From assembly GCA_020445765.1 (NCBI GenBank), contig JAGRFY010000034.1, forward strand, positions 1 to 53,380: 53,380 bases of DNA, written 5' to 3'. Every line of letters begins with the position of its first letter. Position 1 is the first letter of the stretch. Shown in pieces: positions 1-53,380 of this stretch. The DNA is from Rhodocyclaceae bacterium (GTDB taxonomy: Bacteria; Pseudomonadota; Gammaproteobacteria; Burkholderiales; Rhodocyclaceae). Both the position numbers and the translations under genes were made by a program. The notes under the pieces are model-generated. The model had not been told where the DNA came from, searched no databases, and saw only the letters and a program-made list of their open reading frames with translations.

Positions 1-209
1 CCGCCGATTGATGCAATGCAATATCCTGGCCAGCCCATCCAAGAGCAACCCGTCGATCCCACGAAATCATTGAGTTGCCTGACGTATTTCAACAGATCTG
101 CGCAATTGACGGCTCATCGGATTGGCTGCTCGGCGGGCCTACCTGCCCTAGAGTGGTGCATGCTCGCCCAGAATTGTGCTGCAATGCAACATCTGCTATT
201 CAGGCGAAC

Positions 210-1070
210 TCAGCCCGCTTCCGGGCATCGCCCGGCCACGCGCGGCGCAACAAAACCCAACAGGTCGTCGATGAAGCGCGAGGCGCGCCACAAGTGCGGA
301 GAATGGTCGACGTCCTCATAGACCTCGAGCCGGGCATCGCGGATCGCGTCGCGTACGTAGGCGGCCGTCTCCGCGGTGTAGAAGTTGCTTCGCCCACCAT
401 AGACCAGCAGCACCGGCACGTCGATTTCGGGCAGCACGTCGCGGAAATCGGCCGCGGTCAGGCTGGCCCAGCAGTCGATCAGCGGTGCCGGCGCCAGCCG
501 GCGCATGCGCTGGCGAAAAGCCTCGATGCCATCGCCGTTCTCGAGATAGCGTTGCCGTGCCCGCGGATCGAGACCATCGGCGCCGAGGCGCAGCACCGCT
601 TCGGCGAAATCCCGCTCGAGGGCCCGCATGAACACCGCATTGCGCTCCCAATTGAAATCCCCGTAGATGCCCTTGTCCCAGCAATCGTCGGTCACCAGCT
701 TGGGCGACTGGTCGATGACCACCGCCGCAGCGACCCGCGCGCTGCCGAAGTCGCGGAGGTATTGCCAGAGGGTCAGGGCACCCATCGAATGGCCGACCAG
801 GGTCACAGCCCGCAGATCGAGCCGGCTCATCAGATTGTCGAGATCGCGGGCCATGCGCTCGACGGTCGCGACCGTTTTCGTCTGCAGCGCATGACCGCCG
901 TGGGCCCGAGCGTCCCAGCGCACGACCCGGTGCCGCGCGGCGAAGGCCTCGACGAAGGGATTCCAGTCCCGGTGGGTCGATGTCCAGCCATGCAGCAGGA
1001 CCAGCGGCGGACCGTCACCGTCGTCGCGAAAATGGATGGTCTCGCCATCGTCGGCATTGAAGGATTCCAT
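210..1070 (-). CDS. alpha/beta hydrolase
   Basis: A 286-residue alpha/beta-hydrolase-fold protein of the common single-domain esterase/C-C hydrolase type, probably cytoplasmic because no signal peptide is visible. The oxyanion-hole HGW is at residues 27-29, the nucleophile elbow GHSMG at 93-97 (Ser95), and a C-terminal DHSPHL supplies the catalytic histidine (probably His259). The usual acid after strand 7 is not evident: the segment reads GGRSNFY where G-x-x-D is expected, so Asp120 after strand 6 (VVIDQSP) may serve instead. The ATG start has a GAGG about 9 nt upstream. A 9-bp inverted repeat and a -10-like box lie just upstream. Its substrate cannot be predicted. The fold is certain and the enzyme name is not. 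Confidence 0.85.
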   Translation of the reverse strand: MESFNADDGETIHFRDDGDGPPLVLLHGWTSTHRDWNPFVEAFAARHRVVRWDARAHGGHALQTKTVATVERMARDLDNLMSRLDLRAVTLVGHSMGALTLWQYLRDFGSARVAAAVVIDQSPKLVTDDCWDKGIYGDFNWERNAVFMRALERDFAEAVLRLGADGLDPRARQRYLENGDGIEAFRQRMRRLAPAPLIDCWASLTAADFRDVLPEIDVPVLLVYGGRSNFYTAETAAYVRDAIRDARLEVYEDVDHSPHLWRASRFIDDLLGFVAPRVAGRCPEAG

Positions 1071-1079
1071 TGGGGCGTA

Positions 1080-1115
1080 CCTCTATACACATTCTTGTGC
1101 ACTGCAGTATAGAGG
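1080..1115 (-). promoter_or_regulatory. inverted repeat over hydrolase promoter
   Basis: The arms CCTCTATAC (1080-1088) and GTATAGAGG (1107-1115) form a perfect 9-bp inverted repeat with an 18-nt spacer, directly upstream of the hydrolase start at 1070. Read on the minus strand, the distal arm overlaps TATACT (a 5/6 match to a sigma70 -10), with CTGCCA 17 nt further upstream as a weak -35. Because one arm lies upstream of the predicted transcription start and the other within the leader, a DNA operator is more likely than an RNA hairpin. Confidence 0.55.
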
Positions 1116-1187
1116 CTCGATCCACGATTGGCAGTTACGGAATGCTCGCCGCTGCAACGCATCACGCCGGCGACCGGAGCAGAAGCA

Positions 1188-1214
1188 GCCCGAGCCGGCC
1201 TCGCCGGTCCGGGC
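1188..1214 (-). terminator. hairpin at end of first BamE-like lipoprotein gene
   Basis: A 12-bp stem with one mismatch and one wobble pair and a 3-nt loop begins at the lipoprotein stop codon. On the minus strand it is followed by a pyrimidine-rich TGCTTCTGCT, not a clean U run. It is a plausible but imperfect intrinsic terminator. Confidence 0.45.
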
Positions 1215-1708
1215 TACAGGTCGAAGCCGCCGTCGCGCGGGTAGATGTAGCTCTGGCTGGTGCGCAGCACGACGCCGTCTCGGAAGTGCACGTTGAAGCG
1301 GGTCTCGATGCCGGGACCGGTGTTCTCGATGTTCCAGTCCCACACTTCCTCGTCGGACAGCACGAAGTACTCGACGGAGCGATGAACGCCGAGCCTGCGG
1401 CTGACCTCGGCCTTGCCCATGCCGGGCTCGATCTTGAGCCGGTTGTCGAGCGACAGTGCGTCGCTGACGCCGACCAGGCGACCTTCGGCGTCGAGCTTGA
1501 CCATCCAGCACACCGTTCCCCACGGCTGGCTTGCGTATTCCAGCGTGCTGCCCCCGTCCGCATCCTGCCACCGGCGCGTCGGCGCACCGGCCGTGGCCAC
1601 GACCTCGGCTTCGGTGGCCTGTCCGGCCGGCAGCGTCAGCAGTGGCGGCCGGTAGGCACAGGCGGCAAGCATCAGGCTCAGGCAAAGGGCGGGCAGCTTC
1701 CAGTCCAT
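1214..1708 (-). CDS. BamE/SmpA-like lipoprotein, copy 1
   Basis: A 164-residue predicted lipoprotein. A short N-terminal hydrophobic stretch ends in LMLAAC, making Cys17 the lipidated residue. The mature part looks like two tandem BamE/OmlA-type repeats: an early ATEAEVVATAGAPTRRW segment resembles the start of such a domain, and a later GMGKAEVSRRLG begins the second. ATG is preceded by GAGGAG at good spacing. It is clearly paralogous to the lipoprotein at 6537-7019: both have VWDW followed by FNVHF in the C-terminal half and an L/Y-E-Y-x-x-Q-P-x-G segment in the first half. The likely location is the inner leaflet of the outer membrane. Its partner is unknown and neither copy sits next to bam genes. 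Confidence 0.75.
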   Translation of the reverse strand: MDWKLPALCLSLMLAACAYRPPLLTLPAGQATEAEVVATAGAPTRRWQDADGGSTLEYASQPWGTVCWMVKLDAEGRLVGVSDALSLDNRLKIEPGMGKAEVSRRLGVHRSVEYFVLSDEEVWDWNIENTGPGIETRFNVHFRDGVVLRTSQSYIYPRDGGFDL

Positions 1709-1898
1709 GGTCGGCTCCTCGAGAGCACCTCGGCACTGCGAACCGCATCCGGTGCCGGTGGTCGGATCAGTGGGTCACACGATAGGACAATGCCGGATTG
1801 GGTTCCATTCCCGACTTCCGTCGGCTGCCGTCGAACGGCAGCGCGAGAATCCGGCGCGCCGTCGCAGGCCCGGGCGACGCGGGCAGCAAGAGGTGGCA

Positions 1899-3185
1899 AT
1901 GAGCGATCGAACCGAGGCTACGGACGGATCTGGCCGGCGCCTGCAGCGATGGCTCGGCGTCGACGCCGCCGAATGCCGGACTACCTTGCTCTCGGCCCTG
2001 CTGTTCTGCACGCTGCTGGCCAGCTACTACCTGATGCGTCCGCTGCGCGACGAGCTCGCGGTCGATGCCGGCACGGGCAAGCTGGCATGGACCTTTACCG
2101 CCACCTTCGTCGTGATGCTGCTTGCGGTGCCCTTGTTCGGCTGGCTGCTGAGTCGCTTCCCGCTGGCCCGGGTATTGCCGGGAATCTATCTGTTCTTCGC
2201 CGCCAGCCTGCTCGCCTTCGCCGCGCTGCTGGTCCTGCCCGCTACCGCAGCGCTGGCCGGCCCGGCCTTCTTCGTCTGGGTCAGCGTCTTCAACCTGTGT
2301 GTCGTCTCGGTGTTCTGGTCGCTGATGGCCGACCTCCACTCGCCGCAGGCGGCGGCGCGCCTGTTCGGCCTGATCGCTGCCGGCGGCAGCATCGGTGCCG
2401 TCGCCGGCCCGCTGCTGGCAATCGCCCTGATCGACCATCTGGGGCGCGGCGTCCTGCTGCCGACCGCAGCCACGCTGCTCACCATCGCGGCAATCCTGCT
2501 GGTGGCATTGCGCCAGCACGGGGATCCGCAGGGCGCGCGACAGTCCCTCGGCGGCCATCCGCTGCAGGGCGTGAAGGCGGTCCTGCAGCAGCCCTACCTG
2601 CTCGGCATCTGCGGCTGGCTGCTGCTCTACAGCGGTACCTCGACCCTGCTCTACTTCAGCCAGACCGAGATCGTCGGACAAGCAATCGCCGACCGCAACG
2701 AACGCACCCAGCTGTTCGCGGCAATGGACCTCGCGGTCAACAGCCTGACCCTGCTCGGCCAGATCCTGCTCACCGGCCGCATTCTCAGCCGCTTCGGCAG
2801 CGGCGCCGGCCTCGCCGTGCTGCCGCTGGTGAGCCTTGCCGGCTTCGCGCTGCTGGCGCTGTCGCCGAGCCTGGCGGTGATCGTCGGCGTCCAGGTGGTG
2901 CGCCGCGCCGCCAACTTCGCGCTCGCCCGCCCAGCCCGGGAAACCCTGTTCACGGTGGTCGGCCGCGACGAGCGCTTCAAGGCCAAGAACCTGATCGACA
3001 CCGTGGTCTATCGTGGCGGTGACGCGCTGAGCGGCTGGCTGCACAGCGCGCTGCAGGCCCTCGGCCTCGCGGTCGCCGGCATCGCCACCGTCGCGCTGCC
3101 GCTGGCCGCCGCCTGGCTGGCGCTGTCGGCCGGCCTCGGCGCCAGCCACCGCCAACGCAGCCGATCCGCGGAGGAACACACATGA
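1899..3185 (+). CDS. Npt1/Npt2-family nucleotide-transporter-like MFS protein
   Basis: A 428-residue polytopic membrane protein with about 12 predicted helices. The N-terminal segment ending SYYLMRPLRDEL is characteristic of the bacterial relatives of the Npt/Tlc ADP-ATP carrier family, which are found widely in free-living bacteria where they need not be energy parasites' carriers. The conserved DERFKAKNLIDT and YRGGD motifs near the C-terminus also fit this family. The start was placed at ATG 1899 because AAGAGG precedes it. The gene ends in an ATGA overlap with the next gene, so the two are translationally coupled. The transported substrate is unknown. Confidence 0.75.
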   Translation: MSDRTEATDGSGRRLQRWLGVDAAECRTTLLSALLFCTLLASYYLMRPLRDELAVDAGTGKLAWTFTATFVVMLLAVPLFGWLLSRFPLARVLPGIYLFFAASLLAFAALLVLPATAALAGPAFFVWVSVFNLCVVSVFWSLMADLHSPQAAARLFGLIAAGGSIGAVAGPLLAIALIDHLGRGVLLPTAATLLTIAAILLVALRQHGDPQGARQSLGGHPLQGVKAVLQQPYLLGICGWLLLYSGTSTLLYFSQTEIVGQAIADRNERTQLFAAMDLAVNSLTLLGQILLTGRILSRFGSGAGLAVLPLVSLAGFALLALSPSLAVIVGVQVVRRAANFALARPARETLFTVVGRDERFKAKNLIDTVVYRGGDALSGWLHSALQALGLAVAGIATVALPLAAAWLALSAGLGASHRQRSRSAEEHT

Positions 3186-4120
3186 GCCACGACCCCGTCT
3201 CCCGACCCCGCCGCCGCTGCCTCGCTGCCCTCGCTGGCGGCGCGCTGCTCGGTGGATTCCCGCTGGCCCGCGCCGACGACAGCGTCGGCGGGCAGATCGC
3301 AAGCCGGCCTATCCCAACGACCGGCGAACGGCTTCCGGTGATCGGCCTGGGCACCTACCGCAGCTTCGACATCGCCGACACCGAGACCGAAAGTGCGCCG
3401 GTGCGCGAAGTGTTGCGCCGCTTCGTCGATGGCGGCGGCCGGCTGGTCGACAGCTCGCCGATGTACGGGCGCTCGGAGGCCACGGTCGGGCGGCTGGCAC
3501 ACGAACTCGGGGTCGGCGATCGGCTGTTCCACGCCAGCAAAGTGTGGATTCGCGGCCGCCACGAAGGAATCGATCAGATGGCGCGGAGCTTCGCCCGAAT
3601 GCGGATCGAAAGGATGGACCTGATGCAGGTGCATAACCTGCTGGACGCCGACACCCATCTGGAGACGTTGCGCGCGTGGAAACGCGAGGGCCGGATCCGC
3701 TATCTCGGCGTCACCCACTACCACGCCGGGGCCTACGACGAACTGGCGGCGACACTCGAGCGCGGCGGCCTCGATTTCGTCCAGCTCAACTATTCGCTCG
3801 CCGAGCCCGAAGCCGACCGTCGGTTGCTGCCATTGGCCGCCGATCTCGGCATCGCGGTGATCGTCAACCGACCCTTCGCCAAGGGTGCCCTGTTCCGGGC
3901 GGTGCGCGGATACGCCTTACCGCCGTGGGCGGCAGATTACGGTGCCACGACCTGGGCCCAGCTCTTCCTCAAGTTCATCCTCGGCCACCCGGCGGTGACC
4001 TGCGTGATTCCGGCGACCGGCAATCCCGAGCATCTCGTTGACAACCTGGCCGCCGGCACGGGCCGAATGCCTGATCCGTCCGAACGAAAGCAAATCGCCG
4101 CGCGCTTCGCCGACTTGTAG
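3182..4120 (+). CDS. Tat-exported aldo/keto reductase
   Basis: A 312-residue aldo/keto reductase with an extra N-terminus that looks like a Tat signal peptide: an RPRRRCLAALAGG start, a short hydrophobic core and an ARA cleavage region near residue 31. Family catalytic residues are present in order: Asp90 and Tyr95 (DSSPMY), Lys120 (ASK) and His151 (QVHN). Tat-exported members of this family are known, since a folded cofactor-bound enzyme can be exported that way. The ATG overlaps the stop of the upstream transporter gene, so they probably form a two-gene unit. The in vivo substrate is unknown. Confidence 0.85.
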   Translation: MSHDPVSRPRRRCLAALAGGALLGGFPLARADDSVGGQIASRPIPTTGERLPVIGLGTYRSFDIADTETESAPVREVLRRFVDGGGRLVDSSPMYGRSEATVGRLAHELGVGDRLFHASKVWIRGRHEGIDQMARSFARMRIERMDLMQVHNLLDADTHLETLRAWKREGRIRYLGVTHYHAGAYDELAATLERGGLDFVQLNYSLAEPEADRRLLPLAADLGIAVIVNRPFAKGALFRAVRGYALPPWAADYGATTWAQLFLKFILGHPAVTCVIPATGNPEHLVDNLAAGTGRMPDPSERKQIAARFADL

Positions 4121-4129
4121 TCGGCCCAC

Positions 4130-4163
4130 CTGCGATCCGGCTCGCGCCCACGCCGATCCGCAG
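4130..4163. terminator. possible bidirectional hairpin between convergent genes
   Basis: CTGCGATC (4130-4137) can pair with GATCCGCAG (4155-4163) with one bulged base. It lies between the converging ends of the aldo/keto reductase and the mini membrane protein. There is no U run on either side, so the call is weak. Confidence 0.3.
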
Positions 4164-4361
4164 CTACGCTAGCCAGCCGACGACCGCGCTCCACAGCAGC
4201 ACCACCGCGGCGATCAGGCTGCCGGCGGCCAGCACCATTGCCAGTGCGCCGACCCGTGGATCATGCCGGCTGCACTGCGCTGCCCGCCGCTGGCGGGCGA
4301 TGATCGCAACGGCCAGGGCGCCGAAGCCGAGACCGGCCACCAGCAGCAGCGCCGGGTTCAC
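4164..4361 (-). CDS. small two-TM membrane protein coupled to ygiQ
   Basis: A 65-residue protein with two hydrophobic segments (about residues 4-22 and 41-63) separated by a basic, His/Cys-containing loop ([14 protein letters not shown]). It starts with GTG, and the start overlaps the TGA of ygiQ in a GTGA arrangement, which argues for translational coupling and for the ORF being real despite its size. I do not recognise a family. The topology suggests both termini on the same side of the inner membrane. Confidence 0.55.
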
Positions 4362-6484
4362 CGTTCGCCCCGTTCGCGGCGAGACGGCCGCTGACCGGTC
4401 GGCTTGGCAGCGCTGCGCCGGGTGCCGACCGGCGTCGCGCTGCGCCGAGGGGGCGGCCCCTCGCCGGCGCGCGGCCGGGGCACGAGGTGCCCCGGGCCGT
4501 TGCCGATCAGCTCGGCGCGACCCATGCGCCGCAGCGCCTCGCGCAGCAGCGGCCAGTTGTCGGGGTCGTGGTAGCGCAGGAAGGCCTTGTGCAGACGCCG
4601 CTGGCGACCGCCGCGCACGATCGTGACCGGCTCACCGCCGCGGCGCAGCGTCCGCAGCGGGTTGCGCCCGCTGGCCCACATGGCGGTTGCCAGCGCCATC
4701 GGCGTCGGCAGGAAGTTCTGCACCTGGTCGACGCGAAAGCCGTGGCCCTTCAGCCACAGCGCCAGATTGAGCATGTCCTCGTCGCTGGTGCCCGGATGGG
4801 CGGCGATGAAATACGGCACCAGGTGCTGCTTCTTGCCGGCAGCCTTCGAGAAACGCTCGAACATCTCGCGAAAGGCCTCGAAACTGCCGATGCCCGGCTT
4901 CATCATCTTCGACAGCGGACCGTCCTCGGTATGCTCGGGCGCGATCTTGAGCAGGCCGCTGACATGGTGGGTGACCAGTTCGCGCACGTACTCCGGGTCG
5001 CGCACGGCGAGGTCGTAGCGCAGGCCGGAGCCAATCGTCACACGCTTGACGCCGGGCACCTGGCGCGCCTTGCGGTAGAGCGCGGTCAACGGCCCGTGGT
5101 CGGTGCCGAGGTTCTCGCAGATGCCCGGATAGACGCAGGACAGGCGTCGACAGGCGCGCTCGATGGCCGGGTCCTTGCAGGCCAGCCGGTACATGTTGGC
5201 GGTCGGCCCGCCGAGGTCGGTGATGGTGCCGGCGAAGCCCGGCGTGCGGTCGCGAATGTCCTCGATCTCACGCAGGATCGAGGCCTCGGAGCGGCTCTGG
5301 ATGATGCGCCCCTCGTGTTCGGTGATCGAGCAGAAGGTACAGCCGCCGAAACAGCCGCGCATGATGTTCACCGAGAACTTGATCATCTCCCAGGCCGGGA
5401 TATGGGCCTCGCCATAGCTCGGATGGGGCCGCCGCGCATAGGGCAGGCCGTAGACGAAGTCCATTTCCTCGGTGGCCAGCGGCACCGGCGGGGGATTGAG
5501 CCAGAGATCGCGCTCGCCGTGAGCCTGGACCAGGGCACGGGCGTTGCCGGGATTCGACTCCAGGTGCAGCGTGCGGGAGGCGTGCGCGTAGTGCACCGGG
5601 TCCGCGCTGACCAACTCGAACGAGGGCAGCCGCACCACGCTCCGGGCGCGCTCGGCCTGCCGGCGCGCAATCCGTTCGGCAGCCGGCACCAGGCGCACCG
5701 GTTGCGCGCCGTCGGCGGCGAGGCGGCGCGTCGGCTCGGCCGCATAGGGGTCGGGATGAGGGTCGATCGGCCCCGGCCGGTCCACTTCGCTCGAGTCGAT
5801 CTCGATCCAGTCGTCCGCCGGTCGCCAGCCACGCCGGGTCATGAAGGCGGTGCCGCGCAGATCGCGGATCTCGTCGATCGCTTCACCGCTGGCGAGGCGG
5901 TCGGTCAACGCCACCAGGGCGCGCTCGGCATTGCCATACACCAGCAGTTCCGCCTTGGCATCGACCAGCACCGAGCGCCGCACCTTGTCGGACCAGTAGT
6001 CATAGTGGGCGATCCTGCGCAGGCTGGCCTCGATGCTGCCGATCACCACCGGTACGCCGGCGAAGGCCTCGCGCGCCCGCTGCGCATAGACCACCACGGC
6101 GCGATCGGGACGACGACCGGCTTCGCCACCGGGGGTATAGGCATCGTCACTGCGGATGCGGCGATCCGACGTGTAGCGATTGACCATCGAGTCCATGTTG
6201 CCGGCGGTGATGCCGAAATAGAGGCGCGGCCGGCCCAGCGCGCGAAAAGCGTCGGCAGAGCGCCAGTCCGGCTGGCTGATGACACCGACGCGGTAGCCCC
6301 GGGCCTCGAGCAGGCGGCCCACCAGCGCCATGCCGAAGCTCGGGTGGTCGATGTAGGCATCGCCGCTGACCAGCACCACGTCGCAACAGTCCCAGCCGAG
6401 TGTGCTCATCTCCGCCCGCGAAGTGGGCAGGAACGGCGCCGCGGGCGGCGGCTGGCGCAGGTGGATCGGCTCGGCGGTGGTCAT
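4358..6484 (-). CDS. ygiQ: YgiQ-family radical SAM protein
   Basis: A 708-residue member of the UPF0313/YgiQ family: an N-terminal cobalamin-binding-like region ([22 protein letters not shown]), a central radical SAM domain with the cluster motif CFGGCTFC (Cys378, Cys382, Cys385), and a basic C-terminal tail. The family reaction is not firmly established. I chose ATG 6484 over the upstream in-frame TTG (6514) because the extra residues are not family-like and because a TATAAT box lies only 6 nt before the ATG, which would make the message leaderless. A 65-residue membrane protein is coupled downstream. Confidence 0.92.
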
Positions 6485-6490
6485 CCACCG

Positions 6491-6496
6491 ATTATA
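6491..6496 (-). promoter_or_regulatory. consensus -10 box of ygiQ
   Basis: A perfect TATAAT on the minus strand, 6 nt before the ygiQ ATG. Transcription would start at or next to the A of ATG. A GACCAGGTTGGTC dyad lies immediately upstream; its TTGACC is only 12 nt from the -10, too close to be the -35. Confidence 0.5.
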
Positions 6497-6536
6497 TCCG
6501 ACCAACCTGGTCAACTACTGTCCGTCGTACGATGTC

Positions 6537-7019
6537 TCAGGGCAAGGGTTTGACCGACCGGCTGGTCTTGACCACCACGCCGGCCGCATCGAAATGGACA
6601 TTGAAGAAGGTCTGTTCCAAGTGCTCGGCCGGAATCTGCCAGTCCCACACCACCTCGGCGCCATCCTTGAACCGTTCCTCCGAGCGCTGGCGGCCCAGCA
6701 GCCGCCGCACCTGCTCGCGGCGCCAGCCCGGCTGGATGCGCGCCATGTTGGCCTCGGTGATGACCTGCTCGACCGTGGCGACGACGCGGTCGCTGCCGAT
6801 CGTGATCATGTAGCAGCTCACGCCTTCCGGTTGGCGGCTGTACTCCCAGGTGACGGTGCCGTCGGCATTCTGCCATTCGGTGTTCGGCGCGCCGAGGCGG
6901 TCGCGCACCTCAAAGGCAGTCGTCACGCCCGGCTTGATCGCCTGGATATCGAACAGGTCGCAGGCACCGAGGCCGATCATCGACAGTACGCCACACAGCA
7001 GCTTCATCAGGGATTTCAT
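6537..7019 (-). CDS. BamE/SmpA-like lipoprotein, copy 2
   Basis: A 160-residue predicted lipoprotein. The signal peptide ends LGAC with Cys20 as the lipidation site. The mature chain has two BamE-like units, one starting IKPGVTTAFEVRDRLGAPNTEW and one starting IQPGWRREQVRRLLG; each has the glycine-threonine/arginine turn followed by an amphipathic helix typical of this fold. The start at 7019 was chosen over the longer ORF because GGGAG lies 8 nt upstream and the signal peptide begins there. The C-terminal VWDW and FNVHF motifs match the copy at 1214-1708. Its role is presumably envelope assembly or stress; unproven. Confidence 0.75.
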   Translation of the reverse strand: MKSLMKLLCGVLSMIGLGACDLFDIQAIKPGVTTAFEVRDRLGAPNTEWQNADGTVTWEYSRQPEGVSCYMITIGSDRVVATVEQVITEANMARIQPGWRREQVRRLLGRQRSEERFKDGAEVVWDWQIPAEHLEQTFFNVHFDAAGVVVKTSRSVKPLP

Positions 7020-7073
7020 GGCTTTGCTCCCGGCCTTCGTGCGCCGGTGGGGAACGAGACCGGAATTCTGGCA

Positions 7074-7083
7074 TGTCATGACA
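7074..7083. promoter_or_regulatory. 10-bp palindrome in divergent region
   Basis: TGTCATGACA is a perfect palindrome between the divergent lipoprotein and livK genes (region 7020-7298, 279 bp). It could be an operator half-site pair, but ten bases is short enough to occur by chance. I found no convincing sigma70 promoter for livK in this region. Confidence 0.25.
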
Positions 7084-7298
7084 ACGATCCGGGCAAACCA
7101 ATGAAAACTCCTGCTGGTCTTGCCGCAGACGCGAGCGATTGGCACGGGTCGGCGATTTTTCTGCAAAATGTGTCCTGCCCGCCTGACATCGCCGCGTCGA
7201 CGCCGCTCGGGCGGACTGCGAATCGCCCCGGAACAGCCGTCGCTCGTCGTGTCGTGGGCGCTTCCTTCAAAATCTCGTGTTCGCTGGAGGACTGGTTC

Positions 7299-8414
7299 AT
7301 GAAGAAATCCCTGCTTGCCCTGGCCGCCCTGGGTCTCGGCATCTCGTTCGCCTACGCCGAAGACATGGTGGTCAAGATCGGCAGCGTCGCGCCGCTGACC
7401 GGCTCGATCTCGCACCTGGGCAAGGACAACGAGAACGGTGCGCTGCTGGCGATCGAGGACGCCAACGCCAAGGGCATCAAGATCGGCGGCAAGCCGGTCA
7501 AGTTCGAGTTGATGGGCGAGGACGACCAGGCCGACCCGCGGACCGGCACGACCGTGGCGCAGCGACTGATGGACGCCGAGGTCAAGGGCGTGGTCGGGCA
7601 CCTCAACTCGGGCACGACGATCCCGGCGTCGCGGATCTATCACCAGGCCGGCGTGCCGATGGTGTCACCGTCGGCGACCAATCCGAAGCTGACCCAGCAG
7701 GGCTACGAGGGGATCTTCCGGACGATCGCCAACGACATCCAGCAGGGATCGGTGGTCGGCAATTTCGCGGTCAAGGGATTGAGCGGCGGCAAGGTCGCGA
7801 TCATCGACGACCGCACCGCCTACGGCCAGGGCCTCGCCGACGAGACCGAGAAGGCGGTCAAGGCCGCCGGCGGCGAGATCGTCGCGCGCGAGTTCACCAC
7901 CGACAAGTCGACCGACTTCATGGCGATCCTGACCAAGATCAAGGCCGCCAATCCGGACGTCATCATGTTCGGCGGCATGGATGCACAGGGCGGCCCGATG
8001 CTCAAGCAGATCAAGCAGCTCGGCATCGGTGCCAAGTTCGTAACCGGCGACGGCGGCTGCTCGCCGGAGTTCATCAAGCTCGCCGGCGACGCGATGAGCG
8101 CCAACGCCTATTGCACGATGGCCGGTGTTCCGCTCGACAAGATGCCGGGCGGCAAGGATTTCAACGCCCGCTTCGAGAAGCGCTTCGGCACCGGCGTGCA
8201 GATCTACGCACCCTATGCCTACGACGCCACGATGGCGATCATCAACGCGATGGTGGCGGCCGACTCGGTCGATCCCGAAGACTACCTGCCCGAGCTGAAG
8301 AAGGTCAGCTTCGAGGGCGTCACCGGCAACATCTCGTTCGACGACAAGGGCGACATCGAGGAAGGCGCGGTCACCGTCTACCAGTACAAGGACGGCAAAT
8401 GGGACGCGATGTGA
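7299..8414 (+). CDS. livK: branched-chain amino acid ABC transporter, binding protein
   Basis: A 371-residue periplasmic ligand-binding protein of the Leu/Ile/Val-binding (type I periplasmic-binding) family. A signal peptide (MKKSLLALAALGLG...FAYA) is cleaved near residue 20. The family hallmarks KIGSVAPLTG, a PVKFELMGEDDQADP segment and the ligand-contacting SPSATNP and DDRTAYGQG segments are visible. GGAGG precedes the ATG by 8 nt. It is the first gene of livKHMGF and is separated from livH by a strong hairpin. Substrate specificity (branched-chain or other hydrophobic amino acids, or amides) cannot be fixed from sequence alone. Confidence 0.93.
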   Translation: MKKSLLALAALGLGISFAYAEDMVVKIGSVAPLTGSISHLGKDNENGALLAIEDANAKGIKIGGKPVKFELMGEDDQADPRTGTTVAQRLMDAEVKGVVGHLNSGTTIPASRIYHQAGVPMVSPSATNPKLTQQGYEGIFRTIANDIQQGSVVGNFAVKGLSGGKVAIIDDRTAYGQGLADETEKAVKAAGGEIVAREFTTDKSTDFMAILTKIKAANPDVIMFGGMDAQGGPMLKQIKQLGIGAKFVTGDGGCSPEFIKLAGDAMSANAYCTMAGVPLDKMPGGKDFNARFEKRFGTGVQIYAPYAYDATMAIINAMVAADSVDPEDYLPELKKVSFEGVTGNISFDDKGDIEEGAVTVYQYKDGKWDAM

Positions 8415-8454
8415 GCGCCGACCCCCGCTGATCACCGGCATCGATTCAGGCACT

Positions 8455-8476
8455 GCGCGGGCCTGAGGGCCCGCGC
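8455..8476 (+). promoter_or_regulatory. G/C-only 9-bp hairpin between livK and livH
   Basis: GCGCGGGCC (8455-8463), a TGAG tetraloop and GGCCCGCGC (8468-8476) form a perfect, extremely stable stem 24 nt before livH. There is no U run. Position and shape suit either a partial terminator or a 3' stabiliser that leaves the binding-protein mRNA more abundant than the permease mRNA. Confidence 0.7.
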
Positions 8477-8500
8477 CTCGCCGCAGCACGAGGGCCGCAG

Positions 8501-9433
8501 ATGGAAACCCTGTTGCAGCAGATCCTCAACGGCCTGGTGGTCGGCAGCGTCTACGCGCTGGTGGCACTGGGCTACACGATGGTCTATGGCATTCTCGGGC
8601 TGATCAATTTCGCCCACGGCGAAGTCCTGATGATCGGCGCCCTGTCGGCATTGACGACGATCTCGTCGCTGATCGGCGTGGCGCCCGACCTGCCGCCGCT
8701 GCTGCTGCTCGCGGCCGGGCTGCTGGTGGCGATTCCGACCTGCATGACCGTGGCCTTCCTGATGGAACGGCTGGCCTACCGCAGGCTCCGGGGCGCGCCA
8801 CGCCTGGCCCCGTTGATCACCGCGATCGGCGTCTCGTTCCTGCTGCAGACCCTGGCGATGATCGTCTGGGGCCGCAACTACCATACCTTTCCGCAGCTGA
8901 TCTCGACGACCCCGCTGCAGCCGATCGACGGCGTCTTCATCTCGCCGGTCCAGATTTCGATCATCCTGGTGTCGGCACTGCTGATGTTCGCCCTGGTGAC
9001 CCTGGTCAATCGCACCCGATTGGGGCGGGCGATGCGGGCCACCGCCGAGAACCACCGGGTGGCCTCGCTGATGGGCGTCGACGTCAATCGCATCATCGCG
9101 CTGACCTTCGTACTCGGCGCCGCGCTGGCGGCGGTGGCCGGCGTGATGTTCGCGAGCAACTACGGCATCGCCCACTACGCGATGGGCTTCATGCCCGGGC
9201 TCAAGGCATTCACCGCGGCGGTGCTCGGCGGCATCGGCAACCTCGCCGGCGCCATGCTCGGCGGCATCGTGCTCGGCCTGGTCGAAGCCGTCGGTGCCGG
9301 CTACATCGAGGATTTCACGTTCGGGTTCCTGAACTCCTCATACCAGGACATCTTCGCCTTCGTGATTCTCGGGGCGGTGCTGATCTTCCGTCCCACCGGC
9401 CTGCTCGGCGAACGGGTCTCCGACCGGGCCTGA
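8501..9433 (+). CDS. livH: branched-chain amino acid ABC transporter, permease LivH
   Basis: A 310-residue inner-membrane permease. The N-terminal QQILNGLVVGSVYALVALG and the GLINFAHGE segment are typical of LivH. The EAA-like loop that contacts the ATPase is near residues 225-260 (AVLGGIGNLAGAMLGG). About eight helices are predicted. It is second in the operon, separated from livK by a hairpin and followed 12 nt later by livM. It pairs with LivM to form the membrane channel. Confidence 0.93.
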   Translation: METLLQQILNGLVVGSVYALVALGYTMVYGILGLINFAHGEVLMIGALSALTTISSLIGVAPDLPPLLLLAAGLLVAIPTCMTVAFLMERLAYRRLRGAPRLAPLITAIGVSFLLQTLAMIVWGRNYHTFPQLISTTPLQPIDGVFISPVQISIILVSALLMFALVTLVNRTRLGRAMRATAENHRVASLMGVDVNRIIALTFVLGAALAAVAGVMFASNYGIAHYAMGFMPGLKAFTAAVLGGIGNLAGAMLGGIVLGLVEAVGAGYIEDFTFGFLNSSYQDIFAFVILGAVLIFRPTGLLGERVSDRA

Positions 9434-9445
9434 CAGGGAAGCGAC

Positions 9446-10588
9446 ATGAACGAACTCGCCGAACTGGTGCCGTACCTGGGCAAGCACAAGCCACGCGCCG
9501 CCCGCGCGCTGGTGATCCTGCTGGCGCTGGTGGCGCCGCTCATCGCGATCATGTTCGGACGCACCTGGGTGCGGGTACTCGACTTCGCGCTGCTCTACAT
9601 GATGCTGGCACTGGGCCTCAATCTGGTGGTCGGCTATGCCGGCCTGCTCGATCTCGGCTACATCGCGTTCTACGCGGTCGGCGCCTACACCTGGGCCTTC
9701 CTCGCCTCGCCCCATTTCGCCGAAGCCTTCCCGGCGCTGGCCGCCGGCCTCGGCGCGGCCGATGGTATCCACCTGCCATTCTGGCTGGTGCTGCCGGTCG
9801 GCGCGGCGCTGGCGGCGATGGCCGGCATCATCCTCGGCTTTCCGGTGCTGCGCCTGCGCGGCGACTACCTCGCCATCGTCACCCTCGGCTTCGGCGAGAT
9901 CGTGCGCATCTTCATGAACAACCTGAACTATCCGGTCAACATCACCAACGGTCCGCAGGGCATCAACCTGCTCGACTCGATGAACCTGTTCGGCTGGGAT
10001 CTCGCCCGCAGCATCAAGCTGTGGGGCGTCAAGATCGATTCGCTGTTCTTCTATTACTACTTCTTTCTGCTGTGCGTGGTCGGTTCGATCCTGTTCATCC
10101 AGCGCCTGCAGATCTCGCGCATCGGCCGCGCCTGGGCAGCGATGCGCGACGACGAACTGGCGGCCAAGGCGATCGGCATCAACATCCGCAACATGAAGCT
10201 GCTCGCCTTTGCGCTGGGCGCGACCTTCGGCGGCGTCGCCGGTGGCCTGTTCGGTGCCTTCCAGGGCTTCGTCTCGCCTGAATCGTTCTCGCTGATGGAG
10301 TCGATCGCGGTGCTGGTGATGGTGGTCTTCGGCGGCATGGGCAACATCGCCGGGGCGATCGCCGGGGCGCTGATCCTGACCGCGTTGCCCGAGATCCTGC
10401 GTCATATCGCGCTGCCGATCCAGCAGGCACTGTTCGGCCAGGTGTTGCTCGATCCGGAGGTGCTGCGGATGCTGCTCTATTCGCTGGCGATGATCCTGAT
10501 GATGCTGCTGCGTCCGGGCGGCCTGATCCCGGCCCACGCACGCTACAGCCGCCCCGAGTTCATCGCGGCCGGAGAAGCGCGCGCATGA
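9446..10588 (+). CDS. livM: branched-chain amino acid ABC transporter, permease LivM
   Basis: A 380-residue inner-membrane permease. It has the LivM hallmarks LNLVVGYAGLLDLGYIAFYAVGAY, LRLRGDYLAIVTLGFGEI and the ATPase-contacting VVFGGMGNIAGAIAG loop. The N-terminus is longer than in the shortest family members, with a soluble start before the first helix. A GGGA ribosome-binding site precedes the ATG, and the stop overlaps the livG start (ATGA), so the two are coupled. Confidence 0.93.
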   Translation: MNELAELVPYLGKHKPRAARALVILLALVAPLIAIMFGRTWVRVLDFALLYMMLALGLNLVVGYAGLLDLGYIAFYAVGAYTWAFLASPHFAEAFPALAAGLGAADGIHLPFWLVLPVGAALAAMAGIILGFPVLRLRGDYLAIVTLGFGEIVRIFMNNLNYPVNITNGPQGINLLDSMNLFGWDLARSIKLWGVKIDSLFFYYYFFLLCVVGSILFIQRLQISRIGRAWAAMRDDELAAKAIGINIRNMKLLAFALGATFGGVAGGLFGAFQGFVSPESFSLMESIAVLVMVVFGGMGNIAGAIAGALILTALPEILRHIALPIQQALFGQVLLDPEVLRMLLYSLAMILMMLLRPGGLIPAHARYSRPEFIAAGEARA

Positions 10589-11358
10589 TCCGGCTGCTCG
10601 AGGCACGCGCCATCAGCAAGTATTTCGGCGGCCTGACGGCACTGTCGGAAGTGTCGCTGACGATCAACAAGGGCGAGGTCTATGGCCTGATCGGCCCGAA
10701 CGGCGCCGGCAAGACCACGCTGTTCAACGTGCTGACCGGCGCCTACGTGCCCGACGAAGGCGAGTTCGTGTTCGACGGAACCGAGCTTCCGACCGGCAAG
10801 CCGCATCGGGTGGTCGAGCAGGGCATCGCCCGCACCTTCCAGAACATCCGCCTGTTTCGCGACATGACCGCCCTCGAGAACGTCATGGCCGGCCACCACA
10901 TCCGTACGCGGGCGACGATCTGGGGAATCCTGACGCAGAACCGCCGCACCCGCGAGGAAGAGCGGCTGACCACCGAGCGCGCGTTCGAGCTGCTGCGCTA
11001 CGTCGGCATCGAGCGCTTCGCCCGCACGGTGTCGAAGAACCTCAGCTACGGCGACCAGCGGCGGCTCGAGATCGCGCGGGCGCTGGCCACCGAACCCCGG
11101 CTGCTGGCGCTCGACGAGCCCGCCGCCGGCATGAACGCGACCGAGACCGGCCGCCTGCGCGAGCTGATCGAGCGCATCCGCAGCGACGGCACCACGGTGC
11201 TGCTGATCGAGCACGACGTCAAACTGGTGATGGGCCTGTGCGACCGCATCGCGGTCCTCGACTTCGGCAAGAAGATCGCCGAGGACGTGCCGGCCGAGGT
11301 GCAACGAAACCCTGCGGTGATCGAGGCCTATCTCGGAGGCGGTCATCATGCCCAGTGA
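10585..11358 (+). CDS. livG: branched-chain amino acid ABC transporter, ATPase LivG
   Basis: A 257-residue ABC ATPase. Walker A is GPNGAGKTT (residues 37-45). The signature is LSYGDQ, the LivG variant of LSGGQ, followed by RRLEIARAL, then Walker B LLALDEPAAGMN and the switch histidine in LLIEHDV. The LivG-typical ARTFQNIRLF and EHDVKLVMGLCDRI segments separate it from LivF. It overlaps livM by 4 nt and livF by 11 nt. Confidence 0.94.
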   Translation: MIRLLEARAISKYFGGLTALSEVSLTINKGEVYGLIGPNGAGKTTLFNVLTGAYVPDEGEFVFDGTELPTGKPHRVVEQGIARTFQNIRLFRDMTALENVMAGHHIRTRATIWGILTQNRRTREEERLTTERAFELLRYVGIERFARTVSKNLSYGDQRRLEIARALATEPRLLALDEPAAGMNATETGRLRELIERIRSDGTTVLLIEHDVKLVMGLCDRIAVLDFGKKIAEDVPAEVQRNPAVIEAYLGGGHHAQ

Positions 11359-12082
11359 CGGTGTGAAGACCCTGCTCAGGCTCGCCGGCGTCCAGGTCGC
11401 CTACGGCGCGATCGAAGCGGTCAAGGGCGTGGACCTGGAACTCTTCGCCGGCGAGATGGTGTGCCTGATCGGCGCCAATGGTGCCGGCAAGACGACGACG
11501 CTTAACGCGATCGCCGGCACCCTGCCGTTGTCCGGCGGCTCGATCAGCTACCACGAGGAGGACCTCGCCCGCCTGCCGGCCCACAAGCGGCTGCGCAGGG
11601 GAATCGCGCTGGTGCCCGAGGGTCGCGGCATCTTCACCCGGCTGACGGTCGAGGAGAACCTGCGGATGGGCGCCTACATCCGCAAGGACGCCGACGGCGT
11701 CGCCGCCGACATGGCCCGCGTGTTCGACATGCTGCCGCGCATCCACGAACGCCTGCACCAGGTCGCCGGCACTCTCTCCGGCGGCGAACAGCAGATGCTG
11801 GCGATCGGCCGCGCCTTGCTGTCCCGCCCGCGCCTGCTGCTGCTCGACGAACCATCGATGGGGCTGGCGCCGCTGGTGGTCGAGAAGATCTTCGAGGTCG
11901 TGCAGTCGGTGCGTCAGGAGGGAGTGTCGATCCTGCTGGTCGAGCAGAACGCCAACCTCGCACTGGAGTTCGCCCAGCGCGGCTACGTCATGGAATCCGG
12001 CCGCATCATGCTGTCGGGCAGCGGCCGCGAGCTGCTCGCGAACCCGGCGGTGCGGGCCGCCTACCTCGGCGAGGCAAGCTGA
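11348..12082 (+). CDS. livF: branched-chain amino acid ABC transporter, ATPase LivF
   Basis: A 244-residue ABC ATPase that dimerises with LivG. Walker A is GANGAGKTT (42-50), the signature LSGGEQQM, and Walker B LLLLDEPSMGLAP. The RRGIALVPEGRGIF and VEENLRMGAY segments are LivF hallmarks. It is the last gene of the liv operon. Its 3' end overlaps the convergent Bcr/CflA gene by 22 bp, so no room remains for a separate terminator between them. Confidence 0.94.
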   Translation: MPSDGVKTLLRLAGVQVAYGAIEAVKGVDLELFAGEMVCLIGANGAGKTTTLNAIAGTLPLSGGSISYHEEDLARLPAHKRLRRGIALVPEGRGIFTRLTVEENLRMGAYIRKDADGVAADMARVFDMLPRIHERLHQVAGTLSGGEQQMLAIGRALLSRPRLLLLDEPSMGLAPLVVEKIFEVVQSVRQEGVSILLVEQNANLALEFAQRGYVMESGRIMLSGSGRELLANPAVRAAYLGEAS

Positions 12083-13275
12083 CCGCGAGCGGCGAGACGC
12101 CGCCACCACAGCACGAACAACAGCCCGCCGGCGAGGGTCAACGATGCTGCGCCGCCAGCGAGGCCCAGCGTCGATGACCACACCAGCGGCGCCAGCACCC
12201 CGGCCACGGTCGCGTTGAGTCCCATTTGCAGGAAGCCCTGGCAGCTCGACGCCAGTCCCCGGCGCAGCGGAAACCGATCGAGGGCCATCAGGCTCAGCGC
12301 CGGCATTGCCAGCGCCATGCCGAAGGTATAGACCGGGGCGAACACCAGCGACCACGGCAGCGACGGTTCCAGCATCGCCGACACTGCGAGATTGATCGCC
12401 ACCGCGGCGGCCATCACCACGTAGCCCCAGGCGATCGCCCGACGCTGCGACCAGCGGCCGGCCATCCGGCCGGACACCATCGAGCCGACCACCATGCCGG
12501 AGACGGTCGGCACGAAGAACCAGCCGAAGGCATGGGCGTCGAGCCCCAGGTGCTGCATCAGGAACACAGGCGCCGACAGCACATAGATGAAGAAGCCGGC
12601 GAAGTTCAGCGCCATCGCACCAGAGAGGGCGATGAAGGCCGGATCCGCGAACACGCTGCGGTAGGCCCGCATCAGCTCGAGCGGGTGGATCGGCTGGCGT
12701 CGCTCCGGCGGCAGCGACTCCGGCAGCCAGCGCCAGCACGCGATCGCCAGCACCAGCCCCAGGCCCGCGAGCAGGGCGAAGATCGCCCGCCAGCCGGCGA
12801 CGCTGACCAGCAGGCCGCCGACGATCGGCGCCACCGCCGGCGCGACGCCGAACACCATCATCACGTGCGACATCAAGCGCTGGGCGCGCGCCCCTTCGAG
12901 CAGGTCGCGCACGACCGCCCGCCCGACCACCATGCCGGCACCGGCGCAGACACCCTGCAGGGCTCGCCCGAGCCACAGCCAGTGAATGTCGCTGGCGAAG
13001 GTACAGGCGATCGAAGACGCCGCGTACAGCAGCATCGCGACGAGCAGCACTCGGCGCCGGCCGAGCGCGTCTGACAGCGTGCCGTGCCACAACACCATCA
13101 GCGCGAATGGCGCCATGTAGGCGGTCAGCGACTGCTGCACCTGGAGCTGGCTCGCTCCCAGTTCGGCCGCGATCAGCGGGAATGCCGGCAGATAGGTGTC
13201 GATCGAGAACGGCCCGACCGCAGCCAGCGCGGCGAGCAGAACCGTCAGCAACGGATAGGAGATCGGCAGGGGCAA
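12061..13275 (-). CDS. Bcr/CflA-type multidrug efflux MFS transporter
   Basis: A 404-residue, 12-helix major facilitator. The opening PFSIDTYLPAFP and the motif-A-like loop GTLSDALGRRRVLL are characteristic of drug/H+ antiporters of the Bcr/CflA subfamily. The motif-C-like GVAPAVAPIVGG lies in helix 5. The only start upstream of helix 1 is a TTG (13275), with no ATG or GTG in frame back to the previous stop, so a TTG start is likely. It lies downstream of the methyltransferase gene on the same strand. The substrate is unknown. Confidence 0.85.
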   Translation of the reverse strand: MPLPISYPLLTVLLAALAAVGPFSIDTYLPAFPLIAAELGASQLQVQQSLTAYMAPFALMVLWHGTLSDALGRRRVLLVAMLLYAASSIACTFASDIHWLWLGRALQGVCAGAGMVVGRAVVRDLLEGARAQRLMSHVMMVFGVAPAVAPIVGGLLVSVAGWRAIFALLAGLGLVLAIACWRWLPESLPPERRQPIHPLELMRAYRSVFADPAFIALSGAMALNFAGFFIYVLSAPVFLMQHLGLDAHAFGWFFVPTVSGMVVGSMVSGRMAGRWSQRRAIAWGYVVMAAAVAINLAVSAMLEPSLPWSLVFAPVYTFGMALAMPALSLMALDRFPLRRGLASSCQGFLQMGLNATVAGVLAPLVWSSTLGLAGGAASLTLAGGLLFVLWWRRLAARGQLASPR

Positions 13276-13344
13276 CGGGATACCGGCGCGGGCGTCAGCA
13301 GGGTGCGCGGCCGGTCGGCCGGCCTTCGGGCCGTTTCGCCGCCA

Positions 13345-14100
13345 TCAGGCGGGGGCCTTCTGGATGATCGTCAGTCCACAGCCGTCGAGGTACGGGAAGT
13401 CGCCCGGGCGACCGCCGCCGACGAAGCCGTTGATGTTGAGCGCGGACATCCGATTGGCCGAAATCCATTCCTCGAGGGCCTGCTTGACGCCCTTGCCGCC
13501 GGCCTTGTCGAAGCCGCGGGCAAAATCCGACGAGTCGTGCATCAACAGGAAACCGCCGGGGACCAGGGCCGGGAACCACAGGTCGAGTTCGCGCAGCGTG
13601 TGGGCATACTGGTGGGACGAATCGACGAAGAGCAATTGCGGCGCACCGTCGAGGAATCGCGCCGCCTGGCCAGGCCGACGCGGATCCGCCGAGTCGCCAA
13701 CCTCCAGGTGGACCTGGGCGCCGAGGCCGGCGCGCTCGACCCAACTCCGCGTGTAGGCACTCACCGCCGGATCGATATCCACCGAGAACAGCATGTGCCG
13801 CTTGTCCATGTGGCGTGCCGCGAAACCGATCATCAAGGTCGAATAGCCCACGTAATGGCCAAGCTGGACGATGCGCGAGATGCCGTTGCCGGAGATCAGG
13901 CCGAGCAGCATCGACAGCGCCGGCACGCCGGCCTCGCCGGTGCTCGGGTAATGCTTCTCGGTGTCGTCGAACCACTGCTGCAGCAGTGACCATTCGTCGT
14001 CGTCGAGAAACTCGTAGAGCATCGGCACGTAGTCGGTCGTCGCCACCCGATGCCACCAGTAACGATTGTGAGCCCTCTGCCTGAAGCTCAGCGATCTCAT
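13345..14100 (-). CDS. class I SAM methyltransferase (Methyltransf_24/CmcI-like)
   Basis: A 251-residue predicted Rossmann-fold methyltransferase. Motif I is unusual: IVQLGHYVGYST, with Gln-Leu-Gly-His where an acidic residue and G-x-G normally stand. Motif II is FSVDIDP (the acidic residue binding the ribose), and LLFVDSSHQY and LLMHDSS correspond to later strands of the family, with the D-S-S-H typical of Methyltransf_24. The start at 14100 was chosen for its strong GGAGG 8 nt upstream; the longer ORF is not family-like. It is followed by the Bcr/CflA gene. Substrate unknown. Confidence 0.78.
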   Translation of the reverse strand: MRSLSFRQRAHNRYWWHRVATTDYVPMLYEFLDDDEWSLLQQWFDDTEKHYPSTGEAGVPALSMLLGLISGNGISRIVQLGHYVGYSTLMIGFAARHMDKRHMLFSVDIDPAVSAYTRSWVERAGLGAQVHLEVGDSADPRRPGQAARFLDGAPQLLFVDSSHQYAHTLRELDLWFPALVPGGFLLMHDSSDFARGFDKAGGKGVKQALEEWISANRMSALNINGFVGGGRPGDFPYLDGCGLTIIQKAPA

Positions 14101-14225
14101 TTGAAACGCCTCCTTCTGGTCCGTGACACCGGCAGCGCCGCCGTTGCGACTACGTCCGCGGCCCATTATCCACCCTGCGGACCCGTCGACGGCGACGACG
14201 CGAGCCTGGCCGCCGGTCGCGGCCC

Positions 14226-15116
14226 TCAGCCGGCGATCGCCAGCATCGCGACCCCGCTGAGCATGCACAAGGTCCCGACCGACCGCGCTGGCGTCAGCCG
14301 TTCGCGCAGTACACCGGCTCCAAGCGCAACCCCGAGCAGCATCGACAGTTCGCGCACTGGCGCGACGTAGCTCAGCGGTGCCCGCGTCATTGCTTCGAGC
14401 ACCAGCAGGTAAGCCAGCGGCGAGAGTACGCCGACGACGATCACGGCGCGCCGATGGGCACGCCACTGGGCAAGCAGTTCACGCCGCCGCAAGAAGGCCG
14501 GCGGCGCAAGCAGCGCGGTCCGCAGCAGCAGACCGACGACGTAGTAGAGCACCGGCGAGACGGTCTGCGAAGCCATCGCCCAGCCATCGATGACGGTATA
14601 GGCAGCGATCGTCAGGCCGGTCGCCAGCCCCCAGAGGAACCCCGCCCGCAGCGTCGAGATCTGGTCGCCAAGACGGCCGACCAGGCCCGATACCAGAACG
14701 ATGCCGACGACGATCAGCGCGATCGCGCACCAGCCGGCCGTTGACGGTCGCTCGCCGAGCAGCAGGATCGCGCCCACTACGGCGAACAACGGCCCGGTGC
14801 CCCGCGCCAGCGGATAGACCACGGAAAAGTCCGCGACCCGGTAGGCCTGCTGCAGCACCAGCGAATAGGCGACATGGACGATGGCACTGGCCACGATCGC
14901 CAGCCAGATGGTGGCGTCGACCGACCCGAGCTGCTGCCCGGCGGCGATCACCCCGAACGGCGTGGCGAAGGCCAGGCTGACCGCGCCGTACAGCCAGACG
15001 AAGGGCAGCCCGCCGGCCACCTGCTTGGCCTGCAGGTTCCACAAGGCGTGCATCAGCGCGCCGGCGAGCACCAGAGCCAGCGCCGAAAGGCTCAAGATGG
15101 ACCCCGCCGGCGGCAA
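14226..15116 (-). CDS. DMT-superfamily (EamA-like) permease
   Basis: A 296-residue, ten-helix protein made of two EamA-type repeats. The first repeat contains HALWNLQAK and the YPLARGTGPLFAVVGAILLLGERP segment; the second contains APLSYVAPVRELSMLLG and LRERLTPA, the matching end of the repeat. It begins 10 nt after yifB, so it is probably in the same transcript. The start is uncertain: the upstream candidate is TTG (15116), and a later in-frame TTG or GTG would shorten the N-terminus before helix 1. The exported metabolite is unknown. Confidence 0.85.
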   Translation of the reverse strand: MPPAGSILSLSALALVLAGALMHALWNLQAKQVAGGLPFVWLYGAVSLAFATPFGVIAAGQQLGSVDATIWLAIVASAIVHVAYSLVLQQAYRVADFSVVYPLARGTGPLFAVVGAILLLGERPSTAGWCAIALIVVGIVLVSGLVGRLGDQISTLRAGFLWGLATGLTIAAYTVIDGWAMASQTVSPVLYYVVGLLLRTALLAPPAFLRRRELLAQWRAHRRAVIVVGVLSPLAYLLVLEAMTRAPLSYVAPVRELSMLLGVALGAGVLRERLTPARSVGTLCMLSGVAMLAIAG

Positions 15117-15126
15117 GGGAACTCGG

Positions 15127-16629
15127 TCACGCCGGCTCTCCGGGCAATGGCCGGCGATACTGGATGGCCTCGGCGACCTGGGCTGCGCCGATCGCCTCGA
15201 CGCCGGCCAGATCGGCGATGCTGCGGGCCACCCTCAGCACCCGATGATGGGCCCGGGCCGACAGCCCGAGCCGTTCGCCGGCGGCCCGCAGCAGCTTGCG
15301 GCCAGCCTCGTCCGGCGCGCAACGGATGTCCACCTCGCCAGCGGCGAGCCGCGCGTTGGCGCTGCCCTGGCGTTGCTGCTGGCGGCGCCAGGCGCAGGCG
15401 ACACGGGCCGCGACCTCGGCGCTCGACTCGGCCGCCGACGCGGACAGCAGCTCGTCGCCGGCCAGGGCCGGTACCTCGACGACCAGGTCGATGCGGTCGA
15501 GCAGAGGGCCGGACAGCTTGCCGCGGTAGCGCGCGATCTGGTCCGGTGTGCAGCGGCAGTCGCGGCGGACGTTGCCGAGGTGGCCACAAGGACAGGGGTT
15601 CATCGCCGCGACGAACTGGAAACGGGCCGGAAAGGTGGCGCGTCGGGCTGCCCGCGACACCGTGACCTCGCCGGTTTCCAGCGGCTCGCGCAGGGATTCC
15701 AGCACGCGCCGGTCGAACTCCGGCAATTCATCGAGGAACAGAACGCCCTCGTGGGCCAGCGAAATCTCGCCCGGGCGCGGGTGGGCGCCCCCCCCGACCA
15801 GGGCTGCGGCGGAGGCCGTATGGTGGGGGTGCCGGAACGGCCGCCGGCGCCAGCGGGCCGGATCGAAAGTGCCCTCCACCGACTGGATCGCCGCGCTCTC
15901 GAGCGCCGCGTGGCGATCCATCGGCGGCAACAGGCCGGGCAGGCGCGCGGCCAGCATCGATTTGCCGCTGCCCGGCGGCCCCACCATCAACAACGAGTGC
16001 TGGCCGGCTGCAGCGATCTCGAGCGCTCGCCGTGCCTGTGCCTGCCCCTTGACCTCGGCCAGATCCGGGTACGACGGCTCCGCCACCGGCATCTCCGCGA
16101 CCGGCGGCGCCAGCGGCCGGCGGCCGTTGAGGTGTGCGCAGACCGCCAGCAGATCGTCGGCCGCCAGCACACGTGCGTCCTCGACACGTGCCGCCTCGGC
16201 TGCGCTGTGGCGCGGCAGAACGAGGGTGCGACCGCTGTCGGCGGCCCGCCACGCCAACGCCAGCGCGCCGCGCACTGGCCGCAGCTCGCCCGACAGCGAC
16301 AGCTCGCCGGCGAATTCGTGGCCGGCCAGCGCGCTGCCGTCGATCTGGCCGGACGCGGCAAGAATGCCGAGGGCGATCGGCAGATCGAAGCAACCGCCCT
16401 CCTTCGGCAGATCGGCCGGCGCCAGGTTGACGATGATCCGTCGCTGCGGGAAATCGAAGCCACAGGTCTGCAACGCGGCGCGCACCCGGTCGCGGGCTTC
16501 GCGCACTTCGGTATCGGGCAGTCCGACCAGCGAAAAGGCCGGCAGTCCGTTGGCAAGGTGGGTCTCGACGACGACCTCGGGTGCCGACATGCCGTCGAGC
16601 GCGCGGGCATGGATCAGGGCGAGCGGCAT
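15127..16629 (-). CDS. yifB: YifB-family Mg-chelatase-like AAA+ ATPase (ComM-like)
   Basis: A 500-residue protein with an N-terminal Lon-protease-like fold, an AAA+ Mg-chelatase domain and the C-terminal YifB domain. Walker A is GPPGSGKS (residues 217-224) and Walker B VLFLDE (296-301). A cysteine-rich NPCPCGHLG...CRC segment, typical of the family, follows. In naturally competent species the homologue ComM is a helicase that extends branch migration of transforming DNA, and dprA in this window fits that theme. ATG 16629 was chosen over an upstream TTG for its GGAG at 8 nt. A promoter is visible upstream. Confidence 0.93.
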   Translation of the reverse strand: MPLALIHARALDGMSAPEVVVETHLANGLPAFSLVGLPDTEVREARDRVRAALQTCGFDFPQRRIIVNLAPADLPKEGGCFDLPIALGILAASGQIDGSALAGHEFAGELSLSGELRPVRGALALAWRAADSGRTLVLPRHSAAEAARVEDARVLAADDLLAVCAHLNGRRPLAPPVAEMPVAEPSYPDLAEVKGQAQARRALEIAAAGQHSLLMVGPPGSGKSMLAARLPGLLPPMDRHAALESAAIQSVEGTFDPARWRRRPFRHPHHTASAAALVGGGAHPRPGEISLAHEGVLFLDELPEFDRRVLESLREPLETGEVTVSRAARRATFPARFQFVAAMNPCPCGHLGNVRRDCRCTPDQIARYRGKLSGPLLDRIDLVVEVPALAGDELLSASAAESSAEVAARVACAWRRQQQRQGSANARLAAGEVDIRCAPDEAGRKLLRAAGERLGLSARAHHRVLRVARSIADLAGVEAIGAAQVAEAIQYRRPLPGEPA

Positions 16630-16656
16630 GGCCGGCTCCGACAACGGGATTCGGCG

Positions 16657-16684
16657 AGTCTAGCGCAAAAAAACCGTTTGTCAT
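16657..16684 (-). promoter_or_regulatory. yifB promoter overlapping a terminator
   Basis: On the minus strand ATGACA (16684-16679, 5/6 to the -35) and TAGACT (16662-16657, 4/6 to the -10) are 16 nt apart, giving a start about 25 nt before the yifB ATG. The -35 lies in the loop of the terminator hairpin at 16667-16691. Confidence 0.5.
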
Positions 16685-16691
16685 GAACGGT
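16667..16691 (-). terminator. intrinsic terminator of the small membrane protein gene
   Basis: Read on the minus strand, ACCGTT, a 7-nt loop and AACGGT are followed directly by a run of seven T. This is the cleanest intrinsic terminator in the window and sits 15 nt past the end of the gene at 16706-17068. Confidence 0.75.
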
Positions 16692-16705
16692 GCGGCGACC
16701 CGACT

Positions 16706-17068
16706 TCACTTGCGCACCCAGCCGTTTCGCGTCAGTCGCAGGTGGCGGAGGTTGGCCGGCGCATGGGAGAACACCCCGGACCACAGCACGATCAGCCAGA
16801 ACATCGGCAGGCGCAGGCTCTCGTCCGCCGCCATCACCGCCACCATCAACAGCTTGACCATGACCGCGATGCCGGACAGTTCGAAGGCGTGACCCGGGAA
16901 CTGCCACAGGTCGAGCGCGAACAGCGTGGCGCCGCTGACCAGCACCAGCATCGCCGGCGTGGCGGCCGGCGCGCCGTGGAGCAGGGCCGCACCGAGCAGG
17001 ATCACGCAGGCGGTATGGGCGGCGCGCAGGACGATGCCGGTCCAGCGGGTCAGGGGAGGTCGCTTCAT
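16706..17068 (-). CDS. small integral membrane protein of unknown function
   Basis: A 120-residue protein with about four hydrophobic segments (roughly residues 10-32, 38-52, 63-80 and 86-101), so almost entirely membrane. No family is recognised. The ATG has only a weak ribosome-binding site. It follows the histidine kinase gene after 76 nt on the same strand and is closed by a clear terminator, suggesting the two share a transcript. Confidence 0.6.
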   Translation of the reverse strand: MKRPPLTRWTGIVLRAAHTACVILLGAALLHGAPAATPAMLVLVSGATLFALDLWQFPGHAFELSGIAVMVKLLMVAVMAADESLRLPMFWLIVLWSGVFSHAPANLRHLRLTRNGWVRK

Positions 17069-17144
17069 CGAATCATGTCCGGTCGGCCCGGCCGAGCCGG
17101 GCAGCGTCGGTGGATGCTAGCAAATCGCCCGCCCCGGTGCCGAC

Positions 17145-19241
17145 TCAGGCAGTCGCCTCGCCCCCGCCGGCGGCCCAGCGGGCGCGGAAATCGGGCGCGT
17201 TCGGTGCGCCGTCGAATACTGCCTCGCGGCGCAGCCAGACGCTGAACTCCGCGCCCGCGCCGGGCTCGCTGCTGACCGTGATGCGGCCACCGTAGCGCTG
17301 GACGATGGTGTAGGAGATCGACAGGCCAAGGCCGGTGCCGCTGCCCTTCTTGGTGGTGAAGAACGGATCGAAGATGCGGTCCAGGTGCTCGCGCGCGATG
17401 CCCTGACCGCTGTCGCGCACCCGGATCGTGGCGCCGCGCGTCTCGCCGTCTTCGACCCAGTCTTCGCTGGCCAGCAGCAGGCATCCGCCGTCGGGCATGG
17501 CCTGCACCGCATTGACGATCAGGTTGATCAGGACCTGCTGCAGTTCGCTGCGGTTGATCTCGACCCGGACGGCGGCCTCGAAGCGCTCCGCCAGTTCGAT
17601 CCGCCGCTTCTCGATATTGTGGCGGGTCAGCACCACGCAGTCGGCGAGCAGGGTATTGATCTCGACCTCTTCGACGTAACCGGCGAATTCGCCCGGCCGC
17701 GCGAACTGCAGCAGCTTGGTGACGATCTGGCGGATGCGGTCGGCCTGTTCGTGGATCAGGCGGATCTCGCGCCGGACCGGCTCGGCATCGCCGCCGAGAA
17801 CGTCGTCGAGCACGTCCAGATTGCCCTGGATCACCGCGACCGGATTGTTGATCTCGTGGGCGACACCTGCGGTCAGTTCGCCGATCGCCGCCAGCTTCTC
17901 GCTCATCACCAGTTGCTGCTGCGCGCGACGCAGGATCGCATTGGCTTCGGCCAGCTCGGCGGTCCGTTCGGCCACCTTGCTGTCGAGTTCGTCGGCCCAG
18001 CGCTGCAGTTCCGCGCGCTTCTGCGCCAGCGTATCGAGCAGGCGATCGAACTCGCCGGCGAGCCGGCCGAGTTCGTCGCGGCTGCCGATCGCGCCGACCC
18101 GGGCCCCGGCGTCACCGGCGCCGATCCGCTGGATCACCGCATTCATCCGTTCGATCGGGCGAAACAGGGTGCGTGCGAAGCGCAATGACAGCACTGCGCC
18201 GGTGATCGAGATCGCGACGAAGACCGCGAACAGGGCACCCAGCGCCAGGGTCCGCGCCTGGCGGAACGGTGCCTCGAGAAAGCCGACGTAGAGCATGCCG
18301 ATACGGCGTCCGGCGCTGTCCTCGATCGGCTCGTAGCCGGAGACGTAGAAGTCGTTGACGACGAAGGCGGTGTCCTGCCAGATGCGTCCGCCCTCGAGCA
18401 CGTGCTCGCGTACCGCGCGCGACACCCGGGTGCCGAGCGCCCGGGTGCCTTCGAACAGGCGTACGTTGGTGGCGATCCGGGTGTCGTCGAGAAAGATCGT
18501 CGCGGTGCCGACCGAGCCCAGCGGCAGCGAGCCTTCGCGATAGACGATGGTGTTGATGCGATCGACGATCGCCAGGTTGCCATTGACCATGACCCCGCCC
18601 TCGAGCACCGCAACGAGATGGCCATGGTCGTCGAACACCGGCGTCGCCGAATGGATCACCATGCCCCGGTCCTCGAAGCTGCGGCTCTCCGGCACGGCGG
18701 CGGGGGTGTCCACCAGCGGCAGGTGGGCGCGGCGGCGCAGGACCGGGTCGATCACCGCGAGATCGTCCGGCGCGAACAGCTCGATCGCGGTGCGCGGCGA
18801 TCCAGCCACCGCCGAGGCGACCACCGCCCATCGGTCACGGGCCTCGGCCGGCAGCCGTCGCCCACCGGCGCTGGCCAGCGGCGCGCCGTCCCGGTCGAGC
18901 AGATGCAGGAAATCGAGCCCACGTGCGACCAGCATGCCGTGCAGCGCGTCCGCGGTCGCCGGCGCAGCCGGCGCCCGCAGCAGCCGGCCCAGCGCCACCG
19001 ACGACGCCAGCGCCTGCAGGTCGAGCCCGACGCCCTGCTGGACGCGGTCGAAGTACTCGTGGGCGGTGACCAGATCCGAGCCGATCTTGAACGACAGCAG
19101 GCGCTGGTAGGCCTGGTTGCCCCAGGCCCACGCCAGACCGAGCAACAACGGCAGGCCGACCAGCAGCGGCGCCAGCACCAGCATCAACAGCTTGGCGCGC
19201 ACCGAACGGTCGATCCGACGCAGCAGGGATGGCATCCTCAT
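17145..19241 (-). CDS. membrane sensor histidine kinase (Cache-HAMP-HisKA-HATPase)
   Basis: A 698-residue sensor kinase. TM1 is about residues 17-40, followed by a large periplasmic region (41-330) resembling a double Cache domain with the VLEGGVMVNGNLAIVDRIN segment typical of Cache kinases. TM2 is about 331-353, then HAMP (354-408) and a coiled coil (405-445). The phospho-acceptor is His462 in GVAHEINNP. Catalytic boxes follow: N577, D-S-G-Q-G (610-614), FDPFFTTKK and GTGLGLS (635-641). No response regulator gene is adjacent, so the kinase is an orphan here and its partner must lie elsewhere. The ligand is unknown. Confidence 0.9.
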   Translation of the reverse strand: MRMPSLLRRIDRSVRAKLLMLVLAPLLVGLPLLLGLAWAWGNQAYQRLLSFKIGSDLVTAHEYFDRVQQGVGLDLQALASSVALGRLLRAPAAPATADALHGMLVARGLDFLHLLDRDGAPLASAGGRRLPAEARDRWAVVASAVAGSPRTAIELFAPDDLAVIDPVLRRRAHLPLVDTPAAVPESRSFEDRGMVIHSATPVFDDHGHLVAVLEGGVMVNGNLAIVDRINTIVYREGSLPLGSVGTATIFLDDTRIATNVRLFEGTRALGTRVSRAVREHVLEGGRIWQDTAFVVNDFYVSGYEPIEDSAGRRIGMLYVGFLEAPFRQARTLALGALFAVFVAISITGAVLSLRFARTLFRPIERMNAVIQRIGAGDAGARVGAIGSRDELGRLAGEFDRLLDTLAQKRAELQRWADELDSKVAERTAELAEANAILRRAQQQLVMSEKLAAIGELTAGVAHEINNPVAVIQGNLDVLDDVLGGDAEPVRREIRLIHEQADRIRQIVTKLLQFARPGEFAGYVEEVEINTLLADCVVLTRHNIEKRRIELAERFEAAVRVEINRSELQQVLINLIVNAVQAMPDGGCLLLASEDWVEDGETRGATIRVRDSGQGIAREHLDRIFDPFFTTKKGSGTGLGLSISYTIVQRYGGRITVSSEPGAGAEFSVWLRREAVFDGAPNAPDFRARWAAGGGEATA

Positions 19242-19261
19242 GGCGGCTCGGGCAAGGGGGA

Positions 19262-19283
19262 CGCCCGGATTCTAGCCCGGGCG
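19262..19283 (-). promoter_or_regulatory. inverted repeat enclosing the -10 of the histidine kinase gene
   Basis: CGCCCGG (19262-19268) and CCGGGCG (19277-19283) are perfect inverted arms. The 8-nt centre carries, on the minus strand, TAGAAT (5/6 to the -10 consensus). Transcription would begin about 20 nt before the ATG. A factor binding the arms would occlude the -10. Confidence 0.5.
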
Positions 19284-19346
19284 ATCGATGCCGCGGCACG
19301 CGTCGGGGCCCGGGCGCTGCATCGCACCGACGCCTGCCACGCAAGC

Positions 19347-19374
19347 GAAGACGCCGCCCGAAGGCGGCGTCTTC
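19347..19374 (-). terminator. htpX terminator with 12-bp stem
   Basis: GAAGACGCCGCC (19347-19358) and GGCGGCGTCTTC (19363-19374) pair perfectly around a 4-nt loop that reads TTCG on the minus strand, a very stable tetraloop. It lies 20 nt after the htpX stop. It is followed by GCTTGC rather than a long U run, so termination may be partly Rho-assisted. Confidence 0.75.
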
Positions 19375-19393
19375 AACGGCAACCGGATGCCGA

Positions 19394-20230
19394 TCAGGCC
19401 ATCGCGCGCAGCCGCGCGATGCGCTCCTCGGTCGACGGGTGGGTCGAGAACAGTCCCTTCAGGCCACCCCCGGAAAGCGGGTTCATGATCATCATCTGTG
19501 CCGTCTCCGGATGCGCCTCGGCGGTGCGCATCGGAATGCCGCGGGCGTAGGCGTCGATCTTCGCCAGCGCATCGGCGAGTGCGTTCGGGTCGCCCGAGAT
19601 TTCCGCGCCGCCGCGGTCCGCACCGAATTCGCGGGTCCGCGAGATCGCCATCTGGATCAGCATGCCGGCCAGCGGCGCCAGGATCATCAGGATGATCGCG
19701 ACGATCGGATTGGGCCGGTCCTCGTCGTTGCTGCCGAAGAACATGCCGAACTGGGCGAGCGACGAGATCGCGCCGGCGATCGTCGCCGAAATCGTCGAGA
19801 TCAGGATGTCCCGGTTCCTGACGTGGGCCAGTTCGTGGGCCATCACGCCGCGCAGCTCGCGCTCGGAAAGCATCTGCATGATGCCGGTGGTGGCCGCCAC
19901 CGCCGCGTGTTCCGGATTGCGACCGGTGGCGAAGGCGTTGGGCTGCGCCTCGTCGATGACGTAGACCTTGGGCATCGGCAACTCGGCGCGGCGGGCCAGT
20001 TCGCGCACCATGTTGTAGAGGTAGGGCGACGAACTGGCATCGACTTCGCGGGCACGGTACATCTTCAGCACCATCTTGTCCGAGAACCAGTAGGCCCAGA
20101 TGTTCATCGCGCCGGCGAACACCAGGGCGATCAGCATGCCCTGCTGGCCGCCGATCATGCCGCCGAGGGCACCGAACAAGGCCACGATGCCCGCCATCAG
20201 GATCGAGGTCTTAATCCAATTGCCAAACAT
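19394..20230 (-). CDS. htpX: membrane zinc metalloprotease HtpX
   Basis: A 278-residue M48B protease that degrades misfolded inner-membrane proteins. Zinc-binding HELAH is at residues 132-136 with Glu133 catalytic, and the third ligand is Glu201 in TREFGADR. Two N-terminal helices (about 8-28 and 31-48) and a C-terminal pair around 145-165 and 175-195 anchor it in the inner membrane. Length is usual for the family. It lies downstream of fmt and has its own sigma32-like promoter, consistent with heat-shock control known for htpX elsewhere. Confidence 0.95.
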
Positions 20231-20267
20231 GGTCGTTGTTCCTGTGGGTGATTGATTCCGAAGCGTA

Positions 20268-20295
20268 AGATCGGGGCTGCGCGGAAAAATTCAAT
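20268..20295 (-). promoter_or_regulatory. sigma32-like heat-shock promoter of htpX
   Basis: On the minus strand ATTGAAT (20295-20289) and CCCGATCT (20275-20268) are separated by 13 nt. They match the heat-shock pattern CTTGAAA / CCCCATNT at 5 of 7 and 7 of 8 positions. The -35 overlaps the fmt stop codon, and transcription would begin about 30 nt before the htpX ATG. Confidence 0.5.
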
Positions 20296-21241
20296 CGGCG
20301 GCCGGTGCCAGGCGTTCGCCGGGCGCCAGCGCGAAGCCGCGCAGGAAGTCGGCCGCCGGCAGGCGCCTGGAACCGGGCCGCTGCAGCACCGTGAAGCGGA
20401 TCGCCCCGTCGCCGCACGCGATCACGACGCCATCGGCGTCGGCGGACAACACCTCGCCGGGCGCGCCCGACCGGGGATCGACCACCCCCTGCCAGAACTT
20501 GACGGTCTGTCCCGCGACCTCGGACTGCAGGCCTGGAAACGGATCGAACGCCCGCAGCCGACGTTCGATCTGCTCGGCTGGCAGCCGCCAGTCTGCAACG
20601 GCCTCGGCGCGCGAGATCTTGCTGGCGTAGGTGACGCCTTCATCGGGTTGTGGGTGTGCATCGACCGGACCGTGGGCAAGCGCCTGCAGCACCTCGACGA
20701 CCAGCGACCCGCCCAGCACGGCCAGACGGTCGTGCAGGGTGGCGGTCGTGTCCGACGGCCGGATCGGCATGCGCTTGCTGGCGAGCATGGCGCCGGTGTC
20801 GAGACCTTCGTCCATCTGCATGATGGTGATGCCGGTCTCGGCGTCACCCGCCTCGATCGCACGGTGGATCGGCGCGGCCCCACGCCAGCGGGGCAGCAGC
20901 GATGCGTGGATGTTGATGCAGCCCAGTCGCGGCAGCGCCAGGACTTCCGGCGGCAGGATCAGGCCGTAGGCGGCGACCACCAGCAGGTCGGGGGTGCAGG
21001 CACGCAGGGCGGCCCGCTGCGCTTCGTTCTTCAAGCGCTCGGGCTGGTCCACCGGCAGGCCATGGGCGAGGGCACGCCGCTTGACCGCCGATGCGTTGAG
21101 CTTCATGCCGCGACCCGAGGGTCGGTCCGGCTGGGTCAGCACCAGCGCCACTTCGAAACCGGCATCGACGATCGCGTCGAGCGCCGTCGCGGCGAATTCG
21201 GGCGTGCCGGCGAAGGCCAGCCGCAGCGGGTGATCACCCAT
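20291..21241 (-). CDS. fmt: methionyl-tRNA formyltransferase
   Basis: A 316-residue enzyme that formylates initiator Met-tRNA. The active-site segment [17 protein letters not shown] carries the conserved Asn and His, and [12 protein letters not shown] supplies the catalytic Asp. The C-terminal domain contacts tRNA. The start at 21241 lies one base after the def stop, so def and fmt are co-translated in the classical def-fmt pair that controls protein N-terminal formylation and deformylation. Confidence 0.96.
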
Positions 21242-21242
21242 A

Positions 21243-21746
21243 TCAGGCCGTGATCCGCGCCTTCTTGGCGAGCCTGGTCTTGATCCGGTTCTGCTTGAGC
21301 AGGGACAGGTACTCGACGAACACCTTGCCGTCGAGGTGATCGATCTCGTGCTGGATGCACACCGCCAGCAGACCGTCCGCCTCGAGGCTGAAAGGCTTGC
21401 CGTCCCGGTCGAGCGCCTCGACCGTGACCTGCTCGGCCCGGCTGACCTTGTCGTAGACGCCCGGCACCGACAGGCAGCCTTCTTCGCACACCTGTTCGCC
21501 GGATCGCGCGACGATGCAGGGATTGACCAGGGCCAGGAGCTCGGTCCGTTCCTCGGAGACGTCGATGACGACGACCCGCTTGTGGACATCGACCTGGGTG
21601 GCTGCGAGGCCGATCCCCGGTGCTTCGTACATGGTCTCCGCCATGTCGTCGATCAGCCGGCGAATCGTGTCATCGACCTCGGCAACCGGGGCGGCCACCT
21701 TGTGGAGTCGTGGGTCGGGGTATCTGAGGATCGGGAGTAGCGCCAT
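21243..21746 (-). CDS. def: peptide deformylase
   Basis: A 167-residue iron/zinc hydrolase that removes the formyl group from nascent proteins. All three family motifs are present: [17 protein letters not shown] (metal ligand Cys91) and HEIDHL (His133, Glu134, His137). ATG 21746 was chosen because the protein aligns with the usual family N-terminus; the upstream in-frame extension is not family-like. It is divergent from the LysM gene across 158 bp. Confidence 0.96.
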
Positions 21747-21811
21747 ATTGCTTGCTGCAGTAACCGTATGAATGCAGAATCTCACGCGATTTGCGAGGAA
21801 CGGGCAGCACG

Positions 21812-21825
21812 ATGGCAAATGCCAT
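21812..21825. promoter_or_regulatory. palindrome in the def-lysM divergent region
   Basis: ATGGCA-AA-TGCCAT is a perfect 14-nt dyad midway between the divergent starts. Its central position suits an operator for both genes. No factor can be named. Confidence 0.35.
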
Positions 21826-21866
21826 GGTGCTCAAGTAACCCGTCTTTCTGCCGATCTGATCAAAAC

Positions 21867-21884
21867 GCGGAACGGGGGTTCCGC
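21867..21884. promoter_or_regulatory. hairpin near the lysM start
   Basis: GCGGAA (21867-21872) and TTCCGC (21879-21884) form a 6-bp stem with a six-base loop. On the minus strand it is followed by GTTTTG, so it could also stop antisense transcripts entering the def region. The function is uncertain. Confidence 0.35.
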
Positions 21885-21904
21885 ATTTGCCAAGAGCGAG
21901 CCAG

Positions 21905-22936
21905 ATGACCCGCATTATATTCGCCCTGCTGACCGGATTGAGCGCGCTGCTGGCCACATCGCCGGTTATCGCCCAATCGCCGATCGCCACCAACGCCCCG
22001 GATAGCCACGTGGTCGTGCCCGGAGACACGCTGTGGGGCATCTCCGGCAAGTTCCTGAAGGAGCCCTGGCGGTGGCCCGAAGTCTGGCGCATGAACCGCG
22101 ACGAGATCCGCAACCCCCATCTGATCTACCCGGGCCAGGTGGTCTATCTCGACCGCAGCGGACCGTATCTGCGCCTCGGCAAGCCGATCGGCGACCCGCT
22201 CTACGAAAAGCGCTTCCCGCAAGCCTATTCCGAGCCGCTCGATCGACCGATCGCCAGCATCAACATCGATGCGATTCGCCCCTTCCTGACTCGGCCCTTG
22301 GTCATCGACGAGGAATCCCTGACCAATTCGGCCACCGTGATCGCGGTGGACGACAACCAGGTGTTTGCCGGCAAGGGCGATACGATCTTCGCCAAGGACG
22401 TGCCGGCAGGCTCCCGCGGCTGGCAGCTCTACCGCCCGGCAGCGCCGATCAAGGATCCGATCAGTGGCGAGGTACTGGCCTACGAGGCCTTTCATCTGGG
22501 CAACGCCCAGGTCGTCGCAGACGGCGACCCGGCGACACTGCGGGTGACCGAAGGCCTCGAGGAAATCGGCAAAGGCGATCGCATGCTGCCGGCGAGCGGC
22601 GAGGAATTCTTCAGCTATGCGCCGCATGCGCCGGCAGGCGAGGTCGCTGCCCGCATCACCGGCATCTATGGCGGCGTCAACGTCGCCGGCCGCAACGACG
22701 TCATCTCGATCAGTCACGGCACCGTGAACGGTGCGGCGCCGGGTCAGGTGCTGGCACTGTATCGCAACCGCGGTGTCGCCGAATACACCGGCGACGGTGT
22801 CAAGGAGAGCTTCGTGCTGCCGGAGAAGCGCTACGGCCTGATCTTCGTGTTCCGCACCTTCAACCGCGTTTCCTATGCGCTGATTCTCGACAGCAACGGA
22901 CCGGCAACGGTTGGTGACTCGGTCCGCCAGCCCTGA
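21905..22936 (+). CDS. exported LysM-domain protein
   Basis: A 343-residue protein with a signal peptide (cleaved after about residue 23, near VIAQ) and one N-terminal LysM domain: VVPGDTLWGISGKFL at the start of the module and NPHLIYPGQVVYL at its end. The rest is a conserved C-terminal region with no enzyme motif that I recognise. LysM binds peptidoglycan or related glycans, so a cell-wall-associated periplasmic protein is likely. Genes of this type commonly sit between def and dprA in betaproteobacteria. Its 3' end overlaps dprA. Confidence 0.88.
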   Translation: MTRIIFALLTGLSALLATSPVIAQSPIATNAPDSHVVVPGDTLWGISGKFLKEPWRWPEVWRMNRDEIRNPHLIYPGQVVYLDRSGPYLRLGKPIGDPLYEKRFPQAYSEPLDRPIASINIDAIRPFLTRPLVIDEESLTNSATVIAVDDNQVFAGKGDTIFAKDVPAGSRGWQLYRPAAPIKDPISGEVLAYEAFHLGNAQVVADGDPATLRVTEGLEEIGKGDRMLPASGEEFFSYAPHAPAGEVAARITGIYGGVNVAGRNDVISISHGTVNGAAPGQVLALYRNRGVAEYTGDGVKESFVLPEKRYGLIFVFRTFNRVSYALILDSNGPATVGDSVRQP

Positions 22937-24017
22937 ATCCGACGACGATCTCGCCGACTGGCTGCGCCTTGCCCTGATCCCCGGGCTCGGCGCCGCCGGC
23001 CAGCGCTCTGTGCTGGCCGCGTTCGGTCTGCCCGGCCAGGTCTTCTCGGCGTCGCGCCGGCAACTTGCGGCGGTGGTCGGCGAGGCACTGGCCGACCGCC
23101 TGCGTAGCGAGGACCCCGGTGATGCGATCGATACCCACCTGCGATGGGCGCGCGAGGCCGGCAACCGGATCCTGACGCTGGCCGATCCGGACTATCCCCG
23201 CGCCCTGCTCGACTCGGCCGATCCGCCGACCCTGCTGTTCGCCAAGGGGCGCATCGAACTGCTCGCGCGGCCTGCGCTGGCGATCGTCGGCGCGCGCAGT
23301 GCCACGCCCCAGGGCATGGCCAACGCCGAAGCCTTTGCCGCCACCCTGGCAGGGGCCGGCCTGACCGTGATCAGTGGGCTCGCGCTGGGCATCGACGCCG
23401 CCGCGCACCGCGGCGCGCTCGACCAGGACGGCGGTACGATCGCAGTGATCGGCACCGGTGCCGACCGCATCTATCCGGCGCGCAATCAGCAGCTGGCCCG
23501 GCGGATCGCCGAGCATGGCCTGATCCTGTCCGAGTTTCCGCTCGGCACGGCCGCCCGACGCCACCACTTTCCGATGCGCAACCGGTTGATCTCGGGCCTC
23601 GCCCGGGGGGTGCTGGTGGTCGAGGCGGCGATCGGCAGCGGCTCGCTGATCACCGCGCGACTGGCAGGCGAGCAGGGCCGCGAGGTGTTCGCGATACCCG
23701 GATCGATCCATTCGCCCCTGTCCAAGGGCTGTCACCGCTTGATCCGCGACGGCGCCAAGCTGGTCGAAGGCGCCGGCGACGTCCTGGAGGAACTCGGTTG
23801 GGTCGGCAGTGCCGCGCCAGCGCCCCCTGCGGCGCCGAACGCGAGCGACCCGGACCGGCACCTGCTGTCGGCGATGGGTCACGATCCCGTGGACGTCGAC
23901 ACGTTGCTGCAGCGCAGCGGGTTGACGACGGATGTGCTGTCCGCCATGCTGCTGGCGATGGAACTCGACGGCCGGGTCGCCAGACTCCCGGGCGGTCGCT
24001 TCCAGCGCATCCTGTAG
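22914..24017 (+). CDS. dprA: DNA-processing protein DprA
   Basis: A 367-residue protein that loads RecA on incoming single-stranded DNA during natural transformation. An N-terminal helix-hairpin-helix-like region is followed by the Rossmann-type DprA domain with the hallmark VISGLALGIDAAAHRGAL, a GTGADRIYPARN segment and an SEFPLGTAARRHHFPMRN segment; a C-terminal winged-helix-like domain ends the protein. The start is uncertain between GTG 22914 and an adjacent TTG 22911; both lie within lysM, giving an overlap of about 23 nt. No other start is plausible. Confidence 0.93.
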   Translation: MTRSASPESDDDLADWLRLALIPGLGAAGQRSVLAAFGLPGQVFSASRRQLAAVVGEALADRLRSEDPGDAIDTHLRWAREAGNRILTLADPDYPRALLDSADPPTLLFAKGRIELLARPALAIVGARSATPQGMANAEAFAATLAGAGLTVISGLALGIDAAAHRGALDQDGGTIAVIGTGADRIYPARNQQLARRIAEHGLILSEFPLGTAARRHHFPMRNRLISGLARGVLVVEAAIGSGSLITARLAGEQGREVFAIPGSIHSPLSKGCHRLIRDGAKLVEGAGDVLEELGWVGSAAPAPPAAPNASDPDRHLLSAMGHDPVDVDTLLQRSGLTTDVLSAMLLAMELDGRVARLPGGRFQRIL

Positions 24018-24032
24018 TCATCGGGCGCAGCC

Positions 24033-24494
24033 ATGTTCGATATCCTTGTCTACCTGTTCGAAAACTACGTGCACGTCCGGGCCTGTCCGGAAGGCGATCA
24101 ACTGGCGCGCAAGCTGTCGGCGGCCGGCTTCGAGAACGAGGAGATCTCGGAAGCCCTGGTCTGGCTCGAGGGCCTGCGGCGCGAGCCGGAGTTGCCGGAG
24201 ATCGCGCCCGAGAACGATTCGGTGCGGATCTTCGCCAGCGAAGAGCTGAATCGCCTCGACGCTGATTGTCGCGGCTTCCTGGCCTTTCTCGAAGACGCTG
24301 GCGTGCTCGACGCCCTGACCCGTGAAATGATCATCGAGCGGGCGATGGCACTGCCGGATCACCGTCTCACCCGGTCACGGCTGAAGGTCATCGTGCTGAT
24401 GGTGCTTTGGCGCCAGGAACAGTCGATCGACACGTTGATCCTCGACGAACTGCTGACCGAAGAGGACGAGGATCCCGATCCGACTTTCCACTGA
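24033..24494 (+). CDS. smg: Smg family protein (DUF494)
   Basis: A 153-residue acidic, helical cytoplasmic protein starting MFDILVYLFENYVH, the hallmark of the Smg/DUF494 family. The family sits next to dprA in many beta- and gammaproteobacteria; its molecular role is not established. The gene begins 15 nt after dprA, so it is in the same operon. The stop codon is embedded in a short hairpin. Confidence 0.93.
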   Translation: MFDILVYLFENYVHVRACPEGDQLARKLSAAGFENEEISEALVWLEGLRREPELPEIAPENDSVRIFASEELNRLDADCRGFLAFLEDAGVLDALTREMIIERAMALPDHRLTRSRLKVIVLMVLWRQEQSIDTLILDELLTEEDEDPDPTFH

Positions 24495-24507
24495 GGGCGC
24501 AGCCCTC
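24493..24507 (+). terminator. short hairpin at the smg stop codon
   Basis: GAGGGC-GCA-GCCCTC forms a 6-bp stem with a 3-nt loop beginning inside the smg stop codon. No U run follows, so it may attenuate rather than terminate. Confidence 0.4.
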
Positions 24508-24557
24508 GGCCCGCCCGGCCCTGCCGGTGACGACACCGCCGGCGATCCTGCGACGCC

Positions 24558-24587
24558 TTGCCAGCCCGTCGGCGGCATCCGTATCAT
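24558..24587 (+). promoter_or_regulatory. topoisomerase gene promoter
   Basis: TTGCCA (24558-24563, 5/6 to -35) and TATCAT (24582-24587, 5/6 to -10) are 18 nt apart, placing the transcription start near 24594, ahead of both candidate ATG codons. It is one of the better sigma70 matches in the window. Confidence 0.55.
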
Positions 24588-24644
24588 GCGGCGCTTCGAT
24601 CACCCCAACGGACTTCCATGACGAAGTCCCAGAGCCGGGAAGTC

Positions 24645-27146
24645 ATGAGCAAGCAACTGATCATCGCCGAGAAGCCGTCGGTCGCGCAGGACATCGCCCG
24701 AGCGCTGGGCGGCTTCACCAAGGAGAAGGACTACTTCGAGTCCGACGACTATGTGCTCTCGTCGGCGGTGGGTCACCTGCTGGAGCTGAGCGTTCCGGAG
24801 GAGTACGAAGTCAAGCGCGGCAAATGGTCGTTCGCGCACCTGCCGGTGATTCCACCGCATTTCGCGCTGAATCCGATCAACAAGACTGCGGACCGCCTGA
24901 AGCTGCTGACCCGGCTGATCAAGCGCAAGGACGTCGAAGGCCTGATCAACGCCTGTGACGCGGGTCGTGAAGGCGAGTTGATCTTCAACTATGTCGCGCA
25001 GCATGCGAAGACCGGCAAGCCGGTGCGACGGCTGTGGCTGCAGTCGATGACGCCAAAGGCGATCCGCGATGGATTCGGCCAGTTGCGCCAAGCCGACGAA
25101 GTCGAGGGTTTGCGCCAGGCGGCGGTATCCCGCGCCGAGAGCGACTGGCTGATCGGCATCAACGGCACCCGCGCGATGACCGCGTTCAATTCGAAGACCG
25201 GCGGCTTCCACCTGACCACGGTCGGACGCGTGCAGACGCCGACGCTGGCCATCGTGATCGAGCGCGAAGAGCGCATCCGGGCGTTCAAACCACGGGACTA
25301 CTGGGAACTCGAGGCAACGTTCGAGGCCGCAGCCGGCGAATACGTCGGCCGCTGGATCGACGAGAAATTCAAGAAGACCGAAGGCGACGAGCACGCCACC
25401 GCGACCCGACTGTGGGATCAGGCCAAGGCCGAAGAGATCGCCCGGCGCTGCGAAGGCCGGCCGGGCAGCGTCGAGGAGGAATCCAAGCCGTCGACCCAGC
25501 TCTCGCCATTGTTGTTCGACCTGACCTCGCTGCAACGGGAGGCCAATGGCCGCTTCGGATTCTCGGCGCGCAACACGCTCGCGATCGCTCAAGCCCTGTA
25601 CGAGCGCCACAAGGTTCTGACCTATCCGCGTACCGACTCGCGCGCGCTGCCCGAGGACTATCTGAATACCGTCGGTGAGGCCATGAAGGGCCTGCCGGCC
25701 GAATTTCAGCCGCACGTCGCGAGCATCGAGCGCAACCAGTGGATCAAGCCGAACAAGCGCATCTTCAACAATGCCAAGATCTCCGACCACTTTGCGATCA
25801 TTCCGACCGGTTCGGCGCCGAAGACGCTGAGCGAGCCGGAGCAGAAGATCTACGATCTGGTCACCCGACGCTTCCTGGCGGTGTTCTTCCCGCCGGCCGA
25901 ATACCGCGTGACGACGCGGATCACCCGAGTCGAGGGGGAAGCGTTCAAGACCGAGGGCAAGGTGTTGGTCAAGCCTGGATGGCTCAGCGTCTATGGCAAG
26001 GAGGCGCAGCCGGCCGACGATGCCCAGGGCGGACCACAACTGGTGCCGGTGGAAAGCAACGAACAGGTGACGACCAACGAGGTCCAGGTCAAGGCCAACC
26101 AGACCCGGCCGCCGGCGCGCTACAACGAGGCCACGCTGCTGTCGGCAATGGAAGGGGCCGGCAAGATGGTGGACGACGAGGAGCTGCGAGCGGCGATGGC
26201 CGGACGAGGTCTCGGTACACCGGCTACCCGGGCGCAGATCATCGAGAACCTGATCGGCGAGAACTACATCCATCGGGACGGTCGCGAACTGATTCCGAGC
26301 GCCAAGGCGTTCTCACTGATCACGCTGCTGCGCGGCCTCGGCATCGACGAACTGGCTTCGCCCGAATTGACCGGCGAATGGGAATACAAGCTGGCGCAGG
26401 TCGAGCAGGGCAAGCTGTCCCGCGACGAATTCATGGCGCACATCCAGTCGATGACGCGCGAGATCGTCGATCGTGCGAAGCAGTACGAGTCCGACACCGT
26501 GCCGGGCAACTTCGCGACGCTGGCCACCTCCTGCCCGCGTTGCGGCGGCACGATCCGGGAAAACTACAAGAAGTTCGCCTGTCAGGCCTGCGACTGGGCG
26601 ACCTGGAAGATCGTCGCCGGGCGCCAGTTCGAGATCGACGAGATCGAACGACTGTTGTCCACTGGCCGGGTCGGCCCGTTGACCGGATTCCGCAACAAGA
26701 TGGGACGCCTGTTCAACGCCGAGGTGATGCTCAACGATGAGCAGATGCCGACCTTCGACTTCGGCCAGCCGAAGGAGGACGAAAACGCCGAGCCGGTCGA
26801 TTTTTCAGGGCAGGTGAGTCTTGGTCGCTGCCCGAAGTGCGGCGGCGGCGTATTCGAGCACGGGACATCCTATGTCTGCGAGAAGTCGGTCGGCCCCGAT
26901 CGCAGTTGCGATTTCCGCTCCGGCAAGGTGATCCTGCAGCAGCCGATCGAGCGCGGCCAGATGAGCCGGCTGCTCGACGAAGGGCGAACCGAACTGCTCA
27001 AGGGCTTCATCTCGAACAAGACGCGCCGCAAGTTCTCGGCCTTCCTGAAGTGGGATGCAGGCGCCGGCAAGGTGGGCTTCGAGTTCGAGCCGAAGGCGCC
27101 GAAGGCGGCCAAGCCGGGCGGCACCCGCAAGAAGGCGACGAGCTGA
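24645..27146 (+). CDS. topB: DNA topoisomerase III (type IA)
   Basis: An 833-residue type IA topoisomerase. The TOPRIM domain starts LIIAEKPSVAQDIARALGG and carries NACDAGREGE, in which the second Asp of the usual D-x-D-x-E is Gly107, a variant I recall from other TopB-type enzymes. The active-site tyrosine is Tyr327 in LTYPRTDSRALP. The C-terminus has a CPRCGG...CQAC zinc-ribbon-like unit followed by a TopB-type repeat with CPKCGG and GKVILQQPI. The YPRTDSR context and C-terminal repeats favour TopoIII over TopA, although the position after smg is where topA often sits. ATG 24618, nine codons upstream, is an alternative start. Confidence 0.88.
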   Translation: MSKQLIIAEKPSVAQDIARALGGFTKEKDYFESDDYVLSSAVGHLLELSVPEEYEVKRGKWSFAHLPVIPPHFALNPINKTADRLKLLTRLIKRKDVEGLINACDAGREGELIFNYVAQHAKTGKPVRRLWLQSMTPKAIRDGFGQLRQADEVEGLRQAAVSRAESDWLIGINGTRAMTAFNSKTGGFHLTTVGRVQTPTLAIVIEREERIRAFKPRDYWELEATFEAAAGEYVGRWIDEKFKKTEGDEHATATRLWDQAKAEEIARRCEGRPGSVEEESKPSTQLSPLLFDLTSLQREANGRFGFSARNTLAIAQALYERHKVLTYPRTDSRALPEDYLNTVGEAMKGLPAEFQPHVASIERNQWIKPNKRIFNNAKISDHFAIIPTGSAPKTLSEPEQKIYDLVTRRFLAVFFPPAEYRVTTRITRVEGEAFKTEGKVLVKPGWLSVYGKEAQPADDAQGGPQLVPVESNEQVTTNEVQVKANQTRPPARYNEATLLSAMEGAGKMVDDEELRAAMAGRGLGTPATRAQIIENLIGENYIHRDGRELIPSAKAFSLITLLRGLGIDELASPELTGEWEYKLAQVEQGKLSRDEFMAHIQSMTREIVDRAKQYESDTVPGNFATLATSCPRCGGTIRENYKKFACQACDWATWKIVAGRQFEIDEIERLLSTGRVGPLTGFRNKMGRLFNAEVMLNDEQMPTFDFGQPKEDENAEPVDFSGQVSLGRCPKCGGGVFEHGTSYVCEKSVGPDRSCDFRSGKVILQQPIERGQMSRLLDEGRTELLKGFISNKTRRKFSAFLKWDAGAGKVGFEFEPKAPKAAKPGGTRKKATS

Positions 27147-27156
27147 GCGGAGCCCG

Positions 27157-27729
27157 GTGCCCGAGTCGCCACGATCGGTTCTGGAGTTCTGGTTCGGCGA
27201 CGCGCCCGGCCGGCGAACGCGGGCCTGGTGGTTCACGAAGAACGCCCGCCACGACCGAACGATCGCCGAGCGTTATACCGAGCTGGTGGAGACGGCATTG
27301 GTCGGCGGTCTGTCGGGCTGGGGTGACTGCTCCGACTCCGCACTGGCCCGCATCCTGGTGCTGGATCAGTTCCCCCGCAACATCTATCGCGGCAGCGCCC
27401 GCGCCTTCGCCGGCGATGCGCTGGCACTGGCCGAGGCGCTCACCTTGATCGACGGTGGCGGCCTGCACCGCCTGGCACCGGTCCAGCAAGTGTTCGTCCT
27501 GCTGCCGCTGGAGCACGCAGAAGACCTGGTCCTGCAACAGCAGTCGGTGACGCTGTTCGAGGCGCTGGCAGCGGAACAGCCCGCTTTCGGCCACTTTTTC
27601 GACTACGCTCGGCGTCACCACGACGTGATCCGCCGCTTCGGTCGCTTTCCCCACCGCAATCTCGTTCTCGGGCGTCGGTCGAGCCGAGCAGAGTCGGCCT
27701 TCCTGGCGCGCCCCGGCTCCGGCTTCTAG
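27157..27729 (+). CDS. DUF924 family protein
   Basis: A 190-residue helical protein of the DUF924 (TPR-like) family, recognised by VLEFWFGDAPGRR at the start, LVLDQFPRNIYRG in the middle and RFGRFPHRN near the end. The function is unknown. It starts with GTG at 27157 with GGAG upstream, 10 nt after the topoisomerase stop. It converges on the FAD reductase gene with a 12-nt gap. Confidence 0.9.
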   Translation: MPESPRSVLEFWFGDAPGRRTRAWWFTKNARHDRTIAERYTELVETALVGGLSGWGDCSDSALARILVLDQFPRNIYRGSARAFAGDALALAEALTLIDGGGLHRLAPVQQVFVLLPLEHAEDLVLQQQSVTLFEALAAEQPAFGHFFDYARRHHDVIRRFGRFPHRNLVLGRRSSRAESAFLARPGSGF

Positions 27730-27741
27730 TTCCCGCGCCGG

Positions 27742-28884
27742 TCAGCGTGCCAGCCGCGCCAGCCAGGTCTTGCGCCCGTCGACGGCGCCGCCGGCCAGCG
27801 CGAAGCCCCGCAGTCGCCCATCGCGATCGACGAAGGCCGAACTGACGCCGCCCGGCGTCGAGCGCTCCTGCCATTCGCCCGCGATTGCGGGCGGCTCGAA
27901 GAAGACGAATTCCGCATCCGGTGTATTGAGCCGGATCGCATCGGGCCGGCTCTCGGGCTGGGTCGGTCGCCCACACAGTGTCTCTGCCAGCGCATGGGCT
28001 TGCGCCTCGATGCCGGCATGGGCAATCGGCGACGGCAGGTCCACGCAGGCGCCGACCGCGAACACGCCCTCGGTGCCTGTGCCGAGCCGGGCGTCGACGG
28101 CAATTCCGCGCCGCCCCGCAACCAGCCCGGCGGCCCGCGCCAAGGCCACCCGCGGACGTGGTTCGATCAGCGAGATCACCGCATCGACGTCGATGCGTTC
28201 GTTGCACGAGGTGAACGCGCGGTAGCGGTTGGCGGCGATCGGATCCACTGCGAGCAGTCGCTCGCCAAGGCGGAACTCGACGCCGGCATACTCGAGATCG
28301 ACCCGCAGCCGTCGTGCCGCGAGTGCCGGCAGCCGCTCGCCGAGCAGATGACGTGCCCGGTCGAGGACGATCGGCCGGCGTCCGCTCACGGCCAGCTCGT
28401 TGGCGAATTCGCAGGCCTGGGGACCGGCGCCGAGGATCAGGACGCGCCGGGCACCGGCCATGCGTGCCTTCAGCCGGTTGAAGTCGGCCAGCCGGTTGAT
28501 CGGCCACACCGCCGGGTTGCCGCGCAACGCATCGGGCACGCCGACTTCCTCTCCGAGCGCCAGCACCAGTCGCTCGAACGGGATGCTGCCGAGTTCCATG
28601 TCGACGCTGCGCTGGGTGAGATCGATCGATCGCACCGGGCTCTGCTCGATCAGGTGGAGATCTTCCCGGGCAGCGACCATGTCGGCGCTCGCCTGTACCA
28701 GACGCACCGGATCGCGTCCGGCGGCGAGCGCCGTTGCCAGTGCGTTCTTCGGATAGACCGCGGCCGAGTCGGCTGCGATCAGTGTGATCGTGCACACCGG
28801 ATCGCGCCGCCGCAGGGCGCGCGCCACGGCGTGACCCGCGGCTCCGGCACCGACGACGACGACGTCGGCATTGGCGGAGTGCAT
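27742..28884 (-). CDS. FAD-dependent NAD(P)H oxidoreductase (rubredoxin reductase-like)
   Basis: A 380-residue two-dinucleotide-fold flavoprotein. FAD-binding VVVGAGAAGHAVARAL is at the N-terminus; the NAD(P)-binding fold has VLILGAGPQACEFANEL; GVFAVGACVDLPSPIAHAG near the C-terminus is the second FAD contact. The pattern fits pyridine nucleotide-disulfide oxidoreductases of the rubredoxin/ferredoxin reductase group, with no redox-active CxxC. No rubredoxin gene is adjacent. It lies downstream of oxyR on the same strand, so oxidative-stress control is possible. GAGGGGGG precedes the ATG. Confidence 0.85.
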   Translation of the reverse strand: MHSANADVVVVGAGAAGHAVARALRRRDPVCTITLIAADSAAVYPKNALATALAAGRDPVRLVQASADMVAAREDLHLIEQSPVRSIDLTQRSVDMELGSIPFERLVLALGEEVGVPDALRGNPAVWPINRLADFNRLKARMAGARRVLILGAGPQACEFANELAVSGRRPIVLDRARHLLGERLPALAARRLRVDLEYAGVEFRLGERLLAVDPIAANRYRAFTSCNERIDVDAVISLIEPRPRVALARAAGLVAGRRGIAVDARLGTGTEGVFAVGACVDLPSPIAHAGIEAQAHALAETLCGRPTQPESRPDAIRLNTPDAEFVFFEPPAIAGEWQERSTPGGVSSAFVDRDGRLRGFALAGGAVDGRKTWLARLAR

Positions 28885-28992
28885 CTGTTTGACCCCCCTC
28901 GCTCTGGCGCCCGTGCGAGCGGCTCGGTCACCACCGGAGCGGCTGCGCGCGAGCGTTCCACATTATGGACCAGGGCGCACCACCGATGGCGC

Positions 28993-29904
28993 TCAGTGCA
29001 TCACGACGCCGGGCAGGGCGGTGTCGCGAATCGCCCGGCAGATCACGTCGATCGCCCCTCCTCGCGGGTAGGTCACGCGCCAGGCCAATGCCACCTTGCG
29101 CGCCGGTTCCGGGTCCGAGAACGGGCGCACCGCCAGCAGCGAGTTCTGCTCGGGCAGTTCGTCGGCCGCCGAACTCGGCAGGATGGTGACGCCGACACCG
29201 GTCGCCACCATGTGGCGGATGGTCTCCAGCGAACTGCCCTCAAGCGTGCGCTGCAGGCCACTGGCAGTGCGGCAATGGGGGCAGACTTCGAGCACCTGGT
29301 CGCGAAAGCAGTTGCCGGCGCCGAGCAGCAGCAACTGGTCTTCGGCCAGCATGTCGGGGCGGATGTCGGTCGTGGCCTCCCACGGATGTCCGCTCGGCAA
29401 CAGCACCCTGAAAGGCTCGTCGTAGATCACCCGGGTGACGATGCCCTGCTCCTCGAACGGCAGCGAGATCACGATGACGTCGAGTTCGCCGCGCTTGAGC
29501 GATTCGGTCAATCGGGCGGTGTAGTTTTCCTGGATGAAGAGCGGCATCTTCGGTGCCAGTTCATGCACCCTCGGGATCAGCCGCGGCAGCAGGTAGGGAC
29601 CGATCGTATAGATCACGCCGAGCCGTAGCGGTCCAGCCAGCGGGTCCTTGCCGGAAGCGGCGATCTCGCCGATCTGGGCCGCCTCGAGCAGCACCTTCCG
29701 CGCCTGCTCGACGACGCGCTGCCCGATCTCGGTGATCTTGACCTCGGCCGCGCTGCGCTCGAACAGCAACACGCCGAGTTGCTCTTCGAGCTTCTTGATC
29801 GCGACCGACAGGGTCGGCTGGCTGACGTGACACTTCTCCGCCGCTCGGCCGAAGTGGCGCTCGCGCGCCAGCGCGACCAGATATCGCAAGTCGGTCAGGG
29901 TCAT
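28993..29904 (-). CDS. oxyR: hydrogen-peroxide sensor OxyR (LysR family)
   Basis: A 303-residue LysR-type regulator. The N-terminal winged helix (MTLTDLRYLVALARERHFGRAA...) is followed by the regulatory domain. Cys199 and Cys208 in GNCFRDQVLEVC match exactly the peroxide-reactive pair of E. coli OxyR, including residue numbers and the C-x8-C spacing, so this is confidently OxyR rather than a generic LysR protein. The start at 29904 matches the family N-terminus. A -10-like TATGAT is upstream. Regulon members nearby may include the downstream FAD reductase; that is inference. Confidence 0.94.
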   Translation of the reverse strand: MTLTDLRYLVALARERHFGRAAEKCHVSQPTLSVAIKKLEEQLGVLLFERSAAEVKITEIGQRVVEQARKVLLEAAQIGEIAASGKDPLAGPLRLGVIYTIGPYLLPRLIPRVHELAPKMPLFIQENYTARLTESLKRGELDVIVISLPFEEQGIVTRVIYDEPFRVLLPSGHPWEATTDIRPDMLAEDQLLLLGAGNCFRDQVLEVCPHCRTASGLQRTLEGSSLETIRHMVATGVGVTILPSSAADELPEQNSLLAVRPFSDPEPARKVALAWRVTYPRGGAIDVICRAIRDTALPGVVMH

Positions 29905-29937
29905 CTGGGAAGCTCCGGTAACAGCGCCTAGTCTGCC

Positions 29938-29943
29938 ATCATA
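29938..29943 (-). promoter_or_regulatory. -10-like box of oxyR
   Basis: TATGAT on the minus strand (5/6 to consensus), 34 nt before the oxyR ATG. No good -35 is at the expected distance, as would suit an activated or autorepressed LysR promoter. Confidence 0.35.
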
Positions 29944-30127
29944 ATCGTTCCGCCTAGACCGGTGCACGCGCCCGGTTCCGGCGCGGTCTCCGCCACGGAC
30001 TGCATCTATCTTTCGCATTGATTGACGCTTAAGCTATCGCATTCTCGCGAAGAACATCGCGCGCGATTGCCCGCCGACCCCAACGGCTTCCGCCCGGTCC
30101 GGCGACGGGCAGTGGTCGACGACGAGC

Positions 30128-32707
30128 ATGAAGATTCCCGGAACGAAAACCATTCGCGGCGTGCTGCTGATCGCCGCCGTGCTGTTCTCCAGCGTGATCG
30201 TCGCGACCACGCATTTCGCCGTTTCCTATCTGTTCGAACGATCCCTGCGCAAGGAAGCGCTGGCCGACGCCGCCAGTTTCGCCGAGATCACCTTCAAGTC
30301 GATGTTCCAGCTGATGAGGACCGGCTGGAGCCGCCAGCAGCTGGAGGGCTTCATCGCTGCCGTCCAGTCCTCAGTGCATGAAACCCGGCGTCAGATCGAT
30401 ATTTTCCGCGGCAATCGCGCATCGGTGCTGTTCGGCGAGATTCCGCAAAAGGACCCCGACGATGCCATCGAGCAGGTGTTCCGCGAGGGGCGTTCGCGCA
30501 GCTACGAACAGGATGGTCACGTACGCTACCTCTACGCCCTGAAGGCGCAGGAGGTATGCCAGGGCTGTCACACCAACGTCGAGATCGGCGACGTGCTCGG
30601 GGTGATCGACGTACACCAGAATATCGCGCCGGTGCTCGAGGCCCACGAGCGCACCTTTGCGATATCGATGATTCCACTGGCGCCGGTCGCGATTCTGGCC
30701 ACCATGCTGATGGTCATCTTCATCCGTCGACGCTTCGACGGCGCGATCGTCGAGCTCGCCGGCAGCATCCGTTCGGTGAACCGGCTGGCCGACCTGCGCA
30801 GGCTCGAAGACAGTCCACCGAGTCTCGGCTTCGCCGAATTCGACCCGGTCTCGCGCGAAATCGGCGAGCTCACCAGCCGCGTTCGCAGCATCGCCGTGGA
30901 CAAGGACATGCTCGAGTTCGAGATCCGTCTGCTCGAGAAGTTCGTGCTGACCTCGGACGTCATCCGCGACTGGCGGGACTACGTGATCCGCCTGCTGCTC
31001 GACATCGACGGCGTGATGCCCGCCTATGCCCTGTTCTCGATCTTCAAGACCGGTGACGACGCCTTCGATCTCGAAGTGTTCTGGCGCTACGCGCCGAGCG
31101 ACGAGATGAAGGAGGACTTCGAGCGGCGCCTGCGCGACGAACTGAAGCGTACCGACTACTTCGACGCCGGCTACGCGATGCGGGTCAACCATCACGTCGC
31201 GGACCACGGCCAGCCGATGCCGGACATCGCCGGCGACGCCGTGGCGCTGCAGAGCAAGTCGCTGCTGGTGGACTCGCCGCGCATCGGCGGCATCGTCGGC
31301 ATCGGCATGGAGGCGCAGGGCGACGTCGAACCGACCCACGTGCTGGTCATCGAGAGCGTGTTGTCGACGCTGCTCAACGTGGTCGGCTCGGTCAAGGCGA
31401 TCGACCGCTACACCAAGGACCTGGAGTACTACGCGACCCGCGATCCGCTGACCAACTTCTACAACCAGCGGGTCTTCTGGGAGATCGTCGAGAACGAAAT
31501 CCACCGCTCCGCCCGCCACAACTACGCATTCGCGCTGCTGGTGATCGACGTGGACGGCTTCAAGACGATCAACGATCGCTACGGCCACGGCTTCGGCGAC
31601 AGCTTCCTGCAGTGCTTCGCCGAAACGCTGCGCGGCGCGATCCGCGAGGACGACATGCCGGCGCGCTACGGCGGCGACGAATTCGTCGTGATCCTGCCAG
31701 AGACCGATCTGGCCGGCGCCGAGGAGGTCGCGCGCCGGGTCGCGGCGACCATCGGCGACATGTCGGTCGATGCACCGGACGCCAGCTCGCTGCGCTGTAC
31801 CGCTTCGATCGGCATCGGCTGTTATCCGGCCCATGCCACGGTGGGCAAGGACCTGTTCATGTTCGCCGACAGCATGATGTACCGGGCCAAGGCCAGCAGC
31901 GGAACGGCGATCGCGGTCCCCACCGAACAGGATGTCGTCGAGATCTTCAAGAAGCTCGGCGAGAAGAGCATGATGATCCTGCAGGCGGTGGACAATCGTG
32001 CGGTGGTGCCGTATTTCCAGCCGATCGTCAGCACCCGCGACGGCTCGGTCGAGGCAATGGAGGTACTGTCGCGCATCAGTCTGGCCGGTGGCGAGCACGT
32101 GCTGGCCGAGGAATACGTCGCGGCTGCCGAACGCATGGGCGTGATGCACAAGCTCGACTACATGCTGATGGAGCAGGCGCTCGACACCATCGAGAGCAGC
32201 GGCTACCGCGGCGTGATCTTCCTCAACCTGTCGCCGCGGGCGCTGCAGCTCGAGGACTTCGTCACCGAGATCCGCAGCATCGCCGACGACTTTGGCGTCG
32301 ATCCCACGCGCATCGTGCTGGAGATCGCCGAGCGCGAGACGATGCGCAACATGTCGGTGCTCGAACGCTTCGTCGCGCGCCTGCACGGCGAGGGTTTCAA
32401 GCTCGCGATCGACAACTTCGGCTCGGGCTTCTCCTCGTTCCACTATGTCAAGCGCCTGCCGATCGACTATCTGAAGATCGAGGGTGGCTACATCCTCGGC
32501 ATGCGCGCCAACGAGAAGGACCGCGCGCTGGTGCGCAGCATCGCCGCGCTGGCCAGCGATCTCGGCATCCGCACGATTGCCGAGCATGTCGAGGACGAAC
32601 TGGTCATGGCCCAGGTGGTGGCCCAGGGCATCGACCTGGCACAGGGCTACCACGTCATGCGGCCGACCGCCGACATCGCCGCGGCGCTCGCGCCCCGAAC
32701 CGCCTGA
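30128..32707 (+). CDS. heme-motif sensor GGDEF-EAL cyclic-di-GMP protein
   Basis: An 859-residue inner-membrane signalling protein. TM1 (about 11-33), a periplasmic domain (34-178) with a c-type heme motif CQGCH at 144-148, TM2 (179-199), HAMP-like region (200-260), a GAF-like domain (270-425), GGDEF (about 430-595) and EAL (about 615-850). The cyclase motif GGDEF (515-519) is intact, with the inhibitory I-site REDD at 506-509. The phosphodiesterase motif reads EVLSR (645-649); the metal-site pair is Asp762 and Asn763 (IDN) instead of D-D. The heme motif lies on the periplasmic side, so redox, oxygen or NO sensing is plausible. ATG has a weak ribosome-binding site. Confidence 0.88.
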   Translation: MKIPGTKTIRGVLLIAAVLFSSVIVATTHFAVSYLFERSLRKEALADAASFAEITFKSMFQLMRTGWSRQQLEGFIAAVQSSVHETRRQIDIFRGNRASVLFGEIPQKDPDDAIEQVFREGRSRSYEQDGHVRYLYALKAQEVCQGCHTNVEIGDVLGVIDVHQNIAPVLEAHERTFAISMIPLAPVAILATMLMVIFIRRRFDGAIVELAGSIRSVNRLADLRRLEDSPPSLGFAEFDPVSREIGELTSRVRSIAVDKDMLEFEIRLLEKFVLTSDVIRDWRDYVIRLLLDIDGVMPAYALFSIFKTGDDAFDLEVFWRYAPSDEMKEDFERRLRDELKRTDYFDAGYAMRVNHHVADHGQPMPDIAGDAVALQSKSLLVDSPRIGGIVGIGMEAQGDVEPTHVLVIESVLSTLLNVVGSVKAIDRYTKDLEYYATRDPLTNFYNQRVFWEIVENEIHRSARHNYAFALLVIDVDGFKTINDRYGHGFGDSFLQCFAETLRGAIREDDMPARYGGDEFVVILPETDLAGAEEVARRVAATIGDMSVDAPDASSLRCTASIGIGCYPAHATVGKDLFMFADSMMYRAKASSGTAIAVPTEQDVVEIFKKLGEKSMMILQAVDNRAVVPYFQPIVSTRDGSVEAMEVLSRISLAGGEHVLAEEYVAAAERMGVMHKLDYMLMEQALDTIESSGYRGVIFLNLSPRALQLEDFVTEIRSIADDFGVDPTRIVLEIAERETMRNMSVLERFVARLHGEGFKLAIDNFGSGFSSFHYVKRLPIDYLKIEGGYILGMRANEKDRALVRSIAALASDLGIRTIAEHVEDELVMAQVVAQGIDLAQGYHVMRPTADIAAALAPRTA

Positions 32708-32776
32708 GTCGGCAGCAGCGGGTTCGCAGTGCCGGCGCGCTGTGGCACAGTAGCGCCCTTTGGCTGGATCGGATCG

Positions 32777-34057
32777 ATGCAATCGCGGCTGCCCTTTCAC
32801 GATGTCGTCGCGCTCGGACAGGTATTCACACCGGCTGCGGTGGTCGATGCGATGCTGGCGCTCAGGCGACGGCAGGGTCGCGTGCTTGAGCCCGCCTGTG
32901 GCGACGGCGCGTTCCTCGACCGGCTGCCGGGCGCGGTCGGGATCGAGATCGATCCCGCCCATTGCCCACCCGGCGCCCGCTGCATGGACTTCTTCGCGCT
33001 GCCCGAACACGAGCGCTTCGACACGATCATCGGCAATCCGCCCTACGTGCGTTTCCAGGACATCCCGCAAGCGACCCGAGTGCTGCTGGAGACCGCCCAT
33101 TTCGACGGTCGCTCGAACCTCTACCTGTTCTTCATCGAAAAGTGCCTGCGCCACCTCGCCCCGGGCGGCGAGCTGATTTTCATCACGCCGCGCGATTTCC
33201 TCAAGGTGACATCGGCCGTGCGGCTCAACCGCCTGCTGTGGGAGAGCGGATCGATCACCGACGCGATCGAGCTGGGCGACGCCCGGGTGTTCGACGGGTC
33301 GGTGCCCAACTGCATCATCTGGCGATTCGAGAAAGGGCGCACCGATCGCGGCATGCGGCTCGCGGTCCTTGGCCAGGGCGACGACCTCGATGTCGGCCTG
33401 ACGGCACCGGGCTGGCAAGCGCGCACGCTGCTGGAACGCGCCGGCCACCTGATGTTCGTTCGCGGCGAACACCCGCTGCGGCTGGCCGACATCGCCTTCG
33501 TCAAGGTCGGTGCGGTATCCGGCGCCGACGAGCTCTACGTCGATGAGCATCACGGCAACCGCGAGTTCGTCTATGCCGCGACCGTACGCAACGGCAGGAC
33601 GCGCCGCATGATCTGGTGCGAACCGGACGACCCGCCGCCAGCGGTGCTCGAGCCCCATCGCGCCCGCCTGCTTGCCCGTCGCATCCGCCGCTTCGGCGAC
33701 CACGACTGGTGGCAGTGGGGTCGCAACTACTACCGCAGCGAGCGGCCGCGGATCTACGTCAATGGCCGCACCCGGAGCCCGCGCCCGTTCTTCGTCCATC
33801 CGTGCCCCCACTACGACGGCTCGGTACTGGCCGTCTTCCCCCATGGCGCCGGCGTCGATTGCGTCGACCTCGCGGCTGCGCTCAACGACGTCGATTGGGG
33901 GGAACTCGGCTTCGTCTGCGATGGTCGCTATCTATTCACCCAGCGCAGCCTCGAGAACGCGCCGCTGCCGGCCTCCTTCGCACGCTTCGTAGACGGCGTC
34001 GGCGGGGCGTCGGACGCACCCGCGCAGCTGCCGGGCGGGGCGGCAGACCTGGTGTAA
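32777..34057 (+). CDS. orphan N6-adenine DNA methyltransferase
   Basis: A 426-residue protein with an amino-methyltransferase layout: GQVFTP (14-19, the N-terminal motif X region), SAM-binding VLEPACGDGAFL (36-47) and the catalytic NPPY (87-90). The C-terminal half (roughly 240-426) is a plausible target-recognition domain of the TaqI/Eco57I type. No endonuclease or specificity gene is nearby, so it may act as an epigenetic regulator or have been recruited to another substrate. The start at 32777 was chosen over the longer ORF because the protein then begins with the family-like LPFHDVVALGQVFTP. It is followed by gshA. Confidence 0.82.
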   Translation: MQSRLPFHDVVALGQVFTPAAVVDAMLALRRRQGRVLEPACGDGAFLDRLPGAVGIEIDPAHCPPGARCMDFFALPEHERFDTIIGNPPYVRFQDIPQATRVLLETAHFDGRSNLYLFFIEKCLRHLAPGGELIFITPRDFLKVTSAVRLNRLLWESGSITDAIELGDARVFDGSVPNCIIWRFEKGRTDRGMRLAVLGQGDDLDVGLTAPGWQARTLLERAGHLMFVRGEHPLRLADIAFVKVGAVSGADELYVDEHHGNREFVYAATVRNGRTRRMIWCEPDDPPPAVLEPHRARLLARRIRRFGDHDWWQWGRNYYRSERPRIYVNGRTRSPRPFFVHPCPHYDGSVLAVFPHGAGVDCVDLAAALNDVDWGELGFVCDGRYLFTQRSLENAPLPASFARFVDGVGGASDAPAQLPGGAADLV

Positions 34058-34121
34058 GATCTGCCGCAGGACAACCGAAGCGGTGCGTCAGGGCCCCGAG
34101 CTCGAGGGTCCGTCGCGTCGT

Positions 34122-34137
34122 CGCGACCCGGGTCGCG
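34122..34137. promoter_or_regulatory. 16-bp perfect palindrome upstream of gshA
   Basis: CGCGACCC-GGGTCGCG is a perfect palindrome 18 nt before the gshA ATG. It could be an operator, or in RNA a 6-bp stem with a CCGG loop next to the ribosome-binding site. Confidence 0.5.
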
Positions 34138-34155
34138 GAATATGCGAGAACATGC

Positions 34156-35454
34156 ATGGTTCCTCATCTCACCACTGCGCTGACCGGCCCGCTGCTCGAG
34201 CTGGAAACCCATTTTCTGGATCAGGCCACCGAGATCGAACGCTGGATGCGGGTCCAGTGGCACGATCACCTGCCGCCTTTCTATGCGTCGACCGATCTGC
34301 GCAACTCCGGCTTCAAGCTCGCGCCGGTCGATCTCAACCTGTTCCCGGGCGGTTTCAACAACCTGAACGACGCCTTCCTGCCGCTGTGCATCCAGGCGGC
34401 CCAGGCAGCGGTCGAGCGGATCTGTCCGGACGCGCGCCAGATGCTGCTGATCCCGGAGAATCACACCCGCAACCAGTTCTATCTGCAGAACGTCGCCAAG
34501 CTGGTCTCGATCCTGCGCCTGACCGGTCTCACGGTTCGGATCGGCTCGCTGCTGCCCGAGGTCACCGAGCCGACCACGATCGAACTCGCCGGCGGTTCGA
34601 GCCTGACGCTGGAACCGCTGCGGCGTGCCGGCAACCGACTCGGACTGGCCGACTTCGATCCCTGCGCGGTGCTGCTCAACAACGACCTGTCGGCCGGCGT
34701 GCCGACCAGCCTCGAGGGGCTCGACGAGCAGTGGGTAATCCCGCCGCTGCATGCCGGCTGGCACAGCCGGCGAAAGTCTCACCACGCGGCAGCCTACGAC
34801 CGGGTGGCGCGCGAATTCTCGGCACGCATCGGCATCGACCCGTGGCGCATCAGCCCGGCCTACGACACCTGCGGCGGCATCGACTTCCACGCCCGGGCGG
34901 GCGAGCAGGAACTGGCCGACAAGGTCGCCGACATGCTCACCAGCATCCGCGCGAAGTATCGTGAATACGGCGTCTCCGACGAAGCCTTCGTCGTCGTCAA
35001 GGCCGACGCCGGCACCTACGGCATGGGCGTCATGATGGTCAAGGACGCGGCCCAGGTGGTCGGCCTGAATCGCAAGCAGCGCAACAAGATGAGCGTGGTC
35101 AAGGAAGGCCTGGCGGTGCACGACGTGATCATCCAGGAAGGCGTGCACACCTTCGAGACACTGAACGGCTCGGTCGCCGAGCCGGTGGCCTACATGATCG
35201 ATCATTACGTCGTCGGCGGCTTCTATCGCGTACATACGCAGCGCGGCCGCGACGAGAATCTCAATGCGCCGGGAATGCACTTCGAACCGCTGGCGTTCGA
35301 GACCTGCTGCTCGCTGCCCGACTGCGACCAGGCCCCGGACGCCCCGCCGAACCGCTTCTATGCCTACGGCGTGGTTGCGCGCCTGGCCCTGCTGGCCGCC
35401 TCGGTCGAGATCGAGGAACAGGCGCCGAGCGAACTGGCCGAGGAAGCGGCCTGA
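34156..35454 (+). CDS. gshA: glutamate-cysteine ligase (proteobacterial GshA, PF08886 type)
   Basis: A 432-residue enzyme making gamma-glutamylcysteine, the first step of glutathione synthesis. It resembles the single-domain PF08886 family of betaproteobacteria and Acidithiobacillus, not the E. coli GshA family. Recognisable segments are FKLAPVDLNLFPGGFNNL near the N-terminus, LLIPENHTRN, AYDTCGGIDFHARAG and VVVKADAGTYGMGVMMVKD. The ATG at 34156 has GAGA upstream and a palindrome before that. Its stop is 4 nt before gshB, so both steps of glutathione synthesis are co-transcribed. Confidence 0.93.
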   Translation: MVPHLTTALTGPLLELETHFLDQATEIERWMRVQWHDHLPPFYASTDLRNSGFKLAPVDLNLFPGGFNNLNDAFLPLCIQAAQAAVERICPDARQMLLIPENHTRNQFYLQNVAKLVSILRLTGLTVRIGSLLPEVTEPTTIELAGGSSLTLEPLRRAGNRLGLADFDPCAVLLNNDLSAGVPTSLEGLDEQWVIPPLHAGWHSRRKSHHAAAYDRVAREFSARIGIDPWRISPAYDTCGGIDFHARAGEQELADKVADMLTSIRAKYREYGVSDEAFVVVKADAGTYGMGVMMVKDAAQVVGLNRKQRNKMSVVKEGLAVHDVIIQEGVHTFETLNGSVAEPVAYMIDHYVVGGFYRVHTQRGRDENLNAPGMHFEPLAFETCCSLPDCDQAPDAPPNRFYAYGVVARLALLAASVEIEEQAPSELAEEAA

Positions 35455-35458
35455 GCCG

Positions 35459-36397
35459 ATGGATCTGGCGCTGATCCTCGACCCGCTGGACGGGCTCAAG
35501 GCCTACAAGGACTCGTCGGTCGCGATCATGCGCGCCGCTGCAGCCCGTGGCCACCGGGTCTGGAGCATCCAGCGCGAGCACCTGTGCTGGCGTGAAGGCC
35601 GCAGCAGCGCCCACGCGCTGCCGATCGAGACCCGACCGGACGATGCACCCTGGTATCGCGCCGGCACCGGCGCCCGCCGTGCGCTGAGCGAGTTCGACGC
35701 GGTGATGATGCGTCAGGATCCCCCCTTCGATTTCGAGTACGTGGCCGCCACCTGGATGCTCGAGCGGGCGGTGGGCGAGGGTGCCCGGGTGTTCAACGAC
35801 CCGCGCGCGATCCGCGACCATTCGGAGAAACTGGCGATTGCCGAATTCCCGCAGTTCACTGCGACCACGCTGGTGACGCGCGACGGCGATGCGCTGCAGG
35901 CCTTCATCGACGAACTCGGCGACGTCATCCTGAAACCGCTCGACGGCATGGGCGGCAGCGGCATCTTCCGCGTCCGCAAGGACGACCCCAACCGCAATGC
36001 GATCATCGAGACCCTGGCCGGCCCCGGGCAGCGCACGGTAATGGCGCAACGTTACCTGCCGATGATCAGTGAAGGCGACAAGCGGGTGCTGATCATCGGT
36101 GGCGAGGTGGTGCCGTATGCGCTGGCGCGCATTCCCCGCGACGGCGAGACCCGCGGCAACCTGGCCGCCGGCGGTCGCGGCGTGGCCTTGCCACTCACGG
36201 CCCGCGAGCGCGAGATCGCCGAGGTGCTGGCGCCATTGCTATGGTCGCGGGGGCTGTTGATCGTCGGGCTCGACATGATCGGCGGCCACCTCACCGAGAT
36301 CAACGTGACCAGCCCGACCTGCATGGTCGAGATCCAGCAGCAGACCGGATTCGACGTCGCCGGTCTGGTCGTCGAGCGCCTCGAGCGCAGCCTCTGA
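35459..36397 (+). CDS. gshB: glutathione synthetase
   Basis: A 312-residue ATP-grasp ligase adding glycine to gamma-glutamylcysteine. Family landmarks are MDLALILDPLDGLKAYKDSS at the N-terminus, the glycine-rich loop KPLDGMGGSGIF, and the metal/substrate site GLDMIGGHLTEINVTSPTCMVEI. Length is usual for GshB. It begins 4 nt after gshA, and a small GCCTC-T-GAGGC dyad spans its stop codon. Confidence 0.96.
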   Translation: MDLALILDPLDGLKAYKDSSVAIMRAAAARGHRVWSIQREHLCWREGRSSAHALPIETRPDDAPWYRAGTGARRALSEFDAVMMRQDPPFDFEYVAATWMLERAVGEGARVFNDPRAIRDHSEKLAIAEFPQFTATTLVTRDGDALQAFIDELGDVILKPLDGMGGSGIFRVRKDDPNRNAIIETLAGPGQRTVMAQRYLPMISEGDKRVLIIGGEVVPYALARIPRDGETRGNLAAGGRGVALPLTAREREIAEVLAPLLWSRGLLIVGLDMIGGHLTEINVTSPTCMVEIQQQTGFDVAGLVVERLERSL

Positions 36398-36563
36398 GGC
36401 ATCTGGCAACCCCCGCGAGCCTGAAGGCCGTGGCCTGCAGGGTCGCGTGACGTACGCCGCCAGCAAGGCGGTCGGAGCCTAAAGCAGCTTCCCGTCGGGA
36501 CCGTTATTTCGTCAGGTCCACGACGCCATCCGGCGGCCCGGCACGCCGCCGCCCAAGGAAGCC
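36398..36563 (+). promoter_or_regulatory. structured leader of the heptaheme operon
   Basis: This 166-nt gap is rich in potential RNA structure: CCGCC-AGCAA-GGCGG hairpin (about 36458-36475), an adjacent stem using CGGAGC and GCTTC, and GGACC/GGTCC arms (36499-36521). It contains GCAA and CCTAAA elements faintly reminiscent of GEMM c-di-GMP riboswitches, but the order and full consensus do not match. I therefore call it only a structured leader. No clear sigma70 promoter was found. Confidence 0.4.
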
Positions 36564-37088
36564 ATGTCCAAATTGCCAATCCGCACCGGCCAGCTCGCAT
36601 TGATCGGCCGAATCTCGCTACTGTTCGCCGTGCTGGCGATCGCCGGCCTGGTCGGCGTGCTGTTGCTGGCGCGCCCGGTGGACGGCGACTACGTCGCAAT
36701 GATCCAGACCCTAAGCGCCAGCCGCGCCCAGTTGCCCGGGCTGATGGCCGTCGGCGGCCTGCTGCTGGTGCTCGGCACGGCACTGACTACCTGGCTGATC
36801 GCGCTCTACAGCAGCTTCCGGGTGGCCGGCCCGCTGTATCGCTTCTGCATCGACCTGGAGCATGGCATTCGCGAGGGACAGGTGCCGCGCATCCGGGTGC
36901 GGGCAAGCGATGCCGCGCAGGATGACGCACGTTACCTCGAGGAGACGGTCAGCGGGCTCTACCTTCTTCAGGACGAGATCGCCACCGCGGCGGACGAGGC
37001 CCTCCGCCACCTGCGCGACGGGTCGGCCGAGGCCGCCGATACCGAAGGCCAGCGTCTGCTCCGCCTGACCGACGCCTGCCAGCTATGA
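36564..37088 (+). CDS. two-TM membrane protein with HAMP-like tail
   Basis: A 174-residue inner-membrane protein. TM1 is about residues 11-37, a short periplasmic loop follows, TM2 is about 58-82, and the C-terminal 90 residues are cytoplasmic. The tail starts YSSFRVAGPLYRFCIDLEH, reminiscent of the beginning of a HAMP domain, and continues as an acidic helix. There is no methyl-accepting, kinase or cyclase output domain. It overlaps the heptaheme gene by ATGA. Its role, perhaps anchoring or signal relay for the cytochrome, is inferred from context only. Confidence 0.7.
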   Translation: MSKLPIRTGQLALIGRISLLFAVLAIAGLVGVLLLARPVDGDYVAMIQTLSASRAQLPGLMAVGGLLLVLGTALTTWLIALYSSFRVAGPLYRFCIDLEHGIREGQVPRIRVRASDAAQDDARYLEETVSGLYLLQDEIATAADEALRHLRDGSAEAADTEGQRLLRLTDACQL

Positions 37089-37861
37089 CCGCCGCGCGCC
37101 ACCTCGCCGCAGCCTGCCTGCTCGGCTTCCTGACATTGCTGGTCACGGCCGACATGCGACCGGCGGACCCACTGTCCGGCAACGCTTGCGCTTCCTGCCA
37201 CGTCAGTTCCGGCGCGGTCGAGCCTGAAACCGCCCGGGTGCTCCACGCCAGCCAGGAGAAGCTGTGCGGCGACTGTCACCCTCGCGCTGCGGTGGCCAGC
37301 CACCCGACCGGGATCCGTCCGAGCATGCAGGCAGCGGCCGACTACCCGCTCGACTGGAAGGGCGAACTCACTTGCAGCTCATGCCACGACGTCCATGGCG
37401 ACAGCCATGGGCGCCTGCGCGGCGACAAGCGGCGCCGCGAGTTCTGCGTGTCCTGCCATCCCGCCAGCTTCTTCGAGCAAATGGCCGACGGCGGCCGCTC
37501 GCTGGCAGTCTCCGGCCACCTCGACTCGATCGGCCTGGCCGGGGAGCCGACCCTGCTCGACCCCTACACCGCCCAATGCATGGACTGCCACGGCGAGCGG
37601 GGCGACGCCCGGGTCGAAGTGACCACCGCCGCCAACAGCCGCCACAGCGGCAGCGGCGTCAACCACCCGGTCGGCGTCGATTACGCCAAGGCCAGCGGCT
37701 TCGGCGGCTTCCGCGATCCCGCAGCGCTCGACCGTGGCATCGAGTTGCCCGGCGGCCTCGTCAGTTGCATTTCATGCCATAGCGGCTATAGCGGACGTCA
37801 CGGCGCGGTCCGCCAGACCGCGCTCGGCAGAAGCCTGTGCCTGGAGTGCCACGACCTATGA
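37085..37861 (+). CDS. exported heptaheme c-type cytochrome
   Basis: A 258-residue secreted protein with an N-terminal signal peptide (about residues 1-22) and seven CxxCH heme-binding motifs: CASCH 35-39, CGDCH 61-65, CSSCH 97-101, CVSCH 121-125, CMDCH 165-169, CISCH 228-232 and CLECH 252-256. Several additional His residues could supply sixth ligands. No catalytic CxxCK motif of NrfA is present, so electron transfer is more likely than nitrite reduction. It overlaps both neighbours by ATGA, so three genes form one tightly coupled unit. The family is not recognised. Confidence 0.9.
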   Translation: MTAARHLAAACLLGFLTLLVTADMRPADPLSGNACASCHVSSGAVEPETARVLHASQEKLCGDCHPRAAVASHPTGIRPSMQAAADYPLDWKGELTCSSCHDVHGDSHGRLRGDKRRREFCVSCHPASFFEQMADGGRSLAVSGHLDSIGLAGEPTLLDPYTAQCMDCHGERGDARVEVTTAANSRHSGSGVNHPVGVDYAKASGFGGFRDPAALDRGIELPGGLVSCISCHSGYSGRHGAVRQTALGRSLCLECHDL

Positions 37862-38421
37862 GCGCGAAAGCAGGACATTCCCATCGCCGCCGACGGATCT
37901 ACGTCGACGGCCAGTTGCAGGGGCGTCTGGTGGCTGCCCTGGTGCTGCTCGAGGCCGGCCTGCTGGTGCTCGCCTGCCTCTACCTCTACCACGCCTTCGG
38001 CGAAATCATCGACGAATCGCTCTACGTCATCCACGCGGTGGACCGCAGGCCCTTGCTGCCCCGGCTCGCGGCAGCCCTGGGCTGGACCGTGCTGGTGTGC
38101 GCCCTGGTCAACACCGCTGCACTGGTGGTCGCCGACGCGATCTGGTCGTCCCATGTGCGCAAGGTGCTGGCCACCTTGCGTGCCCGCCTGGCAAGCGTCC
38201 GCGCGCTGGACCTGCGGCCGCGGCCCGCCGAGGGCAAGCCGGCCCATCGCCTGCTCGCGTTGACCGAACGATGGATCGCCAGCGAACGACAGCGCCTGGT
38301 GGCCGCCCGCGAGGCCGCCACCGGACTGATCTCGGCATCCGAGCCCGGTGCCGAAACCCGGGAATCGCTCGAATCGGCCCTGCGCGCATTGCGACGTGGC
38401 CGTCGGGCCGATCGAAACTGA
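37858..38421 (+). CDS. second two-TM membrane protein of the heptaheme operon
   Basis: A 187-residue inner-membrane protein with a basic cytoplasmic N-terminus (HSHRRRRIYVDG), TM1 about 24-45, a periplasmic loop (46-72), TM2 about 73-95, and an arginine-rich cytoplasmic helical tail (96-187) resembling a HAMP linker without any output domain. Its topology mirrors that of the protein at 36564-37088, but the sequences are not obviously homologous. It overlaps the heptaheme stop by ATGA. A role in docking or sensing the cytochrome's redox state is inferred. Confidence 0.7.
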   Translation: MSAKAGHSHRRRRIYVDGQLQGRLVAALVLLEAGLLVLACLYLYHAFGEIIDESLYVIHAVDRRPLLPRLAAALGWTVLVCALVNTAALVVADAIWSSHVRKVLATLRARLASVRALDLRPRPAEGKPAHRLLALTERWIASERQRLVAAREAATGLISASEPGAETRESLESALRALRRGRRADRN

Positions 38422-38443
38422 GCTTCGGGATGGAGCAGGCAAG

Positions 38444-38857
38444 ATGTTGATCATGGAATGGAACCCAGCCCTGGAAGTGGGCATCGACGAAATGGATTCG
38501 GACCACCGGACGCTGTTCGAACTGCTGGTCCGCGTTCAGGACGCCAGCGACGCCGACGATCGCACCGAGGCGATGGCCGTCCTGAAGGAACTGGCCGATT
38601 ACACCGAATGGCATTTCGCACGTGAAGAGGCCCTGATGGCCCGCCATGCCTACGAATTCACTGCCGAACACCGGGAGGAGCACCAGCGGCTGGCCCGTCA
38701 GGTGGGACACATGATGACCGACCTCGATCACGGACACATCGTGCCCCACGATGTCGCCACCTTCCTTCAGCGCTGGCTGATGGGACACATCGCCGGCGCC
38801 GACCGCCACGTCGGCGAAGCGATCGCTCGCTCCCGCCAGAAGGCCACGGCCGGCTGA
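38444..38857 (+). CDS. bacteriohemerythrin
   Basis: A 137-residue four-helix di-iron O2-binding protein. All seven canonical ligands are visible: His21, His57, Glu61, His76, His80, His115 and Asp120. The start MEWNPALEVGI is typical. It lies 22 nt after the two-TM protein gene, so it may be the fourth gene of the heptaheme operon. Bacteriohemerythrins bind oxygen (or NO) and are often found with chemotaxis or c-di-GMP systems, which fits the redox theme here. Confidence 0.95.
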   Translation: MLIMEWNPALEVGIDEMDSDHRTLFELLVRVQDASDADDRTEAMAVLKELADYTEWHFAREEALMARHAYEFTAEHREEHQRLARQVGHMMTDLDHGHIVPHDVATFLQRWLMGHIAGADRHVGEAIARSRQKATAG

Positions 38858-38868
38858 CGCGGCAACAC

Positions 38869-38884
38869 GGCGGCAGTAGCCGCC
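38869..38884 (+). terminator. hairpin after bacteriohemerythrin
   Basis: GGCGGC-AGTA-GCCGCC is a perfect 6-bp G/C-only stem 11 nt after the stop. It is not followed by a U run, so it is a terminator candidate only. Confidence 0.45.
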
Positions 38885-38903
38885 GCCGTCATGCGCTCGG
38901 CGA

Positions 38904-38924
38904 AATGCGGGCTAGAATGCGGGC
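38904..38924 (+). promoter_or_regulatory. argC -10 region with 9-bp direct repeat
   Basis: AATGCGGGC occurs twice (38904-38912 and 38916-38924) around a TAG, so a TAGAAT -10 (5/6) overlaps the junction. The ATG of argC is 34 nt downstream of the -10. The repeated flank may be coincidental or an operator. Confidence 0.4.
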
Positions 38925-38951
38925 CTGTAGCGTAGAAGCTTGGAGCGGGCC

Positions 38952-39911
38952 ATGAGTCACAAGGTATTCATCGACGGCCGTCACGGCACGACCGGACTGA
39001 AGATCGACGAGCGCCTGGCGCAGCGTCCGGAGATCGAGATCCTCAGCATTCCCGAGGCGCAGCGCAAGGATCCCGCCGCCAAGGCCGAGGTCATCAACCG
39101 CGCCGATGTGGTTTTTCTGTGCCTGCCGGACACGGCCTCGCGCGAGTCGGTGGCGCTGCTTGCCGCCGACAACGGCCATACCCGCTTTCTCGACGCCAGC
39201 ACCGCCCATCGTACCCATCCGGACTGGGTGTACGGACTGCCGGAACTCTCGGCAGCGCACCGTGAGCGCGTCCGCAATGCTCGCCGGGTGGCCGTTCCGG
39301 GCTGCCACGCCAGTGGTTTCGTGATGCTGATGCAGCCGCTGGTCGCGGCCGGCGTGGTCCCGGCCGACTATCCGGCCACGACCTATTCGGTGACCGGCTA
39401 CAGCGGCGGCGGCAAGGAGATGATCGCCAGCTACGAAGAGCCTGCCTCGCTGCCGGCTGCGATGACCAGCCCACGTTTCTACGCCCTCGGCCTTGCCCAC
39501 AAGCACCTGCCCGAGATGCAGAAAATCACCGGGCTCGACGCGCCACCGCTGTTCACCCCGATCGTCGGCAATTTTGCCCAGGGCATGGTGGTCGCGGTGC
39601 CGCTGCTGCCACGGCTATTGCCGCGTGCGCCGGGCCCGGAGGACGTCCATCGCGTCCTCGCCGAGCATTACAAGGGCCAGCCCTTCGTCCACGTGATGCC
39701 GCTCGACGCGACTCCCGTGCTCGACAACGGTTTCCTGCCGGCCACCGCCTGCAACGACACCAATCGCGCGGAGCTGTTCGTCTTCGGACACCGCGATCAG
39801 ATCCTGCTCGCCGCCCGTTTCGACAATCTCGGCAAAGGCGCATCCGGTGCGGCCATCCAGTGCATGAACATCATGCTCGGCCTGCCCGAAGACAGCGGAC
39901 TGAGCCGCTGA
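38952..39911 (+). CDS. argC: N-acetyl-gamma-glutamyl-phosphate reductase
   Basis: A 319-residue NADPH-dependent enzyme of arginine synthesis. The length and the compact start VFIDGRHGTTGLKI fit the shorter type 2 ArgC. The catalytic cysteine is Cys118 in AVPGCHASGF, and the YSVTGYSGGGKEM segment is conserved. ATG 38952 has GGAGCGGG upstream; an in-frame TTG (38940) was rejected. No other arg gene is nearby. Confidence 0.92.
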   Translation: MSHKVFIDGRHGTTGLKIDERLAQRPEIEILSIPEAQRKDPAAKAEVINRADVVFLCLPDTASRESVALLAADNGHTRFLDASTAHRTHPDWVYGLPELSAAHRERVRNARRVAVPGCHASGFVMLMQPLVAAGVVPADYPATTYSVTGYSGGGKEMIASYEEPASLPAAMTSPRFYALGLAHKHLPEMQKITGLDAPPLFTPIVGNFAQGMVVAVPLLPRLLPRAPGPEDVHRVLAEHYKGQPFVHVMPLDATPVLDNGFLPATACNDTNRAELFVFGHRDQILLAARFDNLGKGASGAAIQCMNIMLGLPEDSGLSR

Positions 39912-39952
39912 GCCGAGCGAGCAGACCAGGCGAGATCTCGTAATCCCAGCCG

Positions 39953-41152
39953 ATGGCGCTGCCGCTGGTACTGGCGGGCCGGCAACTGCGCCGGCTCGAA
40001 GCCCAGCGGCTGGTGATGTGGCTGGCGACGTCGTGCGAAGTGCGCCTGAGGATGCGGCTGACCGATGGCGACGCGATCGTCGCGACCTGCGACTTGGCCA
40101 CGGCCGGCGCCGCCATCCGGCGCCTGTCGGCAGGCGAACGTCTCCACTACTACCTGCTCGATCTCTCCTTCGGGCAGCCATTGCACGAGGGCCGCTGGGT
40201 CGGCTACGAGCTGGAGTTGGCACGGCGCTTCGACGCCGAGCCGCGCTGGCAGGGTTGGCGCGAATGCGCGCCGGATCTGTGCTATCCGGGGCGCCAGGGG
40301 CCCGGATTCTCAAGCCTGGGCAATCGACCCGAGGCCGTCGCCGACGACCTGCTGTCGCGGACCGAGAGCAGCCTGCAGGCGCCCGGCGGCACGCAGCACG
40401 GCGCGCTGATCGGCGAACTCCTGCGCTTCGGGCAATGGCACTACGAATGGCCGACGACGCCGGCGCTGCTGGTACTCGACACCCGCACCCAGCGCTGGCG
40501 GTCGGAACCGTCTGCCCGTCGACCATCGGGCCTGATGGACTGAGAGGCACTGACCGATCTGCAGCAGGCGCTCACCGACCGGCCCGCGGTGCTGCTGGTC
40601 TCGGCGGCACCGATTTTCGGCGTCAAGCTGATCGCGGTGATCCAGCGTATATTTACATGGCTCGGACGGCCGCTGCTGGTCGACGCCGAAAACTGGATGG
40701 CCCATGCGGGCGCCGCCAAGACGATGCTCAACATCTTTCGCCACCGCCGAACGCCGCAGTATTTCGTGATGCTCTCCGGCGACGTCCATTATTCCCTCGT
40801 CTATGACATCGAACTACGCGGTCGCGCGCATGGCCCGGACATCCGGCAGATCTGCAGCAGCGGTATTCGCAACGCGTTTCCACCGCGTCTGCTCGATTGG
40901 CTCGACCGCGCCGACCGCTGGCAGTTCTCACCCCGCTCGCCGCTGAACCTGCTGACCCGTCGCCGTCGTCGCACGCGAGTGATCCCGCGCAAGCCCGAAG
41001 GCACGCCCCATGGGCGGCGGCTGCAGAACGGCAGCGGCATCGGTCTGGTCGAACTCGACGACGAAGGCCGGCCGTGGCGGATTCGCGAATTGCTCGCCGA
41101 GGGTGGCCAATGCGAATTCACGCGGCGCGAGGACGAATCGCGCTGGCTTTGA
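39953..41152 (+). pseudogene. degraded PhoD-like metallophosphatase
   Basis: The reading frame encodes a PhoD-like phosphatase remnant that is broken twice. Its N-terminus (MALPLVLAGRQLRRLE...) and C-terminus (LMLSGDVHYSL, SSGIRNAFPP) resemble ends of a family usually about 550-650 residues long, but here only about 400 codons exist. After PDLCYPGRQGPGF the frame jumps to LGNRPEAVADDLL, apparently missing the central segment with the main metal-binding motifs (GDQVYADDV and DDHD). Further on, GLMD is followed by TGA (40541-40543) and then E-A-L-T-D-L-Q in the same frame; relatives have Trp there, so one TGG-to-TGA change fits. The comparison is from memory. Two downstream in-frame starts could yield a fragment. 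Confidence 0.8.
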
Positions 41153-41193
41153 GGATCCTGCGAACGGAATGGCCCCGGGGCGGATGATCGTGC

Positions 41194-41224
41194 GATAATT
41201 GATGCGCTGAAGCAACATTGTTGC
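41194..41224 (+). promoter_or_regulatory. promoter with 13-nt palindrome before the 90-residue gene
   Basis: GATAAT (41194-41199, 5/6 to -10) is followed by GCAACA-T-TGTTGC, a perfect 13-nt palindrome (41212-41224) located at the predicted transcript start plus about 6 to 18. This is a classic repressor-site position. No good -35 was found. Confidence 0.45.
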
Positions 41225-41250
41225 GTACCGACCACGAGCGGGGAGCCCAC

Positions 41251-41523
41251 ATGCTTTCGATCACCGACCTGACGGATTTCATCGAACTCGATTTCGAGAC
41301 CGTGGTCATCATTGCCCGCGCCACCGGCCTCGACGAACCGGAATCGGTCGGACTGGCCCGCCAGTTGCTCGAAAGCGAGGATGGCATCGCACTGATCCAT
41401 CACATGTACCGCGACCATATCGACGCACCATCGGGCTCGCGCCGGGACAGCCGCGAGTTGACCCAGAGCTATCGGCGCTTCGCGCGCAAGTATCCGCTGC
41501 CGCACGCCTTTCCGGAGGCCTGA
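41251..41523 (+). CDS. small hypothetical helical protein
   Basis: A 90-residue acidic, helical, cytoplasmic-looking protein beginning MLSITDLTDFIELDFE. No signal peptide, membrane segment or recognisable domain. GGGGAG precedes the ATG, codon use matches neighbours, and a -10 plus palindrome lie upstream, so I believe the gene is real. No function can be assigned. Confidence 0.65.
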   Translation: MLSITDLTDFIELDFETVVIIARATGLDEPESVGLARQLLESEDGIALIHHMYRDHIDAPSGSRRDSRELTQSYRRFARKYPLPHAFPEA

Positions 41524-41633
41524 GACGACGCACTCGAGACCGGGACGCAATAAATTGTGCATCGGCACGGCAGCGCCGGCACAACGGGCCGCCGCGATGG
41601 TCGAAGACCCTATCGAAGCTGCCCGTTTCCGCA

Positions 41634-41882
41634 ATGCAAAGGCTGATCGCCCTCTATCGCCTGATCCGCAGGGACATCCGCATCCTGGCGTTCGCCCTGC
41701 GCCATCCGCGGCGCCCGGCCTGGCTGCTGCCCGCACTCGCCGGGCTGGCGCTGTACGTGCTCTCGCCGGTGGACCTGCTGCCCGATACCCTGCCGCTGGT
41801 CGGCATCGTCGACGACCTGGTGCTGATCCCGCTGGTGGTCGGCCGGCTGCCGCCGGAACTGCGCAACGATGTGCCGGACTGA
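41634..41882 (+). CDS. DUF1232 (YkvA-like) membrane protein
   Basis: An 82-residue protein with the DUF1232 core YVLSPVDLLPDTLPLVGIVDDLVLIP and a hydrophobic N-terminal half. Family members are membrane-associated and mostly uncharacterised. It ends 6 nt before the convergent gene at 41889, with no terminator visible between them. Confidence 0.85.
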   Translation: MQRLIALYRLIRRDIRILAFALRHPRRPAWLLPALAGLALYVLSPVDLLPDTLPLVGIVDDLVLIPLVVGRLPPELRNDVPD

Positions 41883-41888
41883 TCCGGC

Positions 41889-42209
41889 TCAGAAGCGGCG
41901 TTCGCCGTCCTTCCGTTCGTGCGATATGCGGCGTGCCTGCTGATTCTGCAGCTTCTCGAGGTGCCTGCGCTCATGCCGCGTAAGCTTGCCGTCGGCCTTT
42001 GCGGCGCGTATCGCATCGCGGATCCGATCCTGGCCGCGGCGCAGCGCCATCGCCTCCCTTTCGGTCAGGTCGCCAGCGACGATGCCGCGATCGATTCGCC
42101 GCTGCTGATGTCTGCTGCGCTCGTCAACGGCGGGAGTGGCGGTGCCGGCCGCGGCGATCGAGCTCGCGGCCACCAGAAGTGCAGCACAGAGGTGTCGCCC
42201 GGTGATCAT
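41889..42209 (-). CDS. small exported Arg/Glu-rich protein
   Basis: A 106-residue protein with a signal peptide (cleaved near residue 22, AAAGTATPA region) and a highly charged helical mature part containing LTEREAMALRRGQDRI and ADGKLTRHERRHLEKLQNQ. This pattern recurs in small periplasmic proteins of beta- and gammaproteobacteria of unknown function; the D-G-K-L-T segment looks EF-hand-like but the loop is incomplete. It is divergent from apbE. Confidence 0.7.
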   Translation of the reverse strand: MITGRHLCAALLVAASSIAAAGTATPAVDERSRHQQRRIDRGIVAGDLTEREAMALRRGQDRIRDAIRAAKADGKLTRHERRHLEKLQNQQARRISHERKDGERRF

Positions 42210-42277
42210 GGCTGGGACCCATCGAAGATGTCGTTGGCCGATTTACGGCAGATCCGCTCGCTGATGCAGGGGGCAGC

Positions 42278-43336
42278 ATGGTCCGCACCGTGATGCAGTC
42301 GGCGCACGTTGGCCGCCTCATGACCGCGCTGCTGGTCCTGTTCTGCCTGGCCGGATGCGCTCGTGACGAACTGTTCCGGCAGGAATCCTACGTGTTCGGC
42401 ACCCGTGTCGAGGTGGTCGTCTACGGTGACGACCCGGCGCTGGCGAACGAGGCGCTGGCCGAGGTGCTGCGCGAGTTCGACCGCCTGCACCGGGCCTACC
42501 ACGCATGGGAGCCATCCGAGCTGACCGAACTCAACGATGCCATCGAAGCCGGTCGTCATCATCAGGTTTCGGCCGAGCTGGCGGCGATGCTGGCCGACGC
42601 CAAGCGACTCTCGGCGCTCGGTGACGGCTTGTTCGAACCGGCCATCGGTCGTCTGATCGAACTGTGGGGATTCCATACCGACACCTTCTTGCCGAAACTG
42701 CCGGCCGAAGGCGCGGTACGCGCCCTGGTGGCGCGCCGGCCGCGGATCCTCGACCTGGTCATCAACGGCCGTACGGTCAGCAGCAGCAATCGCTTCGTGC
42801 GCATCGACCTGGGCGGCTATGCCAAGGGCTATGCCCTTGACCAGGCCGCGCGAATCCTGCGCAAGAAAGGCATCACCAATGCCCTGGTCAATATCGGTGG
42901 CAATGTGCTGGCACTCGGCGCCAAGGGCGACCGTCCTTGGCGCATCGGCATCCAGCACCCTCGCGACGCCGGCGTACTGGCGTCACTGCCACTCTACGAC
43001 GGCGAGGCAGTCGGCACTTCCGGTGACTATCAGCGCTTCTTCGAGATCGATGGCGTACGTTACAGCCACCTGCTGGACCCGCGCGACGGACGGCCCGCCC
43101 GCGGCACGCAGTCGCTGACCGTGCTGGTCACCCGGCGGCCGGGCGCGGGAACCCTGTCCGACGCCGCCAGCAAGCCACTGTTCATCGACGGCAAGGATTG
43201 GCCGCGGCTCGCCGCCCGCTATGACATCGCCCACGTGCTGCGGGTCGACGACAAGGGCGCCATCGAGGTCAGCCGCGAAATGCACCGCCGATTGGAATAC
43301 CAGGGCGAGCTGGCGCCGGCACGGATCATCGACTAG
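42278..43336 (+). CDS. apbE: FAD:protein FMN transferase (ApbE)
   Basis: A 352-residue enzyme that attaches FMN covalently to Thr in flavoproteins such as RnfG/NqrC subunits. The N-terminus is a lipoprotein signal ending LAGC, so it is periplasmic and membrane anchored. Family motifs FGTRVEVVVYG, DLGGYAKGYALD and HLLDPRDGRPA are present. ATG 42278 is preceded by AGGGGG. No Nqr or Rnf genes are in the window, so its client is elsewhere. Its TAG stop shares CTAG with the convergent gene. Confidence 0.94.
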   Translation: MVRTVMQSAHVGRLMTALLVLFCLAGCARDELFRQESYVFGTRVEVVVYGDDPALANEALAEVLREFDRLHRAYHAWEPSELTELNDAIEAGRHHQVSAELAAMLADAKRLSALGDGLFEPAIGRLIELWGFHTDTFLPKLPAEGAVRALVARRPRILDLVINGRTVSSSNRFVRIDLGGYAKGYALDQAARILRKKGITNALVNIGGNVLALGAKGDRPWRIGIQHPRDAGVLASLPLYDGEAVGTSGDYQRFFEIDGVRYSHLLDPRDGRPARGTQSLTVLVTRRPGAGTLSDAASKPLFIDGKDWPRLAARYDIAHVLRVDDKGAIEVSREMHRRLEYQGELAPARIID

Positions 43337-44985
43337 CCCCGGTGGCCAGCCAGGCGGACGCTGGCGCCAGCGGCTCGCAGGTCGAGCAGCTGGCCGAGCA
43401 CGACGCCACGGCGGATGACCGAGTGGATGACCTCGCCCTGGCCAGCCGCCGGACAGCCCGGCTGGCTGGCGACGATCGCGAAGCGGGCGACTGCGGGATC
43501 GCGGGTCGGCACGAACGGCGGCGGCAGGGCAGTCCCCGCCTGCACCACGTCGGCGCAAACCAGCACCGGCACCGCCCCTGCCGGGCGCTCGGTCGAAGGC
43601 GTTCCGGCGAGCCCGGTGTAGCGCTCGAGCATGTCGACGTCCTCCCGCAGCGAACTCGCGTTGTAATCGAGCACCCAGCTGCCGGCGGCGCCACGAAGGC
43701 CGCCGGCCAGGCTGTTGTAGAAGACGTGGCCGTAGGGCTGCAAGTGTGCCAGGGTGGTCGTGTGTATCGCCACCAGAAGGCCGACGATAGCGGCCATCAG
43801 CCATGCAGCGGCCGGGTTGCCGCGCAGGGCCTGCCAGAACATCCGCCAGCCCAGCGCAGACGCGACGGCAAGCGCCGGCAGCAGGAACAGGAACTGGCGC
43901 AGGCCATCTGCCAGCGCCGGCCGTGTCAGCCAGGCGAAGGCGATCGGCAGACCGATCGCCAGTGCCAGCGGCAGGTGCAGCGACCTGCCGCGCCGCGTCT
44001 GCGCGCGGCGTTCTGCCACCCGCAAGGGCACCTCCACCGGGCGCCATGGACGACCGCCGAGGGCCAGTCCGAGCCCGATCAGCATCAGTTCCGGCAGCTT
44101 CACCACCAGATAGTCATGCAGATAGCTGCGCGGCACTTCGCTGCTGAGCAGCAGGCTGCCATCGACCAGGGTCGGCACGAGGGCGCCGGGCTCGGCAGCA
44201 GCAAGTCCGTTCAGCAGAGCCGGTCGGCCGAGCAGCATCAGGCCGGCGGCGATCGCCACCCCGGGCAGCAGCGCCAGCAGCCAGCGGCCGAACAGGGATC
44301 TGCCCCGACGGTGCCTCCTGGCCGCCACCAGCAGGCACAGCACCAGGCAGATCGGCATCAGCCAGGCGCTGTCGCCGATCGCCAGCGCGGCGCCGGAACT
44401 GACGGCAAAGCCGAACGCGTGAGACGGTGCGAGTCCGGGCAGATCGGCACACAAGCGGGTCAGGAAATAGAGCGCCCAGCTCATGCAGGCCGCCAGTGGG
44501 ATCTCGGCGGTATGGGTGAACAGTGCGCCGCTCCAGGCACCGGTCAGGGCCAGGATCACGACGGCAAGCAGGGCAGCGGCCTCGCCGCCGAGCAATCTCG
44601 CCAGACGCCAGGCGGCGAGCATGCCGCCGAGTCCGAACAATCCGCTGACGAGGTGACGCAGGTCCCACACCGAACCCGTCCACAGGGGCGCCAATGCTGC
44701 CGTCAGCAGGTCGAACAGTCCGCCGCCGGCGATCGCCGTGGCCTGCTGCAACGGCCTCGTATCGACCAGGCCGGACTGGTAGAAATCCAGCAACAATCGG
44801 CCATAGGCCTGTCGCTGCGGTTCGTCCGGGCCGACGCCGTAGGTCTGCCAGGTCGCCGCCAGGTAGAGCAGCAGCCCGACCGCGACCACGATCGACGCAG
44901 GCCGCGCCAGCAGCCGCAGATCGGCGTCGCCGATCGACAAGATCGGCGCGCTGAAACGCGCGGTGTCGCGTCCCGGGTTGCGCAT
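43333..44985 (-). CDS. GT39/PMT-like polytopic glycosyltransferase
   Basis: A 550-residue inner-membrane protein with roughly 10-12 helices. The first periplasmic loop has TYGVGPDEPQRQAYG, the acidic signature of the GT39/PMT and ArnT-like lipid-linked sugar transferases (the D-E pair). The C-terminal ~120 residues are soluble and probably periplasmic. The start was set at ATG 44985 rather than the TTG two codons earlier. It follows the GH17-GT2 gene by 16 nt and is probably the next gene of the same transcript, so it may modify the glucan or another surface polymer. Confidence 0.7.
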   Translation of the reverse strand: MRNPGRDTARFSAPILSIGDADLRLLARPASIVVAVGLLLYLAATWQTYGVGPDEPQRQAYGRLLLDFYQSGLVDTRPLQQATAIAGGGLFDLLTAALAPLWTGSVWDLRHLVSGLFGLGGMLAAWRLARLLGGEAAALLAVVILALTGAWSGALFTHTAEIPLAACMSWALYFLTRLCADLPGLAPSHAFGFAVSSGAALAIGDSAWLMPICLVLCLLVAARRHRRGRSLFGRWLLALLPGVAIAAGLMLLGRPALLNGLAAAEPGALVPTLVDGSLLLSSEVPRSYLHDYLVVKLPELMLIGLGLALGGRPWRPVEVPLRVAERRAQTRRGRSLHLPLALAIGLPIAFAWLTRPALADGLRQFLFLLPALAVASALGWRMFWQALRGNPAAAWLMAAIVGLLVAIHTTTLAHLQPYGHVFYNSLAGGLRGAAGSWVLDYNASSLREDVDMLERYTGLAGTPSTERPAGAVPVLVCADVVQAGTALPPPFVPTRDPAVARFAIVASQPGCPAAGQGEVIHSVIRRGVVLGQLLDLRAAGASVRLAGHRG

Positions 44986-45001
44986 CGGCAACGCGCCGCG
45001 A

Positions 45002-47638
45002 TCAGACCGCCGCCGGCCGGGCGTCGACGGCCGGCGCGCTTTGCTGGGCGGCGCCTCGATCCGGCAGGTAGGCGGCGAACTGGCACAGGATCGCGCCGAC
45101 GTAGGGCAGGGTCTGCATCAGCAGGATGCCGATCCACACCCGCGACTCCATCGCCTGGGCATCCTGGGTCCAGAACAGCGCAGCGGCGGCCAGCAACAGC
45201 GCCACCAGCAGCCCGATCTCCTCGCGGATCGGCGAGAAGAACGCCAGCCGGCCCTTGGCCTTCCAGCTCTTCGGCGTTCGCACGAATTCGCCGCGGCGCT
45301 TGATGATGCCGGCGAATATCCCGCGCGCTATGGCGTGCGACAGGCCCACCGACAGCACCGACGCGCCGAGGATGTCGGTCCATGGACAGGCCATCGTGCG
45401 GCGGTACAGGATCGGTCCGAGAGCCGCCTTGAACACCATGAAGCCGAGCACCGGCAACGCCAGCGTCACCACCGGTAGCCCGAAGGCTGCGGGCTTGACC
45501 AGGATGCCGAGAGTCCACGCCAGGCTGGCGAACACGAACACCAGTTGCAGTGCATCGCCGAGCCACTGGAACCAGCCGGTCAGGAAATGGTAGCGCTGGG
45601 CGATCGTCAGGCGTCCACCGCCGAGCAGCGACGGCAGGTGGCGCTTGAGGATCTGCATCGCGCCGAAGGCCCAGCGGAAGCGCTGCGACTTGATCGCCGC
45701 GAAATCCGACGGCGTCAGGCCGCGTCCGAGGACGTGGTCCACATAGCGCGTGTCGAGCCCCTGCTTGATCAGGCGCAGTCCGAGTTCGGTGTCCTCGCAG
45801 ATGCACCATTCCGACCAGGCACCATGGTGCTCGAGCTGGCTGCGCCGGACCAGGGTCATCGTGCCGTGCTGGATCAATGCGTTGCGCTCGTTGCGATGGT
45901 GCATGCCGATGCGGAAGAAACCGTCGAACTCCCAGTTGCACATCCGGCGGAAGGCCTGGCCGGCCCAATCGCGATGCGCCTGCGGCGCCTGCACCACCGC
46001 CACTTCCGGCGAGTCGAGAAAGTGCGGCACCAGCACCGACAGCCAGTCAGGCTCGACGACGTAGTCGGCGTCGACGACACCGACGACCTCGGCCCGGGCG
46101 TCGGTCTGGCCGAGCGCGAAGTTCAGCGCCCCGGCCTTGAAGCCCGGCCACTTGGGCAGGTGGAAGAAGCGGAAGTTGGACCCGAGCGTCGCGACATGCG
46201 CCTCGACCGGCATCCACAGGGCGGGATCGCTGGTGTTGTTGTCCACCACCAGCACCTCGAAATTGCGGTAGTCGAGACGGGCGAGGCTGTCGATCGTCGC
46301 GATCACCATTTCCGGCGGCTCGTTGCAGCAGGCGAGGTGAATCGACACGAAGGGTTCCTGATCGGCCGGCAACGGCGGGCGCGGACCGAATCGCCGGCGC
46401 CAGCGACCCTTGAACATCAATTCGCCGAACTCGAAGCCGTGGGCCAGCAGCACCGCCGCGGTCAGCCCGGCCGCGCAGATCAGCAGCACCAGCCCGATCT
46501 GGTCGTTGTTGGTCAGATAGTAGTCCTGCGGCACATTGACGCTGACGACGAAGACCGATACGCAGGCCTGGATCAGGGCCGCCAGCCAGAGCCGGCCGCG
46601 GGCGCCCCAGCCGCGCAGCAGCAGCGCCACCAGGAACATCGGCACGAACGCGATCTTGACCGCGGTGAGTGCTTTCTCCTGCCAGCGGATGTCGTTGAGG
46701 ATCAGGCCGTCGAGCGGAAACTTCGGCGTGCGGTCCGCCTTGAACAGGCCCCAGTACGGACCCGCCCAACCTTCCAGTTCGACCTTCCACGGCTGGTCGA
46801 AGGCTTCCATCAGGTAGTAGTCGAGGCCGCGTTCGCGGGCCAGCGGCAGGAATTCCCGGATGAAGCGGGCCTCGGCGGCGACGCTGGCCTCGGCCTGCTG
46901 AATCTCCGGACCGCGGCTGGGCCAGCCGATTTCGCCGATCACCAGCGGCTTGCCCGGGAAAGCCCGCGCCAGCTCGTCGTAGCGCTGCATCGCATAGCCG
47001 ACCGCCTGCTCGGCCGGCACGCCTTCATGGAAGGGGAGCAGATGCACGGTGATGAAATCGACGTGATCCGCAAGCTCCGGATGCTTGAGCCAGACGTGCC
47101 AGGGTTCGGCGGTCGACACCGCCTTCGAGGTACCCGCAAGCTTCTTGCGGGCCACATCGAGATACACACTGAGTTGCTCGACGCTGAGATCGTGGCGCAG
47201 CAGCACCTCGTTGCCGACGATCAGGCGGTCCACGTGACGATAGTCCCGTGCCGATGCAATCGCGGCGCCGAGTTCGCGCACGTTGTTGGCGTGGTCGCCC
47301 GACAGCCAGGCGCCGGCGGTGACCTTCAGGTCGTGCAGTTCGGCAAGGGGAATGATCGACGGATTGTCGAGGGCGCCGTAGGTGCGGATGCGGGTGGTAC
47401 TGCGCGACAGCAGCAGCAGGTCGGTGCTGATTTCCTCGAGACTCGGGAACTCCCCGCGCGCCGGCCACTGGTCCCGCTGGAACGGACTGTAGGCGTAGCC
47501 GCCGATGTCGCCGGCGGCGTCGCCGAAGGCCACGCCGCGGTTGCTCCAGCCCCAGATCAGGTACTGCAGGTATCCCACCAGCGCGGCGACCATCAGTGCG
47601 GCCAGCACGCGCCATGTCCAGTGCATCGCTTTCCTCAT
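45002..47638 (-). CDS. GH17-GT2 fusion, NdvB-like beta-glucan synthase
   Basis: An 878-residue inner-membrane protein joining a periplasmic glucanase-like domain to a processive glucan synthase. After TM1 (about 10-30) comes a GH17 domain with catalytic Glu144 (VGNEVLLR) and Glu236 (GEIGWPS). Two or more helices around 325-400 lead to a cytoplasmic GT2 domain with DNN (466-468), DAD (523-525), ED (615-616) and QRFRW (652-656), the D,D,D,Q/RxxRW pattern of cellulose-synthase-type enzymes. Several helices follow. The architecture resembles NdvB-type makers of beta-1,3 (and 1,6) glucans. ATG 47638 has GAGGGAG upstream. Confidence 0.88.
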   Translation of the reverse strand: MRKAMHWTWRVLAALMVAALVGYLQYLIWGWSNRGVAFGDAAGDIGGYAYSPFQRDQWPARGEFPSLEEISTDLLLLSRSTTRIRTYGALDNPSIIPLAELHDLKVTAGAWLSGDHANNVRELGAAIASARDYRHVDRLIVGNEVLLRHDLSVEQLSVYLDVARKKLAGTSKAVSTAEPWHVWLKHPELADHVDFITVHLLPFHEGVPAEQAVGYAMQRYDELARAFPGKPLVIGEIGWPSRGPEIQQAEASVAAEARFIREFLPLARERGLDYYLMEAFDQPWKVELEGWAGPYWGLFKADRTPKFPLDGLILNDIRWQEKALTAVKIAFVPMFLVALLLRGWGARGRLWLAALIQACVSVFVVSVNVPQDYYLTNNDQIGLVLLICAAGLTAAVLLAHGFEFGELMFKGRWRRRFGPRPPLPADQEPFVSIHLACCNEPPEMVIATIDSLARLDYRNFEVLVVDNNTSDPALWMPVEAHVATLGSNFRFFHLPKWPGFKAGALNFALGQTDARAEVVGVVDADYVVEPDWLSVLVPHFLDSPEVAVVQAPQAHRDWAGQAFRRMCNWEFDGFFRIGMHHRNERNALIQHGTMTLVRRSQLEHHGAWSEWCICEDTELGLRLIKQGLDTRYVDHVLGRGLTPSDFAAIKSQRFRWAFGAMQILKRHLPSLLGGGRLTIAQRYHFLTGWFQWLGDALQLVFVFASLAWTLGILVKPAAFGLPVVTLALPVLGFMVFKAALGPILYRRTMACPWTDILGASVLSVGLSHAIARGIFAGIIKRRGEFVRTPKSWKAKGRLAFFSPIREEIGLLVALLLAAAALFWTQDAQAMESRVWIGILLMQTLPYVGAILCQFAAYLPDRGAAQQSAPAVDARPAAV

Positions 47639-47778
47639 GGCTCCCTCTTGGCGTATCGCCCGAGACGCTTGCGCTGCGTGCCGGCACGCTGGAGAATGAC
47701 GGACCGACGTGCCGGGCGAGGCGGCACGCAGAATCCGACAGCCGACATCGAGCGTTCTGGAATGTCTCGTCGGATTCG

Positions 47779-47784
47779 ATTCTA
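47779..47784 (-). promoter_or_regulatory. -10-like box of the GH17-GT2 gene
   Basis: TAGAAT on the minus strand (5/6 to -10) would give a leader of about 134 nt before the ATG at 47638. No convincing -35 is present. Confidence 0.3.
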
Positions 47785-47857
47785 AGTGGGGCGACAGACC
47801 CCGGCAGCGCCGAATTGGTAACAAATTTTGCGCCGCACAATAAGGCAAGGAGAGCGC

Positions 47858-48250
47858 ATGAACGCCGATGCCAGGAATATGTTCGGGATAATGCTGGTGG
47901 CCGCCATGGCCTTTCTCCTGGCGCTCGCCGCAAGGCTCGGACTGGTCGAGAACGAAAGTCTCCTGGTCGCCTGCAGCGGCCTCTCGGATACTGCCTGCGA
48001 CACCGCCATCGTCGCCCGCGAAGCCGTCGTCCAGAGTTTCGTCGGCGGTCACCTCGGGTGGATCGCGATGCTGGCCGCAGGCATCGGCCTGGTTGCCCAT
48101 TGGCGGCCGGCGGCATGGTCGGCCTGGGTGCTCGGCATCGCCGGCATGGTGCTCTACAACGTCGAACCGGCGTCGGCGGCGGCGCTACTCGCGCTGCTGT
48201 TGCTGGCCCGCCGCCCATCCGCCCGCCGCCTGCACCAGGCACAGCACTGA
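47858..48250 (+). CDS. small membrane protein of the glucan locus
   Basis: A 130-residue protein with about four hydrophobic segments, starting MNADARNMFGIMLVAAM. AAGGAG at good spacing before the ATG supports it. No family is recognised. It is divergent from the GH17-GT2 gene and its last 66 nt overlap antisense the end of the second GH17 gene; both ORFs look genuine. The N-terminal half has a periplasmic-looking loop with two Cys in ACSGLSDTACD. Confidence 0.65.
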   Translation: MNADARNMFGIMLVAAMAFLLALAARLGLVENESLLVACSGLSDTACDTAIVAREAVVQSFVGGHLGWIAMLAAGIGLVAHWRPAAWSAWVLGIAGMVLYNVEPASAAALLALLLLARRPSARRLHQAQH

Positions 48251-49729
48251 CCACGCGACGGCCTGCAGGTTGCCGGGTTCCGGCAGCAGGCGCACGAGGC
48301 CGGCGATCGCCGTCACCGCTGCGCAGATCCTGATCGCATCGCGTCGCGGCCCGGCCAAGGTCTCGCCGCACAACAGCAGCGCCGGCGCAGCGCCGGCGTA
48401 CATCCACAGCGGGAAGTCGCGGTATCGCGGATCGGCCGCCAGCCAGAGTGCCGCCAGCGCCGAGCAGTAGAGAATCGCCAGGTGCAAGCCGTGACGAGTG
48501 CGCGCGACGCCGCCGTCCGGCCGTGGCGACAGCGCCCGCAGAAGCAGCCAACAGGGCCCGAGCAACGACACCGTGCCGAGTGCCAGCCATTCGCTGCCGT
48601 CGCGCCAGGCCAGCCGCGCGTGTTCGAACAGCAGCGCGCCGCAAAGGCCCAGCCAAAGCCCGCTCGCGACGAAGGCGGCGAGCGGTAGCCGCCGCCGCCC
48701 GGCGAACGCGGCCAGCACGCCGAGCGACACGGCGCCGGCAACGCCTGAGGCCGGCACGGCGCCGAGTCCGTCGCGCCGGGCCACTGTGCCGGTCAATGGA
48801 AAATGCAGACGATTGGCGCCGTCGAGGATGCCCCAGTAGCCACCCACGGTTCCCTCGAGGCGACGCTTCCACGGTTGATCGAAGGCTTCGATCAGGTTGT
48901 ATTGCCACCGTTCGCGCGCGGCCACGGACAGGAACTCGCGGACGAAGCGCGCCTGCTCGAGCCGTCCCGGTACGGCCGGGCCGCGCTGCCGGCCGGCCGA
49001 TGGCCAGCCGCTCTCGCCGATCAGCAGCGGCTTGTCGAATTCCGCTTCGACACGGTGATGGACGGCCGCGACGTGCGCGACCGCTTGTGTCGCGGCCACC
49101 GGGTGATCCTCCCAGAACGGCAGGATGTGCACGGTCACGAAGTCCACCGCTTCGGCAAGCGCGGCGTTGTCGAGCCAGATCTCCCAGACATCGGCATAGC
49201 TGACCGGCACCGACACCTGCCGCCGCACCTCCTCGAGCAGGGCCGCGATCTCGGCGACGCTCCGTTCCCGCCGCAACAAGACCTCGTTTCCGATCATCAG
49301 TGCTCGCACGCTGTGCGGGTGATCCCGGGCCAGCTCGACCGCGCGTGCGAGCTGGTATCGGTTGGCGGCGTCGCTGCGACCGATCCAGGCACCGACGATC
49401 ACCGTCATGCCGAGTGCCTCGGCAACCGCGGGCACGGCATCGAGCCCCTGGTCGACGGAATAGATGCGGACACAGTCGGAAAGCGGCGCGATCGCCTGCA
49501 GGTCCTGCCGAATCTGCTCGACCGTGATCGCTTCGCCGGGCACCAGCGGCGAGCGCTCGGGGCCGCGGAAGGGGCTGTACGACAGGCACTGGATGCGCGC
49601 GCCCGGTACCTCCGGTAGCGGTACCGGCCGCGTCTGCCAGACCAGCCAGGCTGCGAGCGCGAGGCTCAGGCCCAGATGCAGCCACAGCATCGCGCGCCAG
49701 TGGCGGTTCGCGGTCGGATCAGCGCTCAT
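48185..49729 (-). CDS. GH17-domain membrane protein, NdvC-like
   Basis: A 514-residue inner-membrane protein. After TM1 (about 14-33) comes a GH17-like domain with the acid/base Glu149 (GNEVLLR) and nucleophile Glu239 (GESGWPS), both intact. The C-terminal ~170 residues form several helices but have no GT2 domain. It resembles the glucan-modifying partner (NdvC-like) of NdvB-type loci, which introduces beta-1,6 branches or transfers glucan chains, though this activity is inferred. ATG 49729 has GAGG upstream. Confidence 0.82.
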   Translation of the reverse strand: MSADPTANRHWRAMLWLHLGLSLALAAWLVWQTRPVPLPEVPGARIQCLSYSPFRGPERSPLVPGEAITVEQIRQDLQAIAPLSDCVRIYSVDQGLDAVPAVAEALGMTVIVGAWIGRSDAANRYQLARAVELARDHPHSVRALMIGNEVLLRRERSVAEIAALLEEVRRQVSVPVSYADVWEIWLDNAALAEAVDFVTVHILPFWEDHPVAATQAVAHVAAVHHRVEAEFDKPLLIGESGWPSAGRQRGPAVPGRLEQARFVREFLSVAARERWQYNLIEAFDQPWKRRLEGTVGGYWGILDGANRLHFPLTGTVARRDGLGAVPASGVAGAVSLGVLAAFAGRRRLPLAAFVASGLWLGLCGALLFEHARLAWRDGSEWLALGTVSLLGPCWLLLRALSPRPDGGVARTRHGLHLAILYCSALAALWLAADPRYRDFPLWMYAGAAPALLLCGETLAGPRRDAIRICAAVTAIAGLVRLLPEPGNLQAVAWSVLCLVQAAGGWAAGQQQQRE

Positions 49730-49791
49730 CGGTGCCTCGTCGTCGACAGCCGATCACTATGCCGTGCTGCGTTGCCGCATGATGCATCGAC

Positions 49792-49821
49792 TTGTAAGCA
49801 CGGCGGACGGCCAACGATACT
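49792..49821 (+). promoter_or_regulatory. MFS gene promoter abutting the start codon
   Basis: TTGTAA (49792-49797, 4/6) and GATACT (49816-49821, 4/6) are 18 nt apart. The start codon at 49828 falls where transcription would begin, and no ribosome-binding site is visible, suggesting a leaderless message. Confidence 0.35.
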
Positions 49822-49827
49822 GCTTCG

Positions 49828-50994
49828 ATGCGTCTGCCACCCGTCACCGTCATCGTCGTCAGCGAGCTGTTCGGAACCGCCCTGTGGTTTTCCGCCAACG
49901 GCGTCGCCGACGCGCTGGCCGACGAGTGGCGCATCGGTACCGTCGAACTCGGCTGGCTGACCAATGCGGTTCAGTTCGGCTTCATCTGCGGCACCCTGGC
50001 ATTCGCGCTGACCGGGCTCGCCGACCGCTTTGCCGCCAGTCGCATATTCGCCGTGTGCGCGCTGCTCGGCAGCGGCTTCAACGCGGCCTTCGCCCTGTTC
50101 GCCGGCGGCATCGAGGCCGGGCTGGTGCTGCGCTTCGCAGTCGGATTGTGTCTCGCCGGCATCTACCCTTTGGGGATGAAGCTGGTGGTGGGGTGGGTAC
50201 CGGAGCGCGCCGGTGAGGCCTTGGCACTGCTGGTCGGCATGCTGGTGCTGGGCACCGCACTGCCCCACGGCGTGCGCTGGGCCGGTGCCGACTGGCCCTG
50301 GCAGGCGCCGATCCTGGTGGCTTCGATGCTGGCCTTGTTCGCTGCCCTGCTGGTCCTGATGCTCGGCGACGGCCCGCACCTGAAGCCTCGCGCGGGCGCG
50401 CCGCCGATGCGACTCGGACGGGTCCTCGTGGCCTTCACCCGACCGGCCTTCCGGGCGTCCGCGCTGGCCTATTTCGGACACCAGTGGGAGTTGTACGCGA
50501 TGTGGACCCTGGTACCGGTGCTGGCCACGATCGAGGGGCTCGACGCCCATTTCGGCGGCGCCTCTGCGATCGCCTTCTCGGTGATGGCGGTCGGCGCCTT
50601 GTGTTGCGTCGCCGGCGGCCGCCTGTCGGTACGGATCGGCAGCTCGCGGGTCGCCGCGCTGGCGCTCGCGATCTCGATGGCCTGTTGCGCGCTGTTCCCC
50701 CTCGCAGGCGATCTGCAACCGGCCGCCCGCTTCGGCCTGTTGCTGCTGTGGGGCGCATCGGCCGTTGCCGACTCGCCGCATTTCTCGGCGCTGTCGGCAC
50801 GGGCCTGCCCGCCGGAGATCGTCGGCAGCGCACTGGCGCTGCAGAATGCCCTGGGCTTCGCCATCACGATGATCTCGATCGCGATCGGCACGCATCTCGT
50901 CGACGCCTGGGGCAGCCGGGTCGCCTGGCTGCTGCTGCCCGGCCCGCTGTTCGGCCTGATCGCGCTGCGGCCGCTGGTCGCGCGCGGTGCATGA
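49828..50994 (+). CDS. MFS transporter
   Basis: A 388-residue, 12-helix major facilitator. The first helix region has [14 protein letters not shown] and the loop after helix 2 [10 protein letters not shown], an MFS motif-A remnant. The C-terminal half has a duplicated pattern ([14 protein letters not shown]). It is not clearly assigned to a subfamily. No ribosome-binding site precedes the ATG. The substrate is unknown. Confidence 0.8.
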
Positions 50995-51119
50995 ACCCGT
51001 CGTCGCCGACGGACTCAAACGTCTGCCGAGGACGGTCCATCGATGTAAGTCCCGGGCGCCGGCACCGGTCAGATGACTTGACCTGGCCATTAGGGCCTCG
51101 GCTCGACGGAGATCTGAAG

Positions 51120-51620
51120 ATGAAACGACGCGACATGCTCGGAGGCCTGCTCGCACTGGCGGCCGGGCACACCTTCCCGGCGCTCGCCGCGAAAGGAGGC
51201 GGCAGCATGCAACTGACCAAGTCCAAGCAGGAATGGGCAGCGTTGCTGCCCGAAACGTCCTATGCGGTGCTGTTCGACGAAGCGACCGAACGGCCGGGCA
51301 GCAGTCCGCTGAATCACGAGAAACGCGAGGGCACCTACGTCTGTGCGGCGTGTTTCCTGCCGCTGTTCAGCAGCGCTGCCAAGTACGACAGCGGTACCGG
51401 CTGGCCGAGCTTCTTCCGGCCGCTGCCCGATGCGCTGGGCACCAAGACCGACTGGAAGCTGATCGTGCCCCGCACCGAATACCACTGCAGTCGCTGCGGC
51501 GGTCACCAGGGCCACGTCTTCGACGACGGACCGCCGCCGACCGGCAAGCGCTACTGCAACAACGGCGTCGCGCTGCGCTTCGTGCCCGAGGGCGAGGCCC
51601 TGCCGGCACTGCGCACCTGA
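51120..51620 (+). CDS. msrB: Tat-exported methionine-R-sulfoxide reductase
   Basis: A 166-residue MsrB with an N-terminal Tat-like signal (MKRRDMLGGLLALAAG...ALAA). Zinc-binding cysteines are Cys75 and Cys78 (CAAC) and Cys123 and Cys126 (CSRC). The catalytic Cys146 is in RYCNNGVALRF. The active-site GTGWPSF is intact. It repairs oxidised methionine in periplasmic proteins. GGAGAT precedes the ATG at 51120. The reductant partner is not in the window. Confidence 0.93.
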   Translation: MKRRDMLGGLLALAAGHTFPALAAKGGGSMQLTKSKQEWAALLPETSYAVLFDEATERPGSSPLNHEKREGTYVCAACFLPLFSSAAKYDSGTGWPSFFRPLPDALGTKTDWKLIVPRTEYHCSRCGGHQGHVFDDGPPPTGKRYCNNGVALRFVPEGEALPALRT

Positions 51621-51700
51621 ACCTGCCGGCGGCCCGGCCGGCACTTGGGTGAATGGCACGAGCTCGGGTATGGTCGGCGGACTTGCGCCGGGAGTCCGCC

Positions 51701-52168
51701 GTGCCCGATGGTCCATCGTTGCGTTCACTGTCCGACCGGATTCGCCAGATCCTGCTGTTCGAACTGGGGGGCCTGCTGCTGATCACACCGCCCTTCATGT
51801 GGCTGTCCGGCGTCGGCCTGGGCGAATCGTTCGGCCTGATGGCCACGGTGGCGGCGATCGCCGCCGCGTGGAACGGGCTGTACAACACCTGCTTCGATCT
51901 TGCCGAAGGCCGCATCACCGGTCGCGCCGCGGACCGCCGGGGGCTGGCAATGCGCTGCGCCCAGGCGCTGGGCTTCGAATTCGGACTGCTGTTGCTGACG
52001 CTGCCGATCGTCATGGCATGGACCGGGATGGACTGGCAGACGGCGCTCGTCGCGGACATCGGTCTGGCACTGGCCTACGTCGCCTACGCCTTCGCCTTCA
52101 ACCTGGCGTACGATCGCGCATTCCCGATCGAGTCGCGTGCGCACAGCGACCCGTTCGCCTCGCACTGA
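51701..52168 (+). CDS. PACE-family efflux protein (AceI-like)
   Basis: A 155-residue, four-helix protein made of two tandem units. Unit one has the glutamate-bearing ILLFELGGLLL and WNGLYNTCFD; unit two has GFEFGLLLL and AFNLAYDRAFP. These are hallmarks of the PACE family (chlorhexidine and other biocide efflux). The start was set at GTG 51701, which has GGGAG upstream; the ATG at 51653 would add a non-family extension. Substrate unproven. Confidence 0.8.
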   Translation: MPDGPSLRSLSDRIRQILLFELGGLLLITPPFMWLSGVGLGESFGLMATVAAIAAAWNGLYNTCFDLAEGRITGRAADRRGLAMRCAQALGFEFGLLLLTLPIVMAWTGMDWQTALVADIGLALAYVAYAFAFNLAYDRAFPIESRAHSDPFASH

Positions 52169-52202
52169 TGCGGTCCGCCGTGGCCGCCCGGAACCGGCAA
52201 GC

Positions 52203-53243
52203 ATGGCGTCACCGCCCAAGATCGACACCGACGTCCCCCTCGGCCCGCTGAACACCTTCGGCCTGCCCGCGCGCGCGCGCCGCCTGGTGAGGATCGAAAC
52301 TCTCGACGACGCCCGCGCATTGCTGGACGCCGGCGCGCTGGCCGACGGCGCACAGATTCTCGGCGGCGGCAGCAACACCATCTTCGAGGCCGACGTCGAC
52401 GCGCTGGTGCTGCACGTCGCGATCGGCGGACGGCGTCTGATCACCCAGGACCGCGCCGGCTGGCTGGTCGAGGCCGGAGGCGGCGAAGACTGGCACGGTT
52501 TCGTCCGCTGGACGGTGGATCGCGGATGGCCGGGCCTCGAGAACCTGTCGCTGATTCCCGGCACGGTCGGCGCGGCGCCGATCCAGAACATCGGCGCCTA
52601 CGGGCTGGAGATGGCGGCATGTTTCGATTCGCTCGAGGCGCTCGACCTGCGCAGCGGCCGGCGGCGGCGGTTCGGACGCGACGAATGCGGGTTCGGCTAC
52701 CGCGACAGCATCTTCAAGGGAACCGAACGGGGGCACTGGCTGATCGGCTCGGTGCGCTTTCGTCTGCCGCGGGCATGGCAACCGAACATCGGCTACCGCG
52801 AACTCGCCACCGAGCTGCAGGGGCTCGGCATCGCGACGCCGGAACCACGGCAGATCTCGGATGCGGTCATGGCGATCCGTCGCCGCAAACTGCCCGACCC
52901 CGCCCGTCTGGGCAATGCCGGCAGCTTCTTCAAGAACCCGGTGCTGGACGTCGCCGCCTTCGCCCGCTTCCGCCAACGCTGGCCCGAGGCGCCGGCCTTC
53001 GACCAAGCCGGCGGTACCGGCAAGGTGGCGGCCGGCTGGCTGATCGAACGCTGCGGCTGGAAGGGCCGCGACCTCGGCCCGGTCGGCGCCTACGAAAAGC
53101 AGGCGCTGGTGCTGGTCAACCGCGGCGGCGCCGTCGGCGCCGACGTGCGTCGGACGGCCGAAGCGATCCGCGGCGACGTGCTGGCACGCTTCGGTATCGC
53201 GCTCGAGATCGAACCGGTCTTCGTCGGCGGCAGGCCGAACTGA
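52203..53243 (+). CDS. murB: UDP-N-acetylenolpyruvoylglucosamine reductase
   Basis: A 346-residue FAD enzyme that forms UDP-MurNAc in peptidoglycan synthesis. FAD contacts include ILGGGSNTIF and the SLIPGTVGAAPIQNIGAYG segment; GYRDSIFK carries Arg167, and the catalytic Ser241 is in GNAGSFFKNP. The YRxSxF loop marks type I MurB. ATG at 52203 has GGAA upstream, 34 nt after the previous gene. Confidence 0.95.
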   Translation: MASPPKIDTDVPLGPLNTFGLPARARRLVRIETLDDARALLDAGALADGAQILGGGSNTIFEADVDALVLHVAIGGRRLITQDRAGWLVEAGGGEDWHGFVRWTVDRGWPGLENLSLIPGTVGAAPIQNIGAYGLEMAACFDSLEALDLRSGRRRRFGRDECGFGYRDSIFKGTERGHWLIGSVRFRLPRAWQPNIGYRELATELQGLGIATPEPRQISDAVMAIRRRKLPDPARLGNAGSFFKNPVLDVAAFARFRQRWPEAPAFDQAGGTGKVAAGWLIERCGWKGRDLGPVGAYEKQALVLVNRGGAVGADVRRTAEAIRGDVLARFGIALEIEPVFVGGRPN

Positions 53244-53246
53244 GGG

Positions 53247-53308
53247 CGGTCGCGGCTCGCTGTCGGGCGCGCCCGGGGTCGTAGTGGCGCGCCCGCAGGC
53301 CGCGACCG
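53247..53308. promoter_or_regulatory. nested double stem-loop after murB
   Basis: An outer 10-bp stem (CGGTCGCGGC 53247-53256 with GCCGCGACCG 53299-53308) encloses an inner 10-bp stem (CGGGCGCGCC 53264-53273 with GGCGCGCCCG 53286-53295) and a 12-nt loop. It begins 4 nt after the murB stop codon. No U run follows, so it may be a Rho-assisted terminator, an mRNA stabiliser or the leader of the next gene, whose start lies beyond the window. Confidence 0.55.
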
Positions 53309-53380
53309 GCCGCGGGTCAAGTCCGGCGCGCAACTGCCGAAAAGACAGGAGCCAACCCATTCCCGAGAGCGAAGGACCAT

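Follow-up and report, generated by a model that had tools for sequence, protein, structure and literature searches.

Quinol dehydrogenases of the NapC/NrfH/CymA type are membrane-attached multiheme proteins that transfer electrons at the periplasmic face, and the archaeal Af1503 is a TM-HAMP protein without an output domain. Clusters for extracellular electron transfer are reportedly the subject of the primary papers Eddie 2022 (Uet) and Szeinbaum 2020. The undecaheme electron transfer (Uet) pathway is described from Tenderiales and Gallionella in the passages of PMC10734462 that concern it, with tetraheme, PPIase, porin, triheme, NHL, and undecaheme genes as its parts. The passages of PMC10734462, PMC5371394, and PMC13264449 state neither an inner-membrane connection of Uet/OmcE-type systems nor a means by which the host senses the outside potential.

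Here, we analyse a locus of three genes (A, B, and C, jointly ABC) that encode a heptaheme cytochrome between two small membrane proteins. It lies in a stretch of 53,380 nucleotides, hereafter the window, from contig JAGRFY010000034.1 of a Rhodocyclaceae bacterium (GCA_020445765.1). Clusters associated with ABC resemble Uet in that they, too, have an OmcE-like tetraheme cytochrome, a PPIase, a barrel-like protein, a triheme c7, an NHL protein, and an 11-heme cytochrome, but the description of UetA-J in the passages of PMC10734462 names no heptaheme protein, no TM-HAMP-like proteins, and no two-component cassette, and the likeness is one of parts. Like the solo TM-HAMP proteins ("M" proteins), A and C have two TM helices, a HAMP-like cytoplasmic part, and no output domain; unlike them, they look like a diverged pair and are tied genetically to a multiheme cytochrome, and A fails the Pfam HAMP model. 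Sensors of the PF21563 (Mcp40H-20) type also have a covalent heme in a HAMP-coupled protein, and locus L027 has a GGDEF protein of this kind next to ABC; their one CxxCH is in the same chain as the transducer, whereas ABC has seven on a separate protein. B also differs from NapC/NrfH/CymA in coming with two separate heme-free membrane proteins. The structure PDB 7tfs, which we take to be the OmcE filament, is matched by the 4-heme gene that follows ABC in L026 (2.4e-24), and by B itself over one CxxCH pair only.

Three overlapping genes around a heptaheme cytochrome

The first-pass annotation of this DNA had described three genes overlapping by ATGA, with an exported seven-CxxCH cytochrome in the middle. 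The open reading frames, the overlaps (A/B at 37085-37088 and B/C at 37858-37861), and the motif count are as it stated (Table 1). Comparison with four congeners indicates purifying selection on all three genes, with dN/dS values of 0.26-0.41 for A, 0.19-0.30 for B, and 0.23-0.41 for C. The trio is preceded by gshB and followed by a bacteriohemerythrin gene (Pfam/NCBIfam), after which comes a gene that is presumably argC. The bacteriohemerythrin gene is also found 3' of C in four congeners and is a possible fourth gene of the operon in the window's genus. Elsewhere, a second hemerythrin (Pfam 5.2e-9, L122:8295-8831) directly precedes A in Sedimenticola hydrogenitrophicus; another candidate hemerythrin (L053:7739-8260) had no Pfam match and was rejected. 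No known RNA element reached the Rfam gathering score in the window, and matches upstream of A were at chance level.

Table 1. Features of the window in and around ABC.
Feature	Position	Strand	Description
Gene A	36564..37088	+	174-aa two-TM protein; R-x-A-G-P-L HAMP-like segment after TM2; no output domain
Gene A TM1, about residues 16-36	36609..36671	+	Inferred from a hydrophobic stretch in the sequence
Gene A TM2 and HAMP-like segment, about residues 60-140	36741..36983	+	hhalign against the mini-HAMP family, probability 99.2
Gene B	37085..37861	+	258-aa heptaheme c-type cytochrome; export signal by reading of the sequence
Heme-binding region of B	37187..37852	+	CxxCH residue positions converted to window coordinates
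CxxCH codon starts in B	37187, 37265, 37373, 37445, 37577, 37766, 37838		
Gene C	37858..38421	+	187-aa two-TM protein; cytoplasmic part helix-connector-helix; ATG at 37858
Bacteriohemerythrin gene	38444..38857	+	22 bp 3' of C; NCBIfam NF033749 5.5e-33
GGDEF-EAL protein	30128..32707	+	859 aa, one CxxCH; 3.9 kb upstream of the trio

The motifs of B are at residues 35, 61, 97, 121, 165, 228, and 252 and can be read as three pairs and a single one. Shuffling the protein 20,000 times gave a mean of 0.05 CxxCH and a maximum of 3, against seven observed, and B is the only one of the 322 ORFs of the window (60 aa or more) with at least two of them. It belongs to the Pfam family Paired_CXXCH_1 (4.8e-17; 61.8 bits against a cut-off of 20.6) and also exceeds the Pfam cut-offs of Cytochrom_c3_2 and Cytochrome_C7. 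The NapC/NirT family has no Pfam match on B, and the NrfH model of NCBIfam covers part of it below the level of family membership (2.1e-5; 24.6 of 134.2 bits). No solved structure is close, the matches being limited to a CxxCH pair, and the weak fold model of B (pLDDT 72) has no significant match in the PDB. The alignment of 47 B sequences contains 39 invariant columns, among them the seven CxxCH and six more histidines, at positions 73, 104, 145, 187, 194, and 239; M133 is kept in 46 of the 47. A histidine at most 12 residues before the first CxxCH is present in 41/47 sequences and missing from the window's genus (five sequences) and from L023, so that at least one of the possible distal ligands varies.

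ABC is conserved as a unit

We scanned a species-level genome collection with the B alignment and obtained 48 loci. The order A-B-C is found in 44 of them, and 45 of the 48 B proteins have exactly seven CxxCH. The records are named Oxalobacteraceae, Rhodoferax, Gallionellaceae, Sedimenticola, Thiohalomonas, Motiliproteus, and Magnetococcales, among others. Four loci lack the full trio: L049 and L057 have B only, the contig of L060 ends inside B, and L061 (Myxococcota) encodes a different protein with 12 CxxCH. The last two were kept out of the alignment and scored as misses. The broken B of L059 and the C of L032, cut by a contig end, were excluded from alignments A6 and A7, and both loci are still within the 44. 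In L059 (5884-6678), B is split into two pieces with 3 and 2 motifs, and A and C are open. The overlaps recur between A and B in 35/44 loci and, by four bases, between B and C in 27/44, counts that depend on start codons chosen by a script in the relatives.

The same arrangement is found in other samples, although the species-level, relatives, phylum, regulator, and OmcE-like genome sets overlap in species. We searched 61 relatives, the window's own genome included, with B alone (B-negative therefore means without a B match). B is present in six, namely five of the six genomes of the genus and G022 from another genus, each time between A and C. The A profile gave 38 matches in a phylum sample of 398 genomes. 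Every one of the 18 strong matches (E ≤ 2.5e-32), among them that of the window's own genome, belongs to a full trio in the order A-B-C whose B has seven motifs; the weaker ones examined (L107-L118) comprise four full-length kinases and eight mini-HAMP-like proteins that stand alone. Distances of A, B, and C correlate over 44 sets (r of 0.84-0.88, against at most 0.17 in shuffles), which shared phylogeny alone could also produce. The order in 44/48 loci and in 18/18 strong phylum matches bears out the tight coupling noted in the first-pass annotation, the trio being one conserved unit. Separation of the genes in other genomes, which would have spoken against the earlier proposal, was not seen, except that B occurs alone in L049, in L057, and on a plasmid of Geoalkalibacter subterraneus. 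The plasmid gene (L143:11983-12771) encodes a seven-motif relative of B with 30% identity near PilZ/EAL genes, with no A or C match.

Smaller related proteins were also seen. A four-heme homologue of the N-terminal half of B accompanied by one mini-HAMP protein occurs in 2 of the 369 genomes of a class sample, and these pairs (L066/L088 and L067/L087) possibly represent the module in a simpler version. Solo TM-HAMP-like mini-proteins without an output domain are present in several proteobacterial genomes (L068-L075, L107-L112, L114, L116). As partners of cytochromes they were rejected: no ORF with at least two CxxCH lies beside L068-L075 in the stretches covered (loci L078-L085), and the short loci L107-L112, L114, and L116 contain no B match.

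A and C are remote relatives of TM-HAMP proteins

The distribution of charged residues, and for C also the helices predicted by AlphaFold2, suggest that A and C are both N-in/C-in hairpins of two TM helices with a short periplasmic loop, which is at odds with the mirrored topology that the first-pass annotation had seen in them. The HAMP-like tails that it gave them stand as remote homology. In hhalign comparisons with the mini-HAMP family of small TM-HAMP proteins, A reaches a probability of 99.2 and C one of 96.7, and of the 8 members of this family 7 have a Pfam HAMP match with E ≤ 0.1, the best one at 7.6e-7. Profile comparison therefore relates both A and C to accepted HAMP proteins. The tails do not stand as members of the Pfam model (PF00672), which matches 0/46 A proteins at E ≤ 0.1 and does not match the C of the window. 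The A profile overlies the HAMP region in all four histidine kinases examined, which were themselves found by that profile, and in one of them HAMP falls below the Pfam cut-off. Compared directly, A and C show no significant similarity (hhalign probability 9). As had been claimed, neither protein has an output domain in Pfam or NCBIfam, and neither classes as a chemoreceptor or sensor kinase. Neither falls into a Pfam or NCBIfam family at curated cut-offs; the best NCBIfam match of C, HemJ (0.043; 13.9 of 138 bits), is at chance level. A match of the window proteins to a cytochrome-maturation or quinol-oxidising family, which would have spoken against the earlier proposal, was likewise absent at curated cut-offs. 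Judged by their sequences, A and C look like a diverged output-less pair, both kin of small TM-HAMP proteins.

Conservation is strong in defined parts of both proteins. The residues R86, A88, G89, P90, and L91 of A are kept in 43-46 of 46 sequences. The AlphaFold2 model of C (pLDDT 87) has helices at 66-115, the membrane helix, and at 131-159, with a 15-residue connector, and in this model C has the HAMP order of a TM helix running into helix-connector-helix. Foldseek found no significant PDB match for this all-helical model. Conserved residues of C include E32 in TM1 and N85 in TM2 (each in 44/45 proteins), H59 in the periplasmic loop, and W96, and the cytoplasmic part is conserved as well (D118, H130, W139, E143). 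In the C of L056, E32 and N85 change jointly, to Q and E, which suggests that the two residues are in contact. No conserved histidine lies within the membrane helices of A or C.

Co-inheritance with a two-component cassette

What is new relative to the first-pass annotation is that ABC is co-inherited with an NtrC-type cassette and with OmcE/Uet-type genes. The cassette consists of a histidine kinase, an NtrC-type regulator, and two propeller proteins, and adjoins ABC in 7 of 46 loci (L021, L027, L028, L032, L041, L044, L053), six of which also have a Sel1 protein. In the window's own genome, the complete cassette and a small cytochrome c are on contig C210. We searched for regulator orthologues at E ≤ 1e-115; the genomes of L032, L060, and L061 were left out of this search and of that for OmcE-like genes. 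The regulator is present in 7/7 genomes of a first set, six of which had been picked for adjacency to ABC, and in 24 of the 38 genomes of a second set that includes the window's own, leaving 14/38 without it. In the phylum sample, it occurs in 17 of the 18 genomes with ABC, the sole miss being a genome 78% complete, versus 4 of the 380 others (Fisher p of 3e-25, computed ignoring phylogeny). Counted by family, the 18 genomes with ABC represent 10 families, all with the regulator, and one further family has the regulator only. The corresponding counts among the relatives are 6/6 with B versus 3/55 without. The B profile found no B in seven regulator-positive genomes without ABC, nor in G035, and searches of the congener G004 found neither B nor the regulator nor OmcE-like genes.

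The scanned cassette kinases, those of the own genome and of L119, carry a HAMP domain themselves and, as read from the sequence, a membrane sensor, and thus need not depend on ABC. In three betaproteobacterial loci (L047, L055, L058), A is preceded at roughly 100-150 bp by a near-perfect sigma-54 promoter, for which we assumed the type TGGCA-N6-TTGCT with its consensus and weights. ABC can therefore be a target, and such a promoter is as compatible with autoregulation as with a regulated gene. General control of ABC by sigma-54 was rejected, with 5/44 upstream regions at p ≤ 0.05 against mononucleotide shuffles and about 2 expected; the window has no such site before A (p of 0.57).

Co-inheritance with extracellular electron-transfer genes

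A four-sequence profile (E ≤ 1e-8) identified OmcE-like cytochromes in 42 of the 45 B-bearing genomes searched (misses in G823, G825, and G833), and in 6/6 B-positive versus 4/55 B-negative relatives. Their genes are within the examined flank in 10/46 loci. A single contig stretch of G801, G802, and G803 holds ABC, the kinase cassette, cytochromes, and NHL-like and OmcE-like proteins, along with a PPIase, a large barrel-like protein, three-motif cytochromes, and an 11-motif protein. To this set G803 adds a ResB-like protein and G801 a CcsA-like protein. Between a CcsA-like gene and the cassette kinase sits a many-TM COX1-like protein with TPRs (L140:4298-6346; 34.3 bits against a Pfam cut-off of 34.8). 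The corresponding Uet-type parts of the window's own genome are on contig C2 (L138), where the OmcE-like protein, the PPIase, and c7 were assigned by profile or Pfam and NHL by BLAST; the barrel reaches only 22.7 of 28.7 bits, and the contig ends within the 11-heme gene, leaving 8 motifs visible.

This genome accordingly contains the Uet parts listed in the passages of PMC10734462, a correspondence by parts and not by comparison with Tenderia sequences. ABC is not a named Uet component in the passages of PMC10734462 and PMC5371394. Among the matches listed, no title or abstract beginning describes the combination A-B-C, which the first-pass annotation had not recognised either; a prior mention, for instance in the primary Uet papers, is possible. 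Co-inheritance and clustering together give good support to the conclusion that ABC belongs to an extracellular electron-transfer system.

Variable neighbours and c-di-GMP signalling genes

The neighbours of ABC vary between loci, and a fixed neighbour as output partner was rejected for this reason. The GGDEF-EAL protein of the window has its single CxxCH near residue 144 and is 49% identical to a full-length paralogue beside the cassette on C210 of the same genome. At the edges of the loci L014, L015, and L017, some 3.9 kb 5' of A, are pieces of relatives with 77-89% identity; L016 stops short of this position. The window protein is a possible signalling partner of ABC. Other neighbours were noted in single groups of loci. 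A FixG/CcoG-like 4Fe-4S gene is directly 3' of C in three Oxalobacteraceae-type loci (L020:2326-3729, L021:7244-8731, L052:7284-8690), as called by Pfam FixG_C in L020 and by BLAST in the other two. In G022 (L141:16803-19828), C is followed by an overlapping frame that reads as a periplasmic binding protein and then by a GGDEF-type protein.

Possible functions of ABC

Because it is a conserved unit that travels with surface electron-transfer genes, the trio is probably a redox sensor or an inner-membrane contact of a surface electron-transfer system. The best single reading, that it is specifically the redox-sensing transducer of such a system, we regard as evenly balanced. Sensing is favoured by the descent of A and C from HAMP proteins, by conservation in the cytoplasmic part of C, and by the tie to the two-component cassette; the seven hemes and the buried E32/N85 leave room for a role in electron transfer. 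A sensor of this kind would be one inner-membrane complex of A, B, and C within an OmcE/Uet-type system. The seven hemes of the exported B would form an electron antenna at the periplasmic face, in redox contact with the small periplasmic cytochromes of the system, and A and C, as diverged descendants of TM-HAMP mini-transducers, would pair as a heterodimer with their HAMP-like helices in the cytoplasm. The electron load of B would shift the helices of A and C, and the quinone pool might perhaps also be sensed, via E32/N85 of C. The output would come from a partner, for which the HAMP-containing histidine kinase and the NtrC-type regulator inherited along with ABC are the likeliest candidates; a GGDEF-EAL protein with heme, like that upstream of the trio, is another. 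In its fullest form, which we put forward tentatively, this would be a split redox receptor: a separate seven-heme antenna serving an output-less HAMP-derived heterodimer, which together would report the filling of the extracellular electron-transfer wiring to the cell and adjust a programme of sigma-54 and c-di-GMP to it. Several points speak against sensing. Co-inheritance gives no direction, and ABC may be a target of the regulator; seven hemes exceed the need of a sensor; the regulator is missing from 14/38 genomes, A fails Pfam HAMP in all 46 proteins, and the neighbours vary.

The main rival, of which we are rather doubtful, is an inner-membrane electron-transfer subunit, and the co-inheritance with OmcE-like cytochromes is in keeping with it. 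B would be the periplasmic wire and A and C a cofactor-free anchor with a quinone site, so that electrons pass between the quinone pool and a Uet-type conduit; the site would be formed by E32 and N85 of C in the membrane, H59 would be near B, and the HAMP-like fold would be scaffold only. The seven CxxCH and six other histidines common to 47/47 B sequences suit such a subunit, as do the near-invariance of E32 and N85 and their paired replacement in L056. So does the make-up of the clusters, whose Pfam-scanned membrane proteins are one ResB-like, one CcsA-like, one COX1-like, and two without a family, with none like NapC/CymA, although the COX1-like protein could be the membrane contact instead. 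The membrane helices of A and C have no conserved histidine, however, their kin are HAMP proteins, and the conserved cytoplasmic residues of C (D118, H130, W139, E143) would be needless in an anchor. Some neighbourhoods point to assembly or maturation, with ABC loading, docking, or quality-checking the periplasmic cytochromes of the system: ABC is beside ccm genes in L026, L029, L030, and L059 and near them in L048, the cassettes of L129, L131, and L133 are a few genes from ccmF, and the ResB-like (G803) and CcsA-like (G801) genes belong to the clusters. We consider this improbable, given that neither A nor C of the window matches a Ccm or thioredoxin family and that a protein with seven hemes needs maturation itself. 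That B is an ordinary periplasmic cytochrome with two unrelated small membrane proteins as neighbours is the least probable reading. The B genes of L049 and L057, which have no A or C match beside them, would agree with it, as would the plasmid relative at 30% identity, but it is strongly disfavoured by an order kept, with gene overlaps, in 44/48 loci across records named Beta- and Gammaproteobacteria and Magnetococcales.

The trio is thus a concrete, deletable candidate for the inner-membrane link of Uet/OmcE-type systems or for their sensing of the outside potential. As a sensor, it would be a case of HAMP helices moved by a multiheme protein that is a chain of its own; as an electron-transfer subunit, it would be one of a signalling fold reused for electron transfer.
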